A DNA stretch of 50,198 bases from a virus: the IMG/VR virus record IMGVR_UViG_3300043469_000556, positions 1-50,198 of that record. The stretch is one strand, 5' to 3'. A program made the position numbers and the translations under genes. Under the pieces are notes generated by a model. That model made no database searches, was not told the origin of the DNA, and saw only the letters and a program-made list of their open reading frames with translations. Numbering within the stretch: position 1 is the first letter of the stretch; each line of letters starts with the position of its first letter. Positions 1-50,198 of the stretch are shown here, piece by piece.

Positions 1-2
1 TG

Positions 3-1085
3 GATAAGGATTATATTGAATTAATATCATCAAAAAGATTTAAAGATTCTGTAGATAAAGTTAGAAGAGCCATGGGTGACACCAGAGTAATCCAAGGGGG
101 CAATCCATTAAATAATCTAATGATGACTGCGATGCAATCGTTACAAACAGTTGTATCAATTCAAATGGAAAACAAAGAAGTTTTAGAACAACTTGCAGTT
201 GATTTAGTTATTAAAGAGATGGGTATTCCTGAAGGAGCAATGCAGTTTGACGCTAAATTAGTTATGAGACCTATGGGTGCGGCAGAAGGAATGAAAGAAG
301 AACCTGAAATGCCTAGCGAAGAAGAAATCGAAGAGTTTATGGGTGACGCCGAAACATTTGATTTAGAAAGAGCTAAAAGAAGATTTATTAACTCACTTAT
401 TCAAGGTGCTGCGTTTAAAGGCGGTCACATGTTTAATTTAGTTTCAAGAGAACTTAATGATATTGACCCTAGATTAATGAATTTATACACCGTGTCACAA
501 TCTTTAATGGAACACGCATATTGGTTATTCCCTGATATGGAAGGAATGGCTGGTGGCGGTGGTGGTCAAATGGGACAATCAGAAGTTGACACCGAAACTG
601 ACCCACCAACAGTTAAAGCAAGAGCAATGACGTTCCCGCTTTTAATTCATGAATTAGTTAAAGGTATTTACGAAATATTTGGTACTCACGGTTTACCTGA
701 TGACCCAAAACAACAAGAAATGATTATGAGTGCTGAAGATACTTTACCGGCAGAAATTTGGGATTCTCGATTAGGTCCAATTTTTTGGGAAAAATTCTTA
801 CAAGCTTATCCAATCGAATTGTTTGATGAAGACATGAAACACATCCAACATTACTTATTTATGAGATTTTCTAAATTAAATGCTGAAGAATTTTTTAGAG
901 TTGCTAAACTTATACTTTCAGGTGACCCACAAGGAACTCAATTTATTCAGAGGATGGTTAATGAAATTGTTACTGAATTGAAAGAATATGACGCGGAAGA
1001 AGCGTTGAGTGGCGGTGACGATGAAGATGACGATGAAGGATTTGATGATTTCTTAAATGGACTAGGATTATCGAGACCAAAATAA
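3..1085 (+). CDS. Hypothetical phage protein upstream of terminase (5' partial)
   Basis: The reading frame is open from the left edge and the first 23 codons look coding, so the gene most likely begins outside the window; the ATG at 72 is only an internal alternative. About 360 residues are visible. The middle holds a Gly-rich patch (GMAGGGGGQMGQ) and the C-terminus ends in a strongly acidic run (GGDDEDDDEGFDDF). There is no signal peptide or membrane segment. I do not recognise the family. Its place six bases before the large terminase gene suggests a head or packaging role, but that is inference from position only; a small terminase is not supported by any motif I can see. Confidence 0.85.
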   Translation, partial: DKDYIELISSKRFKDSVDKVRRAMGDTRVIQGGNPLNNLMMTAMQSLQTVVSIQMENKEVLEQLAVDLVIKEMGIPEGAMQFDAKLVMRPMGAAEGMKEEPEMPSEEEIEEFMGDAETFDLERAKRRFINSLIQGAAFKGGHMFNLVSRELNDIDPRLMNLYTVSQSLMEHAYWLFPDMEGMAGGGGGQMGQSEVDTETDPPTVKARAMTFPLLIHELVKGIYEIFGTHGLPDDPKQQEMIMSAEDTLPAEIWDSRLGPIFWEKFLQAYPIELFDEDMKHIQHYLFMRFSKLNAEEFFRVAKLILSGDPQGTQFIQRMVNEIVTELKEYDAEEALSGGDDEDDDEGFDDFLNGLGLSRPK

Positions 1086-1091
1086 TGAAAC

Positions 1092-2861
1092 ATGTTAAAT
1101 TTATCCAAAGAACAGGTACTAATAGAGTACGTAAAATGTCATAAGGATGTAAAATACGCGTTAAGAACTTATCTACAAACCTACGACAATACAGTTTCTA
1201 AATACGTACCATTAGAATTATTTCCTGACCAAGCATCATTACTTGAAGATTACGAGAATTATAACGAAAACATCGCCCTAAAATATCGACAAGCGGGAGT
1301 ATCTACAGTTACCGCAGCTTGGGCTTCGATGAAACTTTCTTTTGCTAAAAAAAATAAACCCGAAAAAGTTCTTATAATTGCTAATAAACTTGATACGTCA
1401 TTAGAAATGGCGAACAAGATTAGAGCCTTTGTTGGTCAATGGCCAAGTTGGGTTGGGGTTGACTTTGCAGTTGAAAAAAACTCACAAAAACATTATAAAT
1501 TAAATAACGGTAGTGAGGTTAAAGCCGTTGCAACATCTAAAGATGCCTTACGTGGATTTACTCCTACAATACTTGTATTTGATGAGGCGGCGTTTATCGA
1601 GGCCGACAGTGATTTTTGGGCGGCTTGTATGGCGTCCCTATCTACAGGAGGTAAAGTAATTGTAGTCTCAACGCCAAATGGTTATGACCGAATTTATTAT
1701 GAAATATACGACCAAGCATTAAGAAACATGAATGACTTTAGGATTACTGAAATGTATTGGTTTCGTGACCCTCGTTATACAAAAGATTTATATTTAGTTA
1801 AAACCGAGGATATGATTCACTATCTTTTAAATAAAGAAGAGTATAGTGAAAAAGATATACTTAGTTGGTCACATATACCAGCGTCCGAAAGAGATTATAG
1901 TGAACTAAAAAAATTAATGGACCAAGGTTATAAACCTTGTTCTTCTTGGTTTGAGGCGATGGTTAAGAAATTAAAATATGATAAACGTAAAGTATCTCAG
2001 GAGTTGGAATGTAACTTCTTAGGTTCAGGTGATAACGTATTTGATTCTAAAATGTTACAAACTATTAGAGAAAATTCTATTACAGAACCCAAGAATAAAA
2101 TGATGGGTAATGCTTTATGGATTTGGAAAGAACCTGTTGTTGGCCATAAATACATTATGGGGGTTGACGTATCTCGTGGAGATAGTGAAGATTTTAGCTC
2201 CTTTCAAATTATTGATTTTGATGAGAGAGAACAGGTTGCAGAATATGTTGGTAAATTACCACCAGATACTATGGCGGAAATTTGTTATAAATGGGCCAAC
2301 ATGTATTCATGTTTTATTGTAATTGATATTACTGGCGGTATGGGTGTTTCCACATCAAGAAAATTACAGGAAATGGGTTACAAAGACTTATATGTTGATG
2401 GTGTCGATACTGCTAATAAGTGGAAGTACGATGCCAAGGCACATGAAAAAATACCAGGGATTAACTTTAACAATAAAAGGGTTCAAATTATCTCGTCATT
2501 TGAAGAGGGGATGAGACATGGATTTAAAATTTATAGTTCAAGACTTTTTAATGAAATGAATACGTTCATCTACATTAATGGCCGTCCTGACCACCAAAAA
2601 GGACATCATGACGATTTAATTATGTCGGTGGCTATGGCAACTTACGTTGCCGAGTCTTCATTTAGTAATTTGACTAAGGTTGTTGAGCACACTAAAGCGA
2701 TGATTGAGGCTTGGGCGGTTAATAATAATGACCAAACATCAAAAAAATTAGAATTTAATCCTGTTATACCGCACATGTCTGAAAGAATTAATCAGTATAA
2801 CAGTCAGAACATGTCTAGAGAAGATTATCAAAAGTATGGTTGGTTATTTGGTGTTAGATAA
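1092..2861 (+). CDS. terL: Terminase large subunit (T4 gp17-like)
   Basis: This is the DNA-packaging motor ATPase and nuclease that docks on the portal and translocates and cuts concatemeric phage DNA. The N-terminal ATPase has a Walker A-type motif KYRQAGVST (about residues 64-72), a Walker B motif TILVFDEAAF (159-168) with D164/E165, and a coupling segment VIVVSTPNG near residue 190. The C-terminal RNase H-fold nuclease shows the first acidic motif GVDVSRGDSEDFS (Asp359), a second acidic strand FIVIDITGG and the late HDDLIMSVAMA motif. At 589 residues it is close to T4 gp17 (610). The ATG lies six bases after the preceding stop, so translation may be coupled. The family call is firm. Confidence 0.97.
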   Translation: MLNLSKEQVLIEYVKCHKDVKYALRTYLQTYDNTVSKYVPLELFPDQASLLEDYENYNENIALKYRQAGVSTVTAAWASMKLSFAKKNKPEKVLIIANKLDTSLEMANKIRAFVGQWPSWVGVDFAVEKNSQKHYKLNNGSEVKAVATSKDALRGFTPTILVFDEAAFIEADSDFWAACMASLSTGGKVIVVSTPNGYDRIYYEIYDQALRNMNDFRITEMYWFRDPRYTKDLYLVKTEDMIHYLLNKEEYSEKDILSWSHIPASERDYSELKKLMDQGYKPCSSWFEAMVKKLKYDKRKVSQELECNFLGSGDNVFDSKMLQTIRENSITEPKNKMMGNALWIWKEPVVGHKYIMGVDVSRGDSEDFSSFQIIDFDEREQVAEYVGKLPPDTMAEICYKWANMYSCFIVIDITGGMGVSTSRKLQEMGYKDLYVDGVDTANKWKYDAKAHEKIPGINFNNKRVQIISSFEEGMRHGFKIYSSRLFNEMNTFIYINGRPDHQKGHHDDLIMSVAMATYVAESSFSNLTKVVEHTKAMIEAWAVNNNDQTSKKLEFNPVIPHMSERINQYNSQNMSREDYQKYGWLFGVR

Positions 2862-2870
2862 TATTTATTA
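2862..2870 (+). promoter_or_regulatory. TATTTAT element before the small gene at 2883
   Basis: TATTTATTA ends 12 bases before the ATG. It is one of at least eleven copies in the window lying 12-29 bases before a start codon; putative late promoter. Confidence 0.5.
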
Positions 2871-2882
2871 ATAAAACATCAC

Positions 2883-3038
2883 ATGGGATTAACTTCTAGA
2901 AAAAAATCGGGGAATAAGCTTAATGGCAGTAAATTAAACGTGCCTGGTCAGGGTATTAGTAATGTTAAACCTGGTGGTGATAATAAAATAAACCAACAAA
3001 AAGGTGACCCTAACAGAAAAAAAGGTAATCAAAATTAA
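2883..3038 (+). CDS. Small basic hypothetical protein (51 aa)
   Basis: A short frame begins at an ATG 13 bases after a TATTTATTA element and ends 37 bases before the portal gene. The product is rich in Gly, Asn and Lys (MGLTSRKKSGNKLNG at the start, DPNRKKGNQN at the end), has no predicted fold and is probably disordered. I do not recognise it. The upstream element shared with other virion genes and its placement between terminase and portal argue that it is real. Confidence 0.6.
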   Translation: MGLTSRKKSGNKLNGSKLNVPGQGISNVKPGGDNKINQQKGDPNRKKGNQN

Positions 3039-3075
3039 CTATTTAATTATAGATAATTAGAATTAAATTTATTAC

Positions 3076-4899
3076 ATGGAAAATAATCAAAATAATCAAT
3101 TTACAGTTTGGCAGAGGTTATCCCAAGCTTTTGGGCCTAACGCCCTGTTAAATCAAGATTATCCAACATATAATTTAGACAAGACTGAATTATTAAAAAC
3201 ATCATCAAAACAGGAATACGAAAGAGAAAAACTACAAGCTCAACAAACGTTTTACTTAGCCAATCAATGGACAAAAATTGAGAGTAACTTATATACTCAA
3301 GCGGTTTATTATGAACCAACAAGATTAGCATCATTTTATGATTACGAATCTATGGAATATACTCCCGAAATTTCGGCGGCTTTAGATATCTACGGTGAAG
3401 AATCAACAACTGTTGACCAAAATGGATACATGTTACAAATTTATTCAGAATCTAAACGTATTAAATCAATCTTAATTGATTTATTTAATAATGTTTTAGA
3501 CATCAATACTAATTTACCAATGTGGACAAGAAATACCGCAAAATACGGTGATAATTTTGTTTATTTAAAATTAGATGCCGAGAAAGGTATTGTTGGTTGT
3601 ATGCAATTACCAAATATTGAGATTGAACGACTTGAAAGAGGTATGGCGGCAAAATCTGCAAACGTTGAGGAACCCGTAGAAAACAAAGGTTTAAGATTTA
3701 AGTGGAAGGCTAAAGACATGGAATTTAATTCATGGGAAATTGCTCACTTTAGATTATTAGGTGATGATAGAAAATTACCTTATGGTACTTCTATGTTAGA
3801 AAAAGCAAGACGTATTTGGAAACAATTATTATTGTCGGAAGACGCAATGTTAATCTATCGGACTTCAAGAGCACCTGAAAGACGTGTATTTAAAGTTTTT
3901 GTTGGTAACATGGACGATAAAGATGTTGAGGCATATGTACAACGTGTTGCAAACAAATTTAAACGTAGTCAGGTGGTTGATAGTCAATCAGGTAATGTTG
4001 ATATGAGATTTAACCAAATGGCGGTTGACCAAGATTATTTTATTCCTGTTCGTGACCAAGCGGCGCCAAATCCAATTGATACTTTACCTGGAGCTCAGAA
4101 CCTTTCTGAGATTGCCGATATTGAATACATCCAAAAGAAATTATTAACCGCACTTCGGGTACCTAAGGCGTTTTTAGGGTTTGAGGAAGTGGTTGGTGAT
4201 GGTAAGAATTTATCATTACAAGACATCCGTTTTGCAAGAACAATTAATAGAATTCAAAAATCTATGATTGCAGAAATGAATAAAATCGCCATCATACATT
4301 TATTCTTATTAGGTTTTGAAGATGAATTATCAAACTTTACCTTAGGATTAACTAATCCATCAACACAAGCCGATTTATTAAAAATTGATGTTTGGAAAGA
4401 AAAAGTTTTATTATACAAAGATGCTGTAACGGCAATCGAGGGTATTGCACCAGTGTCAGTGACTTGGGCTAAGAAACATGTACTAGGATTCTCGGATGAA
4501 GAAATTAAATTAGATTTGCAACAACAACGTGTTGAGAAAGCCGTTGGGGCAGAATTAACTAATACCGCAACTATTATCAACCATACAGGAGTATTTGATA
4601 ATATTGACAAATTATATGGTGTTAAATCAGGCGCAACCCAAACTGTGGGAGCGACCCCACCACCTTTAGGAGGATTAGGAGGTCCTGAAGATACTGGCGG
4701 AGGAGCACCACCACCACCTCCAGGTCCTGAAATAGGTGGTGACGCGGGGATAACACCTGAGTCATTTAAACGTGATAATTTATCAATTTTATTAGAAAGT
4801 GATAACTTAACAGAGTCAGATTCATTTATTGATTTATCTAAAGCGAGAAATTCTTTAGGTGAAATAGAGAAAGAATTAAACAAAATTCTAAAAGATTGA
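3076..4899 (+). CDS. gp20: Portal vertex protein (T4 gp20-like)
   Basis: This forms the dodecameric ring at the capsid vertex through which DNA enters and leaves; it starts head assembly and docks the terminase. The N-terminal third carries the conserved T4-type segment ASFYDYESMEYTPEISAALD followed by IYGEESTT (about residues 86-113). The middle has the helical region with APERRVFKVFVGNMD and a YIQKKLLTALRVPKAFLGFEE stretch typical of the family's clip and stem. At 607 residues it is longer than T4 gp20 (524). The excess is mainly a C-terminal Gly/Pro-rich tail (PPPLGGLGGPEDTGGGAPPP, about residues 530-565) followed by an acidic helix. It is followed at once by a TATTTATAA element and the next gene. 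Confidence 0.95.
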   Translation: MENNQNNQFTVWQRLSQAFGPNALLNQDYPTYNLDKTELLKTSSKQEYEREKLQAQQTFYLANQWTKIESNLYTQAVYYEPTRLASFYDYESMEYTPEISAALDIYGEESTTVDQNGYMLQIYSESKRIKSILIDLFNNVLDINTNLPMWTRNTAKYGDNFVYLKLDAEKGIVGCMQLPNIEIERLERGMAAKSANVEEPVENKGLRFKWKAKDMEFNSWEIAHFRLLGDDRKLPYGTSMLEKARRIWKQLLLSEDAMLIYRTSRAPERRVFKVFVGNMDDKDVEAYVQRVANKFKRSQVVDSQSGNVDMRFNQMAVDQDYFIPVRDQAAPNPIDTLPGAQNLSEIADIEYIQKKLLTALRVPKAFLGFEEVVGDGKNLSLQDIRFARTINRIQKSMIAEMNKIAIIHLFLLGFEDELSNFTLGLTNPSTQADLLKIDVWKEKVLLYKDAVTAIEGIAPVSVTWAKKHVLGFSDEEIKLDLQQQRVEKAVGAELTNTATIINHTGVFDNIDKLYGVKSGATQTVGATPPPLGGLGGPEDTGGGAPPPPPGPEIGGDAGITPESFKRDNLSILLESDNLTESDSFIDLSKARNSLGEIEKELNKILKD

Positions 4900-4908
4900 T
4901 ATTTATAA
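4900..4908 (+). promoter_or_regulatory. TATTTAT element before gene 4919
   Basis: TATTTATAA ends ten bases before the ATG; within it the reverse pattern TATAAATA (the T4 late core) is also readable on the plus strand at 4904-4911. Confidence 0.5.
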
Positions 4909-4918
4909 ATAAAAAGAG

Positions 4919-5638
4919 ATGACAAATTTTGGAATAATTAAATCAAAGATTGAAGATGTGTTATTAGAGTCATATAAAAATGACACATTTAAAGAAGAAT
5001 TCAAAAAATTTAAAAAGTTAGTTTTAGAAAATAAAAAGATACGCAAACTTTTTTATTTGTATGATGATTTATCTTCTAATAAAGGATTGGCAGAATCTAT
5101 TGTTGACGATTATGTGAATGAATGTATTACCATTTATGAAAATACCGTTAATAAAATACAAGAGTCGGATATTACCCCACTAAAGTTATGGGTTAAAAAT
5201 TCTAAAGTTGTTAATCAGTATAATAATATTGATAATTTATTCTCAAGAGATATTTTAACAATTGAATCAAGAATAACAAGTAAAAAACTTATTTCTGAAA
5301 CTATTAAGAAATTACCTATCAAGAAAACAGACACCGTTCAAATTCCGTTAACCTCTATGGTAAACATTGCAAATAAAACAATCTCAAATTTTATTGAGTC
5401 ATTAAGTGAGTCAGATAAAAAAGAATTAACAAAATTTTTATCTGAAGATGATGTTACTTTAAATCAAAAATTTGATAATGTTAAAGAAAGTGTTGTGAAT
5501 AAATTAACTGAAATGAAAAATAATAATAAGGACAAGTCAACTCAAATAAGAATTGATGAAACTCTTGATAAAGTAATATCAGAAAAATACGACAAGTTAA
5601 CTTATTTCAAACTTAAAAGTTTGAATGAGAATCTTTAA
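4919..5638 (+). CDS. Hypothetical head-region protein
   Basis: The product has 239 residues, is lysine- and glutamate-rich, almost entirely predicted helix, and has no membrane segment or recognised motif. It starts ten bases after a TATTTATAA element and stops in a four-base overlap with the convergent bS21 gene. Its location between portal and prohead protease is where T4-like phages keep small prohead core and accessory genes, so a core role is possible, but I cannot assign a family. Confidence 0.8.
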   Translation: MTNFGIIKSKIEDVLLESYKNDTFKEEFKKFKKLVLENKKIRKLFYLYDDLSSNKGLAESIVDDYVNECITIYENTVNKIQESDITPLKLWVKNSKVVNQYNNIDNLFSRDILTIESRITSKKLISETIKKLPIKKTDTVQIPLTSMVNIANKTISNFIESLSESDKKELTKFLSEDDVTLNQKFDNVKESVVNKLTEMKNNNKDKSTQIRIDETLDKVISEKYDKLTYFKLKSLNENL

Positions 5639-5829
5639 TCATTGTTTGATTTATATTTTTTTTGTACGTATTTTGCTTTTGAAATTTCATTTCTCCTTTT
5701 AACGGATTTTTTTTGGAATTCTTTTCTCTCGTTTAATTCTCTACTTTGTCTTGTCTTTATAACTTTACTTTTGTAAATTTTTAACGCTTTTTCAAGAGTT
5801 ACATTCTTTCCTACTTTTACTATTAACAT
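5635..5829 (-). CDS. rpsU: Ribosomal protein bS21 (phage-encoded)
   Basis: The 64-residue product matches bS21 in length and pattern: an N-terminal strand MLIVKVGKNVTLEKALKIYK, a basic first helix, the RELNERKEF turn, a KKSVKRRNE segment and a basic C-terminal helix. The tail AKYVQKKY resembles Bacteroidota bS21, and Tyr54 falls where, as I recall, flavobacterial bS21 uses a tyrosine to help sequester the 16S rRNA anti-Shine-Dalgarno tail. bS21 is the last protein to join the 30S subunit and is easily exchanged, so the phage copy could alter initiation on host ribosomes (inference). It is the only minus-strand gene in the head module, and no Shine-Dalgarno sequence precedes its ATG. Confidence 0.85.
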   Translation of the reverse strand: MLIVKVGKNVTLEKALKIYKSKVIKTRQSRELNERKEFQKKSVKRRNEISKAKYVQKKYKSNND

Positions 5830-5916
5830 ATTTTTTTGAGTTTATATTTATTTTGACTATTGCTGTAAATATACCTATTTTTCTAAAAACAATAAACTTA
5901 AAAATTATGAAATTTA

Positions 5917-6387
5917 ATGAAAAAGGGGAAAACCTCACATATTCACGGATTCAACACCGCCAAAATAATATATGGAACAGTTGATTCGATGAATTTTAAG
6001 TCACTCTATCTTAACATCCAAACATGGGTGGAACCGACCACAGAGTGTCAAAATTGGTCACGGACAGTTCTTAATATGAACAGAGCCATAAAACATTCAA
6101 TCTACGAATCCTTAGATAAAGAGTTATTTGATGATAAATTTATAGTGGATTTAGATTTAAGGTCCAGCGGACTAAATCAAGGTAAAAAATCTTTTATGAA
6201 TTTAGAAATTAATTTCTTTTTGAATCATGAAGGACATGACTTTAAATCAAAAGAAATTAAAGAGTCTCTTAAAGATATTACTACTAGAATTTTTTACGAA
6301 AACTTTATAGGTAACAATTACTTTAACTTTTATCTAACTAAAAAAATCAAAACAAACGATGAGATGCTACAATTAGAGAATGTTTAA
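5917..6387 (+). CDS. Hypothetical protein between portal and protease
   Basis: The product has 156 residues with mixed strand and helix and no signal peptide or transmembrane segment. Visible features are an N-terminal KKGKTSHIHGF, a Trp/Glu-rich segment (YLNIQTWVEPTTECQNW) and a C-terminal strand-rich part. I do not recognise the family. It lies between portal and prohead protease on the same strand, so a head-assembly role is plausible. A different start could be argued, because an in-frame ATG is not preceded by any clear ribosome-binding signal in these genes. Confidence 0.75.
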   Translation: MKKGKTSHIHGFNTAKIIYGTVDSMNFKSLYLNIQTWVEPTTECQNWSRTVLNMNRAIKHSIYESLDKELFDDKFIVDLDLRSSGLNQGKKSFMNLEINFFLNHEGHDFKSKEIKESLKDITTRIFYENFIGNNYFNFYLTKKIKTNDEMLQLENV

Positions 6388-6396
6388 TATTTATAT
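6388..6396 (+). promoter_or_regulatory. TATTTAT element before prohead protease
   Basis: TATTTATAT ends 20 bases before the chosen protease ATG and begins directly after the previous gene's stop. Confidence 0.5.
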
Positions 6397-6416
6397 AAAA
6401 CCTTTGGTGGTTATAA

Positions 6417-7172
6417 ATGAAAATTTGTGGTAAAAAAATGGATAATTTAAAAATTAATATTAATAACGAGTTGAATAAAAAATCAATTCTTGTTGAATAC
6501 GATGCGGGATATATTAATCCAAATGACAATCGTAACGAAAAGTTAATTAGAGAATCTAAAGGTAATATGTTAGACCATTCTAAACCATTTGAATTTTATG
6601 CGGTATTACAAAAATATAACACCCCAAATAGAAATGGTAGAATATATCCTGAACGTATTTTAAAAAGAGAAGCGGAAAACTATAAAAAAATGATAGAAAA
6701 AGGTACAGCTCTTTCAGAGTTAAATCATCCTGAATCATCATTAATTGACTTAGATAGAGTATCTCACGCAATAAATGAAATATGGTGGGAAGGACCTATA
6801 TTAATGGGTAAGATACAATTACTCACTTCACCAGGATTCCACGAAAGAGGTATTGTATCAACTAAAGGAGATTTGGCGGCTAACTACCTAAGACAAGGTG
6901 TTACCTTAGGGATTTCTTCAAGAGGGGTGGGTTCCCTTAAAAAAGTTGGTGAACAGAATGAAGTACAAGAAGATTTTGAATTAATCTGTTTTGACTTAGT
7001 ATCATCACCATCAACACCTGGAGCATACTTATTCCAAAATCCTGAAGATAGATTTAACTTTGACGAGAACTTGGAAGAAGAGAAAAAAATGTCGGTAGAA
7101 AGAAATGTTGGTGAAAATGGTAACAAATCACTTGACTTAATGAGAAAATTAACCGATTATTTAGGAAATTAA
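6417..7172 (+). CDS. gp21: Prohead core protease (T4 gp21-like)
   Basis: This serine protease matures the prohead by cutting scaffold, capsid protein and internal proteins, in T4 typically after Glu in a Leu/Ile-x-Glu context. The hallmark segments are FYAVLQKYNTPNRNGRIYP (residues 60-78), the histidine motif SELNHPE (His104), the serine motif GVTLGISSRGVGS (Ser167/168) and FDLVSSPSTPGA. At 251 residues it is a little longer than T4 gp21 (212). ATG at 6417 is chosen, but ATG at 6438 (Met8) is equally possible. A TATTTATAT element lies 20 bases upstream. The order protease, scaffold, capsid matches T4 genes 21, 22 and 23. Confidence 0.92.
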   Translation: MKICGKKMDNLKININNELNKKSILVEYDAGYINPNDNRNEKLIRESKGNMLDHSKPFEFYAVLQKYNTPNRNGRIYPERILKREAENYKKMIEKGTALSELNHPESSLIDLDRVSHAINEIWWEGPILMGKIQLLTSPGFHERGIVSTKGDLAANYLRQGVTLGISSRGVGSLKKVGEQNEVQEDFELICFDLVSSPSTPGAYLFQNPEDRFNFDENLEEEKKMSVERNVGENGNKSLDLMRKLTDYLGN

Positions 7173-7185
7173 AAAAATTTATAAC

Positions 7186-7395
7186 ATGGACGAAAAGTAT
7201 TTTATTGCAAAAATCACAACCGATATGATTGATGAAAAATCGGGAAAACTTAAAAAATTAAGAGAAGAAAAATTAGTAAAAGGTTATAACCCTACTGATG
7301 TTGAGGCCAAAGTAACTAAAGTTTACGAAAACTACACACAGGATTGGAGATTAACCGCAATTGTTGAAAGTAAAATTGATGAGGTGATAGAATAA
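7186..7395 (+). CDS. Small hypothetical protein after protease
   Basis: The product has 69 residues and starts 13 bases after the protease stop. It reads as two strands flanking a helix: YFIAKITTDMIDEKSGKLKK, a LVKGYNPTDVEAKVTKVYE segment, then WRLTAIVESKIDEVIE. The shape recalls the DUF4494-type small proteins of Bacteroidota, but the match is from memory and weak. A rho-independent terminator follows, so it closes the protease transcription unit. Confidence 0.75.
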   Translation: MDEKYFIAKITTDMIDEKSGKLKKLREEKLVKGYNPTDVEAKVTKVYENYTQDWRLTAIVESKIDEVIE

Positions 7396-7418
7396 AATTT
7401 TCACATTTCGATAATAAT

Positions 7419-7446
7419 AAAAAGGGGGCATTAGTCCCCTTTTTTG
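7419..7446 (+). terminator. Rho-independent terminator after the protease unit
   Basis: A stem AAAAAGGGG/CCCCTTTTT with a short loop is followed by a long T-run. It separates the protease genes from the scaffold and capsid genes. Confidence 0.85.
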
Positions 7447-7531
7447 TTTTTTTTTAAAAATGGCACTATTTATAATAAATTAAAAACCAATTATTAAATT
7501 AGTTTAATTAAAACTTTTTTAACATTGGGGA

Positions 7532-7540
7532 TATTTATAT
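7532..7540 (+). promoter_or_regulatory. TATTTAT element before scaffold gene
   Basis: TATTTATAT ends 20 bases before the scaffold ATG and follows a terminator, so a fresh transcript covering scaffold and capsid genes most likely starts here. Confidence 0.6.
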
Positions 7541-7560
7541 AGTAAATTAAAAACATACAA

Positions 7561-9033
7561 ATGGCAAAAGAAAAATCTTTAGTTGAAGAAGCAATCATCC
7601 AAATGAAAAATTTAGAGGATGCAGTTGCTGAAAATGCAAAAGGAATACTTGCTTCAACTATGAAGCAAGAAATCAAAGAACTAGTAAAAGAGTCTCTGAC
7701 TGAACAAGAAGATGAGATTGAAACAGACATTGAAATGGACGAACCTGAAATGGAAGACGATATGTCTGACGAAGAAGGGTTGGACTTGGATATGGATAAT
7801 TTAGATATGGATGATGAAGATTCTATGGATGATGAAGATTCTATGGATGACGACGAAACTATTGACCTTACTGACGTTGATGACGAGGATGAAATCTTAC
7901 GTGTATTCAGCTTAATGGGTCCTGAAGATAATATCGTGGTTACCAAAGATAATTCAGGTAATATCAATCTTAAAGATTCTGAAAAAGAGTATATGATTGT
8001 CGGAGAAGGTGACGAATACGTTGATGAAACAGAAATGTTCGAAATGGATGATATGTCAGATTTTGGCATGGAAGACGAAGACGAAGACGAAGACGACATT
8101 AATAGCATCATCGATAAAGTATTTAACACTAACGAAGAAGAAGAAATGGATTTTGGAATGGACGAACCTAAAATGGACAGTGAAGAAATTGTTTATGAAA
8201 TAGAATTTGACGAAGAAGAAGAAGAAATGGACAGTGAAGAAATTGTTTATGAAATTGAATTTGACGAACAAGAAGGCGAAGAAGACATGGGTCTATACGA
8301 CGATGATGAACCTGTAATGGAATCTAAGAAAATGTCAATCAAACCTAAAGGTGTCGGAATTGGAAATCCAAATAAGAAAAAAATATATTCAAACAAACCT
8401 AACCAAGAAGGTGGTTTTAAAACTGTAAAAAGAACAGTTAATAAAACCATGGGTACTGGTAAAGCAAAATTTGAATATAAAGAGGGTGAAAATCTTGACG
8501 GTGATATGAAAACTGTTAAAAAGGTTGAAACCAAAGAAGCATCAAGAACTTTAGGAAGTGGTTCTAATTTTAGAACTGGCGGTTTACCAAAACCAAGAGC
8601 TCATTCAAAATTTAACACGGCAATCCAAAAAGAAAGTATTGATAACAGAGAATTACAAGTTCTTAGAGAAAAAAATGAAGAGTACAGAAAAGCACTTAAC
8701 ATTTTTAGAAATAAATTAAACGAAGTTGCAGTGTTCAACTCAAACTTAGCATACGCTACACGTTTGTTCACAGAACATTCAACATCAAAACAAGAAAAGA
8801 TTAATATCTTAAGACGTTTTGATAGTGTTGAAACTATTAAAGAATCTAAAAACTTGTATAAGACATTAAAAGATAACCTTTCGTCTAAGACAAATCAACC
8901 AATGAATGAGTCAATTGAAAGAACTATTCAAAGTTCTCCATCGACAGGGTCATCGGCTAATTTGATTGAGTCTAAAACATATGAAAATCCTCAGTTCTTA
9001 AGAATGAAAGATTTAATGTCAAAATTAAAATAA
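7561..9033 (+). CDS. Prohead core scaffold protein (gp22-like by position)
   Basis: The 490-residue product is extremely acidic in its first half (runs such as MDDEDSMDDDETIDLTDVDD and EDEDEDEDDINS) and turns basic and helical in its second half. It ends in a coiled-coil-like region (NRELQVLREKNEEYRKALNI). Lying between the gp21-like protease and the gp23-like capsid protein, it occupies the place of the T4 scaffold gene 22, and acidic, coiled composition fits a scaffold that is digested during maturation. An early SLTEQ (about residues 45-49) could be a protease site. A 54-base tandem duplication lies inside the gene. T4 gp22 is shorter (269), and the sequence itself is too simple for a firm homology call. 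Confidence 0.8.
   Translation: MAKEKSLVEEAIIQMKNLEDAVAENAKGILASTMKQEIKELVKESLTEQEDEIETDIEMDEPEMEDDMSDEEGLDLDMDNLDMDDEDSMDDEDSMDDDETIDLTDVDDEDEILRVFSLMGPEDNIVVTKDNSGNINLKDSEKEYMIVGEGDEYVDETEMFEMDDMSDFGMEDEDEDEDDINSIIDKVFNTNEEEEMDFGMDEPKMDSEEIVYEIEFDEEEEEMDSEEIVYEIEFDEQEGEEDMGLYDDDEPVMESKKMSIKPKGVGIGNPNKKKIYSNKPNQEGGFKTVKRTVNKTMGTGKAKFEYKEGENLDGDMKTVKKVETKEASRTLGSGSNFRTGGLPKPRAHSKFNTAIQKESIDNRELQVLREKNEEYRKALNIFRNKLNEVAVFNSNLAYATRLFTEHSTSKQEKINILRRFDSVETIKESKNLYKTLKDNLSSKTNQPMNESIERTIQSSPSTGSSANLIESKTYENPQFLRMKDLMSKLK
8173..8280 (+). repeat. 54-base tandem duplication in the scaffold gene
   Basis: Two near-identical copies (8173-8226 and 8227-8280) each encode MDSEEIVYEIEFDE plus four variable residues. 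It keeps the frame and adds 18 acidic residues. Confidence 0.9.
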
Positions 9034-9071
9034 AATAAAATAAACTAAAAAAAAAATAAAAAACCAAAAAA

Positions 9072-10922
9072 ATGGGAGCATTATTAGAATCAGGTCTTGT
9101 TGGTAACATCGGGTTAAAACACCTTAAAGTTATCAAAGAAGATACAATTAACAAATGGGATAAATTAGGATTCCTAGAAGGCCTTAAAGGTCACCTAAAA
9201 GAAAACGTAGCTCAATTATATGAGAACCAAGCGTCTTTCTTAATTAACGAAGCAACGTCTGACGGGTCTTCAGGTTCATTTGAAACTGTTGTATTCCCTA
9301 TCGTAAGACGTGTATTTTCTAAATTATTAGCGAATGACATCGTATCAGTACAAGCTATGAACTTACCAATCGGTAAATTATTCTACTTTGTACCTAAAAT
9401 TCAAGGTTATTCAGGTGGTACTAACACTCAATGGAGTGATGTATCTTCAGGAGACCACTACGCACCACTAGGAGCACCAAACGGACCAACATCTCAAAAT
9501 GCAGGTTACACAGGAGCTGGAGCGGTAAGTAAAAACCTTTATGACTTATTCTACGAAGGAACTGAACCAGGTTTAGACCCAGCAGGTTTATTCGATTATT
9601 CAAAAGGTCGTTGGTCAGCAATCACTGCTACAACCTCAATCCAAAAATGGACTAACGGTTTATTAGTTGATGCTAATATTTCAGGTGATACTGCAGGTGC
9701 TGCAACTATCCCTTCAGGTAACACAAGAAAAGTTATCGTTAAAATGTGTGGTTTTGCTGACACAGGAGCAGGTAAATTAATCGGACCTGATGGTAATGAA
9801 ATGGATACAGAATCTTTCTTATCTGATTTAATTATCTTCACAGGTGCAGGTTTAGATGTTTCTGCAACAACACCATGTCCAGTATCAACAGGAGCTTTAT
9901 TGTTCAGAGTTGTTACTCAACAATATGGTAAAGGTATCGTTTCTTACGGTAGCACTACTCAAACTACTTGGGCATCAACTGGTAACGGTGGTTCGTTTAA
10001 AAACGTATGTGATGCTAACGGATGTATCTACTTAGAAGTTGATTTATCTTGTCCAGTATGTGCTGATTGTGATTCAACATCTTTAGATGGTTACACAGGT
10101 ACTACTATTACTGAAGCGGCTTCAGGAACATCATTCTACGCAGCGTTCAGACGTTACGAAGAATTAGAATTTGAAGACAAAATAGGTGAGGTTTCTTTCG
10201 ACTTAGATTCAGTTACTGTATCTGTTACAGAAAGAAAATTAAGAGCACAATGGTCTCCTGAGTTAGCTCAAGACGTTGCTGCATTCCACAACATCGATGC
10301 TGAAGCTGAATTAACAGCTTTATTGTCTGAACAAGTTGCGGCTGAAATTGACCGTGAAATCTTAAGAGATTTACGTAAAGGAGCAGCATGGAACTTACGT
10401 TGGGATTACAACGGATGGAGAAGAATTTCTCAAACTACATCTTATACTCAAAAAGATTGGAATCAAACATTAATTACTGCAATTAACCAATTGTCAGCAC
10501 AAATCCACAAATCTACATTAAGAGGTGGAGCTAACTGGATTGTAGTTTCTTCTGAGATTTCAGCTATTTTTGATGATTTAGAGTACTTCCACGTATCTAA
10601 CGCATCTCCTGAGCAAGACCAGTATAACATGGGTATTGAAAGAGTTGGTACTCTTGCAGGACGTTACCAAGTTTACCGTGACCCTTACTTCCCAGCTAAC
10701 ACAGTGTTAGTAGGACACAAAGGAACATCATTGTTAGACACAGGTTACATCTACGCACCGTATGTACCTCTACAATTAACACCTACAATGTACAATCCGT
10801 TCAACTTTACTCCGATAAAAGGAATAATGACGAGATACGCAAAAAAGATGGTCAACAACCGTTTTTATGGACGTATTACTGTTGATGGTGTTCGTACATT
10901 CGATTTAAGAGAATTGAGATAA
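9072..10922 (+). CDS. gp23: Major capsid protein (T4 gp23-like)
   Basis: This is the main shell protein of the head. The N-terminus carries the family pattern: GALLESGLVG, then a helix WDKLGFLEGLKGHLKENVAQ, then ASFLINEATSDG, followed by VFPIVRRVFSKLLANDIVSV and the LPIGKLFYF strand. INE60-A61 fits the gp21 cleavage rule and aligns in position with T4's cut after Glu65. The C-terminal half (AQWSPELAQDVAAFHNIDAE, SEISAIFDDLEYFHV) is also typical. At 616 residues it exceeds T4 gp23 (521), mostly through a central insertion that includes a cysteine cluster (CIYLEVDLSCPVCADC). Ala/Thr/Gly codon use is more regular than in neighbours, as expected of a highly expressed gene. A strong terminator follows. 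Confidence 0.96.
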   Translation: MGALLESGLVGNIGLKHLKVIKEDTINKWDKLGFLEGLKGHLKENVAQLYENQASFLINEATSDGSSGSFETVVFPIVRRVFSKLLANDIVSVQAMNLPIGKLFYFVPKIQGYSGGTNTQWSDVSSGDHYAPLGAPNGPTSQNAGYTGAGAVSKNLYDLFYEGTEPGLDPAGLFDYSKGRWSAITATTSIQKWTNGLLVDANISGDTAGAATIPSGNTRKVIVKMCGFADTGAGKLIGPDGNEMDTESFLSDLIIFTGAGLDVSATTPCPVSTGALLFRVVTQQYGKGIVSYGSTTQTTWASTGNGGSFKNVCDANGCIYLEVDLSCPVCADCDSTSLDGYTGTTITEAASGTSFYAAFRRYEELEFEDKIGEVSFDLDSVTVSVTERKLRAQWSPELAQDVAAFHNIDAEAELTALLSEQVAAEIDREILRDLRKGAAWNLRWDYNGWRRISQTTSYTQKDWNQTLITAINQLSAQIHKSTLRGGANWIVVSSEISAIFDDLEYFHVSNASPEQDQYNMGIERVGTLAGRYQVYRDPYFPANTVLVGHKGTSLLDTGYIYAPYVPLQLTPTMYNPFNFTPIKGIMTRYAKKMVNNRFYGRITVDGVRTFDLRELR

Positions 10923-10945
10923 TCAAAATCTTAAAGAATAAGACT

Positions 10946-10973
10946 AAAGGGACAATTTATTGTCCCTTTTTTT
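10946..10973 (+). terminator. Rho-independent terminator after the major capsid gene
   Basis: A ten-base stem AAAGGGACAA/TTGTCCCTTT with a four-base loop is followed by T residues, 23 bases after the capsid stop. Confidence 0.9.
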
Positions 10974-11028
10974 ATGTTTAATATATAACACTTGATTTTT
11001 TGGTATAATAATTATATATTTATATTAT

Positions 11029-11715
11029 ATGAAAAAATTTATACCTACAGAAGAAGAATTAAATAGAATACTTAAAATGTATAATGAAGAACTTTTAGGT
11101 TCTCAAACAATTTCAGAAAAAATAGGCATAAGTAAACCAACAATTTTAAGAATATTAAAAGAAAATGGTATTATTATGGGACCGTCAGGAAGACGATTTA
11201 TTGGCGGTAGAGAAGTTGCAACAAAGAAATATTTTTCTAAACCTGAAACAAAAGAACGTCTAAAGAAAAATCACAAAAAATGGGCAGAACAAAATAAAGA
11301 ACATTTAACTAAATATCTTAAAGAATACCGAGAAAATAATGTTGATAAAATTCGTCAAATAAAACGTGATTACGAAAGAAATCGTAAAGCGAGAGACCCC
11401 CTCTATAAACTAATCAGTAATTTCAGAACTGCTATCTACACCGTATTAAAAGAAAGTAATGTGGATAAATACGGACATTACTTTGACATATTACAATACA
11501 CTCCTGAACAATTAATATCACATTTAGAATTACAATTCAAGGAGACAATGACGTGGGACAATTATGGTGAATGGCATGTTGACCATAAATTACCTATAAC
11601 TTATTTTAATATCTCTGAAATGGGTGATGAAGAGTTTATGAGATGTTGGTCCTTAGATAACCTACAACCAATGTGGGGTATTGAGAATATTCGTAAATCA
11701 AATAAAACGGAATAG
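11029..11715 (+). CDS. HNH homing endonuclease-like protein
   Basis: The 228-residue product has an N-terminal helix-turn-helix (about residues 24-47, GSQTISEKIGISKPTILRIL) and a C-terminal HNH nuclease core. The core motifs are TWDNYGEWHVDHKLPI (His183, Asp185, His186), the SLDNLQPMW strand with Asn211, and the closing ENIRKSNK. A basic helical linker (about residues 70-125) joins the halves. Free-standing HNH genes of this kind are common mobile passengers in T4-like phages. It sits between the capsid terminator and a new transcription unit, so it may be an insertion at an intergenic site. No intron splice boundaries are evident in the capsid gene. Confidence 0.88.
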   Translation: MKKFIPTEEELNRILKMYNEELLGSQTISEKIGISKPTILRILKENGIIMGPSGRRFIGGREVATKKYFSKPETKERLKKNHKKWAEQNKEHLTKYLKEYRENNVDKIRQIKRDYERNRKARDPLYKLISNFRTAIYTVLKESNVDKYGHYFDILQYTPEQLISHLELQFKETMTWDNYGEWHVDHKLPITYFNISEMGDEEFMRCWSLDNLQPMWGIENIRKSNKTE

Positions 11716-11727
11716 GATAAAGGATAC

Positions 11728-11748
11728 AAGAAATTGTTTCTTTTTTTT
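11728..11748 (+). terminator. Weak terminator after the HNH gene
   Basis: A short A+T stem AAGAAA/TTTCTT is followed by eight T residues; the stem is weak, so efficiency is doubtful. Confidence 0.4.
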
Positions 11749-11813
11749 ATGTTATAAAAAAATATTAATAAGTTATTTAAACACCAATTACTGTATAATT
11801 AAAAATTTTGAGA

Positions 11814-11822
11814 TATTTATTA
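11814..11822 (+). promoter_or_regulatory. TATTTAT element before gene 11836
   Basis: TATTTATTA ends 13 bases before the ATG of the peptidoglycan-binding-like gene, in an otherwise featureless A+T-rich gap. Confidence 0.5.
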
Positions 11823-11835
11823 ATAAAGAAATATT

Positions 11836-12372
11836 ATGAATAGATTTAATTTAAATACTGAAGAAAGAAATAGGATTTTAAATTTACATGAAAGTATTAG
11901 AGAAAAAACTATTAAAAAAATTATTTCAGAGGCGGGTCCATATGAAGATGGGGAAATCCCTGTCCCTACTACGGCAACAACTGCGACTCCTGGTACACCC
12001 GCAGGTCCAGGTCTTTCTGGATTTAATGCTGATTCAGATGGTGATGGTGCTCCTGATTATTTACAAGCGAAAAATCCGCAAGATAAATCTGCATTAACAC
12101 CTGCGACTCCTGGTAAAACAAACTACTCGGCTAAAGATATTCAAACTTGGTTAAATACTAATAAACAATCAGGGTTGGTGGTTGATGGTAAAATAGGTCC
12201 TAAAACTATTGCTGCGATAATTGCTGCTTTAGGGGTAACAACAAATGTTGCACCTGTTGGAGCACCTGTTGGAGCACCTGTTGGAGCACCTGTTGGAGCA
12301 CCTGTTGTGGCAAAAACAAATAATTCGTCGTCACAGACATCAGGGGGTGGTGACCCATCAACTGATGCTTAA
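11836..12372 (+). CDS. Peptidoglycan-binding-like protein with a calcium-loop motif and possible capsid-targeting N-terminus
   Basis: The product has 178 residues. The N-terminal basic amphipathic segment ends IKKIISE32-A33, a possible prohead-protease site. A linker rich in Thr, Pro and Ala follows. ADSDGDGAPDYL (residues 65-76) looks like a thrombospondin type 3 or EF-hand calcium loop. Residues 98-134 (SAKDIQTWLNTNKQSG, VDGKIGPKTIAAI) fit a PG_binding_1 domain. The tail has four GAPV repeats and a Ser/Gly-rich end. A cell-wall-binding role is likely from the domain. Whether it is packaged in the head, part of the tail or a lysis accessory is unknown. A TATTTATTA element lies 13 bases upstream. 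Confidence 0.75.
   Translation: MNRFNLNTEERNRILNLHESIREKTIKKIISEAGPYEDGEIPVPTTATTATPGTPAGPGLSGFNADSDGDGAPDYLQAKNPQDKSALTPATPGKTNYSAKDIQTWLNTNKQSGLVVDGKIGPKTIAAIIAALGVTTNVAPVGAPVGAPVGAPVGAPVVAKTNNSSSQTSGGGDPSTDA
12250..12310 (+). repeat. 12-base tandem repeat (GAPV units)
   Basis: Four copies of CCTGTTGGAGCA encode a Gly-Ala-Pro-Val linker near the end of the peptidoglycan-binding-like protein. Confidence 0.9.
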
Positions 12373-12602
12373 TCTTTTGTTTCGTCTTTAATTACTTGTT
12401 TTGACATAACTCTAATTGCCCTTGACACAACTTCAGACTCACCTAAAGAATACACACCATCGTGGTACGCTTTCTTAACTGCCTGTATTAATATGTATGA
12501 TGCGTTGTCTTTATCCATAGACTGTAGTAACACATCTAAATGGTCTTCAGTTAGTAGTGGTATTGTGTCGAATAGTTTTCCAAATAATTGTTGTTCTTCC
12601 AT
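12369..12602 (-). CDS. Small hypothetical protein
   Basis: The 77-residue, acidic, helical product begins MEEQQLFGKLFDTIPLLTED and has no membrane segment. Its stop overlaps the stop of the convergent gene by four bases, and its start faces the divergent gene at 12651 across 48 bases. I do not recognise it. The compact fit between neighbours and an intact frame without low-complexity bias support a real gene. Confidence 0.7.
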   Translation of the reverse strand: MEEQQLFGKLFDTIPLLTEDHLDVLLQSMDKDNASYILIQAVKKAYHDGVYSLGESEVVSRAIRVMSKQVIKDETKD

Positions 12603-12625
12603 TGTAATAATATCTTTTTTTGATG

Positions 12626-12634
12626 TATTTATAA
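12626..12634 (+). promoter_or_regulatory. TATTTAT element before gene 12651
   Basis: TATTTATAA ends 16 bases before the ATG, in the divergent gap to the minus-strand gene that starts at 12602. Confidence 0.5.
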
Positions 12635-12650
12635 GTATATTAAAAATTCT

Positions 12651-13472
12651 ATGCTAAATCAATTAATAAAGAAAATATTGCTTGAGGCAACTTCTGATAG
12701 TAGTGGTGGTAGAGGGTCCTATGTTTCTCCTTTGCAACCTGGTGTTAGGGAATTTAGTAAAGAGTCATTACAACCATTTACAACACCCGTATCAAAGTAT
12801 ATTGATGCTGAGTTGGAATACGATAGTTATGGCGGTAAGATGAGTACACCTAAAAAAAAAATTAAAAAGATGGAGAATAAAGTAAAAAAGATTTCTAACT
12901 ATATTAAAAATAACCCTATGTCAACATTTAGTGATGAAGATGGGAATAATATTAATCAAACTCCTGGTGGTAAAAAAAGTATTGTGCCAATCACAACATT
13001 AAAAGAATGGATTGAAATAAAAAAAGATACTGTGGTTGTTGGTGAAAAAAAAGTAATTAAACTTAACGAAAACGATTTAATAAAAATTGTTAAACGAGTT
13101 TTAACAGAACAAACCGCACCTAAAGGAAAGGTACTTAATCTTTTTTGTCAAAGTAAAAACAATTCATTTAGAGAAAGTGGGTTAACTTTAGATTCTGAAG
13201 AAGATATGTACGGAGGATTAAATGGTGGTGGACTTAAAAGAATATTTTTAACACCATCCCCAACCATACCAAGAGAATCATATGAACCTTCCACAGTAAT
13301 CTTAGATGTTGTTCCTGCGGCTAAGATGAATAAAGATTTCTTAGAAAAAAGTAAAATGGCGAACCCGAATCAAAAAATTTATTTGATTAGTAATAGAATT
13401 AGCGTTAATCATTTCTGTTCAATTGACGCTGGTACAGAGAAAGAGTGGGCCGATTACCTAAATAAACTTTAA
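12651..13472 (+). CDS. Hypothetical protein with two LIKK-type motifs
   Basis: The product has 273 residues. The first residues MLNQLIKKILLE12-A13 form a short basic amphipathic helix ending in a sequence that fits the gp21-type cleavage rule. A second, longer copy lies internally (KLNENDLIKIVKRVLTEQ, residues 137-154) and nearly repeats the N-terminus of the protein at 14222-14704. The first half between the copies is charged and probably disordered; the second half (about 160-273) looks like a small alpha/beta fold. I know no family for it. Shared leader-like motifs suggest an internal head protein, which is inference. A TATTTATAA element lies 16 bases upstream. Confidence 0.78.
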   Translation: MLNQLIKKILLEATSDSSGGRGSYVSPLQPGVREFSKESLQPFTTPVSKYIDAELEYDSYGGKMSTPKKKIKKMENKVKKISNYIKNNPMSTFSDEDGNNINQTPGGKKSIVPITTLKEWIEIKKDTVVVGEKKVIKLNENDLIKIVKRVLTEQTAPKGKVLNLFCQSKNNSFRESGLTLDSEEDMYGGLNGGGLKRIFLTPSPTIPRESYEPSTVILDVVPAAKMNKDFLEKSKMANPNQKIYLISNRISVNHFCSIDAGTEKEWADYLNKL

Positions 13473-13729
13473 TCTTCTTTTTGGTAAGGTTGGATAGGTT
13501 TGTCGGGGATTGTAAAGTTTCCTCGTGTGTAACAAAAAGTTTTATTAAACCAATCAATTTTTTCATTAGACCAAGTGGCCATTTCTTGAGCATATTCTGC
13601 ACTAAACTGATTGATGTCATAACCAATATAAACTAATGTATCAGTTTTTGGATTAACCGTATTTGTAATTGTTTGTGAAAACAAATTACAAGAAGTGAAC
13701 AATGCTAGTGCGATAAATAATTTTTTCAT
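13469..13729 (-). CDS. Small secreted protein with flavobacterial-type signal peptide
   Basis: The 86-residue product starts with a classical signal sequence, MKKLFIALALFTSCNLFSQ. The FSQ ending is a very common signal-peptidase I site in flavobacterial exported proteins; the Cys at residue 14 could alternatively serve as a lipid anchor. The mature part (about 67 residues) holds VYIGYDINQFSAEYAQEMA and a Trp-rich segment. I do not recognise its function. Its stop overlaps the convergent neighbour by four bases. The gene may derive from the host and act at the host envelope during infection, for instance in superinfection exclusion or lysis; that is speculation. Confidence 0.78.
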   Translation of the reverse strand: MKKLFIALALFTSCNLFSQTITNTVNPKTDTLVYIGYDINQFSAEYAQEMATWSNEKIDWFNKTFCYTRGNFTIPDKPIQPYQKED

Positions 13730-13753
13730 ATGATTTAGTTTATTAGGTTTTTG

Positions 13754-14149
13754 TTATATTTTTTCTAAAATTTTTTTAATAGAATATTTGATATTAGAAG
13801 TAATTTCTTTTTCAAATTTATTACGTCTTGACTCAACTTCTGAATCAAATAAAGTAACTACAGAATTCCACGAATTATCTCCTAATATTACAGTGTACGA
13901 ATAAACGTGGTTGATTATTTTTACGCTATAATTTTCTAAAATTACGAAAATTTGGTCTTCTTCGTTTTTAATATAACGTTTGTTTGAGATTGGGGTTAAC
14001 AATAAAACAGTTTCATTTTTTTTTATTAATTTTTCACAAATAGAAACACAATCTTTTTCGTATGTAGTAATTTTTGGGGTTGAAGACCGATAGAATTTAA
14101 TATATTGTTTTTGGATTAATCGTTTTAATTTGTGAATAATTTGTTTCAT
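13754..14149 (-). CDS. Hypothetical basic protein
   Basis: The 131-residue product is lysine-rich with an N-terminal basic helix (KQIIHKLKRLIQKQYIKFY), a central strand-rich region (ETVLLLTPISNKRY, IFVILENYSVKIINHVYSY) and a C-terminal helix ending SIKKILEKI. There is no signal peptide. It shares strand with, and sits 24 bases before, the secreted protein gene. I cannot assign a function. Confidence 0.75.
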   Translation of the reverse strand: MKQIIHKLKRLIQKQYIKFYRSSTPKITTYEKDCVSICEKLIKKNETVLLLTPISNKRYIKNEEDQIFVILENYSVKIINHVYSYTVILGDNSWNSVVTLFDSEVESRRNKFEKEITSNIKYSIKKILEKI

Positions 14150-14221
14150 AATCTTATATTAGTATTTATTTACAAATATAATGATATTATTTAAATAAAA
14201 AAATTAATTATATATTTTTTT

Positions 14222-14704
14222 TTAACAATAAGCTCCCGAACAATGTGTTTCACCATCAAGACCTTTCATTTTTCCTTTACATACTTGAATAGCGTGACCA
14301 TTAGCATAAGCACTTGGATATACGTCATATGTAGCCTTTGCAGATGCAATACCTCTTGCACAAAGGGGTGTACCTGTTTTTTTACGACCCTCCATCATGG
14401 CCATATCTTTATCATCAATAGACATAGATAATTCCATACCGTCTTTTTTGGTTTCATTCATTAAGAAATCAAATACTTGGTCTAAGTTATTTTTAGATTC
14501 TGCAATATGGTCTTGAGCCCAGTCATGTCCATTTTCTAAAATAGACTCAACCATATCATGGTCTAAATCTAATAACAAATCACATTGTCTTCTCATTTGT
14601 TCTAAATTACTAAAAAACATGTATCTTTGAGATTCTTGTTCACTTAATACTTTTTTAATAAGTTTAGTTAAGTGTGTTTCATTAAGTTTAACTATCTGTT
14701 TCAT
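14222..14704 (-). CDS. Phage protein with LIKK leader and Cys-containing YPSAYANG domain
   Basis: The product has 160 residues. The N-terminus KQIVKLNETHLTKLIKKVLSE (ending Glu22-Gln23) repeats almost exactly the internal motif of the protein at 12651-13472. The middle is a helical segment (residues 30-85) containing NGHDWAQDHIAESKNNLD. The C-terminus (about 112-160) has CARGIASAKATYDVYPSAYA and four cysteines (Cys115, Cys142, Cys155, Cys160). As I recall, this sequence pattern recurs in uncharacterised proteins of many T4-like marine and soil phages. Function unknown. One base separates it from the upstream gene, so it is read with the tail genes. Confidence 0.8.
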   Translation of the reverse strand: MKQIVKLNETHLTKLIKKVLSEQESQRYMFFSNLEQMRRQCDLLLDLDHDMVESILENGHDWAQDHIAESKNNLDQVFDFLMNETKKDGMELSMSIDDKDMAMMEGRKKTGTPLCARGIASAKATYDVYPSAYANGHAIQVCKGKMKGLDGETHCSGAYC

Positions 14705-14705
14705 A

Positions 14706-15308
14706 TTAACTATTTAATCCGTTACCACCGATAAGAACCGCGTTCATTTGAACTACTTCTTGGCCCGCACTATTTATATAGGTTGGATGTAGTGGAATTA
14801 TTGTAATTACCGAATTGTCACATACTTCTTGACATATAGTGGATTCAGTGTTGGCACTTATTGGCGGTGGTGATACACAATCTTCACAATCTAAAAAGGG
14901 TCCTGAAACGTAATAATAATTTGTTTCACCCGAATTAGTTAACCCATCAAAAGTTACGCAAAATGGTGTTTCACGACCAAATTGTATTTCATAAGTAACA
15001 CCTGTTGTAGGAGCACCAAAGTAACTACAAAAGTTAGTTGCTTCTATATTAATTTGTTCTTCTGTACCACATCGTATAAAACTAAAATTTAAAGACTCTG
15101 TAAGACCACTTAAACACGCACAACAATCGTCGTGTAATTGAACAAAGGATATATTTAGAGTTTCCGAGCTTCCTGTTACTGCCCCAACAGTACCACAAAA
15201 TCGAGCCTCGCTAATATCGAACTCTACTGTGGCCCCCAAAGTTAACGTTGATGCAGAAAGAATGTATACATCATTAGTTATACATTCATTTATAATATAA
15301 TTTGGCAT
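14706..15308 (-). CDS. Cysteine-rich putative virion structural protein
   Basis: The 200-residue product is acidic, strand-rich and full of Thr, Ser and Asn. It has about a dozen cysteines, including DDCCACLSG and FLDCEDCVSPPP pairs. It has no signal peptide or basic patches, which suits an extracellular beta-sandwich virion protein. It lies between the 496-residue structural protein and the gene at 14704 on one strand. I do not recognise it; a decoration or tail-tip role is a guess from composition and neighbours. Confidence 0.75.
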   Translation of the reverse strand: MPNYIINECITNDVYILSASTLTLGATVEFDISEARFCGTVGAVTGSSETLNISFVQLHDDCCACLSGLTESLNFSFIRCGTEEQINIEATNFCSYFGAPTTGVTYEIQFGRETPFCVTFDGLTNSGETNYYYVSGPFLDCEDCVSPPPISANTESTICQEVCDNSVITIIPLHPTYINSAGQEVVQMNAVLIGGNGLNS

Positions 15309-15386
15309 ATCTTTATTTTTTTTTTAATTTCTATAGGTTATAATGTAAAATTTAATAATTTTATCTTATTTAACATTTTGTTTTTA

Positions 15387-15395
15387 TTATAAATA
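15387..15395 (-). promoter_or_regulatory. Possible TATTTAT element 79 bases before gene 15308
   Basis: On the minus strand TATTTATAA sits at the start of the 92-base gap upstream of the cysteine-rich protein. The distance is larger than at other genes; the gap itself holds nothing else that I can recognise. Confidence 0.3.
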
Positions 15396-15400
15396 TCTTA

Positions 15401-16891
15401 TTAATCTAAATACTTCATATTAACGATTTGAAATTTAACTTGTCGTTTGTATGTATTTATCTCTCCGCTACTATCCACCTTAATATCTATGTAATACTCG
15501 TTAGGGATTTTATCTCTAGTATCAAATATAAAATAGTATTCGTTTGGTGTTCTATTAATTTTAGTCCAATCTTGAACCTCAACTTCTGTCTGACCTTCTC
15601 TAACATAGACTCTATAATAAGCACTAACATTTTGTAAAAGTTTTTGAGTTGTGTAAGCTTGTTTTATGATAACACCAACTTTTCTAATGTCGGTATTATA
15701 TATTTTTTCATCTTGTTTGATACCATAAAAATCAAATCCATATAATTTTGGGTCGACAGAATTAGTACCAATTTGAATTGAATTTTTTAATGGTTGTATT
15801 GTGAATTCATTAAATGATTGAGGTAATGGGAAACCATTGTAATTTAAGTTATACCATTTATCGGTAAACATACATGGTGTTTGATACCCAATAAGTGGTG
15901 GTATAATAACTTCATAAACACCTTTAGTTCTTTGGCAGGTAGTTAATCCTGTTAATCCGGCAATTTCAGTCCCCGAAGAATCCATAATAGTAACATTTGG
16001 ATTGTTGTCTAAATTGATTGGGTTACCATTATCAAACAAGTACAAATAAAGTTTATTTGTCTTACCTAAAGAGAATAAATTTCTATCGTCTTCAATAAGG
16101 TCGTTATAGTTTGTTTCTAAAAACGGTTCGTAAAATGTTTGAGTATGTCTTGTAAAAAATTGAGTTTCATAGGTATCAGTAAGTCCCGATAAGTTTTCAA
16201 CCTGAGGTTTGTAAGCGATTCCCCATCCGGTTACATTAGTTAATGAACCGTTAATAATTGAATTTATTTCACTAGTCATATCAAAACTAACATTCTCATT
16301 ACCAAACTCAAAGTGTTGTACGTCAACAATAGTTATTGCCGAATAATTGACCCCCGTACCTGTTGCGGTATTTGTGTTGTCATATATTCCTGGTTCTGTC
16401 CAAACCCCAATGGTTGTTGTTTGAAACCAATTTGATGGTCTATCAGAGAAGTTCTTATCAAAGTCACTATAATCGTAGATTAAGTCGGCAAAATCATAAC
16501 CAACACCCTCATCCCAAATTTGTGGGGTTAGTGGGTCATTATTGATATAAGGAATTCTAAATAATATTAAATCAAATGATGTTGCCCTTTTTCTACCTTG
16601 AGATGTTGAGGTATTTAATAACTCAATATCAAAGGTTGAGGTATTCACCATTCTTAGAGTGTGGACAATTGTGTCGGTACAAGTTGTTGAAGTTGAAATT
16701 GTGCCGTCATTTATCTTCTGAAATAGTAATGAAAGGTCTAAATCGAATATGAATCTACTATACCCACTAGGGTATTGAGACACTGCGGTAGAACCATAAA
16801 ATAATTCCGTAACTGGGTTTCTACCAGTATTGGTGAAACTGTTGGATATGATAGTATTGTTCTTACTAAAGTAGGAGTTGTTAATTGACAT
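15401..16891 (-). CDS. Putative tail/baseplate structural protein
   Basis: The 496-residue product is Asn/Thr/Tyr-rich and beta-rich, with no catalytic motif or membrane segment. The first 270 residues look like a carbohydrate-binding or jelly-roll-type domain (SRFIFDLDLSLLFQKI, FDLILFRIPYINNDPLTPQI, a WTEPGIYDN turn and GWGIAYKP). The last 230 residues read as immunoglobulin-like strands (NKLYLYLFDNGNPINLDN, YYRVYVREGQTEVEVQDW). It lies immediately downstream of the gp5-like hub gene and has its own TATTTATAA element 13 bases before the ATG. The tail or baseplate assignment comes from context. Confidence 0.75.
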   Translation of the reverse strand: MSINNSYFSKNNTIISNSFTNTGRNPVTELFYGSTAVSQYPSGYSRFIFDLDLSLLFQKINDGTISTSTTCTDTIVHTLRMVNTSTFDIELLNTSTSQGRKRATSFDLILFRIPYINNDPLTPQIWDEGVGYDFADLIYDYSDFDKNFSDRPSNWFQTTTIGVWTEPGIYDNTNTATGTGVNYSAITIVDVQHFEFGNENVSFDMTSEINSIINGSLTNVTGWGIAYKPQVENLSGLTDTYETQFFTRHTQTFYEPFLETNYNDLIEDDRNLFSLGKTNKLYLYLFDNGNPINLDNNPNVTIMDSSGTEIAGLTGLTTCQRTKGVYEVIIPPLIGYQTPCMFTDKWYNLNYNGFPLPQSFNEFTIQPLKNSIQIGTNSVDPKLYGFDFYGIKQDEKIYNTDIRKVGVIIKQAYTTQKLLQNVSAYYRVYVREGQTEVEVQDWTKINRTPNEYYFIFDTRDKIPNEYYIDIKVDSSGEINTYKRQVKFQIVNMKYLD

Positions 16892-16904
16892 TTAAGTGTT
16901 TTAC

Positions 16905-16913
16905 TTATAAATA
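16905..16913 (-). promoter_or_regulatory. TATTTAT element before the 496-aa tail protein
   Basis: On the minus strand TATTTATAA ends 13 bases before the ATG at 16891; it would add transcription of the last three tail-operon genes. Confidence 0.5.
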
Positions 16914-18494
16914 TCAATTAATTCGGATATTTTGATTTAAGATGGTATTTTCTGCGTCAGCAAGAATTGCATTAATTTCTGCTGCGGTTTGTCCATTACC
17001 TGCAGCGACAGGAATAGGTGGTGCCGTGGCAACAGGATGTACGTGTCCAGTAACAAATGAAAATATTTTTCTAAGTAGTGACATTAACTCATCCCCCCTT
17101 GTTGTTGGATATGTTTTACTATAAATACTACTTTCGTCACCAACAAATTTATCTTGTGGTATACCATATAAAGTTTGACTTAAACTAATTTTACCTTTAG
17201 GTCCTGTAGAGTCTTGTGATAGTAAATAAATTTTTTGGGACCCTAAAATACCATAGGATACATCTGAAGGAACAAACTCGGATGGTGTAACTTTTTCAAT
17301 CTTAATATCCCCTTGAGGGCCAATAACAGCAGTACCATTTTTGTTTTCCCAAACTAAAAACCACCCACTATTAATTAATCCCATATTTAATTTAATTTTA
17401 CTATAAAACTTAACATAATTAGTTAATTCCGCAACATCATTTACAACTTGTGATGGCGAGAATTTAGTACCTTTTTGATATGTTAATTTTGATGGTGTAA
17501 CTACAAAAGGGAATATTTGGTCTTGGGGTATATTACGTAATTGATTATTAACAATATAATTAGGTAAGTCAATAAAATTTTTAAAAACTCCATCACAGAA
17601 TTTATTAATTAAACTTAATGAATCGTTAAAATTTGTGGCGGTAAATTTAACCTCTTCAATAGGACCACTATAATCAGTACCAACGCTTAAATTAACAATA
17701 GTATCGGATTTAAAATTTTTACTATTAACTCGTTGACTAGGAATTACATTATATAAACCAACAGACCCATTAAAGACATTCTGAGTATTTTCTAAATTTT
17801 CAATATCCCAAATTATTATTTTTTTAACCACCTTAACATTTTCAATTAATCTAGTTTGGGTTTCTTGAGGTAATAAAAGTTTTTGTTGAGTAAAATTTGA
17901 AAGTTGTAAGAATGACCTCAAGGTATTACCAACAGGTATTTGGGTTGTACTTAATACTTTTGTTTTACCCGCTCTAATTAAAACCTCATTTTCTTTAACA
18001 ACAACATCGGCAGAACCACGGCCTAATAATGCGTTATCGCCTGGTTCAGGAAATACGCCATAACTATCTTTGTTACGATATTGTCCTTCACTATTTTTAA
18101 TTGAGATACCTTGTTTAATTCTATCACCAGACGCTAAAAATTTCTTAGAACCTTGGTAATATTCAAAAGGTGTTGTCATTGGTGATGAAAACGGACCTTG
18201 AATATAGAATTGGTTTTGAAAGTTAAATTTTTTATTTTGGTATATAATGTGTACGTACTCATTTTTTTTTGGTACTTGGCTAAAATAAAAAGGTAATAAT
18301 GGTAAGAAGATTAATGGGTCTTTTGATGTCCATTTATCAATCTCCTCATTCCAATTGGGAACTGATGCTATAATATCGGTATATGTTTGAGTTTCAGGTA
18401 TGACTCTAAGTCTACCTAACATCATCGGGTCTTCGTTATCATAAACAATTCCCGGAAATATAATTTGATGTATGTTAGATTCGTCTATTTTCAT
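16914..18494 (-). CDS. Baseplate hub/central spike protein (gp5-like, without lysozyme)
   Basis: The product has 526 residues. The N-terminal OB-fold signature [19 protein letters not shown] (about residues 15-33) and the following [18 protein letters not shown] are characteristic of gp5/VgrG-type baseplate spike proteins. A later segment [20 protein letters not shown] (about 152-171) is the usual start of the second hub domain. The C-terminus has the [13 protein letters not shown] motif often found where the spike passes into its tip. T4 gp5 (575 aa) carries an internal lysozyme; I see no lysozyme catalytic pattern here, so wall digestion must be provided elsewhere if needed. It overlaps the stop or start of neighbours by one base and belongs to the minus-strand tail operon. 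Confidence 0.8.
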
Positions 18495-18706
18495 TATTTA
18501 CTAGTTCTGTTTTGATATTCTTTAAGAATAGTATTGTAAGTTAATTCTAATTTATCTAAATGTTCGGTCATTTTAATAACGGCGTCTTTGGTAAATTTAA
18601 AATCTTCTTGAATAAAATCCATAACAAAAGTCAAATCTTTATTTGAGTGTGATTTGTAATCTTTTATTATTTTTATGGCTTTTTCTGATTGTTCTTTTTT
18701 CGTCAT
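18494..18706 (-). CDS. Small helical hypothetical protein in tail operon
   Basis: The 70-residue, charged, helical product starts [20 protein letters not shown]. Its stop overlaps the hub gene's start by one base and its own ATG is two bases after the 635-residue protein's stop, so it is almost certainly translated with the tail genes. I do not recognise it; a chaperone or small baseplate part is conceivable. Confidence 0.75.
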
Positions 18707-18708
18707 AA

Positions 18709-20616
18709 TTACATTTTTTTACCAAAAGAACTCGCAGGAACTGTCAGACCTGCTGGGGTCATTGTTAATGCCCCTACCGCAATTTGTACCTTACCATTTT
18801 CCGCCTCTTCCGAAGCCATAGCTTTCATCTGTCCTAACATTTTTAAAACATCTAAATTAGGACTTCCGTCAGGCATTGGTCCTGTTGGAATACCAAGTTT
18901 TTGCATTTCCTCAATAGCCCCAATAAATGCTCGAGTTTCAGAATACCCACCCGCAAATTGGGAGGCAAACAATAGTGGTAATGGTATATCACCACCCCAA
19001 CCTGTTCCCGCAATTTTTAACAGCCACAGAATTTCATCAATAACACTTTTACATTTACGCCAATCTGAAATAAACTGAGCAACAATTATGATAAGTTGAA
19101 TTAATTTTAAAATTATAATAATTCGTTTATCTAATTTTTCTCTAGCAACGTCTTGGATTACTGATTGTATTAAATTTAAAATATCTTTTTTAATTAGATA
19201 AAAAAGTTCTTTAACAAATAACGCTCCAATTTTTGATATTAAATTTATAAAAAACTTTTTAAAGGTTTTCATAAAATCAACAAATGAATTAACACCATCA
19301 ACAAATGTTTGACCTATTGACTTTAACATTACAAATATTGGTAATAATATTTTTGGAGATAGTAGAGCGGCGGCAATTCCTTGAACAATTAATTTAAGGA
19401 AGTTTAAATCTACCGCGGCTTTAATATTACCCTGAATAGCAAATCCTTGCCATTCGGGATTATTAATTAACGTTTGAGTTAACGCATCCGCAGCATCAAC
19501 TAAGTCCTTATCCTCAATAAAATTTAATGTACCTAAATCATTTAGAATATCATCATAATTAACCGGTAATTTAACATTACCACAATCTTCAAATTCAACC
19601 ACACCATTTTTAATGTTAGTAACTCTTTGGTCTATATTACGTAAATCAATATCTGTGAATTCAAAAAATGACTCATCAATATCGTCTAATTCCGCCAATT
19701 TTGCAATACCACTAACATCAATTTCTTTTTTATTGTCAAAACATAAACCTAAAACCCTTTGGATTATCATCATAAATTTACTAGTATCTTCGGCTTGAGC
19801 AACACCAACATTAGCACTAATAGATATCGCCCCACTTAATGACTCCATAATATTTGCCATAATATTTGTAAACTCAACAACCTTAATTGTTCTATAATAA
19901 TCCGCTAAAAAAGTACCAACCTTATTAATACTACCTATTCTATTTGCAAGAGTTACCTTAAACCAATGTCCTGTCTCACCTAAAGCGTTTATAGTAACGT
20001 ATTGAATATCAAATAATGCTTGTCCTGATTGACCAATATATTGTGCTCCATTATCGGTTGAATAAGGGTTACCACTTTGTATTCTTTCATATAATTCTTT
20101 ATTCATTGAGAATGGATAAAGTTGTATTGCAATTGGGTTTTTTTCGTATAAGACTTTTCCATCTTTACTTGCAGGTACTTTCTTTAATAGATTGATTAAA
20201 TCTATTGAACTTACTTTGACATAGATTACCTGTGCGGCATATGTTTGTTGTTGGTCACAGCCAACAGCGTTTATTGCTTCTTCCTGAAGAATTTCGATGA
20301 TTTGAGGTTCAATATTCTTAATAGTTCTAATTAAGGTTTTTTTAACGTAACTAATTGTACTAGCACCTTTACCGCCAGTAAGGTTATTAATGTCTAATAA
20401 TTGTTCAAATTGATTTTTGATTTCTTTTTGAAATCTTTTAGTTTGTTCTTTAACTTTATCTAAAGATTCTGTAACGTTTTCTTTTGCAGTATCAAAAGAC
20501 TCTCCGGCAGTTTTAGAGGTGGTGTCATATTGAGATTTTAAATCTTTGTATGAGGTTGTTGCCGAAATCTTTTTTTGTGCGGATTTATAATCAACCCCTA
20601 AATCTAATGAGCCCAT
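18709..20616 (-). CDS. Large putative baseplate/tail protein with hydrophobic segments
   Basis: The product has 635 residues. The N-terminal 80 residues are a charged helix with a coiled-coil look (SESFDTAKENVTESLDKVKE-like heptads). The middle is a mixed domain (YAAQVIYVKVSSIDLINLL, IQLYPFSMNKELYERIQSG). From about residue 405 come several hydrophobic helices (LKLIVQGIAAALLSPKILLP, RIIIILKLIQLIIIVAQFIS), and the end is a glycine-containing QIAVGALTMTPAGLTVPASS strand pair. Size, hydrophobic helices and the place directly before the hub gene fit a baseplate hub partner or a tape-measure-like protein that meets the host membrane. I cannot name the family. Confidence 0.75.
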   Translation of the reverse strand: MGSLDLGVDYKSAQKKISATTSYKDLKSQYDTTSKTAGESFDTAKENVTESLDKVKEQTKRFQKEIKNQFEQLLDINNLTGGKGASTISYVKKTLIRTIKNIEPQIIEILQEEAINAVGCDQQQTYAAQVIYVKVSSIDLINLLKKVPASKDGKVLYEKNPIAIQLYPFSMNKELYERIQSGNPYSTDNGAQYIGQSGQALFDIQYVTINALGETGHWFKVTLANRIGSINKVGTFLADYYRTIKVVEFTNIMANIMESLSGAISISANVGVAQAEDTSKFMMIIQRVLGLCFDNKKEIDVSGIAKLAELDDIDESFFEFTDIDLRNIDQRVTNIKNGVVEFEDCGNVKLPVNYDDILNDLGTLNFIEDKDLVDAADALTQTLINNPEWQGFAIQGNIKAAVDLNFLKLIVQGIAAALLSPKILLPIFVMLKSIGQTFVDGVNSFVDFMKTFKKFFINLISKIGALFVKELFYLIKKDILNLIQSVIQDVAREKLDKRIIIILKLIQLIIIVAQFISDWRKCKSVIDEILWLLKIAGTGWGGDIPLPLLFASQFAGGYSETRAFIGAIEEMQKLGIPTGPMPDGSPNLDVLKMLGQMKAMASEEAENGKVQIAVGALTMTPAGLTVPASSFGKKM

Positions 20617-20621
20617 TTTAG

Positions 20622-20999
20622 TTAGTTTTTCATTTTGTAAGACCCATCAGGTTTAGAGGCATCTTTTTGTATTAAATTTTCTAATAAATCATCATCCACA
20701 CCTAAATCAGTAATTGAGAAACCACCACTTCCTGCGGAGTTAGACTTTTCCCACATAGTAGATTGTAGTTTAGATAATGTTAATTTTTTTTCAACACAGT
20801 CGTTAATAATTTTTTGTTGTTTTTCAATAACAGGACCTATTAGAGTCATATCCTCAGGTTCTTTCATCATTGTCAACATTTTATTTTGTATTCTAATAGC
20901 CGTGTTTCTTTGCTCAACAAGTTCATTATAAATTTCTTGCATCAAAGATAACATTGACTCCTTAGTTAAATTAATTTCTTTTTTTTGCGGTCTTCCCAT
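20622..20999 (-). CDS. Hypothetical protein, start of tail operon
   Basis: The 125-residue product is helical, with a basic N-terminus MGRPQKKEINLTKESM, a likely coiled coil across residues 15-85 and a flexible acidic C-terminus (GFSITDLGVDDDLLENLI). Five bases separate it from the 635-residue tail protein. I do not recognise it. A TATTTATTG sequence is only two bases before the ATG, which is closer than at other genes, so its role there is doubtful. Confidence 0.75.
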   Translation of the reverse strand: MGRPQKKEINLTKESMLSLMQEIYNELVEQRNTAIRIQNKMLTMMKEPEDMTLIGPVIEKQQKIINDCVEKKLTLSKLQSTMWEKSNSAGSGGFSITDLGVDDDLLENLIQKDASKPDGSYKMKN

Positions 21000-21024
21000 T
21001 ACAATAAATATTAACTATAAAATT

Positions 21025-21774
21025 TTATTTAACCATATTTTGCACTAAAGTATAATACATCGATTTGTATTTCTTCATTGACCCCCTAATTTCTTTGGTT
21101 GACAAATTTGTCATTTCCCTTAATGAAAGTAGTATTATATTTTTATTAAATTTATTATTATCATTACCAATAAAAATAGATTCATAGTTCTCAAAAAGGT
21201 CATGTAAGGCATACCCTAATTTGACTTCATTATCCGATAAATTTTCATTTTTTAAAAAATTGTCTAACTCAAGTAAAAAGTTTTTGATTACTTTTTCTGA
21301 GTCAATACCTTCTTTTTCAATACTGTACGAAAAGTTGGGGTTATTTTCCAAACTTGTGGAAATATCCTCATATGATATTTTTCGGTTAGTTTCTTTTTGG
21401 TCCTTAATGATTTGCCCCATAAGATAGTTCTTACAGATTGTACCAAAATATGAATAAGCTTTTTTCTCCCTAGAGGGTTTAAACTTTTCAATTTTTGTCA
21501 TTAAGAATGAGTGAGTGTCTACATGTATATCCGTAAAGTCCATGTCTTTTCTATATAATTTGTATCTTCGTATTATTGAAGATATCATCTTATCTAAAGG
21601 TTTTTTTAAAAAATCGTTATAAATTTTATTTCTTTCTTCGTAAGTTGTTGCTTCTAAAAATCTAACAACGGCCAACTCTTCTGGAACATCAAAATAATTT
21701 AATTGTTTAGGTTTTCTACCTTTCTTCTTTAACTCAACATTTGTATCTCCTGTTAAATTAATAATTTCTGTCAT
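21025..21774 (-). CDS. gp55: Late-transcription sigma factor (T4 gp55-like)
   Basis: The 249-residue product has a sigma-region-2-like core: residues 60-135 contain SSIIRRYKLYRKDMDFTDIH, IEKFKPSREKKAYSYFG (95-111) and KNYLMGQIIKDQKETNRK. This is the pattern by which T4 gp55 (AYITQACFNAF then RIKKERKE) and its phage relatives bind RNA polymerase and open late promoters. The C-terminal third (SLREMTNLSTKEIRGSMKKY) may be a helix-turn-helix of the region-4 type, making the protein longer than T4 gp55 (185). Its ATG overlaps the upstream glycosyltransferase stop by one base. In T4, gp55 recognises TATAAATA; a TATTTAT element recurs before late genes here. The call rests on pattern, not on alignment. 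Confidence 0.7.
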   Translation of the reverse strand: MTEIINLTGDTNVELKKKGRKPKQLNYFDVPEELAVVRFLEATTYEERNKIYNDFLKKPLDKMISSIIRRYKLYRKDMDFTDIHVDTHSFLMTKIEKFKPSREKKAYSYFGTICKNYLMGQIIKDQKETNRKISYEDISTSLENNPNFSYSIEKEGIDSEKVIKNFLLELDNFLKNENLSDNEVKLGYALHDLFENYESIFIGNDNNKFNKNIILLSLREMTNLSTKEIRGSMKKYKSMYYTLVQNMVK

Positions 21775-22598
21775 TAAACTGTTTGTGGTTCATACTTTAT
21801 GGCTCTGTCATTAATAAAAAAGTATTCTTTTTTGGCAGAGTCAATCCAAAATCTTACTTCGTCTTCTGTTAATCTATCGTCGCCATTTTTATAATTCCAA
21901 AAAATAGAACCATCTCTCAGGTTAGTGTGTTTATAACCAATCTTAGGTATTGACATAAATTTAACTGAATTATGTGTCATTCTTAAGAAGAATTCGTAAC
22001 CAAATGTTAATTTGAATGAGGATTTAATTAAACCAAAATCAATAAACGATGATGTTTTAATTACCATACCAGAAATTTGAAAATTTTGATATTCTAATAA
22101 AGTTTCATTAGTTAAAATACCCATTTCAGGTGTGAAGTTTGCCGCAAATGTCGCTTCATTAGTAAATCCAGCAAATTTACCTGTTTGGTCTGTATCAACA
22201 ACAATAGGTAAGAACGCGTCAACCTCTGAATACGCATTAGAGTAAACCTCAACGTTTTTGAACCAAATGCTCGAATACTCATCATCAAACTCAAATAGAG
22301 AAACCCATTTAGATTTTGCGGACCTTACACCGTAATTTATTTGTGATGCGTAGTTTGCATCTTTTGTCCACTCAACTTTAATAACGTTTAAAGTTCCAAA
22401 ATCAAATTGATTGATATAATCAACAATATACGTTTCGTTAGTGTGAACGATAATTAATTCATTGATACCAACTTTTTGATTTTTTAATGACTCAATACAT
22501 TTTTCAAAGTATTCAGTAAATCCGTTTGCTTTTCCTGACTTAATTGGTAAAATAACCGATACGTCAAATTTTTGTGTGTTTTCCATATTATTCTTCAA
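21774..22598 (-). CDS. Family 2-type glycosyltransferase
   Basis: The 274-residue product has a GT-A fold pattern: VSVILPIKSGKANGFTEYFE at the N-terminus, ELIIVHTNET (second strand), YASQINYGVRSAKSKWVSLF and the metal-binding-like acidic stretch FEFDDEYS, the equivalent of DXD. It would transfer a sugar from a nucleotide donor to an unknown acceptor. It overlaps the preceding glycosyltransferase gene by 11 bases and the sigma gene by one base, so it is part of one operon. No transmembrane segment is present, suggesting a soluble enzyme acting in the cytoplasm. Confidence 0.8.
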   Translation of the reverse strand: MKNNMENTQKFDVSVILPIKSGKANGFTEYFEKCIESLKNQKVGINELIIVHTNETYIVDYINQFDFGTLNVIKVEWTKDANYASQINYGVRSAKSKWVSLFEFDDEYSSIWFKNVEVYSNAYSEVDAFLPIVVDTDQTGKFAGFTNEATFAANFTPEMGILTNETLLEYQNFQISGMVIKTSSFIDFGLIKSSFKLTFGYEFFLRMTHNSVKFMSIPKIGYKHTNLRDGSIFWNYKNGDDRLTEDEVRFWIDSAKKEYFFINDRAIKYEPQTV

Positions 22599-23652
22599 TA
22601 ATTTCTAGTTTAGTTAATTGTTCTTCAAATGAAGTAAGTCTTGTGTTAACGTAATCGTTAAATAACTTTACAGAAACCTCATCGAATTCTTTTTTTGTTG
22701 ATAAATTCTCAACAGTTTTAATCATTTCCTCATATAAATTAGGGTTAACATTGTCCTCTAACCAATTTTGTAGGAAGTCCGCAACAAAATCTACCATTTG
22801 ATTCTTATTGTTAATCCAAATACCATTATTCTCTGACATCCAAGGGGGTAGTAAGTTTGGTGTTAAACCTAAGACAGGAACTCCACAAGTCATTGACTCT
22901 AATGGGAATGTACCATAAGCACTTTTGTCATCAATCCATACAGATAAGAAACTTTCTTTTAATGCTTTGGCAAATTCTTCTTCAGATAAACCTCTCATAT
23001 CTCTAAAAGTAACCCATCTATATTGTGGGAATTTTATATAGAAAGATTTAATTAAATTAACGGAATCTCTTTGTTCTCTTGAATGAACCGCAATGATTGG
23101 TTTTGGGGGTAATGTTTGTTTGGTGAATGATTCTGAAATAAACGGTCTTAAAATATCATAAGAAATACCTTTCATTAAATTTTCTAAAAACTCCATTTGA
23201 GATTCTGATGTGGTAATACATTTGTAAAAACCTAATTGTGACCAAGATTGTCCTGGTTGCAAGGTTTCCAATACGTGGTCATAAGCTTGACATAGTACAA
23301 TTTTACCACAAGGTAATTTAGAAATTTGACTCATCACAAATCCGTATAATTCAGGAATAACAATAAAGTCTTCAGGTGAAACTTCTAAGTTTTCGCCTTC
23401 AATTGATTTATGGGGTAATGATGTCATGTATGATTCCCCTAACCATCCTGATACGCCAGTGTAGTCAGGTTTCTCATGTAAAATGATTGGGTTATACCCT
23501 TCATTTAATAATGACATCCCTAAATTATAGATGTAAGCAATTGATGATTTGGCGTTACCCTTAGTATCCTGAACTAAAAGATAGATTCTTGATTTCTTAT
23601 CTTTCATGTTTTGGATTGACTGTTCTAATTTTGAAATTTGTTCTTTATTCAT
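22588..23652 (-). CDS. GT-B glycosyltransferase (GT4-like)
   Basis: The 354-residue product begins with a charged helix and then a Rossmann-type start (SRIYLLVQDTKGNAKSSIAY, YNLGMSLLNEGYNPIILHEK). The C-terminal donor-binding half carries SVWIDDKSAYGTFPLESMTC followed by GVPVLG, which matches the E-x7-E-like donor motif region of GT4-type enzymes. Its substrate cannot be read from sequence. It is in the same minus-strand cluster as five other sugar-transfer genes. Four bases separate it from the preceding small gene. Confidence 0.8.
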   Translation of the reverse strand: MNKEQISKLEQSIQNMKDKKSRIYLLVQDTKGNAKSSIAYIYNLGMSLLNEGYNPIILHEKPDYTGVSGWLGESYMTSLPHKSIEGENLEVSPEDFIVIPELYGFVMSQISKLPCGKIVLCQAYDHVLETLQPGQSWSQLGFYKCITTSESQMEFLENLMKGISYDILRPFISESFTKQTLPPKPIIAVHSREQRDSVNLIKSFYIKFPQYRWVTFRDMRGLSEEEFAKALKESFLSVWIDDKSAYGTFPLESMTCGVPVLGLTPNLLPPWMSENNGIWINNKNQMVDFVADFLQNWLEDNVNPNLYEEMIKTVENLSTKKEFDEVSVKLFNDYVNTRLTSFEEQLTKLEIIEE

Positions 23653-23656
23653 GGTA

Positions 23657-23932
23657 TTAGTATTTGTTTAGTAATTTTTTATTTAAAAGTGTGTTAAACG
23701 CTAATTTAAATGGTATTGATATTTCTGAACCTTTACCTGCTAAGGTTTCATCAATTTCATCTGTGACATCCATAATCACTTCTAACATTAGTTTAATTGT
23801 TTCGTATTTTACTATATTAATTTGTGTACTCTCAGTTTCGCCAGAAGACGATAATGAATCTTGATTTATTTGAATGTATTCATCAATCTTGTCTAAATCC
23901 AAATAGTAATGTTCTCCTAATATTTTTAACAT
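23657..23932 (-). CDS. Small hypothetical protein in glycosylation cluster
   Basis: The 91-residue acidic product starts MLKILGEHYYLDLDKIDEYI, contains a Ser/Thr-rich loop (SLSSSGETESTQIN) and then a helix (KYETIKLMLEVIMDVTDEID). Its ATG overlaps the stop of the upstream HAD-like gene by one base. No family is recognised. Confidence 0.75.
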   Translation of the reverse strand: MLKILGEHYYLDLDKIDEYIQINQDSLSSSGETESTQINIVKYETIKLMLEVIMDVTDEIDETLAGKGSEISIPFKLAFNTLLNKKLLNKY

Positions 23933-24534
23933 TATAAAATAGTTTTTAATTTATCTTTTAATTCTTTGATTGTGTTTATTGTGTGTTCCGACTTAACATT
24001 ATTATTATAAATTGTTTCATATTTAATTAATATCTTATCTGATGGATGGTCTAATAATAATGCAGGATTTGCCGTAAGTAAAACATCAATTTCATTCCAC
24101 ATGGAGTTAATTGTTGAATTACTATAAAATTTTACTTTTTCCACTAAACAACCAAATTTTGATAGGAAGAATAATGAGGCTGGTTTTGATTTACCTATCT
24201 CATCGGAAACAATTAATAAATCGTGATTGTCCCTTAAGTTAACATATATTTCATTTAAATCGTTAAATGTTGAATACTCTGATGACTGTGAATGACCAAA
24301 TACTTCCATTGGGAATTCTTCATACAGAAATGTGAATAATTCATCATCAGATTGAAAGGTGAAATGACTTCTAAGGTCCAAACTTGTTACGGGAAGATTT
24401 ATCTCATATTTAAAGGAATCCTCATCTTCAAGACCGTCCGTTTTATCTATCATATATTTTTGATAGGTTTGTTCTATTTTATCCAATGTGTTTCGTAGAA
24501 CTCCATTAATTTCTATACCTATTCTCATATACAT
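23932..24534 (-). CDS. HAD-fold-like protein with degenerate catalytic motif
   Basis: The 200-residue product begins MYMRIGIEINGVLRNT, the place and shape of HAD motif I (normally DxDGV/T) in 5'(3')-deoxyribonucleotidase-type proteins, but both catalytic aspartates are replaced (Glu8 and Asn10). Later segments NHDLLIVSDEIGKSKPASLF and FYSNSTINSMWNEIDVLLTA fit HAD motifs II to IV: a Ser or Thr after the strand, a Lys, then an acidic loop (here NEIDVLL). The protein probably keeps the fold but not ordinary phosphatase chemistry; that is inference. Met3 is an alternative start. The start lies in the shadow of the PhoH gene's terminator hairpin. Confidence 0.72.
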   Translation of the reverse strand: MYMRIGIEINGVLRNTLDKIEQTYQKYMIDKTDGLEDEDSFKYEINLPVTSLDLRSHFTFQSDDELFTFLYEEFPMEVFGHSQSSEYSTFNDLNEIYVNLRDNHDLLIVSDEIGKSKPASLFFLSKFGCLVEKVKFYSNSTINSMWNEIDVLLTANPALLLDHPSDKILIKYETIYNNNVKSEHTINTIKELKDKLKTIL

Positions 24535-24544
24535 AAAAAAATAT

Positions 24545-24592
24545 GTAAAAAACCCAATAAGTAAATTAAATTAAATTTATACTTATTGGGTT
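24545..24592 (-). terminator. Terminator after phoH (minus strand)
   Basis: A perfect 13-base inverted repeat (24551-24563 with 24580-24592) lies ten bases after the PhoH stop and is followed on the minus strand by a T-run. It lies before the HAD-like gene and may reduce read-through into it. Confidence 0.75.
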
Positions 24593-24602
24593 AATAATAA
24601 TT

Positions 24603-25340
24603 TTAGTTTTCGTATCTTTTTAAGATTTTACTTATTAAAGGATTTCTAACAACATCTTCGTGGTTGAATTCAAATGTTCCGATGTCATCTAAATTTTGAA
24701 ACTTTTGTAGTGCGTCCCATAAACCTGTTTGAGTTTTGTCTTTATGTCGGTCAAATTGTTCTAAGTCACCTGAAAGGAAGAACTTAGAATTAAACCCAAT
24801 TCTTGTCAATAGTAATTTCATTTGACTTGGAGTTGAGTTCTGAGCCTCCTCAAACAATAGAATTGAATTGTCAATATTCATACCTCTCATGTACGCTAAC
24901 GCAAAAACTTCAATTGCCTCAATTTCTTTTAATTTTTCTCTAGCTTCTTTACCAATAATTTTATTTAATAAATAATACGATGGGAAAATATAAGGGTCTA
25001 ATTTTTCTTCAACATTGCCAGGAAGTGACCCTAATTTTTCTTCTGCTTCAACCGCAGGTCTTACGATAATAATTTTTTCATAAGGTGTTGTTGGGTCTGA
25101 CAATAAGTCCACCGCAGCTTTCATGGCAATATAACTTTTACCAACACCAGCAGGTCCTGAACAAATAGTAATTTGACTATTAGTTAAAATGTCATAATAC
25201 TTTTTTTGATTTACGCTTAAAAACTTTTCTTTAGTTTTTCTTTTAATAATCTGACTAATTAAGTCTTTTTTACTCACCGGTTTATTGGTGGTCTCCGGAG
25301 TGGGGGTTATTGTTGGTTTTCTTTTTCGTTGTTCAGCCAT
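24603..25340 (-). CDS. phoH: PhoH-like ATPase
   Basis: The 245-residue product is a P-loop ATPase of the PhoH family, common in marine and T4-like phages. It has Walker A SGPAGVGKSY (about residues 61-70), the family segment IIIVRPAVEAEEKLGSLPG (about 91-109), Walker B LLFEEAQN (161-168), sensor-like FFLSGDLEQFDRH and a closing arginine motif HEDVVRNPLI. The first 35 residues are a disordered basic leader. The exact role is unsettled; RNA-helicase-like or RNA-processing activity is the usual proposal. It has its own hairpin terminator. Confidence 0.93.
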   Translation of the reverse strand: MAEQRKRKPTITPTPETTNKPVSKKDLISQIIKRKTKEKFLSVNQKKYYDILTNSQITICSGPAGVGKSYIAMKAAVDLLSDPTTPYEKIIIVRPAVEAEEKLGSLPGNVEEKLDPYIFPSYYLLNKIIGKEAREKLKEIEAIEVFALAYMRGMNIDNSILLFEEAQNSTPSQMKLLLTRIGFNSKFFLSGDLEQFDRHKDKTQTGLWDALQKFQNLDDIGTFEFNHEDVVRNPLISKILKRYEN

Positions 25341-25426
25341 AGTTAAATTGTTATTGGGTATCTTAATCGGTTATATATTGATAAATTCATTATACCATTA
25401 CTTTAATTATTAATCATTTGTGTAAA

Positions 25427-26938
25427 TTACTGTAGTACTGGTATGTATTTTTTTAATTTATCATAATTTTTATTAACAAACGGCACTAATCCATTTTGAT
25501 AGTCGTTCTTTAATTCTATGTCATTTGATTGTTGAACCCCCCTTGTTTGGCTTTCATAATGGTAAGCAACTGAATTACCATCAATTAAATTTTCAAAACC
25601 TAAGGATAGACATTTTAAATTTAATTCAACATCTTCAAAACAAGATTGGTAGACCTCATTAAAATAACCGCATTTTTCAAACATTGTTTTTCTAATCATT
25701 AGTAATGCCGCTGTTGAACCTACTACCTTGGATATGTTTGTATAATATCCGTAGTATGTACGTAACCCAATATGAGTTGCTTGTAGTCTTTTTAATTTGT
25801 CCACAAAAACAGTAATCCCATTATGTTGTACTGTGTTATTTTCGTAATGTAATCGACACCCAACGGTTCCAGTTTTATTGGTGTCTTTGAATATCTTTAA
25901 CATGTTATATATTACATTATTCAGTATTTTAATATCGTTATTACAAAATAAAATAAATTCATACTCATTAGGTATATGGTTTGTAACCACATCATTATTT
26001 ATTTTTGCAAAATTGTAATAATCATATTCAATTAAAGTGATGTTATTCTTATTACTAATTAACTCTTTTAATTTTGTTTTACTATCATCAGAGGAGCCAG
26101 TGTCGGCGATAAAAATATGGAAAAGAGTGGGGTTACAATGTTCGTAAAATGATTCAACGCAATTTTGGATTAATTCAAACTTATCTTTTGTTGGGATAAT
26201 AATTGCAACTTTACCAATATTTTTAATTGGTTTTTCAATTACTTTAGGAACGTAAACACTGTTAGGTTTTAAATCTAATGGTAATATAGACAAGAATTTC
26301 TCTAAAAATTTAACCTTACTTTCAAAAAATTCGTTATTCGGTTGTCCTACAGATTCATGTGTGATGTCAAAAGAAAACGTAACACCAATCTTAACATTTT
26401 CAATATAATTACTTAAACAAAACGGATGGTCATAAAAGTGAAATTTCCCAATCGTTTCGTCAAACGTGTTTTTAATTTTTGTTTTGTCGAATGACATAAA
26501 TAACCCATCAATAGTTACAACAGGTATCAGTTGAGGTATTTTTGCAGAATATTTGTTAATCCATTTATTTTGACCTACAGGGTGGTGATAAACATGACCA
26601 ACCATAGTTGTTCTCATTTCCTCCCAGTATACCCCTGATTCAGGGAAATAACATGACCCCGCCTTACCAATAATTCCATAGTCAGGATTATTTTCAAAAT
26701 CACTAACTAGTTTCTTACCCCAATTTTTTTCTAATTTAATGTCGTTATGACAACAAACAACAATATCATATATAGATTGTGATATACCTTTGTTATATAC
26801 CTCAGCCAAACTATACTGATTATTGTTTTGGAATTCTAATATCTGTACATTTTTTAACCCAACAGTTTGTAACAAATGTTGTTTAAATTTGTTATTATAT
26901 GTTTCGTCTTTATGGGTTGAATATATTATTGTTATCAT
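25427..26938 (-). CDS. Two-domain glycosyltransferase (tandem GT-A domains)
   Basis: The 503-residue product appears to be two sugar-transfer domains in one chain. Residues 1-230 (MITIIYSTHKDETYNNKFKQ, YDIVVCCHNDIKLEKNWGKK) form a GT-A-like unit with a HND acidic triad. Residues 240-500 are a classical GT2 unit: VAIIIPTKDKFELIQNCVES, IADTGSSDDSKTKL, NEYEFILFCNNDIKILNN (the DXD equivalent) and CFEDVELNLKC followed by a rhamnosyltransferase-like ending. The substrate is unknown. It sits six bases before the next glycosyltransferase gene. A fused pair suggests two consecutive additions in building one glycan (inference). Confidence 0.82.
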   Translation of the reverse strand: MITIIYSTHKDETYNNKFKQHLLQTVGLKNVQILEFQNNNQYSLAEVYNKGISQSIYDIVVCCHNDIKLEKNWGKKLVSDFENNPDYGIIGKAGSCYFPESGVYWEEMRTTMVGHVYHHPVGQNKWINKYSAKIPQLIPVVTIDGLFMSFDKTKIKNTFDETIGKFHFYDHPFCLSNYIENVKIGVTFSFDITHESVGQPNNEFFESKVKFLEKFLSILPLDLKPNSVYVPKVIEKPIKNIGKVAIIIPTKDKFELIQNCVESFYEHCNPTLFHIFIADTGSSDDSKTKLKELISNKNNITLIEYDYYNFAKINNDVVTNHIPNEYEFILFCNNDIKILNNVIYNMLKIFKDTNKTGTVGCRLHYENNTVQHNGITVFVDKLKRLQATHIGLRTYYGYYTNISKVVGSTAALLMIRKTMFEKCGYFNEVYQSCFEDVELNLKCLSLGFENLIDGNSVAYHYESQTRGVQQSNDIELKNDYQNGLVPFVNKNYDKLKKYIPVLQ

Positions 26939-26944
26939 ATATGG

Positions 26945-27487
26945 TTATCTCAATAAATTATAGATGGATAATGGTTTATTAAAGTGTGTTTTAGTTAATG
27001 ATTTGTTATAACATTCTTTTGCAAAATGCCCATCAGCATCATACTTGTTTATAAAAAATTGACTAACCCCAACAGTATTTCTTGAAATAATAAAATTGTG
27101 ACTATCAATCTGTCTAACATCTATTACTTTACCAACAAGTCTTGTGGTTCCATCTTTGTTTAATTGTATAAATGAAATAAAGTCAGAATTACAATTCTTA
27201 ATTGTTTCCCATAATTCAGGATGTACTGAGGTGTCATCATCATTAAAGTATATATAACCATCATCAATTATGTTTAAAGCATAATTTCGTTGGGCATGAC
27301 CAACTACACTACCTTTTTCTCTATATAAATGTGGCTCACAATTTAATGGGATTAATTCCTTTTTTGGTAGTTCATCCATATCAAAGACAACAATCCATCT
27401 ATAATTTTCTTTTGGTATATTAATAGTTTCACTAATTACATGTAGATTCTCAGGTCTACTACACGGTGTAATAATATTTAAAAACAT
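26945..27487 (-). CDS. Short GT-A glycosyltransferase-like protein
   Basis: The product has 180 residues. MFLNIITPCSRPENLHVISE is a typical GT-A start, and IDDGYIYFNDDDTSVHPELW carries the metal-binding DDD. It is shorter than common GT2 enzymes (250-300), so it is a minimal or trimmed domain. It is two bases from the following methyltransferase gene and six from the two-domain glycosyltransferase, so all three are probably co-translated. Confidence 0.77.
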   Translation of the reverse strand: MFLNIITPCSRPENLHVISETINIPKENYRWIVVFDMDELPKKELIPLNCEPHLYREKGSVVGHAQRNYALNIIDDGYIYFNDDDTSVHPELWETIKNCNSDFISFIQLNKDGTTRLVGKVIDVRQIDSHNFIISRNTVGVSQFFINKYDADGHFAKECYNKSLTKTHFNKPLSIYNLLR

Positions 27488-27489
27488 TG

Positions 27490-28053
27490 TTAATTAATTT
27501 TAATTACCCAACTAGTATCTTGGAACGTTTTATTTGGTTCACCCACTTTTTCTTTAATTGATTGGACTACCCCACTCCATACAGGATGAAAATCATGACC
27601 ACCAATAAAACCACCTTTAACAATTAATGGTTTATAATTATCAATATCTTTATTTACTTGGGCATAAGTGTGAATACCATCAATATAAATAAAATCAAAA
27701 CTTTCATTAATTAATTCATTAATTGCGTCATCAGATGTTTGTTTGATTAAACGGATATTACTGAATGTTTTAGTATTTGATATAAATTCTTCGTATACCT
27801 TATTTAAATCCATATGATAACAAGTTATATCATTTAAGTCATAATCATTAAGAAATGGGTCTATTGAGATAACTTCTTTAAAATGTTTCGCAAATATTTT
27901 AGTAGACTCACCAGCATACGAACCAATCTCAACCATTCTCATTTTAGTAGTATCCCCAAATTCATTCAGATATTGTATTAAATCCATTAAACCTTTGGTG
28001 TAATGCTCATCTCTCATTACATATAGTTTATTAATTTTTTCTTTATTTACCAT
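27490..28053 (-). CDS. Class I SAM-dependent methyltransferase (Methyltransf_24-like)
   Basis: The 187-residue product has motif I MRMVEIGSYAGESTKIFAKH (SAM-binding glycine loop, about residues 38-57), motif II acidic SIDPF, and the late segment FDFIYIDGIHTYAQVNKDID, which defines the family often found beside sugar-transfer genes. It would methylate a small molecule or sugar hydroxyl. It overlaps the next methyltransferase gene by seven bases. DNA-methyltransferase motifs (NPPY or DPPY) are absent. Confidence 0.85.
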   Translation of the reverse strand: MVNKEKINKLYVMRDEHYTKGLMDLIQYLNEFGDTTKMRMVEIGSYAGESTKIFAKHFKEVISIDPFLNDYDLNDITCYHMDLNKVYEEFISNTKTFSNIRLIKQTSDDAINELINESFDFIYIDGIHTYAQVNKDIDNYKPLIVKGGFIGGHDFHPVWSGVVQSIKEKVGEPNKTFQDTSWVIKIN

Positions 28054-28670
28054 TTTTTTAAATTTGTAAAATTTTTATGAGGGTAAATAGAACCATTGGT
28101 GTAGTTATTAAAACTACTTAGAATTCTATTTGGGTGTTCATTAATATGTTCAGAGTCTTTTATAAAAATAGAAACATAATCCGACCATATATCCATTTCT
28201 TTATCACTAGTGTAGAGCTCAAGAACCTCACAATTATACCCATTACGTTTACCCCAATTAGACATGGCGTTTCCACTATCAGGAAAAAATCTCCAGCAGT
28301 CAACAGGATATCTATGAAAATCCCCGTTTGATGGTGCGTTTAAATAAAAAAGACCTGAAGGTTTCAGAACCCTCATAATTTCCAAAAAATTCAACCAAAA
28401 AAATTCACTATGTTCAAAACAAGATGAACTAATAACATAATCAAAAGAGTTATCTCCAAAAGGTAAGACATATTGGTCTTCAAGTACGACATCAACACCA
28501 GGTCCTGAGCCTAAATCAACCCCAATATATTCCATATTTTCAGGGGATAATGAACGGATGTTAAACCCTCCAATATAAGAACCAATTTCTAATATTTTAC
28601 CCGAATCTTTTTTATTATAAATGTAATTCGTAAAAAATCTTTTTGAGTTATCTTCAGCAGTTTTGTGCAT
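28047..28670 (-). CDS. Class I SAM-dependent methyltransferase (Methyltransf_11-like)
   Basis: The 207-residue product shows KILEIGSYIGG (motif I, about residues 24-34), YIGVDLGSGPGVDVV (motif II), LPFGDNSFDYVISSSCFEHS (motif IV region) and RVLKPSGLFYLNAPS (post-motif strand). This is the standard pattern of small-molecule methyltransferases, and in this setting the acceptor may be a glycan. Its stop overlaps the start of the second methyltransferase. It is eight bases from the dUTPase gene. Confidence 0.85.
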   Translation of the reverse strand: MHKTAEDNSKRFFTNYIYNKKDSGKILEIGSYIGGFNIRSLSPENMEYIGVDLGSGPGVDVVLEDQYVLPFGDNSFDYVISSSCFEHSEFFWLNFLEIMRVLKPSGLFYLNAPSNGDFHRYPVDCWRFFPDSGNAMSNWGKRNGYNCEVLELYTSDKEMDIWSDYVSIFIKDSEHINEHPNRILSSFNNYTNGSIYPHKNFTNLKKW

Positions 28671-28678
28671 AATATTAA

Positions 28679-29281
28679 TTATATACCTGTAGAACCAAAT
28701 CCGTTATCGTTTCTATCTTTTTTGGCCACTTCATTTTTTTCATCTAAATAAACCCAACCACCATTAACTACGGGGCATAAAACTGCTTGAGCAACTTTCA
28801 TACCTTTAGTAATTGTAAAAGGTTCTTTATTTGTGTTGAATATAATCACTTTTACTTCACCTGTGTATCCATTATCCACTGTTCCTGGTGAGTTTAAACA
28901 CATTAAACCTTGATTAATTGCCAATCCACTTTTAGACCTAACTTGGATTTCATAACCATCTTTAATATCAAACGATAGTCCAGTTGGGACTAACCCTCTA
29001 CCAAGACCTTCAATTGTCACATCTTCAACTGAATATAAATCAAAGCCAGAATCACTTGCGTAATTATAACTTGGTGTAACCGCATCAAGATGTAGTTTCG
29101 TAAATCCTAAATCCAGTTTAGGTTTATAGTTTTTCATATCAACTTCTAATTGTTTGACATCAATACCAAACTCGTCAAGTATTTGATTATAGTCAATATC
29201 ATCATTTTCTGGCGTTGATAACATTAATTTTAACTCTTCCGCTTTTTTCTTTAAAAAATCTAAATCAAATTCTTCTGTCAT
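28679..29281 (-). CDS. dut: dUTP diphosphatase (trimeric dUTPase)
   Basis: It hydrolyses dUTP to dUMP, keeping uracil out of phage DNA and feeding dTMP synthesis. All five motifs of the trimeric family are present: ASDSGFDLYS (residues 75-84), RSKSGLA (115-121), GTVDNGYTGE (133-142), KVAQAVLCPV (162-171) and the C-terminal RNDNGFGSTG (190-199). A helical acidic extension of about 55 residues precedes the core and is absent from most dUTPases (about 150 aa). The ATG overlaps the exonuclease stop by one base. Confidence 0.96.
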   Translation of the reverse strand: MTEEFDLDFLKKKAEELKLMLSTPENDDIDYNQILDEFGIDVKQLEVDMKNYKPKLDLGFTKLHLDAVTPSYNYASDSGFDLYSVEDVTIEGLGRGLVPTGLSFDIKDGYEIQVRSKSGLAINQGLMCLNSPGTVDNGYTGEVKVIIFNTNKEPFTITKGMKVAQAVLCPVVNGGWVYLDEKNEVAKKDRNDNGFGSTGI

Positions 29282-30000
29282 TATTTAAGTTCTTTTAATT
29301 TTTTTATCACCTCAATTAATACGTTAACATCTCGTTCGCAGTATTCTGAGATTTCTTTTAATTTTCCGTGATTCCAATATGAATCGTGTACTTTATCACC
29401 AGTAATTTCGCCCTCTTTTGAAGATGGAACATCCATTGACGCACACATTAAGTCTAATGAACCAATTGCAGTGTAAGCACCGTATTGCCAAATTTCTTTA
29501 GTGTCAATAGCTTTAATTTCCCATGGTTTTGTATCGTATGATGGTAGAATTGATGGTGGAAGTAATCCATTAATAATCATTCTTTTGGCAATCATCGGAA
29601 TATCAAAATTCTTTAAATTATGACCACACAAAAAGAAATCCAATTTTCCGCAACGGTCCAATAATTTCTGACAATCACGTAATAATTGTTTCTCATCATC
29701 ACCAAAAAAGGTTTGTTTTTTAACTTCACCATTATCCATAACAAAGGCGACACTAACACATACAATCTTTGCAAATTCGGGAACCAATGAGGTTCTTGTT
29801 GAAAATATAATATTTTGTCTTTCATCTTCATTTTCTCCCTTAGTTGAGTCTTCGGGGAATCGTTTTAAAAACCAATCTAAATACTTATCAAATTGATGTG
29901 CAATCTCGGGATGATTTTTAACACAAGTGTCAAAGTCTTTTTCAATCCCAACGGTTTCTATGTCAAGAAACAAAATTTTAGTAATAGGTATTTTAATCAT
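29281..30000 (-). CDS. DEDDy 3'-5' exonuclease (PolB-like exonuclease)
   Basis: The 239-residue product carries the DEDD exonuclease motifs: KILFLDIETVG with Asp13 and Glu15, GHNLKNFD with Asp133, and YCERD with Tyr220 and Asp224 (the DEDDy form). The segment SYDTKPWEIKAIDTKEIWQY is typical of the predicted PolB-like 3'-5' exonucleases (PF10108 type). A likely role is proofreading or DNA turnover during replication. It overlaps the cytidylyltransferase gene by eight bases. Confidence 0.88.
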   Translation of the reverse strand: MIKIPITKILFLDIETVGIEKDFDTCVKNHPEIAHQFDKYLDWFLKRFPEDSTKGENEDERQNIIFSTRTSLVPEFAKIVCVSVAFVMDNGEVKKQTFFGDDEKQLLRDCQKLLDRCGKLDFFLCGHNLKNFDIPMIAKRMIINGLLPPSILPSYDTKPWEIKAIDTKEIWQYGAYTAIGSLDLMCASMDVPSSKEGEITGDKVHDSYWNHGKLKEISEYCERDVNVLIEVIKKLKELK

Positions 30001-30451
30001 TTGTATCTAAATTTTTTATTATTTCAGGATTTTGTTTTAATGTTTGTATTGTGATTAAATCTTTAATTTTAGTTGTTGACCAATTGTGAGACCTTGTAGT
30101 GTAAACGACATTAACTGGTAGATGGTCTCCTGTAAATCGTTTACCAATATAATCGTCACCCAAAATTCTAACATCAGGTTTAAAAAACTCAATTAGTTTT
30201 ACTAAATCTTCTTCAGTTTGATATGTTACAACGTCATCAACATACTTTATTGACATCAAAGTTTTATATCTTTCATATAATGGAACAACTGGTTTATACT
30301 TTGTAAATCTTGTTTCGGACGGGTCTCTTTGTAAAAAAACCATAAAGTAATCACAATGTTCTTTTGCCGCTTCAAAAGTGTAAATATAACCTGGGTGTAG
30401 TAAATCAAAATTACCTGCGGTGAACCCAACTTTACCTTTTTTATTATACAT
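29993..30451 (-). CDS. Cytidylyltransferase-like nucleotidyltransferase (TagD-type)
   Basis: The 152-residue product has the nucleotidyltransferase core GFTAGNFDLLHPGYIYTFE (the HxGH-type site, here HPGY, so the second His is replaced) and the C-terminal SHNWSTTKIKD that stands for the ISTT-type motif. FLQRDPSETRFTKYKP and VRILGDDYIGKRF also match glycerol-3-phosphate or ADP-heptose-type cytidylyl- and adenylyltransferases. It would activate a sugar- or polyol-phosphate as a CDP or ADP donor, fitting the surrounding glycosyltransferases. The HPGY change makes full activity uncertain. Confidence 0.82.
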   Translation of the reverse strand: MYNKKGKVGFTAGNFDLLHPGYIYTFEAAKEHCDYFMVFLQRDPSETRFTKYKPVVPLYERYKTLMSIKYVDDVVTYQTEEDLVKLIEFFKPDVRILGDDYIGKRFTGDHLPVNVVYTTRSHNWSTTKIKDLITIQTLKQNPEIIKNLDTND

Positions 30452-30456
30452 ATTAT

Positions 30457-31677
30457 TTATTTAATTAATGATTTATAAAATTCTGCTCTATCTTTAGTTA
30501 CGTTATTTAAATCGTATTTGTCTTTAACTGTTTCATATAATCTTTCCCCCATATCAGTAATTAAATTAGGGTTTTGGATTAACTTTTTAATATGTTTAGA
30601 CCAATCACTATGATTTCTATGTTCAGGAACTAACATTGCGTTACCATCAACAAAATTACCATTTTTTAAACAATGTTTCAAGTCAATTGTATAAGGACCA
30701 ATTTCTGAAGCAATTAACGCTTTCTTATAAAATCCTGCCTCAATAACTTTTAATTGGGATTTCATTCTATTAAAGATGTGATTTTTAATTGGTGATAAAG
30801 AAATATCAAGCTTTGAATAATTCATTGCGTAAGATGTTACAGGTTTAGTCCATACTCTAACATAAGGTAATTCTTTGTTAGAAACATAATCACCTTCTTT
30901 ATATTCTATTAAAAATTTTTTATAATCTTCATCCACTAAATTATAGTTGTTTGTAAAAATTTCTTCATATTTTGACCATACAGTTTCATGAGGTAAAATA
31001 TCTCTACGTTTTTGTTCACCTGTTTGCGGATTAATTTCAGTAACACTACCTCTAGTGTCAAAACCACAAATAACATATTGAATTTTGTTATTAATTTCAG
31101 AACCGTTTTTTTGTGTAAAACCTTGTAATAACATTAAGTCATGTAAGTGAGATGAACCACCTAACCACCCAACTCTGATTCTATCTGATTTGACAGTCGG
31201 TTGATTAAATTGAGGTTCTTTTGGGTTAATTGCGTTAGGGAATACAACAACGTTCTTATTAAATTTTATAATTTCATTTGCAAAAATATCCGTTGTTGTC
31301 ATAACATAATCGGCTTCTTTTAAATTTGCAACAATTTTTTCGTTAATTTTTTGTTGTACAATTATTTGATGAATAGGATGTTCTTTTGTCGGTAACCAAT
31401 AATCATCAATATCAACAATGACAATAACCCCAATTGATTTTAAATTTCTAATAATATTAGGTGTATTATCGTAGTTACTTCCAATATTTCTATGTACGTG
31501 TACAATTTGGTATTTACTCCAATAACTCGGGTCACCAATTCTTGGTTCGTAGTCAATGTCTACGTGAAAGTCATCGGGATATAGATTTTGTAAGTGTACG
31601 TGGGGGTCGACCGAGCGAAATTTCCCAACACCACTTTTATCACTTGGTAGTACTAAAACATTAATTTTTTCTTTCAT
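30457..31677 (-). CDS. GT-B glycosyltransferase
   Basis: The product has 406 residues. The N-terminal domain has INVLVLPSDKSGVGKFRSVD and YQIVHVHRNIG, then VIVIVDIDDYWLP and ADYVMTTTDIFANEIIKFNK. The donor half has RIRVGWLGGSSHLHDLMLL and KVIEAGFYKKALIASEIGPY, the expected place of the phosphate-binding glutamates of GT4-type enzymes. It is the first gene of the glycosylation cluster as read on this strand. No promoter-like element was seen in the 113-base gap, which carries the previous operon's terminator. Confidence 0.83.
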   Translation of the reverse strand: MKEKINVLVLPSDKSGVGKFRSVDPHVHLQNLYPDDFHVDIDYEPRIGDPSYWSKYQIVHVHRNIGSNYDNTPNIIRNLKSIGVIVIVDIDDYWLPTKEHPIHQIIVQQKINEKIVANLKEADYVMTTTDIFANEIIKFNKNVVVFPNAINPKEPQFNQPTVKSDRIRVGWLGGSSHLHDLMLLQGFTQKNGSEINNKIQYVICGFDTRGSVTEINPQTGEQKRRDILPHETVWSKYEEIFTNNYNLVDEDYKKFLIEYKEGDYVSNKELPYVRVWTKPVTSYAMNYSKLDISLSPIKNHIFNRMKSQLKVIEAGFYKKALIASEIGPYTIDLKHCLKNGNFVDGNAMLVPEHRNHSDWSKHIKKLIQNPNLITDMGERLYETVKDKYDLNNVTKDRAEFYKSLIK

Positions 31678-31735
31678 ATTATAAAATTCTCTAAAAAATA
31701 TAATAAGAAATTAAAGAAATATCAACCGTATTAAA

Positions 31736-31771
31736 ATAAAAAAACCCCACATAGTTATGAGGGGGTTTTTT
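31736..31771 (-). terminator. Terminator after the five-gene unit
   Basis: A ten-base stem AAAAAACCCC/GGGGTTTTTT with a T-run in either direction lies about 20 bases after the last stop of the unit read on the minus strand. Confidence 0.85.
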
Positions 31772-31790
31772 ATTTAATGTAAACTTCTCT

Positions 31791-32375
31791 TTAAGGTATT
31801 TTTTTTATCTTAGTAACCTTACCCTCAAATATATGTTTACCTACCTTAAAGGAAAATATTTCATTTGATTTTTGGGTGGATTCGGCAATTAATCCATTTT
31901 CTTGTAGCACTTCTTCAACAACCTCTCTTAATAATTCTTTTAAAGTTGATAAATCTTGAGTTGGTATTGATTGTTCTACCATTCTATTTGGTTGATGGCC
32001 TTTTGGACTTCCTTTAGCATCAAGATTCATTAATCTAGACGCTTTATCAATCAAATCATTAGATAATGACGGCCCCGCCATTGAGTTTGGTTGATTGATG
32101 GGGTGTTCTATCATTAATCTTTTAATCTCATCAGGTAATTTAGAAGACATTACTCTATCTTTAGTTATTGGTTGTTGATGTGATGGGGATGATTGAGTAA
32201 CTGATTCCTGCATAAATTCTTGTGGTAAATTATATTTAGCTTGTGGAGCTTCATAATTTTCTACCGTTGGACTTGTCATATTTAAATTATTACCCGACCT
32301 TGGGGTGTTATTATGCTTATCCATAATAGCTTTAGATATCATTAATTTTTCTATTAAGTCGTTTTCGTTTGTCAT
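31791..32375 (-). CDS. Hypothetical protein, last gene of five-gene unit
   Basis: The 194-residue product is mostly disordered (Ser/Gln/Pro/Asn-rich, residues 20-130), with a helix LSTLKELLREVVEEVLQENG (about 142-161) and a short C-terminal strand pair (FSFKVGKHIFEGKVTKIKKI). The LIAES just after the helix could be a prohead-protease site. I do not recognise the family. A strong hairpin terminator lies about 20 bases after the stop. Confidence 0.78.
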   Translation of the reverse strand: MTNENDLIEKLMISKAIMDKHNNTPRSGNNLNMTSPTVENYEAPQAKYNLPQEFMQESVTQSSPSHQQPITKDRVMSSKLPDEIKRLMIEHPINQPNSMAGPSLSNDLIDKASRLMNLDAKGSPKGHQPNRMVEQSIPTQDLSTLKELLREVVEEVLQENGLIAESTQKSNEIFSFKVGKHIFEGKVTKIKKIP

Positions 32376-32396
32376 ATCTTATATTATTGGAGGTTG

Positions 32397-32780
32397 TTAA
32401 TTAAACACTGCGTTAATAATAATTCTATTCATGCTTTTGTCTCCTGATGGATTATACCCTGGTTTAGACGATTCAAATTTTTCTCCCGTTGGTTTAAATG
32501 ATAATATTTTATCAACTCTGAATAATCTCCACCCTGGTAAAGGTTGTTCTCCCTTATATGCGGTATGAGAAGACCCTTCATTATCCCAAGCTCTTAAAAC
32601 AGGATTATCTGACTTACTATACCCAAGACAAACAGGTTCAATTTCTCTTAACCCTCTACCACCTGGTTCATCACCATCATAGTAAATTACTATCTTATCT
32701 CTTTTTTTTATAGCATCAACGATTGAATCAATCGATGCTACTTCTAAAATAAGGGATTTAACTGTATTGTAAAGTTTCAT
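32397..32780 (-). CDS. Small WYL-like domain protein with possible capsid leader
   Basis: The product has 127 residues. Residues 25-100 (KIVIYYDGDEPGGRGLREIE, PVCLGYSKSDNPVLRAWD, GWRLFRVDKILSFKP) have the strand order and ending of the WYL fold, an SH3-like ligand- or nucleic-acid-binding domain. A GEQPLP loop and the charged GGRG stretch differ from standard WYL proteins. The N-terminus KLYNTVKSLILE13-V14 resembles the amphipathic leaders of other proteins here and ends near a Leu/Ile-x-Glu site. No helix-turn-helix is fused, so it is not an ordinary WYL regulator. Confidence 0.75.
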   Translation of the reverse strand: MKLYNTVKSLILEVASIDSIVDAIKKRDKIVIYYDGDEPGGRGLREIEPVCLGYSKSDNPVLRAWDNEGSSHTAYKGEQPLPGWRLFRVDKILSFKPTGEKFESSKPGYNPSGDKSMNRIIINAVFN

Positions 32781-33073
32781 TACGCACTTGGTGTAGTGTA
32801 TGGTGAGTTAGGTTTAAATTCATTAATAACTATCTCAGCCTTTCGTTCTAAGATGTCTTGAATTGCTCCCGCACCTTGATTATAAACATCTAAAAATCCT
32901 CCAGTACCTTTACCTTGAGCATCGCCATCAGCGATAGCGTCAGGATTAACTGCCGAATATTGATTTGTTGGTTTATAATCATTCTTTGGGAATAACTTTG
33001 CTCTTTCCATGTCAGCGATTGATGACAAGTCATTTTTAGGTTGTTCAAACACAATTGGGTCTATTGTCGCCAT
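32780..33073 (-). CDS. Hypothetical protein in five-gene unit
   Basis: The 97-residue product is Asp/Asn/Gly-rich and apparently flexible, starting MATIDPIVFEQPKNDLSSIA and ending in a helix (QDILERKAEIVINEF) and a short tail. The overlap of one base at each side (stop or start) shows tight operon coupling. Unrecognised. Confidence 0.75.
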   Translation of the reverse strand: MATIDPIVFEQPKNDLSSIADMERAKLFPKNDYKPTNQYSAVNPDAIADGDAQGKGTGGFLDVYNQGAGAIQDILERKAEIVINEFKPNSPYTTPSA

Positions 33074-33074
33074 A

Positions 33075-33545
33075 TTATATTATTTTTTTAATTAAATTGT
33101 TTATTCTGATTAGATTCTCCATAATAGCGGTATCATATTTATCAACAGTTGCTTTATGACTTTTACTTGGTCTATTAATTGTTGTCATGTCATTCTTTTC
33201 ATGTGGCTGAATAAATTGATTAGGCAAAACCTCAGATTTATTCTTTTTAGTATTGTATACATTATCTCTCATTGAAGTTAAAGTATTGTGAACCCAATTC
33301 TTAACATAATGGCCACCATTCAATATATAAGATAAATCATTTTCATCACCCTCAAACTTATCAAACCAATTTTTCATTCGTTTTAATTGTTGATATGTAA
33401 CCTCACGACTATCTCTTAGTTCTTTGTTTCTCTTATAACCCTCAACACTTTCGTCAGCACCTCCTGCGGCATCATGGCACTGTTGTAAATAACTTACAAC
33501 CTCCTCAGGTAGGGAAAATTTATTTCCGTATAAGTCCTTATTCAT
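33075..33545 (-). CDS. Hypothetical protein in five-gene unit
   Basis: The 156-residue product is highly charged, with YLQQCHDAAGGADESVEGYK near the start, then TYQQLKRMKNWFDKFEGDEN and ILNGGHYVKNWVHNTLTSM. It ends with a basic amphipathic helix (MENLIRINNLIKKII) like the LIKK motifs seen elsewhere in the window. I recall similar conserved proteins from other marine phages but no function. Its start overlaps the upstream gene's stop by eight bases. Confidence 0.78.
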   Translation of the reverse strand: MNKDLYGNKFSLPEEVVSYLQQCHDAAGGADESVEGYKRNKELRDSREVTYQQLKRMKNWFDKFEGDENDLSYILNGGHYVKNWVHNTLTSMRDNVYNTKKNKSEVLPNQFIQPHEKNDMTTINRPSKSHKATVDKYDTAIMENLIRINNLIKKII

Positions 33546-34374
33546 TTGATTTTAATATGTTAATTAATTTAGAAATACTGATACCTTCTTTATCCGCTAA
33601 TTTTTTAATTGATTGTAAATTTTTAACTAATATCTTACTAACGCTTTCATCACGTTTTACAACGTCTGAACTATCTTTAGATTTCTTAGTTAAGATATCC
33701 TCAACCATTTTAATCATTTTTTCTTTTTGTTGTTCTTCAATACTATCTTTTTCAGAAAGTCTTTGTTTTAATTTGCCATTAACTTTTTTAGCTTTAGGTA
33801 ATTTACCAAATTCTTTCGCTCTTTGTACCGGATTTTCAACACCCATTTTTTTCAATATATTTACCGTTTGTCTAAAATCTTTTCCTTCGGTCTCAACATA
33901 CCCAAAGGCTTCTGAATAATCAACTTCCGAAACAATATTTTCTTTTTTGTCTTCACTCTCACCATAATAAACACGGTAACCTCTTGTTACAGGGTCATTA
34001 GTTGTTCTAGCCATAACAACAGTCTGGTCCATTGTTTTTCTTGGTGAAAGGGTTAAATTTATTAAAGGAATTTTTGAACTTAACATTGTTCCATCAGAAT
34101 CAACTAACTCTCCAATCTCACCTGAAGATTTTTTTACATCTTTTAATTTATCCTCAATATCTTTTGTTGTTTGTTTTTCTTTTGAGTTTAAAACATTATA
34201 TACAACATCTTTAACTTTTTTTGCATCTTTTTTATCGAAGTCTATTTTTTTGTCTTTTTTTCTAGATTCACTTAAAGTGTTAGCAATAGAATAGTATAAG
34301 GAGATTTGGTTACCCCTATCTTTTAGAAAGAAGTAATAATTATTACTGTAGTATTCTTTGTTAAAATTTATCAT
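33538..34374 (-). CDS. Lysine-rich hypothetical protein, first gene of five-gene unit
   Basis: The 278-residue, strongly lysine-rich product is mainly helical, with a short strand region in the middle (LINLTLSPRKTMDQTVVMAR, TRGYRVYYGESEDKKENIV) and a C-terminal helix ending GISISKLINILKSN. A minus-oriented TATTTATTG element lies 11 bases upstream, in a divergent region shared with the adhesin gene. No family is recognised. The basic composition would suit a DNA-associated internal head protein, but that is a guess. Confidence 0.78.
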   Translation of the reverse strand: MINFNKEYYSNNYYFFLKDRGNQISLYYSIANTLSESRKKDKKIDFDKKDAKKVKDVVYNVLNSKEKQTTKDIEDKLKDVKKSSGEIGELVDSDGTMLSSKIPLINLTLSPRKTMDQTVVMARTTNDPVTRGYRVYYGESEDKKENIVSEVDYSEAFGYVETEGKDFRQTVNILKKMGVENPVQRAKEFGKLPKAKKVNGKLKQRLSEKDSIEEQQKEKMIKMVEDILTKKSKDSSDVVKRDESVSKILVKNLQSIKKLADKEGISISKLINILKSNE

Positions 34375-34385
34375 AACATATTTTT

Positions 34386-34394
34386 CAATAAATA
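34386..34394 (-). promoter_or_regulatory. TATTTAT element before the five-gene unit
   Basis: On the minus strand TATTTATTG ends 11 bases before the ATG at 34374. It is the left half of a divergent pair with the element at 34408. Confidence 0.55.
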
Positions 34395-34407
34395 CTTCGA
34401 TTTGGAG

Positions 34408-34416
34408 TATTTATCA
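34408..34416 (+). promoter_or_regulatory. TATTTAT element before the adhesin-protease gene
   Basis: TATTTATCA ends eight bases before the ATG at 34425; the only intergenic space here is 50 bases and holds both divergent elements. Confidence 0.55.
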
Positions 34417-34424
34417 TAAAAAAG

Positions 34425-37400
34425 ATGGCAAGTCAAAATATAAATCAGTATTATCGTCCAAATTGGTCTCTAAAACTTAATTTAGACTCTAGTGATATGT
34501 CTTTGACCTCAGATGAACAAGACTACAATCAAGAAGTTGTTTTTTCACCATATTTGATTGCTCAAACATATGGAGACAGACTCCCAATTTATTTTGACAT
34601 TAACAATCCTTTAAGTGTTCAAAATCAAACACTTTTGTATAAACAATACAATAATAATAATATTTTTGTATCTCAAAATTATTACAACCCAAATAATGAA
34701 GATTTAACTTGTTATTCATCATCAACATCATGTGATATTGGGTTAACAGGTATTGATAATGGATTAGTCGACCAAATGACCGGTGAAACGATAACATTTA
34801 CTAAAGGATTATACTCTGATTATTTGAAATTTAATAGAATGTACTATGACCGAAGACTTAAGTTACACCAAGTTACAGGTCACACTATGTCACCTAATGT
34901 AAGATTTTCAGGATTCAATAAAACCGTGTTATACGAAGTTGTTAGTAAATCAAGCCCTTTTGAAGGTAGGTACCACGAATTATACGGTGGGTTTTATCAA
35001 GGATTTTATAAGTTATTTGGGTTTGATTATGAAGTTTTCCCTGAAAGAATGAATAAAGGGTGGTCGGTTGAGATGGTATTAAAACCAAGATTATTCAACG
35101 AACACACTCCATTACCAAATGAAACAACTCTTAATGAAATTTATCCAAATAATAAAAATACTTTTTTTTATTTTGGGACTAGAGCTGAAAATAAATTTTA
35201 TCACCATGCAAGTGGTAGTCCATTATGTTTTTCAGGTTATAATAGAGTTACATCAGGTTTAACTGAACTACAAACATGTGCATGTTGTAATAGAACAATT
35301 ACGGATAGTAGATGTATTTTTGTTTATCCACCTAGGTCAGTGAATAATATCCATGACCCTCACGTTAATTATGGTTGTGGTAGTTGTAAGGGAGACCCAC
35401 AAAAAAAAATTACGTGTGGTTGTGATTGTAATTTAGACCCATGCGAAACTTGTGGATGGGAGTGTCAAACACACGTATGTAGTACGGTTATTGAACCAAC
35501 CCCAACACCTTCACCAACGCCAACCCCAATACCTGATTGTGAACTACCACCTGTTTGCTCTCCATCATGTGATGTTTGTACACCAACCACGACTTGTTAT
35601 AATTGTAATACAGGATTTACATCAATTGAAAATACTTGTGAGACAAACCCAATATATGATTCTATGTCAAACGCGTTATCTTTTAGATTATGTGGCGACC
35701 CAAAAAACCCTGGTATTGGTGTTAGAATGTTAAAATTTACAGGAGATTGTGTTACTACAGGCTCTTGTGAAACAAGTGGAATTACTTACACTACAGGACA
35801 CACTATTGTTGATTATTGTACGCCGCCAATTTACCCTACATGTTTATTAGAGAATCCTGCGTGGTTAGATGAGGAACATTGGTTCCAAGTAGACGCGGTA
35901 TGGGAAAGATATACATGGTTAGATACTTGCGATTTATGGTATCGAGGAGGACTTGGTGATATAACTGAAAAACTTTATTTAGAGTCACTAGCCAATAATG
36001 CATCGTCATTAATAACTGTACCATACACACAAATTGACTGTAAACCATCAGAACAAATCGAACTGGTCAGGTTAAATGAAAAATGGTTAATTGATAAATT
36101 ATACAGAAACGGAAGACTTAAAATTTATGTTAATGGTAAGTTATTCCATACTATAGAAAATTTTGAGGAAATCATCCCAAGAGGATTAGATACTGACAAA
36201 GAAAAACAAGTTGGGGTTCCGTTTAATATATCGTGGGGTGGGGGTACTCAAGGACTTAGAGAAAATTTAACTTTTTCATCAATAACACAACCTTACGGAC
36301 CATATATACAAGACCCTGAAAATTTCCCAATTAATGATTTATCAGGAACAACATTTAGTGGATTAAAAACTAATATATTAATTGAGCAAAATTTTGCGGG
36401 AACTTTTGATGGTGCTATTTCACAATTTAGAATGTATGTTACCCCATTATCGGCACCTGAGGTAAAACACAACTTTAATTTATTAAAAAATATTTTCAGA
36501 ATGTTTAATCCTGATTGTCCTGACTGCTCAACATCGGTTTGTTTACCTAACGACTTTACCTACAAAATATCCGATGAGACAACCACAACAACCACCACGG
36601 CAAATTTAACAACAACAACTACAACCTCAAATTTAACAACAACAACTACAACCACATATTCACCAACAACAACTACAACCACATATTCACCAACAACAAC
36701 TACAACCACATATTCGCCAACGCCTACACCAACAAAACAACCATCGGTAAGCTGGCCCCCAACTTCAACACCAACTTCAACACCAACACCTACGCCTACG
36801 CCTACGGTTTATACACCTGGAGAGTGTATTCGTTTTATTGATGAAGGAACGACTTGTAGTGGTACAATTGTATTACCATCAAATATAAATCCTTCACCTC
36901 AGATTAATGGTAAATCATCATATTATTTTACTTATTTTGCTCTCGCACCCCCCACCTTATTAATGAGGATTTCTTGGGATAATATAAATAATTATTGGAT
37001 TTTAGAGGATATGACCACATATTATCCATTACCTGACCCACTCGCATATCTTCCTATAAATAGTCCAACACCAATTGGGTCAATGGCTCAATGGGTGGCA
37101 CTACCAAGTCTTATAGGTAGTTGTCTATATGGTGGCGGTAGTGGTAGTGAGGGTCCACTTTTTCTTACGACTACCGGTATTGGAGATTGTTCACCTTGTT
37201 GCAAAACATTCCAATTATATAGTGGATTTGGACCTGGAACTGGTTCAACGTATCAAATTTTATATTGTGATAATACTGTTGAAGTTATTGATGTACCATT
37301 ATATGTTACCATAACTTATAAATGTGCTATCAATGTAATTAAACTTAATGGTGGAGGAACTGTAACAGTTGTTGATATCAATTGTGATTGTGACCCAAAT

Positions 37401-38072
37401 AATCTAACTTTATTTAATGAGCAAAAATTAGGTAGAATATTTATTGAGGACAAAAGAGATAACAAATATTTAATTCAAGATAAATTAACAATACCTAAAA
37501 CAACTATAACTAAAAAAGAATGGGATGGTAATGTTTGGTGGGGTAATCAAGGCAACACACCGCAATGTGTTGGTTATGCTTGGGCACATTGGATTTGTGA
37601 TGGGCCAATAACTCATAGAGGAGCTTTACCAATAATCCAACCATCGTTGATTTATCGTGAAGCTCAAAAGGTTGATGAATGGCCGGGTGAAAGGTATAAC
37701 GGTACGTCTGTTAGAGGTGGTGCAAAATATCTAATGAGTTCAGGTAAAATATCATCATACTTATGGGCGTTTGATATTAACACACTAATTAATACTGTGT
37801 TAAATGTTGGACCAGTCGTTGTTGGAACCAATTGGTATTATAATATGTTTTTTCCTAATAAAAATGGTTTAATTCGTTTAAGTGGACATATTGCGGGAGG
37901 ACACGCTTATGTTATTAATGGAGTGAACACCATCACAAAACAATTTAGAATTAAAAATAGTTGGGGGAAAGCTTGGGGAGTTTCAGGACATGCCTATATA
38001 AGTTTTTCAGATATGAAAAGACTAATAATAGAAAGGGGTGAAATCTGTTTAGCAATAGAGAAACCTTTCTAA
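34425..38072 (+). CDS. Large adhesin/tail fibre with C-terminal papain-like cysteine protease
   Basis: The product has 1215 residues. An N-terminal beta-rich part includes a LamG or concanavalin-like unit (GWSVEMVLKPRLF, then GRLKIYVNGKLFHTIENF and FDGAISQFRMYVTPLSAPEV, up to about residue 700), with an inserted cysteine-rich knot (CGCDCNLDPCETCGWECQ). A threonine stalk (TTTTTYSP repeats, about 720-770) and a Thr-Pro hinge (TPTPTPTP) follow. The last 190 residues are a C1A protease domain: Gln1042 six residues before Cys1048 (NQGNTPQCVGYAW), His1160 (GGHAYVING) and Asn1178 (IKNSWGKAWGVSG). All four catalytic positions and the Q-C spacing match papain. Its own promoter-like element and terminator bracket the gene. 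No signal peptide is present. Confidence 0.85.
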   Translation: MASQNINQYYRPNWSLKLNLDSSDMSLTSDEQDYNQEVVFSPYLIAQTYGDRLPIYFDINNPLSVQNQTLLYKQYNNNNIFVSQNYYNPNNEDLTCYSSSTSCDIGLTGIDNGLVDQMTGETITFTKGLYSDYLKFNRMYYDRRLKLHQVTGHTMSPNVRFSGFNKTVLYEVVSKSSPFEGRYHELYGGFYQGFYKLFGFDYEVFPERMNKGWSVEMVLKPRLFNEHTPLPNETTLNEIYPNNKNTFFYFGTRAENKFYHHASGSPLCFSGYNRVTSGLTELQTCACCNRTITDSRCIFVYPPRSVNNIHDPHVNYGCGSCKGDPQKKITCGCDCNLDPCETCGWECQTHVCSTVIEPTPTPSPTPTPIPDCELPPVCSPSCDVCTPTTTCYNCNTGFTSIENTCETNPIYDSMSNALSFRLCGDPKNPGIGVRMLKFTGDCVTTGSCETSGITYTTGHTIVDYCTPPIYPTCLLENPAWLDEEHWFQVDAVWERYTWLDTCDLWYRGGLGDITEKLYLESLANNASSLITVPYTQIDCKPSEQIELVRLNEKWLIDKLYRNGRLKIYVNGKLFHTIENFEEIIPRGLDTDKEKQVGVPFNISWGGGTQGLRENLTFSSITQPYGPYIQDPENFPINDLSGTTFSGLKTNILIEQNFAGTFDGAISQFRMYVTPLSAPEVKHNFNLLKNIFRMFNPDCPDCSTSVCLPNDFTYKISDETTTTTTTANLTTTTTTSNLTTTTTTTYSPTTTTTTYSPTTTTTTYSPTPTPTKQPSVSWPPTSTPTSTPTPTPTPTVYTPGECIRFIDEGTTCSGTIVLPSNINPSPQINGKSSYYFTYFALAPPTLLMRISWDNINNYWILEDMTTYYPLPDPLAYLPINSPTPIGSMAQWVALPSLIGSCLYGGGSGSEGPLFLTTTGIGDCSPCCKTFQLYSGFGPGTGSTYQILYCDNTVEVIDVPLYVTITYKCAINVIKLNGGGTVTVVDINCDCDPNNLTLFNEQKLGRIFIEDKRDNKYLIQDKLTIPKTTITKKEWDGNVWWGNQGNTPQCVGYAWAHWICDGPITHRGALPIIQPSLIYREAQKVDEWPGERYNGTSVRGGAKYLMSSGKISSYLWAFDINTLINTVLNVGPVVVGTNWYYNMFFPNKNGLIRLSGHIAGGHAYVINGVNTITKQFRIKNSWGKAWGVSGHAYISFSDMKRLIIERGEICLAIEKPF
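36594..36725 (+). repeat. 27-base tandem repeat in the adhesin stalk
   Basis: Units starting ACAACCACATATTC at 36648, 36675 and 36702, preceded by a diverged unit, encode a Thr-rich stalk with YSP interruptions. Confidence 0.85.
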
Positions 38073-38155
38073 TTACAACGTTAACCTTCGTTCCTTGTTA
38101 GACACCAATATTATCATAAGAATTTAAACTAACAAAAAAACTAAAGATATAAATA

Positions 38156-38186
38156 AAATCCTCCGAAGTTTTGGGGGATTTTTTGT
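38156..38186 (+). terminator. Terminator after the adhesin-protease gene
   Basis: A stem AAAATCCTCC/GGGGGATTTT (one G-T pair) with an eight-base loop is followed by T residues, about 80 bases after the stop. The rest of that gap shows nothing recognisable. Confidence 0.85.
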
Positions 38187-38215
38187 TTTATAAAAGAGTT
38201 AAAGTAAACACCAAC

Positions 38216-38223
38216 TATTTATT
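38216..38223 (+). promoter_or_regulatory. TATTTAT element before gene 38228
   Basis: TATTTATT ends four bases before the ATG and lies just after the terminator of the adhesin gene; it helps decide the start of this small gene. Confidence 0.45.
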
Positions 38224-38227
38224 CAAT

Positions 38228-38536
38228 ATGACGCAAATTGAGATTACTGGAGTTTTTGGAGTTACATTACCGTATAATTTATATGTATGTGATGTCTATG
38301 GTAATCAATGTGTTTTGTTGGCAACTGTTAACGTTTCTGTACCACCCGCAATATCAATGTTACTACCTACACAATTTGATTCGGCACCATCTGTTGGTGT
38401 TAAAATTATTGATTTTTTGGGGTGTGAGAAGTTTGGAATAATTTATTGTGGTTTAATCACATCTCTTAGTGATTACCAAAATGGGGAATCTTTTATTTTT
38501 ATGGATGCAAATATTTATACAGTTGAAACCCAATAA
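38228..38536 (+). CDS. Small putative virion protein
   Basis: The 102-residue product is strand-rich, with no signal peptide (MTQIEITGVFGVTLPYNLYV, then CVLLATVNVSVPP and a Cys pair). A longer frame opens at a TTG at 38171, but that codon lies inside the terminator hairpin of the preceding gene. A TATTTATT element is directly before ATG 38228, so I chose this start. Likely a small fibre-associated or tail-tip protein by location. Confidence 0.72.
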   Translation: MTQIEITGVFGVTLPYNLYVCDVYGNQCVLLATVNVSVPPAISMLLPTQFDSAPSVGVKIIDFLGCEKFGIIYCGLITSLSDYQNGESFIFMDANIYTVETQ

Positions 38537-38559
38537 AAACCAAATTATAAAAATATTCA

Positions 38560-38568
38560 TATTTATAC
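38560..38568 (+). promoter_or_regulatory. TATTTAT element before gene 38584
   Basis: TATTTATAC ends 15 bases before the ATG and would start the transcript that also covers the Pro-Thr fibre and probably the collagen-like fibre. Confidence 0.5.
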
Positions 38569-38583
38569 ATATAGACTAATAAG

Positions 38584-38820
38584 ATGCCGAATTATCAAAG
38601 ACTGACCAAAAGACCCCAATCACTGATAGTATCGCCAGATGACATTGCACACATTGTTATTACGGGAGATACATTACAAAATCCTGCAGGTTCGTCATAC
38701 AAATCAAGTATACAACAAATTGTGTATGAGTTATTACTTGGTGGTTTATTGGTTATTAGTGGTCAAAATATTTTTTCAGGAATTAATGGTGCGTTAAGAA
38801 TAAGTGAGACTAATATATGA
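38584..38820 (+). CDS. Small putative fibre-associated protein
   Basis: The 78-residue product starts [20 protein letters not shown] and has an amphipathic C-terminal helix and strand ([20 protein letters not shown]). It overlaps the next gene by four bases (ATGA), so it is coupled to the Pro-Thr fibre, and a TATTTATAC element lies 15 bases upstream. Possibly an adaptor or chaperone for the fibre; unrecognised. Confidence 0.75.
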
Positions 38821-40157
38821 ACGAAACAATTGTAATATCTAGTACCAATTATGATGGTCAAATTGTTAATGTCGTATTTAAACCTGACAACAGTATGGAT
38901 GCGATTAATTTAGGTGATGTATTATTACCTTTTTTATTTGAACCCGACTTATTAATACCCCCAAGAGAAATTTATGGGACTTACACTATTTTATCGGTTA
39001 ATTCAGACTGTCCTAACTTCTTATCTGTTGCTAGACCAACACCGACACCAACACCAACGCCAACAAATACACCGACAAGTACACCGACGGTAACACCAAC
39101 AAATACTCCAACCCCAACTTTAGACCCATGTAAGGTTCCGACTCCAACCCCAACAGTTACCCCCACGCCAACCAATACTCCAACCAATACCCCAACACCA
39201 AGTGCAACTTGTACAAATCCTTGTGGTTGTCCTAAACCAAGTAAAACTCCAAGACCAACCCCAACTTCAACTCCTACTCCAACATATAACCCTTGTGCAA
39301 CATCTACACCAACACCAACACAAACACCAACAGTAACACCAACGCCTGTAACACCTACGCCAACAGTAACACCAACACCTGTAACACCTACACCAACAAA
39401 AACACCAACAAATACTCCTACCCCAACTAACACCCCAACGCCTACATCAACCACAACTAACACCCCAACACCTACATCAACCTTAACACCAACTCCTACG
39501 CCAACAGTACCCCCAATATTTGCTTATGTGGTCCCTGAACCTCAAGACAATGGTGGTTCATCAACATCGGCGTATAAATTAGGTAGTTATATGTATTACT
39601 TAAGTGATGGTGTTACTATAGATACTAATGTTGATTGGTATGGGTATAGTAGTGGTGGATGGGCTGACCCAACAAACCCTTACTATAGTTATATGATGGA
39701 TAAGTATATTTCTTACTCAGGATTTACTTTAGGTTCTGATGGTAATTTTATGACACCAGTAACATCATTTAATGGATTGATTAAACAATCCCCTGGTGTA
39801 GATACAGACGGATATGGATGTTCAATTAACCAATACACATTTGAAACTATTACAATTAGTACTTTAAATATAAACCCTAACGAATATTATTTTTATTCTG
39901 TGTGGATACCTTTATCAGGTGTTGGGGGTGTTATGAACAATATGACAATAGGTGTTGGATATATGTCATACCCTTGCAGTTTTGACCTTTTATTAACTCC
40001 GGCAACAACAATTTCAACTACTGACATTACAGTAACTTCAGGGGCGGCAATTCCTGCGGGAGTTTACCGTGTATTATATTGTTCCGTATCGACTTTATTA
40101 CCACCATCTACACCATCAACAAATAATTTTTATTTCAAAGGGGAGACTAAAACTTAA
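38817..40157 (+). CDS. Tail fibre with Pro-Thr repeat stalk
   Basis: The product has 446 residues. A short N-terminal beta domain (residues 1-72) is followed by a 150-residue stalk of TPTP, TNTP and TPTVTP repeats, broken by two small cysteine knots ([20 protein letters not shown]), and then a C-terminal beta domain of about 210 residues ([35 protein letters not shown]). Pro-Thr stalks hold domains apart as rigid rods and are common O-glycosylation sites in Bacteroidota, where DS/T(A/I/L/V/M/T) motifs are used. A receptor-binding role is inferred from position and architecture. Confidence 0.8.
39030..39515 (+). repeat. Pro-Thr coding repeat of the fibre stalk
   Basis: Degenerate CCAACA/CCAACG and ACACCA units encode about 150 residues of Thr-Pro repeats, interrupted twice by cysteine-containing segments. 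Confidence 0.9.
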
Positions 40158-40186
40158 TTTTCGAATAATTATAATAAAAAAGATTT

Positions 40187-43100
40187 ATGCCGTTTCCATA
40201 TAAAAATCCATTAAATGCTCAACTTTCAATAGGTCCTTATACTGTCGCTAGAAATTCAGTACAAGGCACAGATTACAGTGTGCTTGGTATTGGTGGATGG
40301 ATGGAAGTTGCTAATCTTAGTGACCTTTCATTAACCTTTTCGGGAATTGGGTTACAAACTTTATCCGCAAACACAATACCAATCAATTTATATATTGGTA
40401 ATGGGACACCATTTAACCCATCATACATTAATTTAAATTCGGATAATTTTTCATCAGGAAGAAGAAGAATTGGTATGATTGCTTATGTTAATGAAACAGG
40501 ATTTGCATATCAATATCAGATTGATAATTATGAAACACTATGGAACGCAGCCACAGGTGCAACAGGTACGGTTACATTTAACCCTTATGACACCCAAGTT
40601 AAAAATAATAGTGTTGCAGGTCAAAATTTTATAAATGCGTGGACAGGTTCAACTATTGAAGGTGTATCAGGGACTACAAGAACAAATGCTAGATGGAGAA
40701 TATTTCCTGAAGATTGTTGTTTAACAGGGGGAACTTATTTTTCTGCAACTAGTCAATTAGATTTATATAATAGTGATGGTACTACGGTAGTTGTTACAGG
40801 TATTACCGCATCAGGGGGTGGTTCAGGAACTTCAGGTTCAAGTGGGACATCCGGCTCAAGTGGTTCTTCAGGAACTAGCGGAACATCAGGTTCAAGTGGA
40901 AGTTCAGGGAATGACGGAAGTTCAGGAACTAGCGGAACAAGTGGTAGTAGTGGTTCTTCAGGAACTAGCGGAACATCTGGCTCAAGCGGAAGTTCAGGTT
41001 CAAGTGGAAGTTCAGGAAATAACGGTTCTTCAGGAACTAGCGGAACATCAGGGTCTAGTGGTATTAGTGGGGTGAACGGTTCTTCAGGAACTAGCGGAAC
41101 ATCAGGTTCAAGCGGTAGTAGTGGTTCTTCAGGTGATAGCGGTTCTTCAGGTTCAAGTGGAAGTTCAGGTTCAAGTGGTGATAGCGGTTCTTCAGGAACT
41201 AGTGGAACATCAGGTTCAAGCGGAAGTTCAGGTTCAAGCGGTTCTTCAGGAGATAGCGGTTCTTCAGGAACTAGCGGAACATCAGGCTCAAGCGGTTCTT
41301 CAGGAGATAGTGGTTCTTCAGGAACTAGCGGAACATCAGGTTCAAGCGGAAGTAGTGGTTCTTCAGGAACAAGTGGCTCAAGCGGAAGTTCAGGGAATGA
41401 CGGTTCTTCAGGAACATCTGGCTCAAGCGGAAGTTCAGGTTCAAGTGGTTCAAGCGGAAGTTCAGGGAATGACGGTTCTTCAGGAACTAGCGGAACATCA
41501 GGCTCAAGTGGAAGTTCAGGTTCAAGCGGTTCTTCAGGAGATAGCGGTTCTTCAGGGACTAGCGGAACATCAGGCTCAAGCGGTTCTTCAGGAGATAGTG
41601 GTTCTTCAGGAACTAGCGGAAGTTCAGGTTCAAGTGGTGATAGTGGTTCTTCAGGAACAAGTGGCTCAAGCGGAAGTTCAGGGAATGACGGTTCTTCAGG
41701 AACATCAGGTTCAAGTGGAAGTTCAGGTTCAAGTGGCTCAAGCGGAAGTTCAGGGAATGACGGTTCTTCAGGAACTAGCGGAACATCAGGTTCTTCAGGA
41801 ACTAGCGGAACATCTGGCTCAAGTGGAAGTTCAGGTTCAAGTGGAAGTTCAGGGAATGACGGTTCTTCAGGAACTAGTGGTTCAAGTGGAAGTTCAGGGA
41901 ATGACGGTTCTTCAGGAACTAGCGGAACATCAGGGTCTAGTGGTGTTAGTGGTTCTTCAGGAACAAGTGGCTCAAGCGGAAGTTCAGGGAATGACGGTTC
42001 TTCAGGAACTAGCGGAACATCAGGGTCTAGTGGAAGTTCAGGTTCAAGTGGTGATAGTGGTTCTTCAGGAACATCTGGCTCAAGTGGAAGTTCAGGTTCA
42101 AGTGGTTCAAGCGGAAGTTCAGGGAATGACGGTTCTTCAGGAACTAGCGGAACATCAGGGTCTAGTGGTATTAGTGGGGTAAACGGTTCTTCAGGAACTA
42201 GCGGAACATCAGGTTCAAGCGGTTCTTCAGGAACTAGCGGAAGTTCAGGTTCAAGTGGTGATAGTGGTTCTTCAGGAACTAGCGGAAGTTCAGGTTCAAG
42301 TGGTTCTTCAGGAACAAGTGGCTCAAGTGGAAGTAGTGGTTCTTCAGGAACAAGTGGCTCAAGCGGAAGTTCAGGGAATGACGGTTCTTCAGGAACTAGC
42401 GGAACATCTGGTTCAAGTGGAAGTTCAGGTTCAAGTGGTGATAGTGGTTCTTCAGGAACTAGCGGAACAAGTGGAACAGATGGTTCTTCAGGAACTAGCG
42501 GAAGTTCAGGTTCAAGTGGTGATAGTGGTTCTTCAGGAACTAGCGGAACAAGTGGTTCTTCAGGAGATAGTGGTTCTTCAGGAACTAGCGGAACATCTGG
42601 TTCAAGTGGAAGTTCAGGTTCAAGTGGTGATAGCGGTTCTTCAGGAACAAGTGGAACAAGTGGAATAGATGGTTCTTCAGGAACTAGCGGAACAAGTGGT
42701 ACAGATGGTTCTTCAGGAACTAGCGGAACAAGTGGGACAGATGGTTCTTCAGGAACTAGCGGAACAAGTGGTACAGATGGTTCTTCAGGAACTAGCGGAA
42801 GTTCAGGTTCAAGTGGTGATAGTGGTTCTTCAGGAACTAGTGGAAGTTCAGGTTCAAGTGGTGATAGTGGTTCTTCAGGAACTAGTGGAAGTTCAGGTTC
42901 AAGTGGTGATAGTGGTTCTTCAGGAACTAGCGGAACAAGTGGTTCAAGTGGTACAGATGGTTCTTCAGGAACAAGTGGTACAGATGGTTCTTCAGGAACT
43001 AACGGAACATCTGGCTCAAGTGGAACATCAGGTACAGATGGTTCTTCAGGAACTAGCGGAACAAGTGGTTCAAGTGGTACATCAGGCACAGATGGTTCTT

Positions 43101-46100
43101 CAGGAACTAGCGGAACAAGTGGCACAGATGGTTCTTCAGGAACTAGCGGAACAGATGGTTCTTCAGGAACAAGTGGAACAAGTGGAACAGATGGTTCTTC
43201 AGGAACTAGCGGAACAGATGGTTCTTCAGGAACAAGTGGAACAAGTGGAACAGATGGTTCTTCAGGAACTAGCGGAACAGATGGTTCTTCAGGAACAAGT
43301 GGAACAAGTGGAACAGATGGTTCTTCAGGAACTAGCGGAAGTTCAGGTTCAAGTGGTGATAGTGGTTCTTCAGGAACTAGCGGAACAAGTGGTTCAAGTG
43401 GTTCTTCAGGAGATAGTGGTTCTTCAGGAACTAGCGGAACAAGTGGTTCTTCAGGAGATAGTGGTTCTTCAGGAACAAGTGGTTCATCGGGTTCAAGTGG
43501 TACAGATGGTTCTTCAGGAACAAGCGGTTCATCGGGTTCAAGTGGTACAGATGGTTCTTCAGGAACAAGCGGAACATCAGGGTCTAGTGGAACAAGTGGT
43601 ACAGATGGTTCTTCAGGAACTAGCGGAACAAGTGGAACAGATGGTTCTTCAGGAACTAGCGGAACAAGTGGAACAGATGGTTCTTCAGGAACTAGCGGAA
43701 GTTCAGGTTCAAGTGGTGATAGTGGTTCTTCAGGAACTAGCGGAAGTTCAGGTTCAAGTGGTGATAGTGGTTCTTCAGGAACTAGCGGAACAGATGGTTC
43801 TTCAGGAACAAGTGGAACAAGTGGAACAGATGGTTCTTCAGGAACTAGCGGAACAAGTGGAACAGATGGTTCTTCAGGAACTAGCGGAACAAGTGGAACA
43901 GATGGTTCTTCAGGAACTAGCGGAACAAGTGGAACAGATGGTTCTTCAGGAACAAGTGGAACTAGCGGAACAGATGGTTCTTCAGGAACAAGTGGTACAG
44001 ATGGTTCTTCAGGAACTAGCGGAACAAGTGGTTCAAGTGGTACATCAGGCACAGATGGTTCTTCAGGAACTAGCGGAACAAGTGGCACAGATGGTTCTTC
44101 AGGAACAAGTGGCACAAGTGGAACATCAGGTTCAAGTGGAACAAGTGGGGGAAATGGTATATCTGCGGGACAAATTTATTATTTCAACGAAAGTCAGAAT
44201 AGTGATGTTTCAGGATATAAAGTGTTATCAACAGAACCATCAACCGCAACAACACAAACGGTTACAACAAATTTAACGGGAAATCAACAAAATGTTTTAG
44301 TTTCTGATTACATAACACCACAATTAGGTTTTTCGGTAATTCCAGGTGGTGTACAAAGATTTCATTTACACTATCTAAAACAAGCATCAAATGATAATAT
44401 AGATGCATATGTTGAAATTCAATTAACGGATTCAAGTGGAACTCCAATAGGTCCAACAATAACATCTAACATTGCCTTAATTGGTTGGGTAAGTAATGTG
44501 ATACCAGTTGAGGTAAATGTTGATATAGTAATACCGACAACAACAATTGACCCAACAAATAGAATGATTGTTAGGTTATATTTGAATAATGAGACATCAT
44601 CGTCAAAATCGGTAGTATATTATACTGAAGGTAATTCATATTATTCTTTTGTATTAACATCGGTTGGTGCAATTGCGGGTTCTTCAGGAACAAGTGGGTC
44701 ATCAGGTATAAGTGGTTCATCAGGTTCAAGTGGAAGTTCAGGTTCAAGCGGTGATAGTGGTTCTTCAGGAACTAGCGGAACAAGTGGTTCTTCAGGAGAT
44801 AGTGGTTCTTCAGGAACTAGCGGAACATCTGGTGGTTCAGGAAGTTCAGGTTCAAGTGGTTCTTCAGGAACTAGCGGAACAAGTGGTTCAAGTGGTTCTT
44901 CAGGAACTAGCGGAACATCTGGTAGTTCAGGAACTTCAGGGTCTAGTGGTATTAGTGGGGTGAACGGTTCTTCAGGAACTAGCGGAACAGATGGTAGTTC
45001 AGGAACTAGCGGAACAAGTGGTTCTTCAGGAGATAGTGGTTCTTCAGGAACTAGTGGAACATCAGGTTCAAGTGGAAGTTCAGGCTCAAGCGGAAGTTCA
45101 GGTTCAAGCGGTTCTTCAGGAACTAGCGGAACATCAGGTTCAAGTGGTACTTCAGGAACTAGCGGAACATCTGGCTCAAGTGGAAGTTCAGGTTCAAGTG
45201 GTTCTTCAGGAGATAGTGGTTCTTCAGGAACTAGTGGAACATCAGGTTCAAGTGGAAGTTCAGGCTCAAGCGGAAGTTCAGGTTCAAGTGGTACTTCAGG
45301 AACTAGCGGAACAAGTGGTTCAAGTGGAAGTTCAGGTTCAAGTGGTTCTTCAGGAACAAGCGGTTCAAGTGGAAGTTCAGGTTCAAGTGGAAGTTCAGGT
45401 TCAAGCGGTTCTTCAGGAACTAGCGGAACATCAGGTTCAAGTGGTTCTTCAGGAACTAGCGGAACAAGTGGTTCTTCAGGAACTAGTGGTTCAAGCGGTT
45501 CTTCAGGAACTAGCGGAACATCAGGTTCAAGTGGTACTTCAGGAACTAGCGGAACATCTGGCTCAAGTGGAAGTTCAGGTTCAAGTGGTTCTTCAGGAGA
45601 TAGTGGTTCTTCAGGAACTAGTGGAACATCAGGTTCAAGTGGAAGTTCAGGCTCAAGCGGAAGTTCAGGTTCAAGTGGTACTTCAGGAACTAGCGGAACA
45701 AGTGGTTCAAGTGGAAGTTCAGGTTCAAGTGGTTCTTCAGGAACAAGCGGTTCAAGTGGAAGTTCAGGTTCAAGTGGAAGTTCAGGTTCAAGCGGTTCTT
45801 CAGGAACTAGCGGAACATCAGGTTCAAGTGGTTCTTCAGGAACTAGCGGAACAAGTGGTTCTTCAGGAACTAGTGGTTCAAGTGGTTCTTCAGGAACTAG
45901 CGGAACATCAGGGTCTAGTGGTTCTTCAGGAACAAGTGGCTCAAGTGGAAGTTCAGGTTCAAGTGGTTCTTCAGGAACTAGCGGAACATCAGGTTCTTCA
46001 GGAACAAGTGGCTCAAGTGGAAGTTCAGGTTCAAGTGGTTCTTCAGGAACTAGCGGAACAAGTGGTTCAAGTGGAAGTTCAGGCTCAAGCGGTAGTAGTG

Positions 46101-49100
46101 GAAGTTCAGGTTCAAGCGGAACAAGTGGAAGTTCAGGTTCAAGTGGTACTTCAGGAACTAGCGGAACAAGTGGTTCTTCAGGAACTAGTGGTTCAAGTGG
46201 TTCTTCAGGAACTAGCGGAACATCAGGGTCTAGTGGTTCTTCAGGAACAAGTGGCTCAAGTGGAAGTTCAGGTTCAAGTGGTTCTTCAGGAACTAGCGGA
46301 ACATCAGGTTCTTCAGGAACAAGTGGCTCAAGTGGAAGTTCAGGTTCAAGTGGTTCTTCAGGAACTAGCGGAACAAGTGGTTCAAGTGGAAGTTCAGGCT
46401 CAAGCGGTAGTAGTGGAAGTTCAGGTTCAAGCGGAACAAGTGGAAGTTCAGGTTCAAGTGGTACTTCAGGAACTAGCGGAACAAGTGGTTCTTCAGGAAC
46501 TAGTGGCTCAAGTGGTTCTTCAGGAACTAGCGGAACATCAGGGTCTAGTGGTTCTTCAGGAACAAGTGGCTCAAGTGGAAGTTCAGGCTCAAGTGGTTCT
46601 TCAGGAACTAGCGGAACATCAGGTTCTTCAGGAACTAGCGGAACATCAGGTTCTTCAGGAACTAGCGGAACATCAGGTTCAAGTGGTTCTTCAGGAACTA
46701 GCGGAACATCAGGTTCTTCAGGAACTAGCGGAACATCAGGTTCTTCAGGAACTAGCGGAACAAGTGGAACATCAGGTTCAAGTGGTAGTAGTGGTTCTTC
46801 AGGAACTAGCGGAACAAGTGGTTCAAGTGGAAGTTCAGGCTCAAGCGGTTCTTCAGGAACAAGCGGTTCAAGTGGTAGTAGTGGAAGTTCAGGTTCAAGT
46901 GGTTCTTCAGGAACTAGCGGAACAAGCGGTTCAAGTGGAAGTTCAGGCTCAAGCGGTAGTAGTGGTTCTTCAGGAACTAGCGGAACATCAGGTTCTTCAG
47001 GAACTAGCGGAACAAGTGGCTCAAGTGGCTCAAGTGGCTCAAGTGGAAGTTCAGGTTCAAGTGGAAGTTCAGGTTCAAGTGGTTCTTCAGGAACAAGCGG
47101 AACAAGCGGAACATCAGGTTCTTCAGGAACTAGCGGTTCAAGTGGAAGTTCAGGTTCAAGTGGTACTTCAGGAACTACCGGAACAAGTGGTTATGATGGT
47201 AACGACGGGTCAAATAGCGGAAGATGGGCTTGGAAAGGAACAGGCGCTTATGCAGACCCTGGAGTGAACGGTTTTATTACAGACAATGCAAGTTTAGGTG
47301 GTGTTCAATACATTTCAATATCAAGATATGATATAAATGGAACTGACTATGGTAAATGGTTACTTGGTTTATATAATCTCTATGCTTCAGGTAACCAAGG
47401 ATATCTACAAATTACAAATGTAGGTAATAATTCAGTTATTGGTATATGGCCAATTATTGGTGTTGCTAATAGTGTTACTTATACAGATATTGCGGTATCC
47501 TTACCGTTAGCCGCAAATGGGTCTTTGGCCGGTAAAACGGTGTTTACAATTTCATGGGTCTTCAACGGTTTAAACGGTACTTCAGGTACTAGCGGTTCTT
47601 CAGGTTCAAGTGGTACTTCAGGAACTAGAGGAACATCAGGGTCTAGTGGAACTAGTGGAACATCAGGGTCTAGTGGTTCAAGCGGAACAAGTGGTACAGA
47701 TGGTTCTTCAGGAACTAGCGGAACATCAGGTTCTTCAGGAACTAGCGGAACATCAGGTTCAAGTGGTACTTCAGGAACAAATGGTTCTTCAGGAACTAGC
47801 GGAACAAACGGTTCAAGTGGTTCTTCAGGAACTAGCGGAAGTAGTGGTTCTTCAGGAACTAGCGGTTCAAGTGGTTCAAGTGGAAGTTCAGGTTCAAGCG
47901 GTTCTTCAGGTTCTTCAGGAACATCAGGTTCAAGTGGAAGTTCAGGTTCAAGTGGCTCAAGTGGTTCTTCAGGAACAAGTGGTTCTTCAGGAACTAGCGG
48001 AACATCAGGCTCAAGTGGAAGTTCAGGTTCAAGCGGTTCTTCAGGTTCTTCAGGAACTAGCGGAACATCTGGCTCAAGTGGAAGTTCAGGTTCAAGCGGT
48101 AGTAGTGGTACTTCAGGAACAAGTGGTTCTTCAGGAACTAGCGGAACATCAGGTTCTTCAGGAACTTCAGGTACTAGCGGTTCAAGTGGAAGTTCAGGTT
48201 CAAGTGGTTCTTCAGGGACTAGCGGAACAAGTGGTTCATCAGGAACTAGCGGGACTTCTGGCTCAAGTGGTAGTTCAGGTTCAAGCGGTTCAAGTGGTTC
48301 TTCAGGAACTAGCGGGACTTCTGGCTCAAGTGGTAGTTCAGGTTCAAGTGGAAGTTCAGGTTCAAGTGGAACTAGCGGAACGAGTGGTTCAAGTGGAAGT
48401 TCAGGTTCAAGCGGTAGTAGTGGTACTTCAGGTTCTTCAGGAACAAGCGGAACAAGTGGTTCAAGCGGTAGTAGTGGTTCTTCAGGAACTAGCGGTAGTT
48501 CAGGTTCAAGTGGTTCTTCAGGAACTAGCGGAACAAGTGGTTCAAGTGGTTCAAGTGGAAGTTCAGGTTCAAGCGGTAGTTCAGGCTCAAGTGGTTCTTC
48601 AGGAACTAGCGGTAGTTCAGGTTCAAGTGGAAGTTCAGGTTCAAGTGGTTCTTCAGGAACTAGCGGAACATCAGGTTCAAGTGGAACTAGTGGAACATCA
48701 GGTTCAAGCGGTAGTAGTGGTTCTTCAGGAACTAGCGGTAGTTCAGGTTCAAGTGGTTCTTCAGGAACTAGCGGTTCAAGTGGAACTAGCGGAACAAGTG
48801 GTTCAAGTGGTTCTTCAGGAACTAGCGGTAGTTCAGGTTCAAGCGGAAGTTCAGGCTCAAGTGGTTCTTCAGGAACTAGCGGTAGTTCAGGTTCAAGTGG
48901 AAGTTCTGGCTCAAGCGGTAGTAGTGGAAGTTCAGGTTCAAGCGGAACAAGTGGTTCTTCAGGAACTAGCGGTAGTTCAGGTTCAAGCGGTAGTTCAGGT
49001 TCAAGTGGAACTAGCGGAACAAGTGGCTCAAGTGGAAGTTCAGGTTCAAGCGGAAGTTCAGGTTCAAGTGGAACTAGCGGAACAAGTGGCTCAAGTGGAA

Positions 49101-50198
49101 GTTCAGGTTCAAGCGGTAGTTCAGGTTCAAGTGGAAGTTCAGGTTCAAGCGGTACAAGTGGTTCTTCAGGAACTAGCGGAACAAGTGGTTCAAGTGGAAG
49201 TTCAGGTTCAAGCGGTTCAAGTGGAAGTTCAGGTTCAAGTGGTTCTTCAGGAACTAGCGGAACATCAGGTTCAAGTGGAACTAGTGGAACATCAGGTTCA
49301 AGCGGTTCTTCAGGAACTAGTGGTTCAAGTGGAAGTTCTGGCTCAAGCGGTAGTAGTGGAAGTTCAGGTTCAAGCGGAACAAGTGGTTCTTCAGGAACTA
49401 GCGGAACAAGTGGAAGTTCAGGTTCAAGTGGAAGTTCAGGGTCAAGCGGAAGTTCAGGGTCAAGCGGTACTTCAGGAACTAGAGGAACTAGCGGAACATC
49501 AGGTTCTTCAGGAACTAGCGGAACAAGTGGTTCAAGTGGAAGTTCAGGTTCAAGTGGTTCTTCAGGAACTAGCGGAACAAGCGGTTCAAGTGGAAGTTCA
49601 GGCTCAAGCGGTAGTAGTGGTTCTTCAGGAACTAGCGGAACATCTGGTTCAAGTGGAAGTTCAGGTTCAAGCGGTAGTAGTGGTTCTTCAGGAACTAGCG
49701 GAACAAGTGGTTCAAGTGGAAGTTCAGGCTCAAGTGGTTCTTCAGGAACTAGCGGAACAAGTGGTTCAAGTGGAAGTTCAGGTTCAAGTGGTTCTTCAGG
49801 AACTAGCGGAACAAGCGGTTCAAGTGGAAGTTCAGGCTCAAGTGGTTCTTCAGGAACTAGTGGAACTAGAGGAACATCAGGTTCTTCAGGAACTAGCGGA
49901 ACAAGTGGTTCAAGTGGAAGTTCAGGTTCAAGTGGTTCTTCAGGAACTAGCGGAACATCTGGTTCAAGTGGAAGTTCAGGTTCAAGCGGTAGTAGTGGAA
50001 GTTCAGGCTCAAGCGGTAGTAGTGGTTCTTCAGGAACTAGCGGAACAAGTGGTTCAAGTGGAAGTTCAGGTTCAAGTGGTTCTTCAGGAACTAGTGGAAC
50101 TAGAGGAACATCAGGTTCTTCAGGAACTAGCGGTTCAAGTGGAAGTTCAGGTTCAAGTGGTTCTTCAGGAACTAGCGGTTCAAGTGGAAGTTCAGGTT
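40187..50198 (+). CDS. Giant collagen-like Gly-X-Y fibre (3' partial)
   Basis: The ATG at 40187 opens a single frame with no stop to the right edge, at least 3337 residues. Residues 1-206 are a beta-rich head (MPFPYKNPLNAQLSIGPYTV, a WMEVANLSDLSLTFSG strand pair). From about residue 207 the chain is Gly at every third position, with X-Y almost only Ser or Thr (GSS, GTS) plus GND, GDS, GTD, GIS, GVN and rare GTR. Two non-collagen beta islands interrupt it, near residues 1322-1502 and 2336-2463. Proline is nearly absent from the repeats. Phage collagens form trimeric stalks; this one may be a very long host-contact fibre. The DNA repeat makes several other frames look open, but only this one is coherent across the islands. 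Confidence 0.9.
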   Translation, partial: MPFPYKNPLNAQLSIGPYTVARNSVQGTDYSVLGIGGWMEVANLSDLSLTFSGIGLQTLSANTIPINLYIGNGTPFNPSYINLNSDNFSSGRRRIGMIAYVNETGFAYQYQIDNYETLWNAATGATGTVTFNPYDTQVKNNSVAGQNFINAWTGSTIEGVSGTTRTNARWRIFPEDCCLTGGTYFSATSQLDLYNSDGTTVVVTGITASGGGSGTSGSSGTSGSSGSSGTSGTSGSSGSSGNDGSSGTSGTSGSSGSSGTSGTSGSSGSSGSSGSSGNNGSSGTSGTSGSSGISGVNGSSGTSGTSGSSGSSGSSGDSGSSGSSGSSGSSGDSGSSGTSGTSGSSGSSGSSGSSGDSGSSGTSGTSGSSGSSGDSGSSGTSGTSGSSGSSGSSGTSGSSGSSGNDGSSGTSGSSGSSGSSGSSGSSGNDGSSGTSGTSGSSGSSGSSGSSGDSGSSGTSGTSGSSGSSGDSGSSGTSGSSGSSGDSGSSGTSGSSGSSGNDGSSGTSGSSGSSGSSGSSGSSGNDGSSGTSGTSGSSGTSGTSGSSGSSGSSGSSGNDGSSGTSGSSGSSGNDGSSGTSGTSGSSGVSGSSGTSGSSGSSGNDGSSGTSGTSGSSGSSGSSGDSGSSGTSGSSGSSGSSGSSGSSGNDGSSGTSGTSGSSGISGVNGSSGTSGTSGSSGSSGTSGSSGSSGDSGSSGTSGSSGSSGSSGTSGSSGSSGSSGTSGSSGSSGNDGSSGTSGTSGSSGSSGSSGDSGSSGTSGTSGTDGSSGTSGSSGSSGDSGSSGTSGTSGSSGDSGSSGTSGTSGSSGSSGSSGDSGSSGTSGTSGIDGSSGTSGTSGTDGSSGTSGTSGTDGSSGTSGTSGTDGSSGTSGSSGSSGDSGSSGTSGSSGSSGDSGSSGTSGSSGSSGDSGSSGTSGTSGSSGTDGSSGTSGTDGSSGTNGTSGSSGTSGTDGSSGTSGTSGSSGTSGTDGSSGTSGTSGTDGSSGTSGTDGSSGTSGTSGTDGSSGTSGTDGSSGTSGTSGTDGSSGTSGTDGSSGTSGTSGTDGSSGTSGSSGSSGDSGSSGTSGTSGSSGSSGDSGSSGTSGTSGSSGDSGSSGTSGSSGSSGTDGSSGTSGSSGSSGTDGSSGTSGTSGSSGTSGTDGSSGTSGTSGTDGSSGTSGTSGTDGSSGTSGSSGSSGDSGSSGTSGSSGSSGDSGSSGTSGTDGSSGTSGTSGTDGSSGTSGTSGTDGSSGTSGTSGTDGSSGTSGTSGTDGSSGTSGTSGTDGSSGTSGTDGSSGTSGTSGSSGTSGTDGSSGTSGTSGTDGSSGTSGTSGTSGSSGTSGGNGISAGQIYYFNESQNSDVSGYKVLSTEPSTATTQTVTTNLTGNQQNVLVSDYITPQLGFSVIPGGVQRFHLHYLKQASNDNIDAYVEIQLTDSSGTPIGPTITSNIALIGWVSNVIPVEVNVDIVIPTTTIDPTNRMIVRLYLNNETSSSKSVVYYTEGNSYYSFVLTSVGAIAGSSGTSGSSGISGSSGSSGSSGSSGDSGSSGTSGTSGSSGDSGSSGTSGTSGGSGSSGSSGSSGTSGTSGSSGSSGTSGTSGSSGTSGSSGISGVNGSSGTSGTDGSSGTSGTSGSSGDSGSSGTSGTSGSSGSSGSSGSSGSSGSSGTSGTSGSSGTSGTSGTSGSSGSSGSSGSSGDSGSSGTSGTSGSSGSSGSSGSSGSSGTSGTSGTSGSSGSSGSSGSSGTSGSSGSSGSSGSSGSSGSSGTSGTSGSSGSSGTSGTSGSSGTSGSSGSSGTSGTSGSSGTSGTSGTSGSSGSSGSSGSSGDSGSSGTSGTSGSSGSSGSSGSSGSSGTSGTSGTSGSSGSSGSSGSSGTSGSSGSSGSSGSSGSSGSSGTSGTSGSSGSSGTSGTSGSSGTSGSSGSSGTSGTSGSSGSSGTSGSSGSSGSSGSSGTSGTSGSSGTSGSSGSSGSSGSSGTSGTSGSSGSSGSSGSSGSSGSSGTSGSSGSSGTSGTSGTSGSSGTSGSSGSSGTSGTSGSSGSSGTSGSSGSSGSSGSSGTSGTSGSSGTSGSSGSSGSSGSSGTSGTSGSSGSSGSSGSSGSSGSSGTSGSSGSSGTSGTSGTSGSSGTSGSSGSSGTSGTSGSSGSSGTSGSSGSSGSSGSSGTSGTSGSSGTSGTSGSSGTSGTSGSSGSSGTSGTSGSSGTSGTSGSSGTSGTSGTSGSSGSSGSSGTSGTSGSSGSSGSSGSSGTSGSSGSSGSSGSSGSSGTSGTSGSSGSSGSSGSSGSSGTSGTSGSSGTSGTSGSSGSSGSSGSSGSSGSSGSSGSSGTSGTSGTSGSSGTSGSSGSSGSSGTSGTTGTSGYDGNDGSNSGRWAWKGTGAYADPGVNGFITDNASLGGVQYISISRYDINGTDYGKWLLGLYNLYASGNQGYLQITNVGNNSVIGIWPIIGVANSVTYTDIAVSLPLAANGSLAGKTVFTISWVFNGLNGTSGTSGSSGSSGTSGTRGTSGSSGTSGTSGSSGSSGTSGTDGSSGTSGTSGSSGTSGTSGSSGTSGTNGSSGTSGTNGSSGSSGTSGSSGSSGTSGSSGSSGSSGSSGSSGSSGTSGSSGSSGSSGSSGSSGTSGSSGTSGTSGSSGSSGSSGSSGSSGTSGTSGSSGSSGSSGSSGTSGTSGSSGTSGTSGSSGTSGTSGSSGSSGSSGSSGTSGTSGSSGTSGTSGSSGSSGSSGSSGSSGTSGTSGSSGSSGSSGSSGSSGTSGTSGSSGSSGSSGSSGTSGSSGTSGTSGSSGSSGSSGTSGSSGSSGSSGTSGTSGSSGSSGSSGSSGSSGSSGSSGTSGSSGSSGSSGSSGSSGTSGTSGSSGTSGTSGSSGSSGSSGTSGSSGSSGSSGTSGSSGTSGTSGSSGSSGTSGSSGSSGSSGSSGSSGTSGSSGSSGSSGSSGSSGSSGSSGTSGSSGTSGSSGSSGSSGSSGTSGTSGSSGSSGSSGSSGSSGTSGTSGSSGSSGSSGSSGSSGSSGSSGTSGSSGTSGTSGSSGSSGSSGSSGSSGSSGSSGTSGTSGSSGTSGTSGSSGSSGTSGSSGSSGSSGSSGSSGSSGTSGSSGTSGTSGSSGSSGSSGSSGSSGSSGTSGTRGTSGTSGSSGTSGTSGSSGSSGSSGSSGTSGTSGSSGSSGSSGSSGSSGTSGTSGSSGSSGSSGSSGSSGTSGTSGSSGSSGSSGSSGTSGTSGSSGSSGSSGSSGTSGTSGSSGSSGSSGSSGTSGTRGTSGSSGTSGTSGSSGSSGSSGSSGTSGTSGSSGSSGSSGSSGSSGSSGSSGSSGTSGTSGSSGSSGSSGSSGTSGTRGTSGSSGTSGSSGSSGSSGSSGTSGSSGSSG
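40808..44149 (+). repeat. Collagen-like coding repeat, block 1
   Basis: Nine-base Gly-X-Y codon triplets built from GGT TCT TCA, GGA ACT AGC, GGA ACA TCA and relatives. This block holds nearly all Asp-containing triplets: GND and GDS early, GTD later. Confidence 0.95.
45110..45910 (+). repeat. 387-base segmental duplication inside block 2
   Basis: The run beginning TTCTTCAGGAGATAGTGG at 45202 recurs at 45589 with the same order of triplets for most of the length. The period is 43 nine-base units (129 residues). Confidence 0.75.
45840..46600 (+). repeat. 315-base segmental duplication inside block 2
   Basis: The marker GGGTCTAGTGGTTCTTCAGG occurs at 45911, 46226 and 46541, giving two full copies and part of a third. 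The period is 35 nine-base units (105 residues). Confidence 0.75.
47575..50198 (+). repeat. Collagen-like coding repeat, block 3 (to window edge)
   Basis: Almost pure Ser/Thr triplets with scarce GTR and GTN. After about 47830 I saw no Asp codon. A GGAACTAGAGG marker at 49862 recurs at 50096 (234 bases, 26 units). The repeat continues beyond the window. Confidence 0.95.

Follow-up and report, generated by a model that had tools for sequence, protein, structure and literature searches.

Collagen-like proteins have been described from several phages. Among the closest described systems are the E. coli prophage side-tail proteins EPclA-D which, like the gene presented below, are phage fibres with Gly-X-Y repeats placed between non-collagenous modules (PMC3368898). 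Their shaft lengths typically differ by multiples of three (PMC3368898). For viral collagens in general, the same source gives 22.1% Pro and 35.3% Asp/Glu at the X position and 38.1% Arg/Lys at the Y position (PMC3368898). A review describes bacteriophage collagens as stretches of about 18 residues within capsid proteins (PMC8968730), and triple collagen repeats have been noted in pelagimyophages (PMC7029224).

The gene analysed here lies in a virus record of 50,198 bases (G000), referred to as the window, i.e., the whole stretch of DNA that was analysed; G and L numbers are our handles for records and loci. The record belongs to a virus of bacteria that is known from environmental DNA alone. 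A preliminary description of this DNA had claimed that a single plus-strand frame stays open for over 10 kb and leaves the window, that glycine falls at every third residue and that the repeats are almost proline-free, and all three claims were borne out. The frame has an ATG start and zero stops, and its three Gly-X-Y runs (372 + 282 + 292 = 946 triplets) do not miss a single glycine (Table 1). Pro, Lys and Glu were counted over all three runs and occur 0 times each in the 946 triplets. The description had also assigned Ser or Thr to both X and Y, which holds for X (Ser 532, Thr 361, Asp 26, Asn 12, others 15) and fails for Y, which is nearly always Ser and only once Thr (Ser 887, Asp 44, Asn 10, Arg 4, Thr 1). 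The PF01391 profile search that it had proposed gave 69 matches in the window, 68 of them above the curated cut-off of 27.2 bits. The longest run of 372 triplets compares with at most 11 in 500 residue shuffles of the same protein. Over positions 40817-50197, islands included, the other five frames contain 16 to 603 stops and the fibre frame 0. An antisense ORF of 1120 aa (window 40753-44115, minus strand) is read as a by-product of the codon composition of the repeats.

Table 1. Features of the fibre gene and its upstream neighbours, in window positions
Feature	Position	Strand	Description
Neighbour gene	34425..38072	+	1215 aa, C-terminal papain-like peptidase domain; PF00112, phrog_16701
Upstream partner gene	38817..40157	+	446 aa, Pro/Thr-rich low-complexity middle, mucin-like
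Whole collagen-like fibre gene	40187..50197	+	3337 aa, 3' end beyond window; PF01391
Head, N-terminal module of uncultured-phage gene family	40187..40816	+	aa 1-210; recurs in many loci
First Gly-X-Y run	40817..44164	+	aa 211-1326, 372 triplets
Island 1, predicted jelly-roll	44165..44677	+	aa 1327-1497 (171 aa); recurs beside collagen repeats
Second Gly-X-Y run	44678..47215	+	aa 1498-2343, 282 triplets; copy number uncertain
Island 2	47216..47566	+	aa 2344-2460 (117 aa); 40% identical to island of the 4766-aa protein of G001
Third Gly-X-Y run	47567..50197	+	aa 2461-3337, 292 complete triplets, cut by window end

All 946 glycine codons are GGN, with a heterozygosity of 0.585 at the third base and 0 at the first two bases. 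The case for selection on glycine rests on this count within the gene, since the triplet-wise alignment that was used to compare relatives pairs Gly with Gly by construction. Under this alignment, synonymous/other differences between the window and L012 (83 triplets) amount to 18/0 at Gly, 1/15 at X and 20/3 at Y. The corresponding values are 17/0, 1/7 and 17/2 for L013 (76 triplets), 21/0, 10/18 and 20/7 for L015 (71 triplets), and 19/0, 12/28 and 10/18 for L017 (55 triplets). For a pair of relatives, L018 and L209 (610 triplets), they are 152/0, 110/135 and 123/110. A codon-wise alignment yields 1 to 14 Gly mismatches per comparison, which are read as register slips. Together with the count within the gene, these comparisons show a frozen glycine and a drifting X, with Y conserved among the closest relatives and less so among more distant ones. 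The best reading is that the glycine register of this tandem-repeat shaft would be under selection.

A gene of this kind calls for a check of its assembly. Five sister contigs from other IMG assemblies (L009, L010, L011, L014, L016) have a head 100% identical to that of the window and do not differ from it at any base of the first 3007-3127 nt of the gene; all five then end within a 154-bp exact repeat (43124/43187). Beyond 43313, no second assembly of the window phage was present among the fetched contigs, a set from which very near records may be missing. The window moreover carries two exact duplications, one of 395 bp (45101/45488) and one of 358 bp (45834/46149), in a region for which this contig is the only one among those fetched, which leaves the copy number uncertain from about 45.1 to 46.5 kb. 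Both observations would suit an artefact in which repeats were duplicated or misjoined, yet such an origin of the giant length is very improbable: the sister contigs confirm the first 3.0-3.1 kb of the gene, islands 1 and 2 are both in frame and both have homologues, and long shafts recur with nearly the same length in separate contigs (701 or 699 triplets in L018, L022, L023 and L025; 783 or 784 triplets in ten contigs). A search for the 3' part of the window phage by means of the G001 tip domain returned the G001 and G002 lineages only. The giant length as such is well supported by the sequences of complete relatives.

These relatives indicate that the window gene is not a one-off. In the survey, which excluded pieces of the window itself (L001-L008) and ORFs of fewer than 50 triplets, 21 ORF rows had both ends and at least 500 triplets; two of the rows are one contig and the same phage is often present in several contigs. 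The longest, of 4766 aa, is a complete gene with a stop in G001 (240,759 bases). Its head is 64% identical to that of the window and its fibre comprises 1432 triplets in all, with an unbroken run of 1168. Other complete genes encode 3989 aa (L142), 3616 aa (L129), 3343 aa (L138), 2796 aa (L220) and 2733 aa (L144), and two groups are made up of the genes of 2550-2553 aa in ten contigs (L060) and of 2429-2435 aa in four contigs (L018). Shaft lengths differ two-fold between close relatives, as the heads of L018 and L209 are 98% identical and their shafts count 701 vs 1432 triplets. This suggests that shaft length is nearly neutral or tuned fast. The fibre gene also appears to be a place where virome assemblies tend to break, since 69 of 102 head-family contigs end inside it, 59 of these within a Gly-X-Y run. 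A tblastn search of the repeat against phages returned nothing and is uninformative, as the low-complexity filter was on.

The same type of shaft is common to many phages. Over the 84 collagen-bearing head-family loci, a redundant set, only 8 Pro and 5 Lys were counted in 22,983 triplets (45,966 X/Y positions). When ORFs with at least 50 triplets were merged if their non-repeat parts shared more than 30% of 10-mers, Pro stayed below 1% in 51 of 64 clusters, a set that was gathered via the window's own modules and so does not sample phage collagens at large. At Y, the most frequent residue is Ser in 43 of these clusters, Gln in 12, Asn in 6 and Thr in 3, and X is the more variable of the two positions in 46 of the 64. 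Nine of the 13 clusters with at least 1% Pro are of the Gln type. In sister collagen classes, likewise nearly Pro-free, Y is nearly fixed as Gln (81-93%; L184, L189, L190, L199) or as Thr (95-99%; L178, L193). A separate observation concerns L138 (5027-15058), in which, after a run of 234 triplets, ATS replaces a Gly-X-Y triplet 18 times as counted by eye, often 9 triplets apart. These breaks form a natural set of Gly-to-Ala interruptions.

How such a shaft would hold together is the question raised by its composition. The usual, though not strictly required, stabilisers of PF01391 collagens, Pro/Hyp or KGE/KGD charge pairs, are absent from the window repeats. On the host-guest scale, both Ser at the Y position and Thr at the X position rank as poor formers of a triple helix. 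In described collagens, stability gains strongly from salt bridges such as KGE and KGD (PMC7824840); Scl2.28 is low in Pro and rich in Lys and Asp, and hydration by polar residues has been named as a stabiliser of bacterial collagens (PMC8968730). By analogy, hydration of Ser and Thr is a possible stabiliser of the shaft.

Glycosylation of Ser and Thr, which the preliminary description had put forward as one possible stabiliser, was not supported as the special stabiliser: glycosyltransferase genes are present, yet they are also found in collagen-free relatives. PF00535 occurs in 14 of 18 records, the collagen-free G003 and G005 among them. The GlcNAc-transferase family PF11397, encoded 5-6 kb ahead of the fibre gene in both G001 and G002, was considered as a collagen-linked function and rejected, as it tracks phage lineage and not collagen. 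Among 37 records overall, it is present in 15 of 23 collagen-bearing and 5 of 8 collagen-free head-family records (two of these five being near-copies), in none of 5 records that have collagen but do not belong to the head family, and in G017, which shows no head and has no collagen. The window record, a fragment, has no PF11397 match. It is possible that phage glycosyltransferases modify the fibre.

At 0.286 nm per residue, arithmetic gives about 812 nm for the part of the shaft that is seen and 1229 nm for the G001 shaft. A length in the micrometre range would require that the repeats make up a single uninterrupted triple helix. The rise itself is in line with an E. coli prophage collagen of 111 residues, which measures about 30 nm by electron microscopy (PMC3368898). 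It is tentatively proposed that a widespread clade of environmental phages carries particle-attached ropes of up to about 1.2 micrometres, made of a collagen without Pro and charge pairs in which Y is near-constant and which would be held together solely by hydrated polar residues at Y or by a phage-made modification. In this reading, Y stays nearly constant, as Ser here and as Gln, Asn or Thr in sister families, with X free to drift, a generalisation that is as yet rather doubtful. It is equally speculative that the fibre would be many times as long as the phage.

Two other structures have to be weighed against a triple helix. The repeat could be a flexible, largely disordered mucin-like linker of Ser, Thr and Gly that serves as a tether or hydrated brush. 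These three residues suit a soluble linker, the repeats lack Pro, Lys and Glu, the shafts of close relatives differ two-fold in length, and the gene upstream likewise has a Pro/Thr-rich low-complexity stretch. A linker has, however, no need for Gly at every third residue, which is kept in 946 of 946 triplets although third bases are well mixed. Moreover, L129, another Pro-poor Gly-X-Y shaft, ends in an S74 chaperone, a domain that helps trimers to fold, and the linker is considered rather unlikely. Secondly, Gly at every third residue also fits polyproline-II bundles, in which short strands are joined by turns. Glycine-rich genes of the Gly_rich_2 family indeed lie downstream of the fibre in G001, yet the unbroken runs of 372 triplets here and 1168 in G001 make a polyproline-II bundle of the type of the polyglycine-rich adhesin of phage S16 or the snow flea antifreeze protein improbable. 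The latter two proteins are non-twisting polyproline-II bundles (PMC11869133).

The Gly-X-Y runs are interrupted by two islands. For island 1, 90 related loci were found, and of the best 80, which were kept, 78 are in ORFs with Gly-X-Y runs, on many different N-termini. Its single-chain model is an all-beta fold with a pLDDT of 94.1. The nearest solved structure is the C-terminal jelly-roll of a CocE-type hydrolase (Z 13.5, rmsd 3.0, 162 residues aligned), and two further CocE-type jelly-rolls lie within 1 Z of the best. The folds are alike, although identity is only 17% and the island lacks the hydrolase domain. Lesser matches are birnavirus VP2 (Z 9.7), CBM15 (9.3), CBM35 (9.2), Cry toxins (8.9) and CBM6 (8.4). 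Because VP2 and Cry toxins score about like the CBMs, sugar binding by island 1 is only a guess. A profile search against solved structures gave one weak match, to a glycoside hydrolase (E 0.34). Neither island has a Pfam match over the cut-off (best for island 1: DUF3280, E 0.077) or a match in PHROGs, and one scan of genome contigs for host or prophage relatives of island 1 produced 24 pattern matches, none confirmed. Going by the predicted model, a lectin-like bead is at least as likely as a trimer cap. For island 2, a pattern search with the island alone found no relative; its copy in G001 was spotted by eye and confirmed by BLASTP.

The head is likewise shared. A single-sequence search gave 41 related loci and a profile search 426 (435 pattern matches), of which the best 80 were kept. 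Gly-X-Y runs follow the head in 23 of the 41 single-sequence loci and not in the other 18, which have other shafts, encode short proteins (277 aa and up) or lie on contigs that end too early. When the two sets are combined, 84 of 102 loci have at least 8 triplets in a run, a count that includes many contigs of the same phage. By hmmscan, the head matches no Pfam family up to E 0.1; among PHROGs it has a single weak match (E 0.021), with a family that has no assigned function. A weak profile match to chain 2 of 1gff, which holds phage G4 capsid proteins (E 0.018), was taken as chance. No match was obtained by tblastn of the head, island 1 and the 446-aa partner against 50,697 phage records. The architecture is modular, and since the head and island 1 recur with varied partners, head, shaft, bead and tip appear to be interchangeable modules.

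A C-terminal ending of the partner type is found on the gene directly before the head-family gene in the window, L209, L018, L026 and L034. This Pro/Thr-rich partner gene adjoins a Pro-free shaft. The papain-like protein of 1215 aa encoded further upstream also occurs in phages of Stenotrophomonas, Xanthomonas, Gordonia and Streptomyces.

As to the phage, the window contains T4-type genes for terminase, gp20 portal, gp21 prohead protease and gp23 capsid. Its capsid (41-46% identity) and terminase (27-30%) proteins are best matched by those of LR756508 (an uncultured phage) and of two T4-like phages, Mel-JY01 of Microcystis and immuto of Flavobacterium. Further indications of function come from the tips of relatives. 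In L129, which has island 1 and a shaft of 974 triplets, the S74 chaperone is C-terminal (E 7.4e-15) and PHROG tail-fibre families match there. The tip of L138, which has the same head family and island 1, shares 56.9% identity over 122 residues with the 'putative tail fiber-like protein' of immuto and also resembles hypothetical proteins from Synechococcus phages; the PHROG families that it matches have no assigned function. No PHROG family matches the L154 tip or L028, and L026 matches one family only, of unknown function. The many tail-fibre matches of L034 say little, because they lie mainly on its Gly-X-Y stretches. G001 and G002 have glycine-rich genes downstream of the fibre, two of those in G001 matching Gly_rich_2. 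Three tandem glycine-rich genes are similarly placed in L209 (17733-20000), the third cut by the locus end; two match Gly_rich_2 (PF21722).

Altogether, with a probability of roughly 0.7, the gene is read as encoding the tail fibre or an adhesin in a phage of T4-like type, composed of a particle-bound head, a Pro-free Gly-X-Y shaft, jelly-roll beads and a C-terminal tip. From this we infer a location on the virion, a trimeric triple helix and a role at the receptor. The N-terminal head would fix the fibre to the particle, which is a guess since the head is poorly modelled (pLDDT 55). The most likely arrangement is that three chains would coil into a thin, elongated rod of collagen type pointing toward the host surface. 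The rod would hold the beads and an adhesive tip, encoded beyond the window, away from the particle, and island 1 may be a bead that contacts carbohydrates.

Triple-helical shafts would be collagens that lack proline, hydroxyproline and salt bridges. As such they would offer a direct test of the requirements of the helix and might provide a material for production in bacteria without modifying enzymes. If the shafts are not triple-helical, some other structural reason is required for a register kept strictly through nearly a thousand triplets. The fibre genes are also a blind spot, as virome assemblies tend to cut these phages there.

Compared to known systems, the gene stands apart in several respects. 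The preliminary description had stated that known phage collagens are usually far shorter, and the collagen parts of E. coli prophage proteins in the rows listed indeed measure 63-157 aa (PMC3368898), against at least 2838 residues in the window gene. The EPcl proteins have Pro at 48.1% of X and Arg/Lys at 31.0% of Y positions (PMC3368898), and the window repeats are without Pro, Lys and Glu. The N-terminal PfN domain of EPcl (PF08400) was not found on the window head (hmmscan against Pfam, up to E 0.1). Of the phages with the best capsid and terminase matches, immuto (Immutovirus) and LR756508 have no PF01391 match, unlike the window phage, and Mel-JY01 has seven, none of them in a frame longer than 1016 aa. 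Island 1 has counterparts in three BFVD proteins of uncultured Caudovirales phages annotated as 'Collagen triple helix repeat' (A0A6J5N627, A0A6J5SWS4, A0A6J5NH96; TM 0.94-0.96, 43-58% identity). These are shorter than the 3337 aa seen in the window, with 620-1235 residues as listed, and one may be a fragment of a longer entry. In the accessible parts of the open-access literature that was searched, no giant or Pro-free phage collagens and no near-constant Y were found, and the excerpts of PMC7077304, PMC9611531 and PMC12607003 hold nothing on such fibres. Phage collagens are known as such; measured against these partial sources, what is new here is the length of the shaft, the absence of Pro and the near-constant Y residue.
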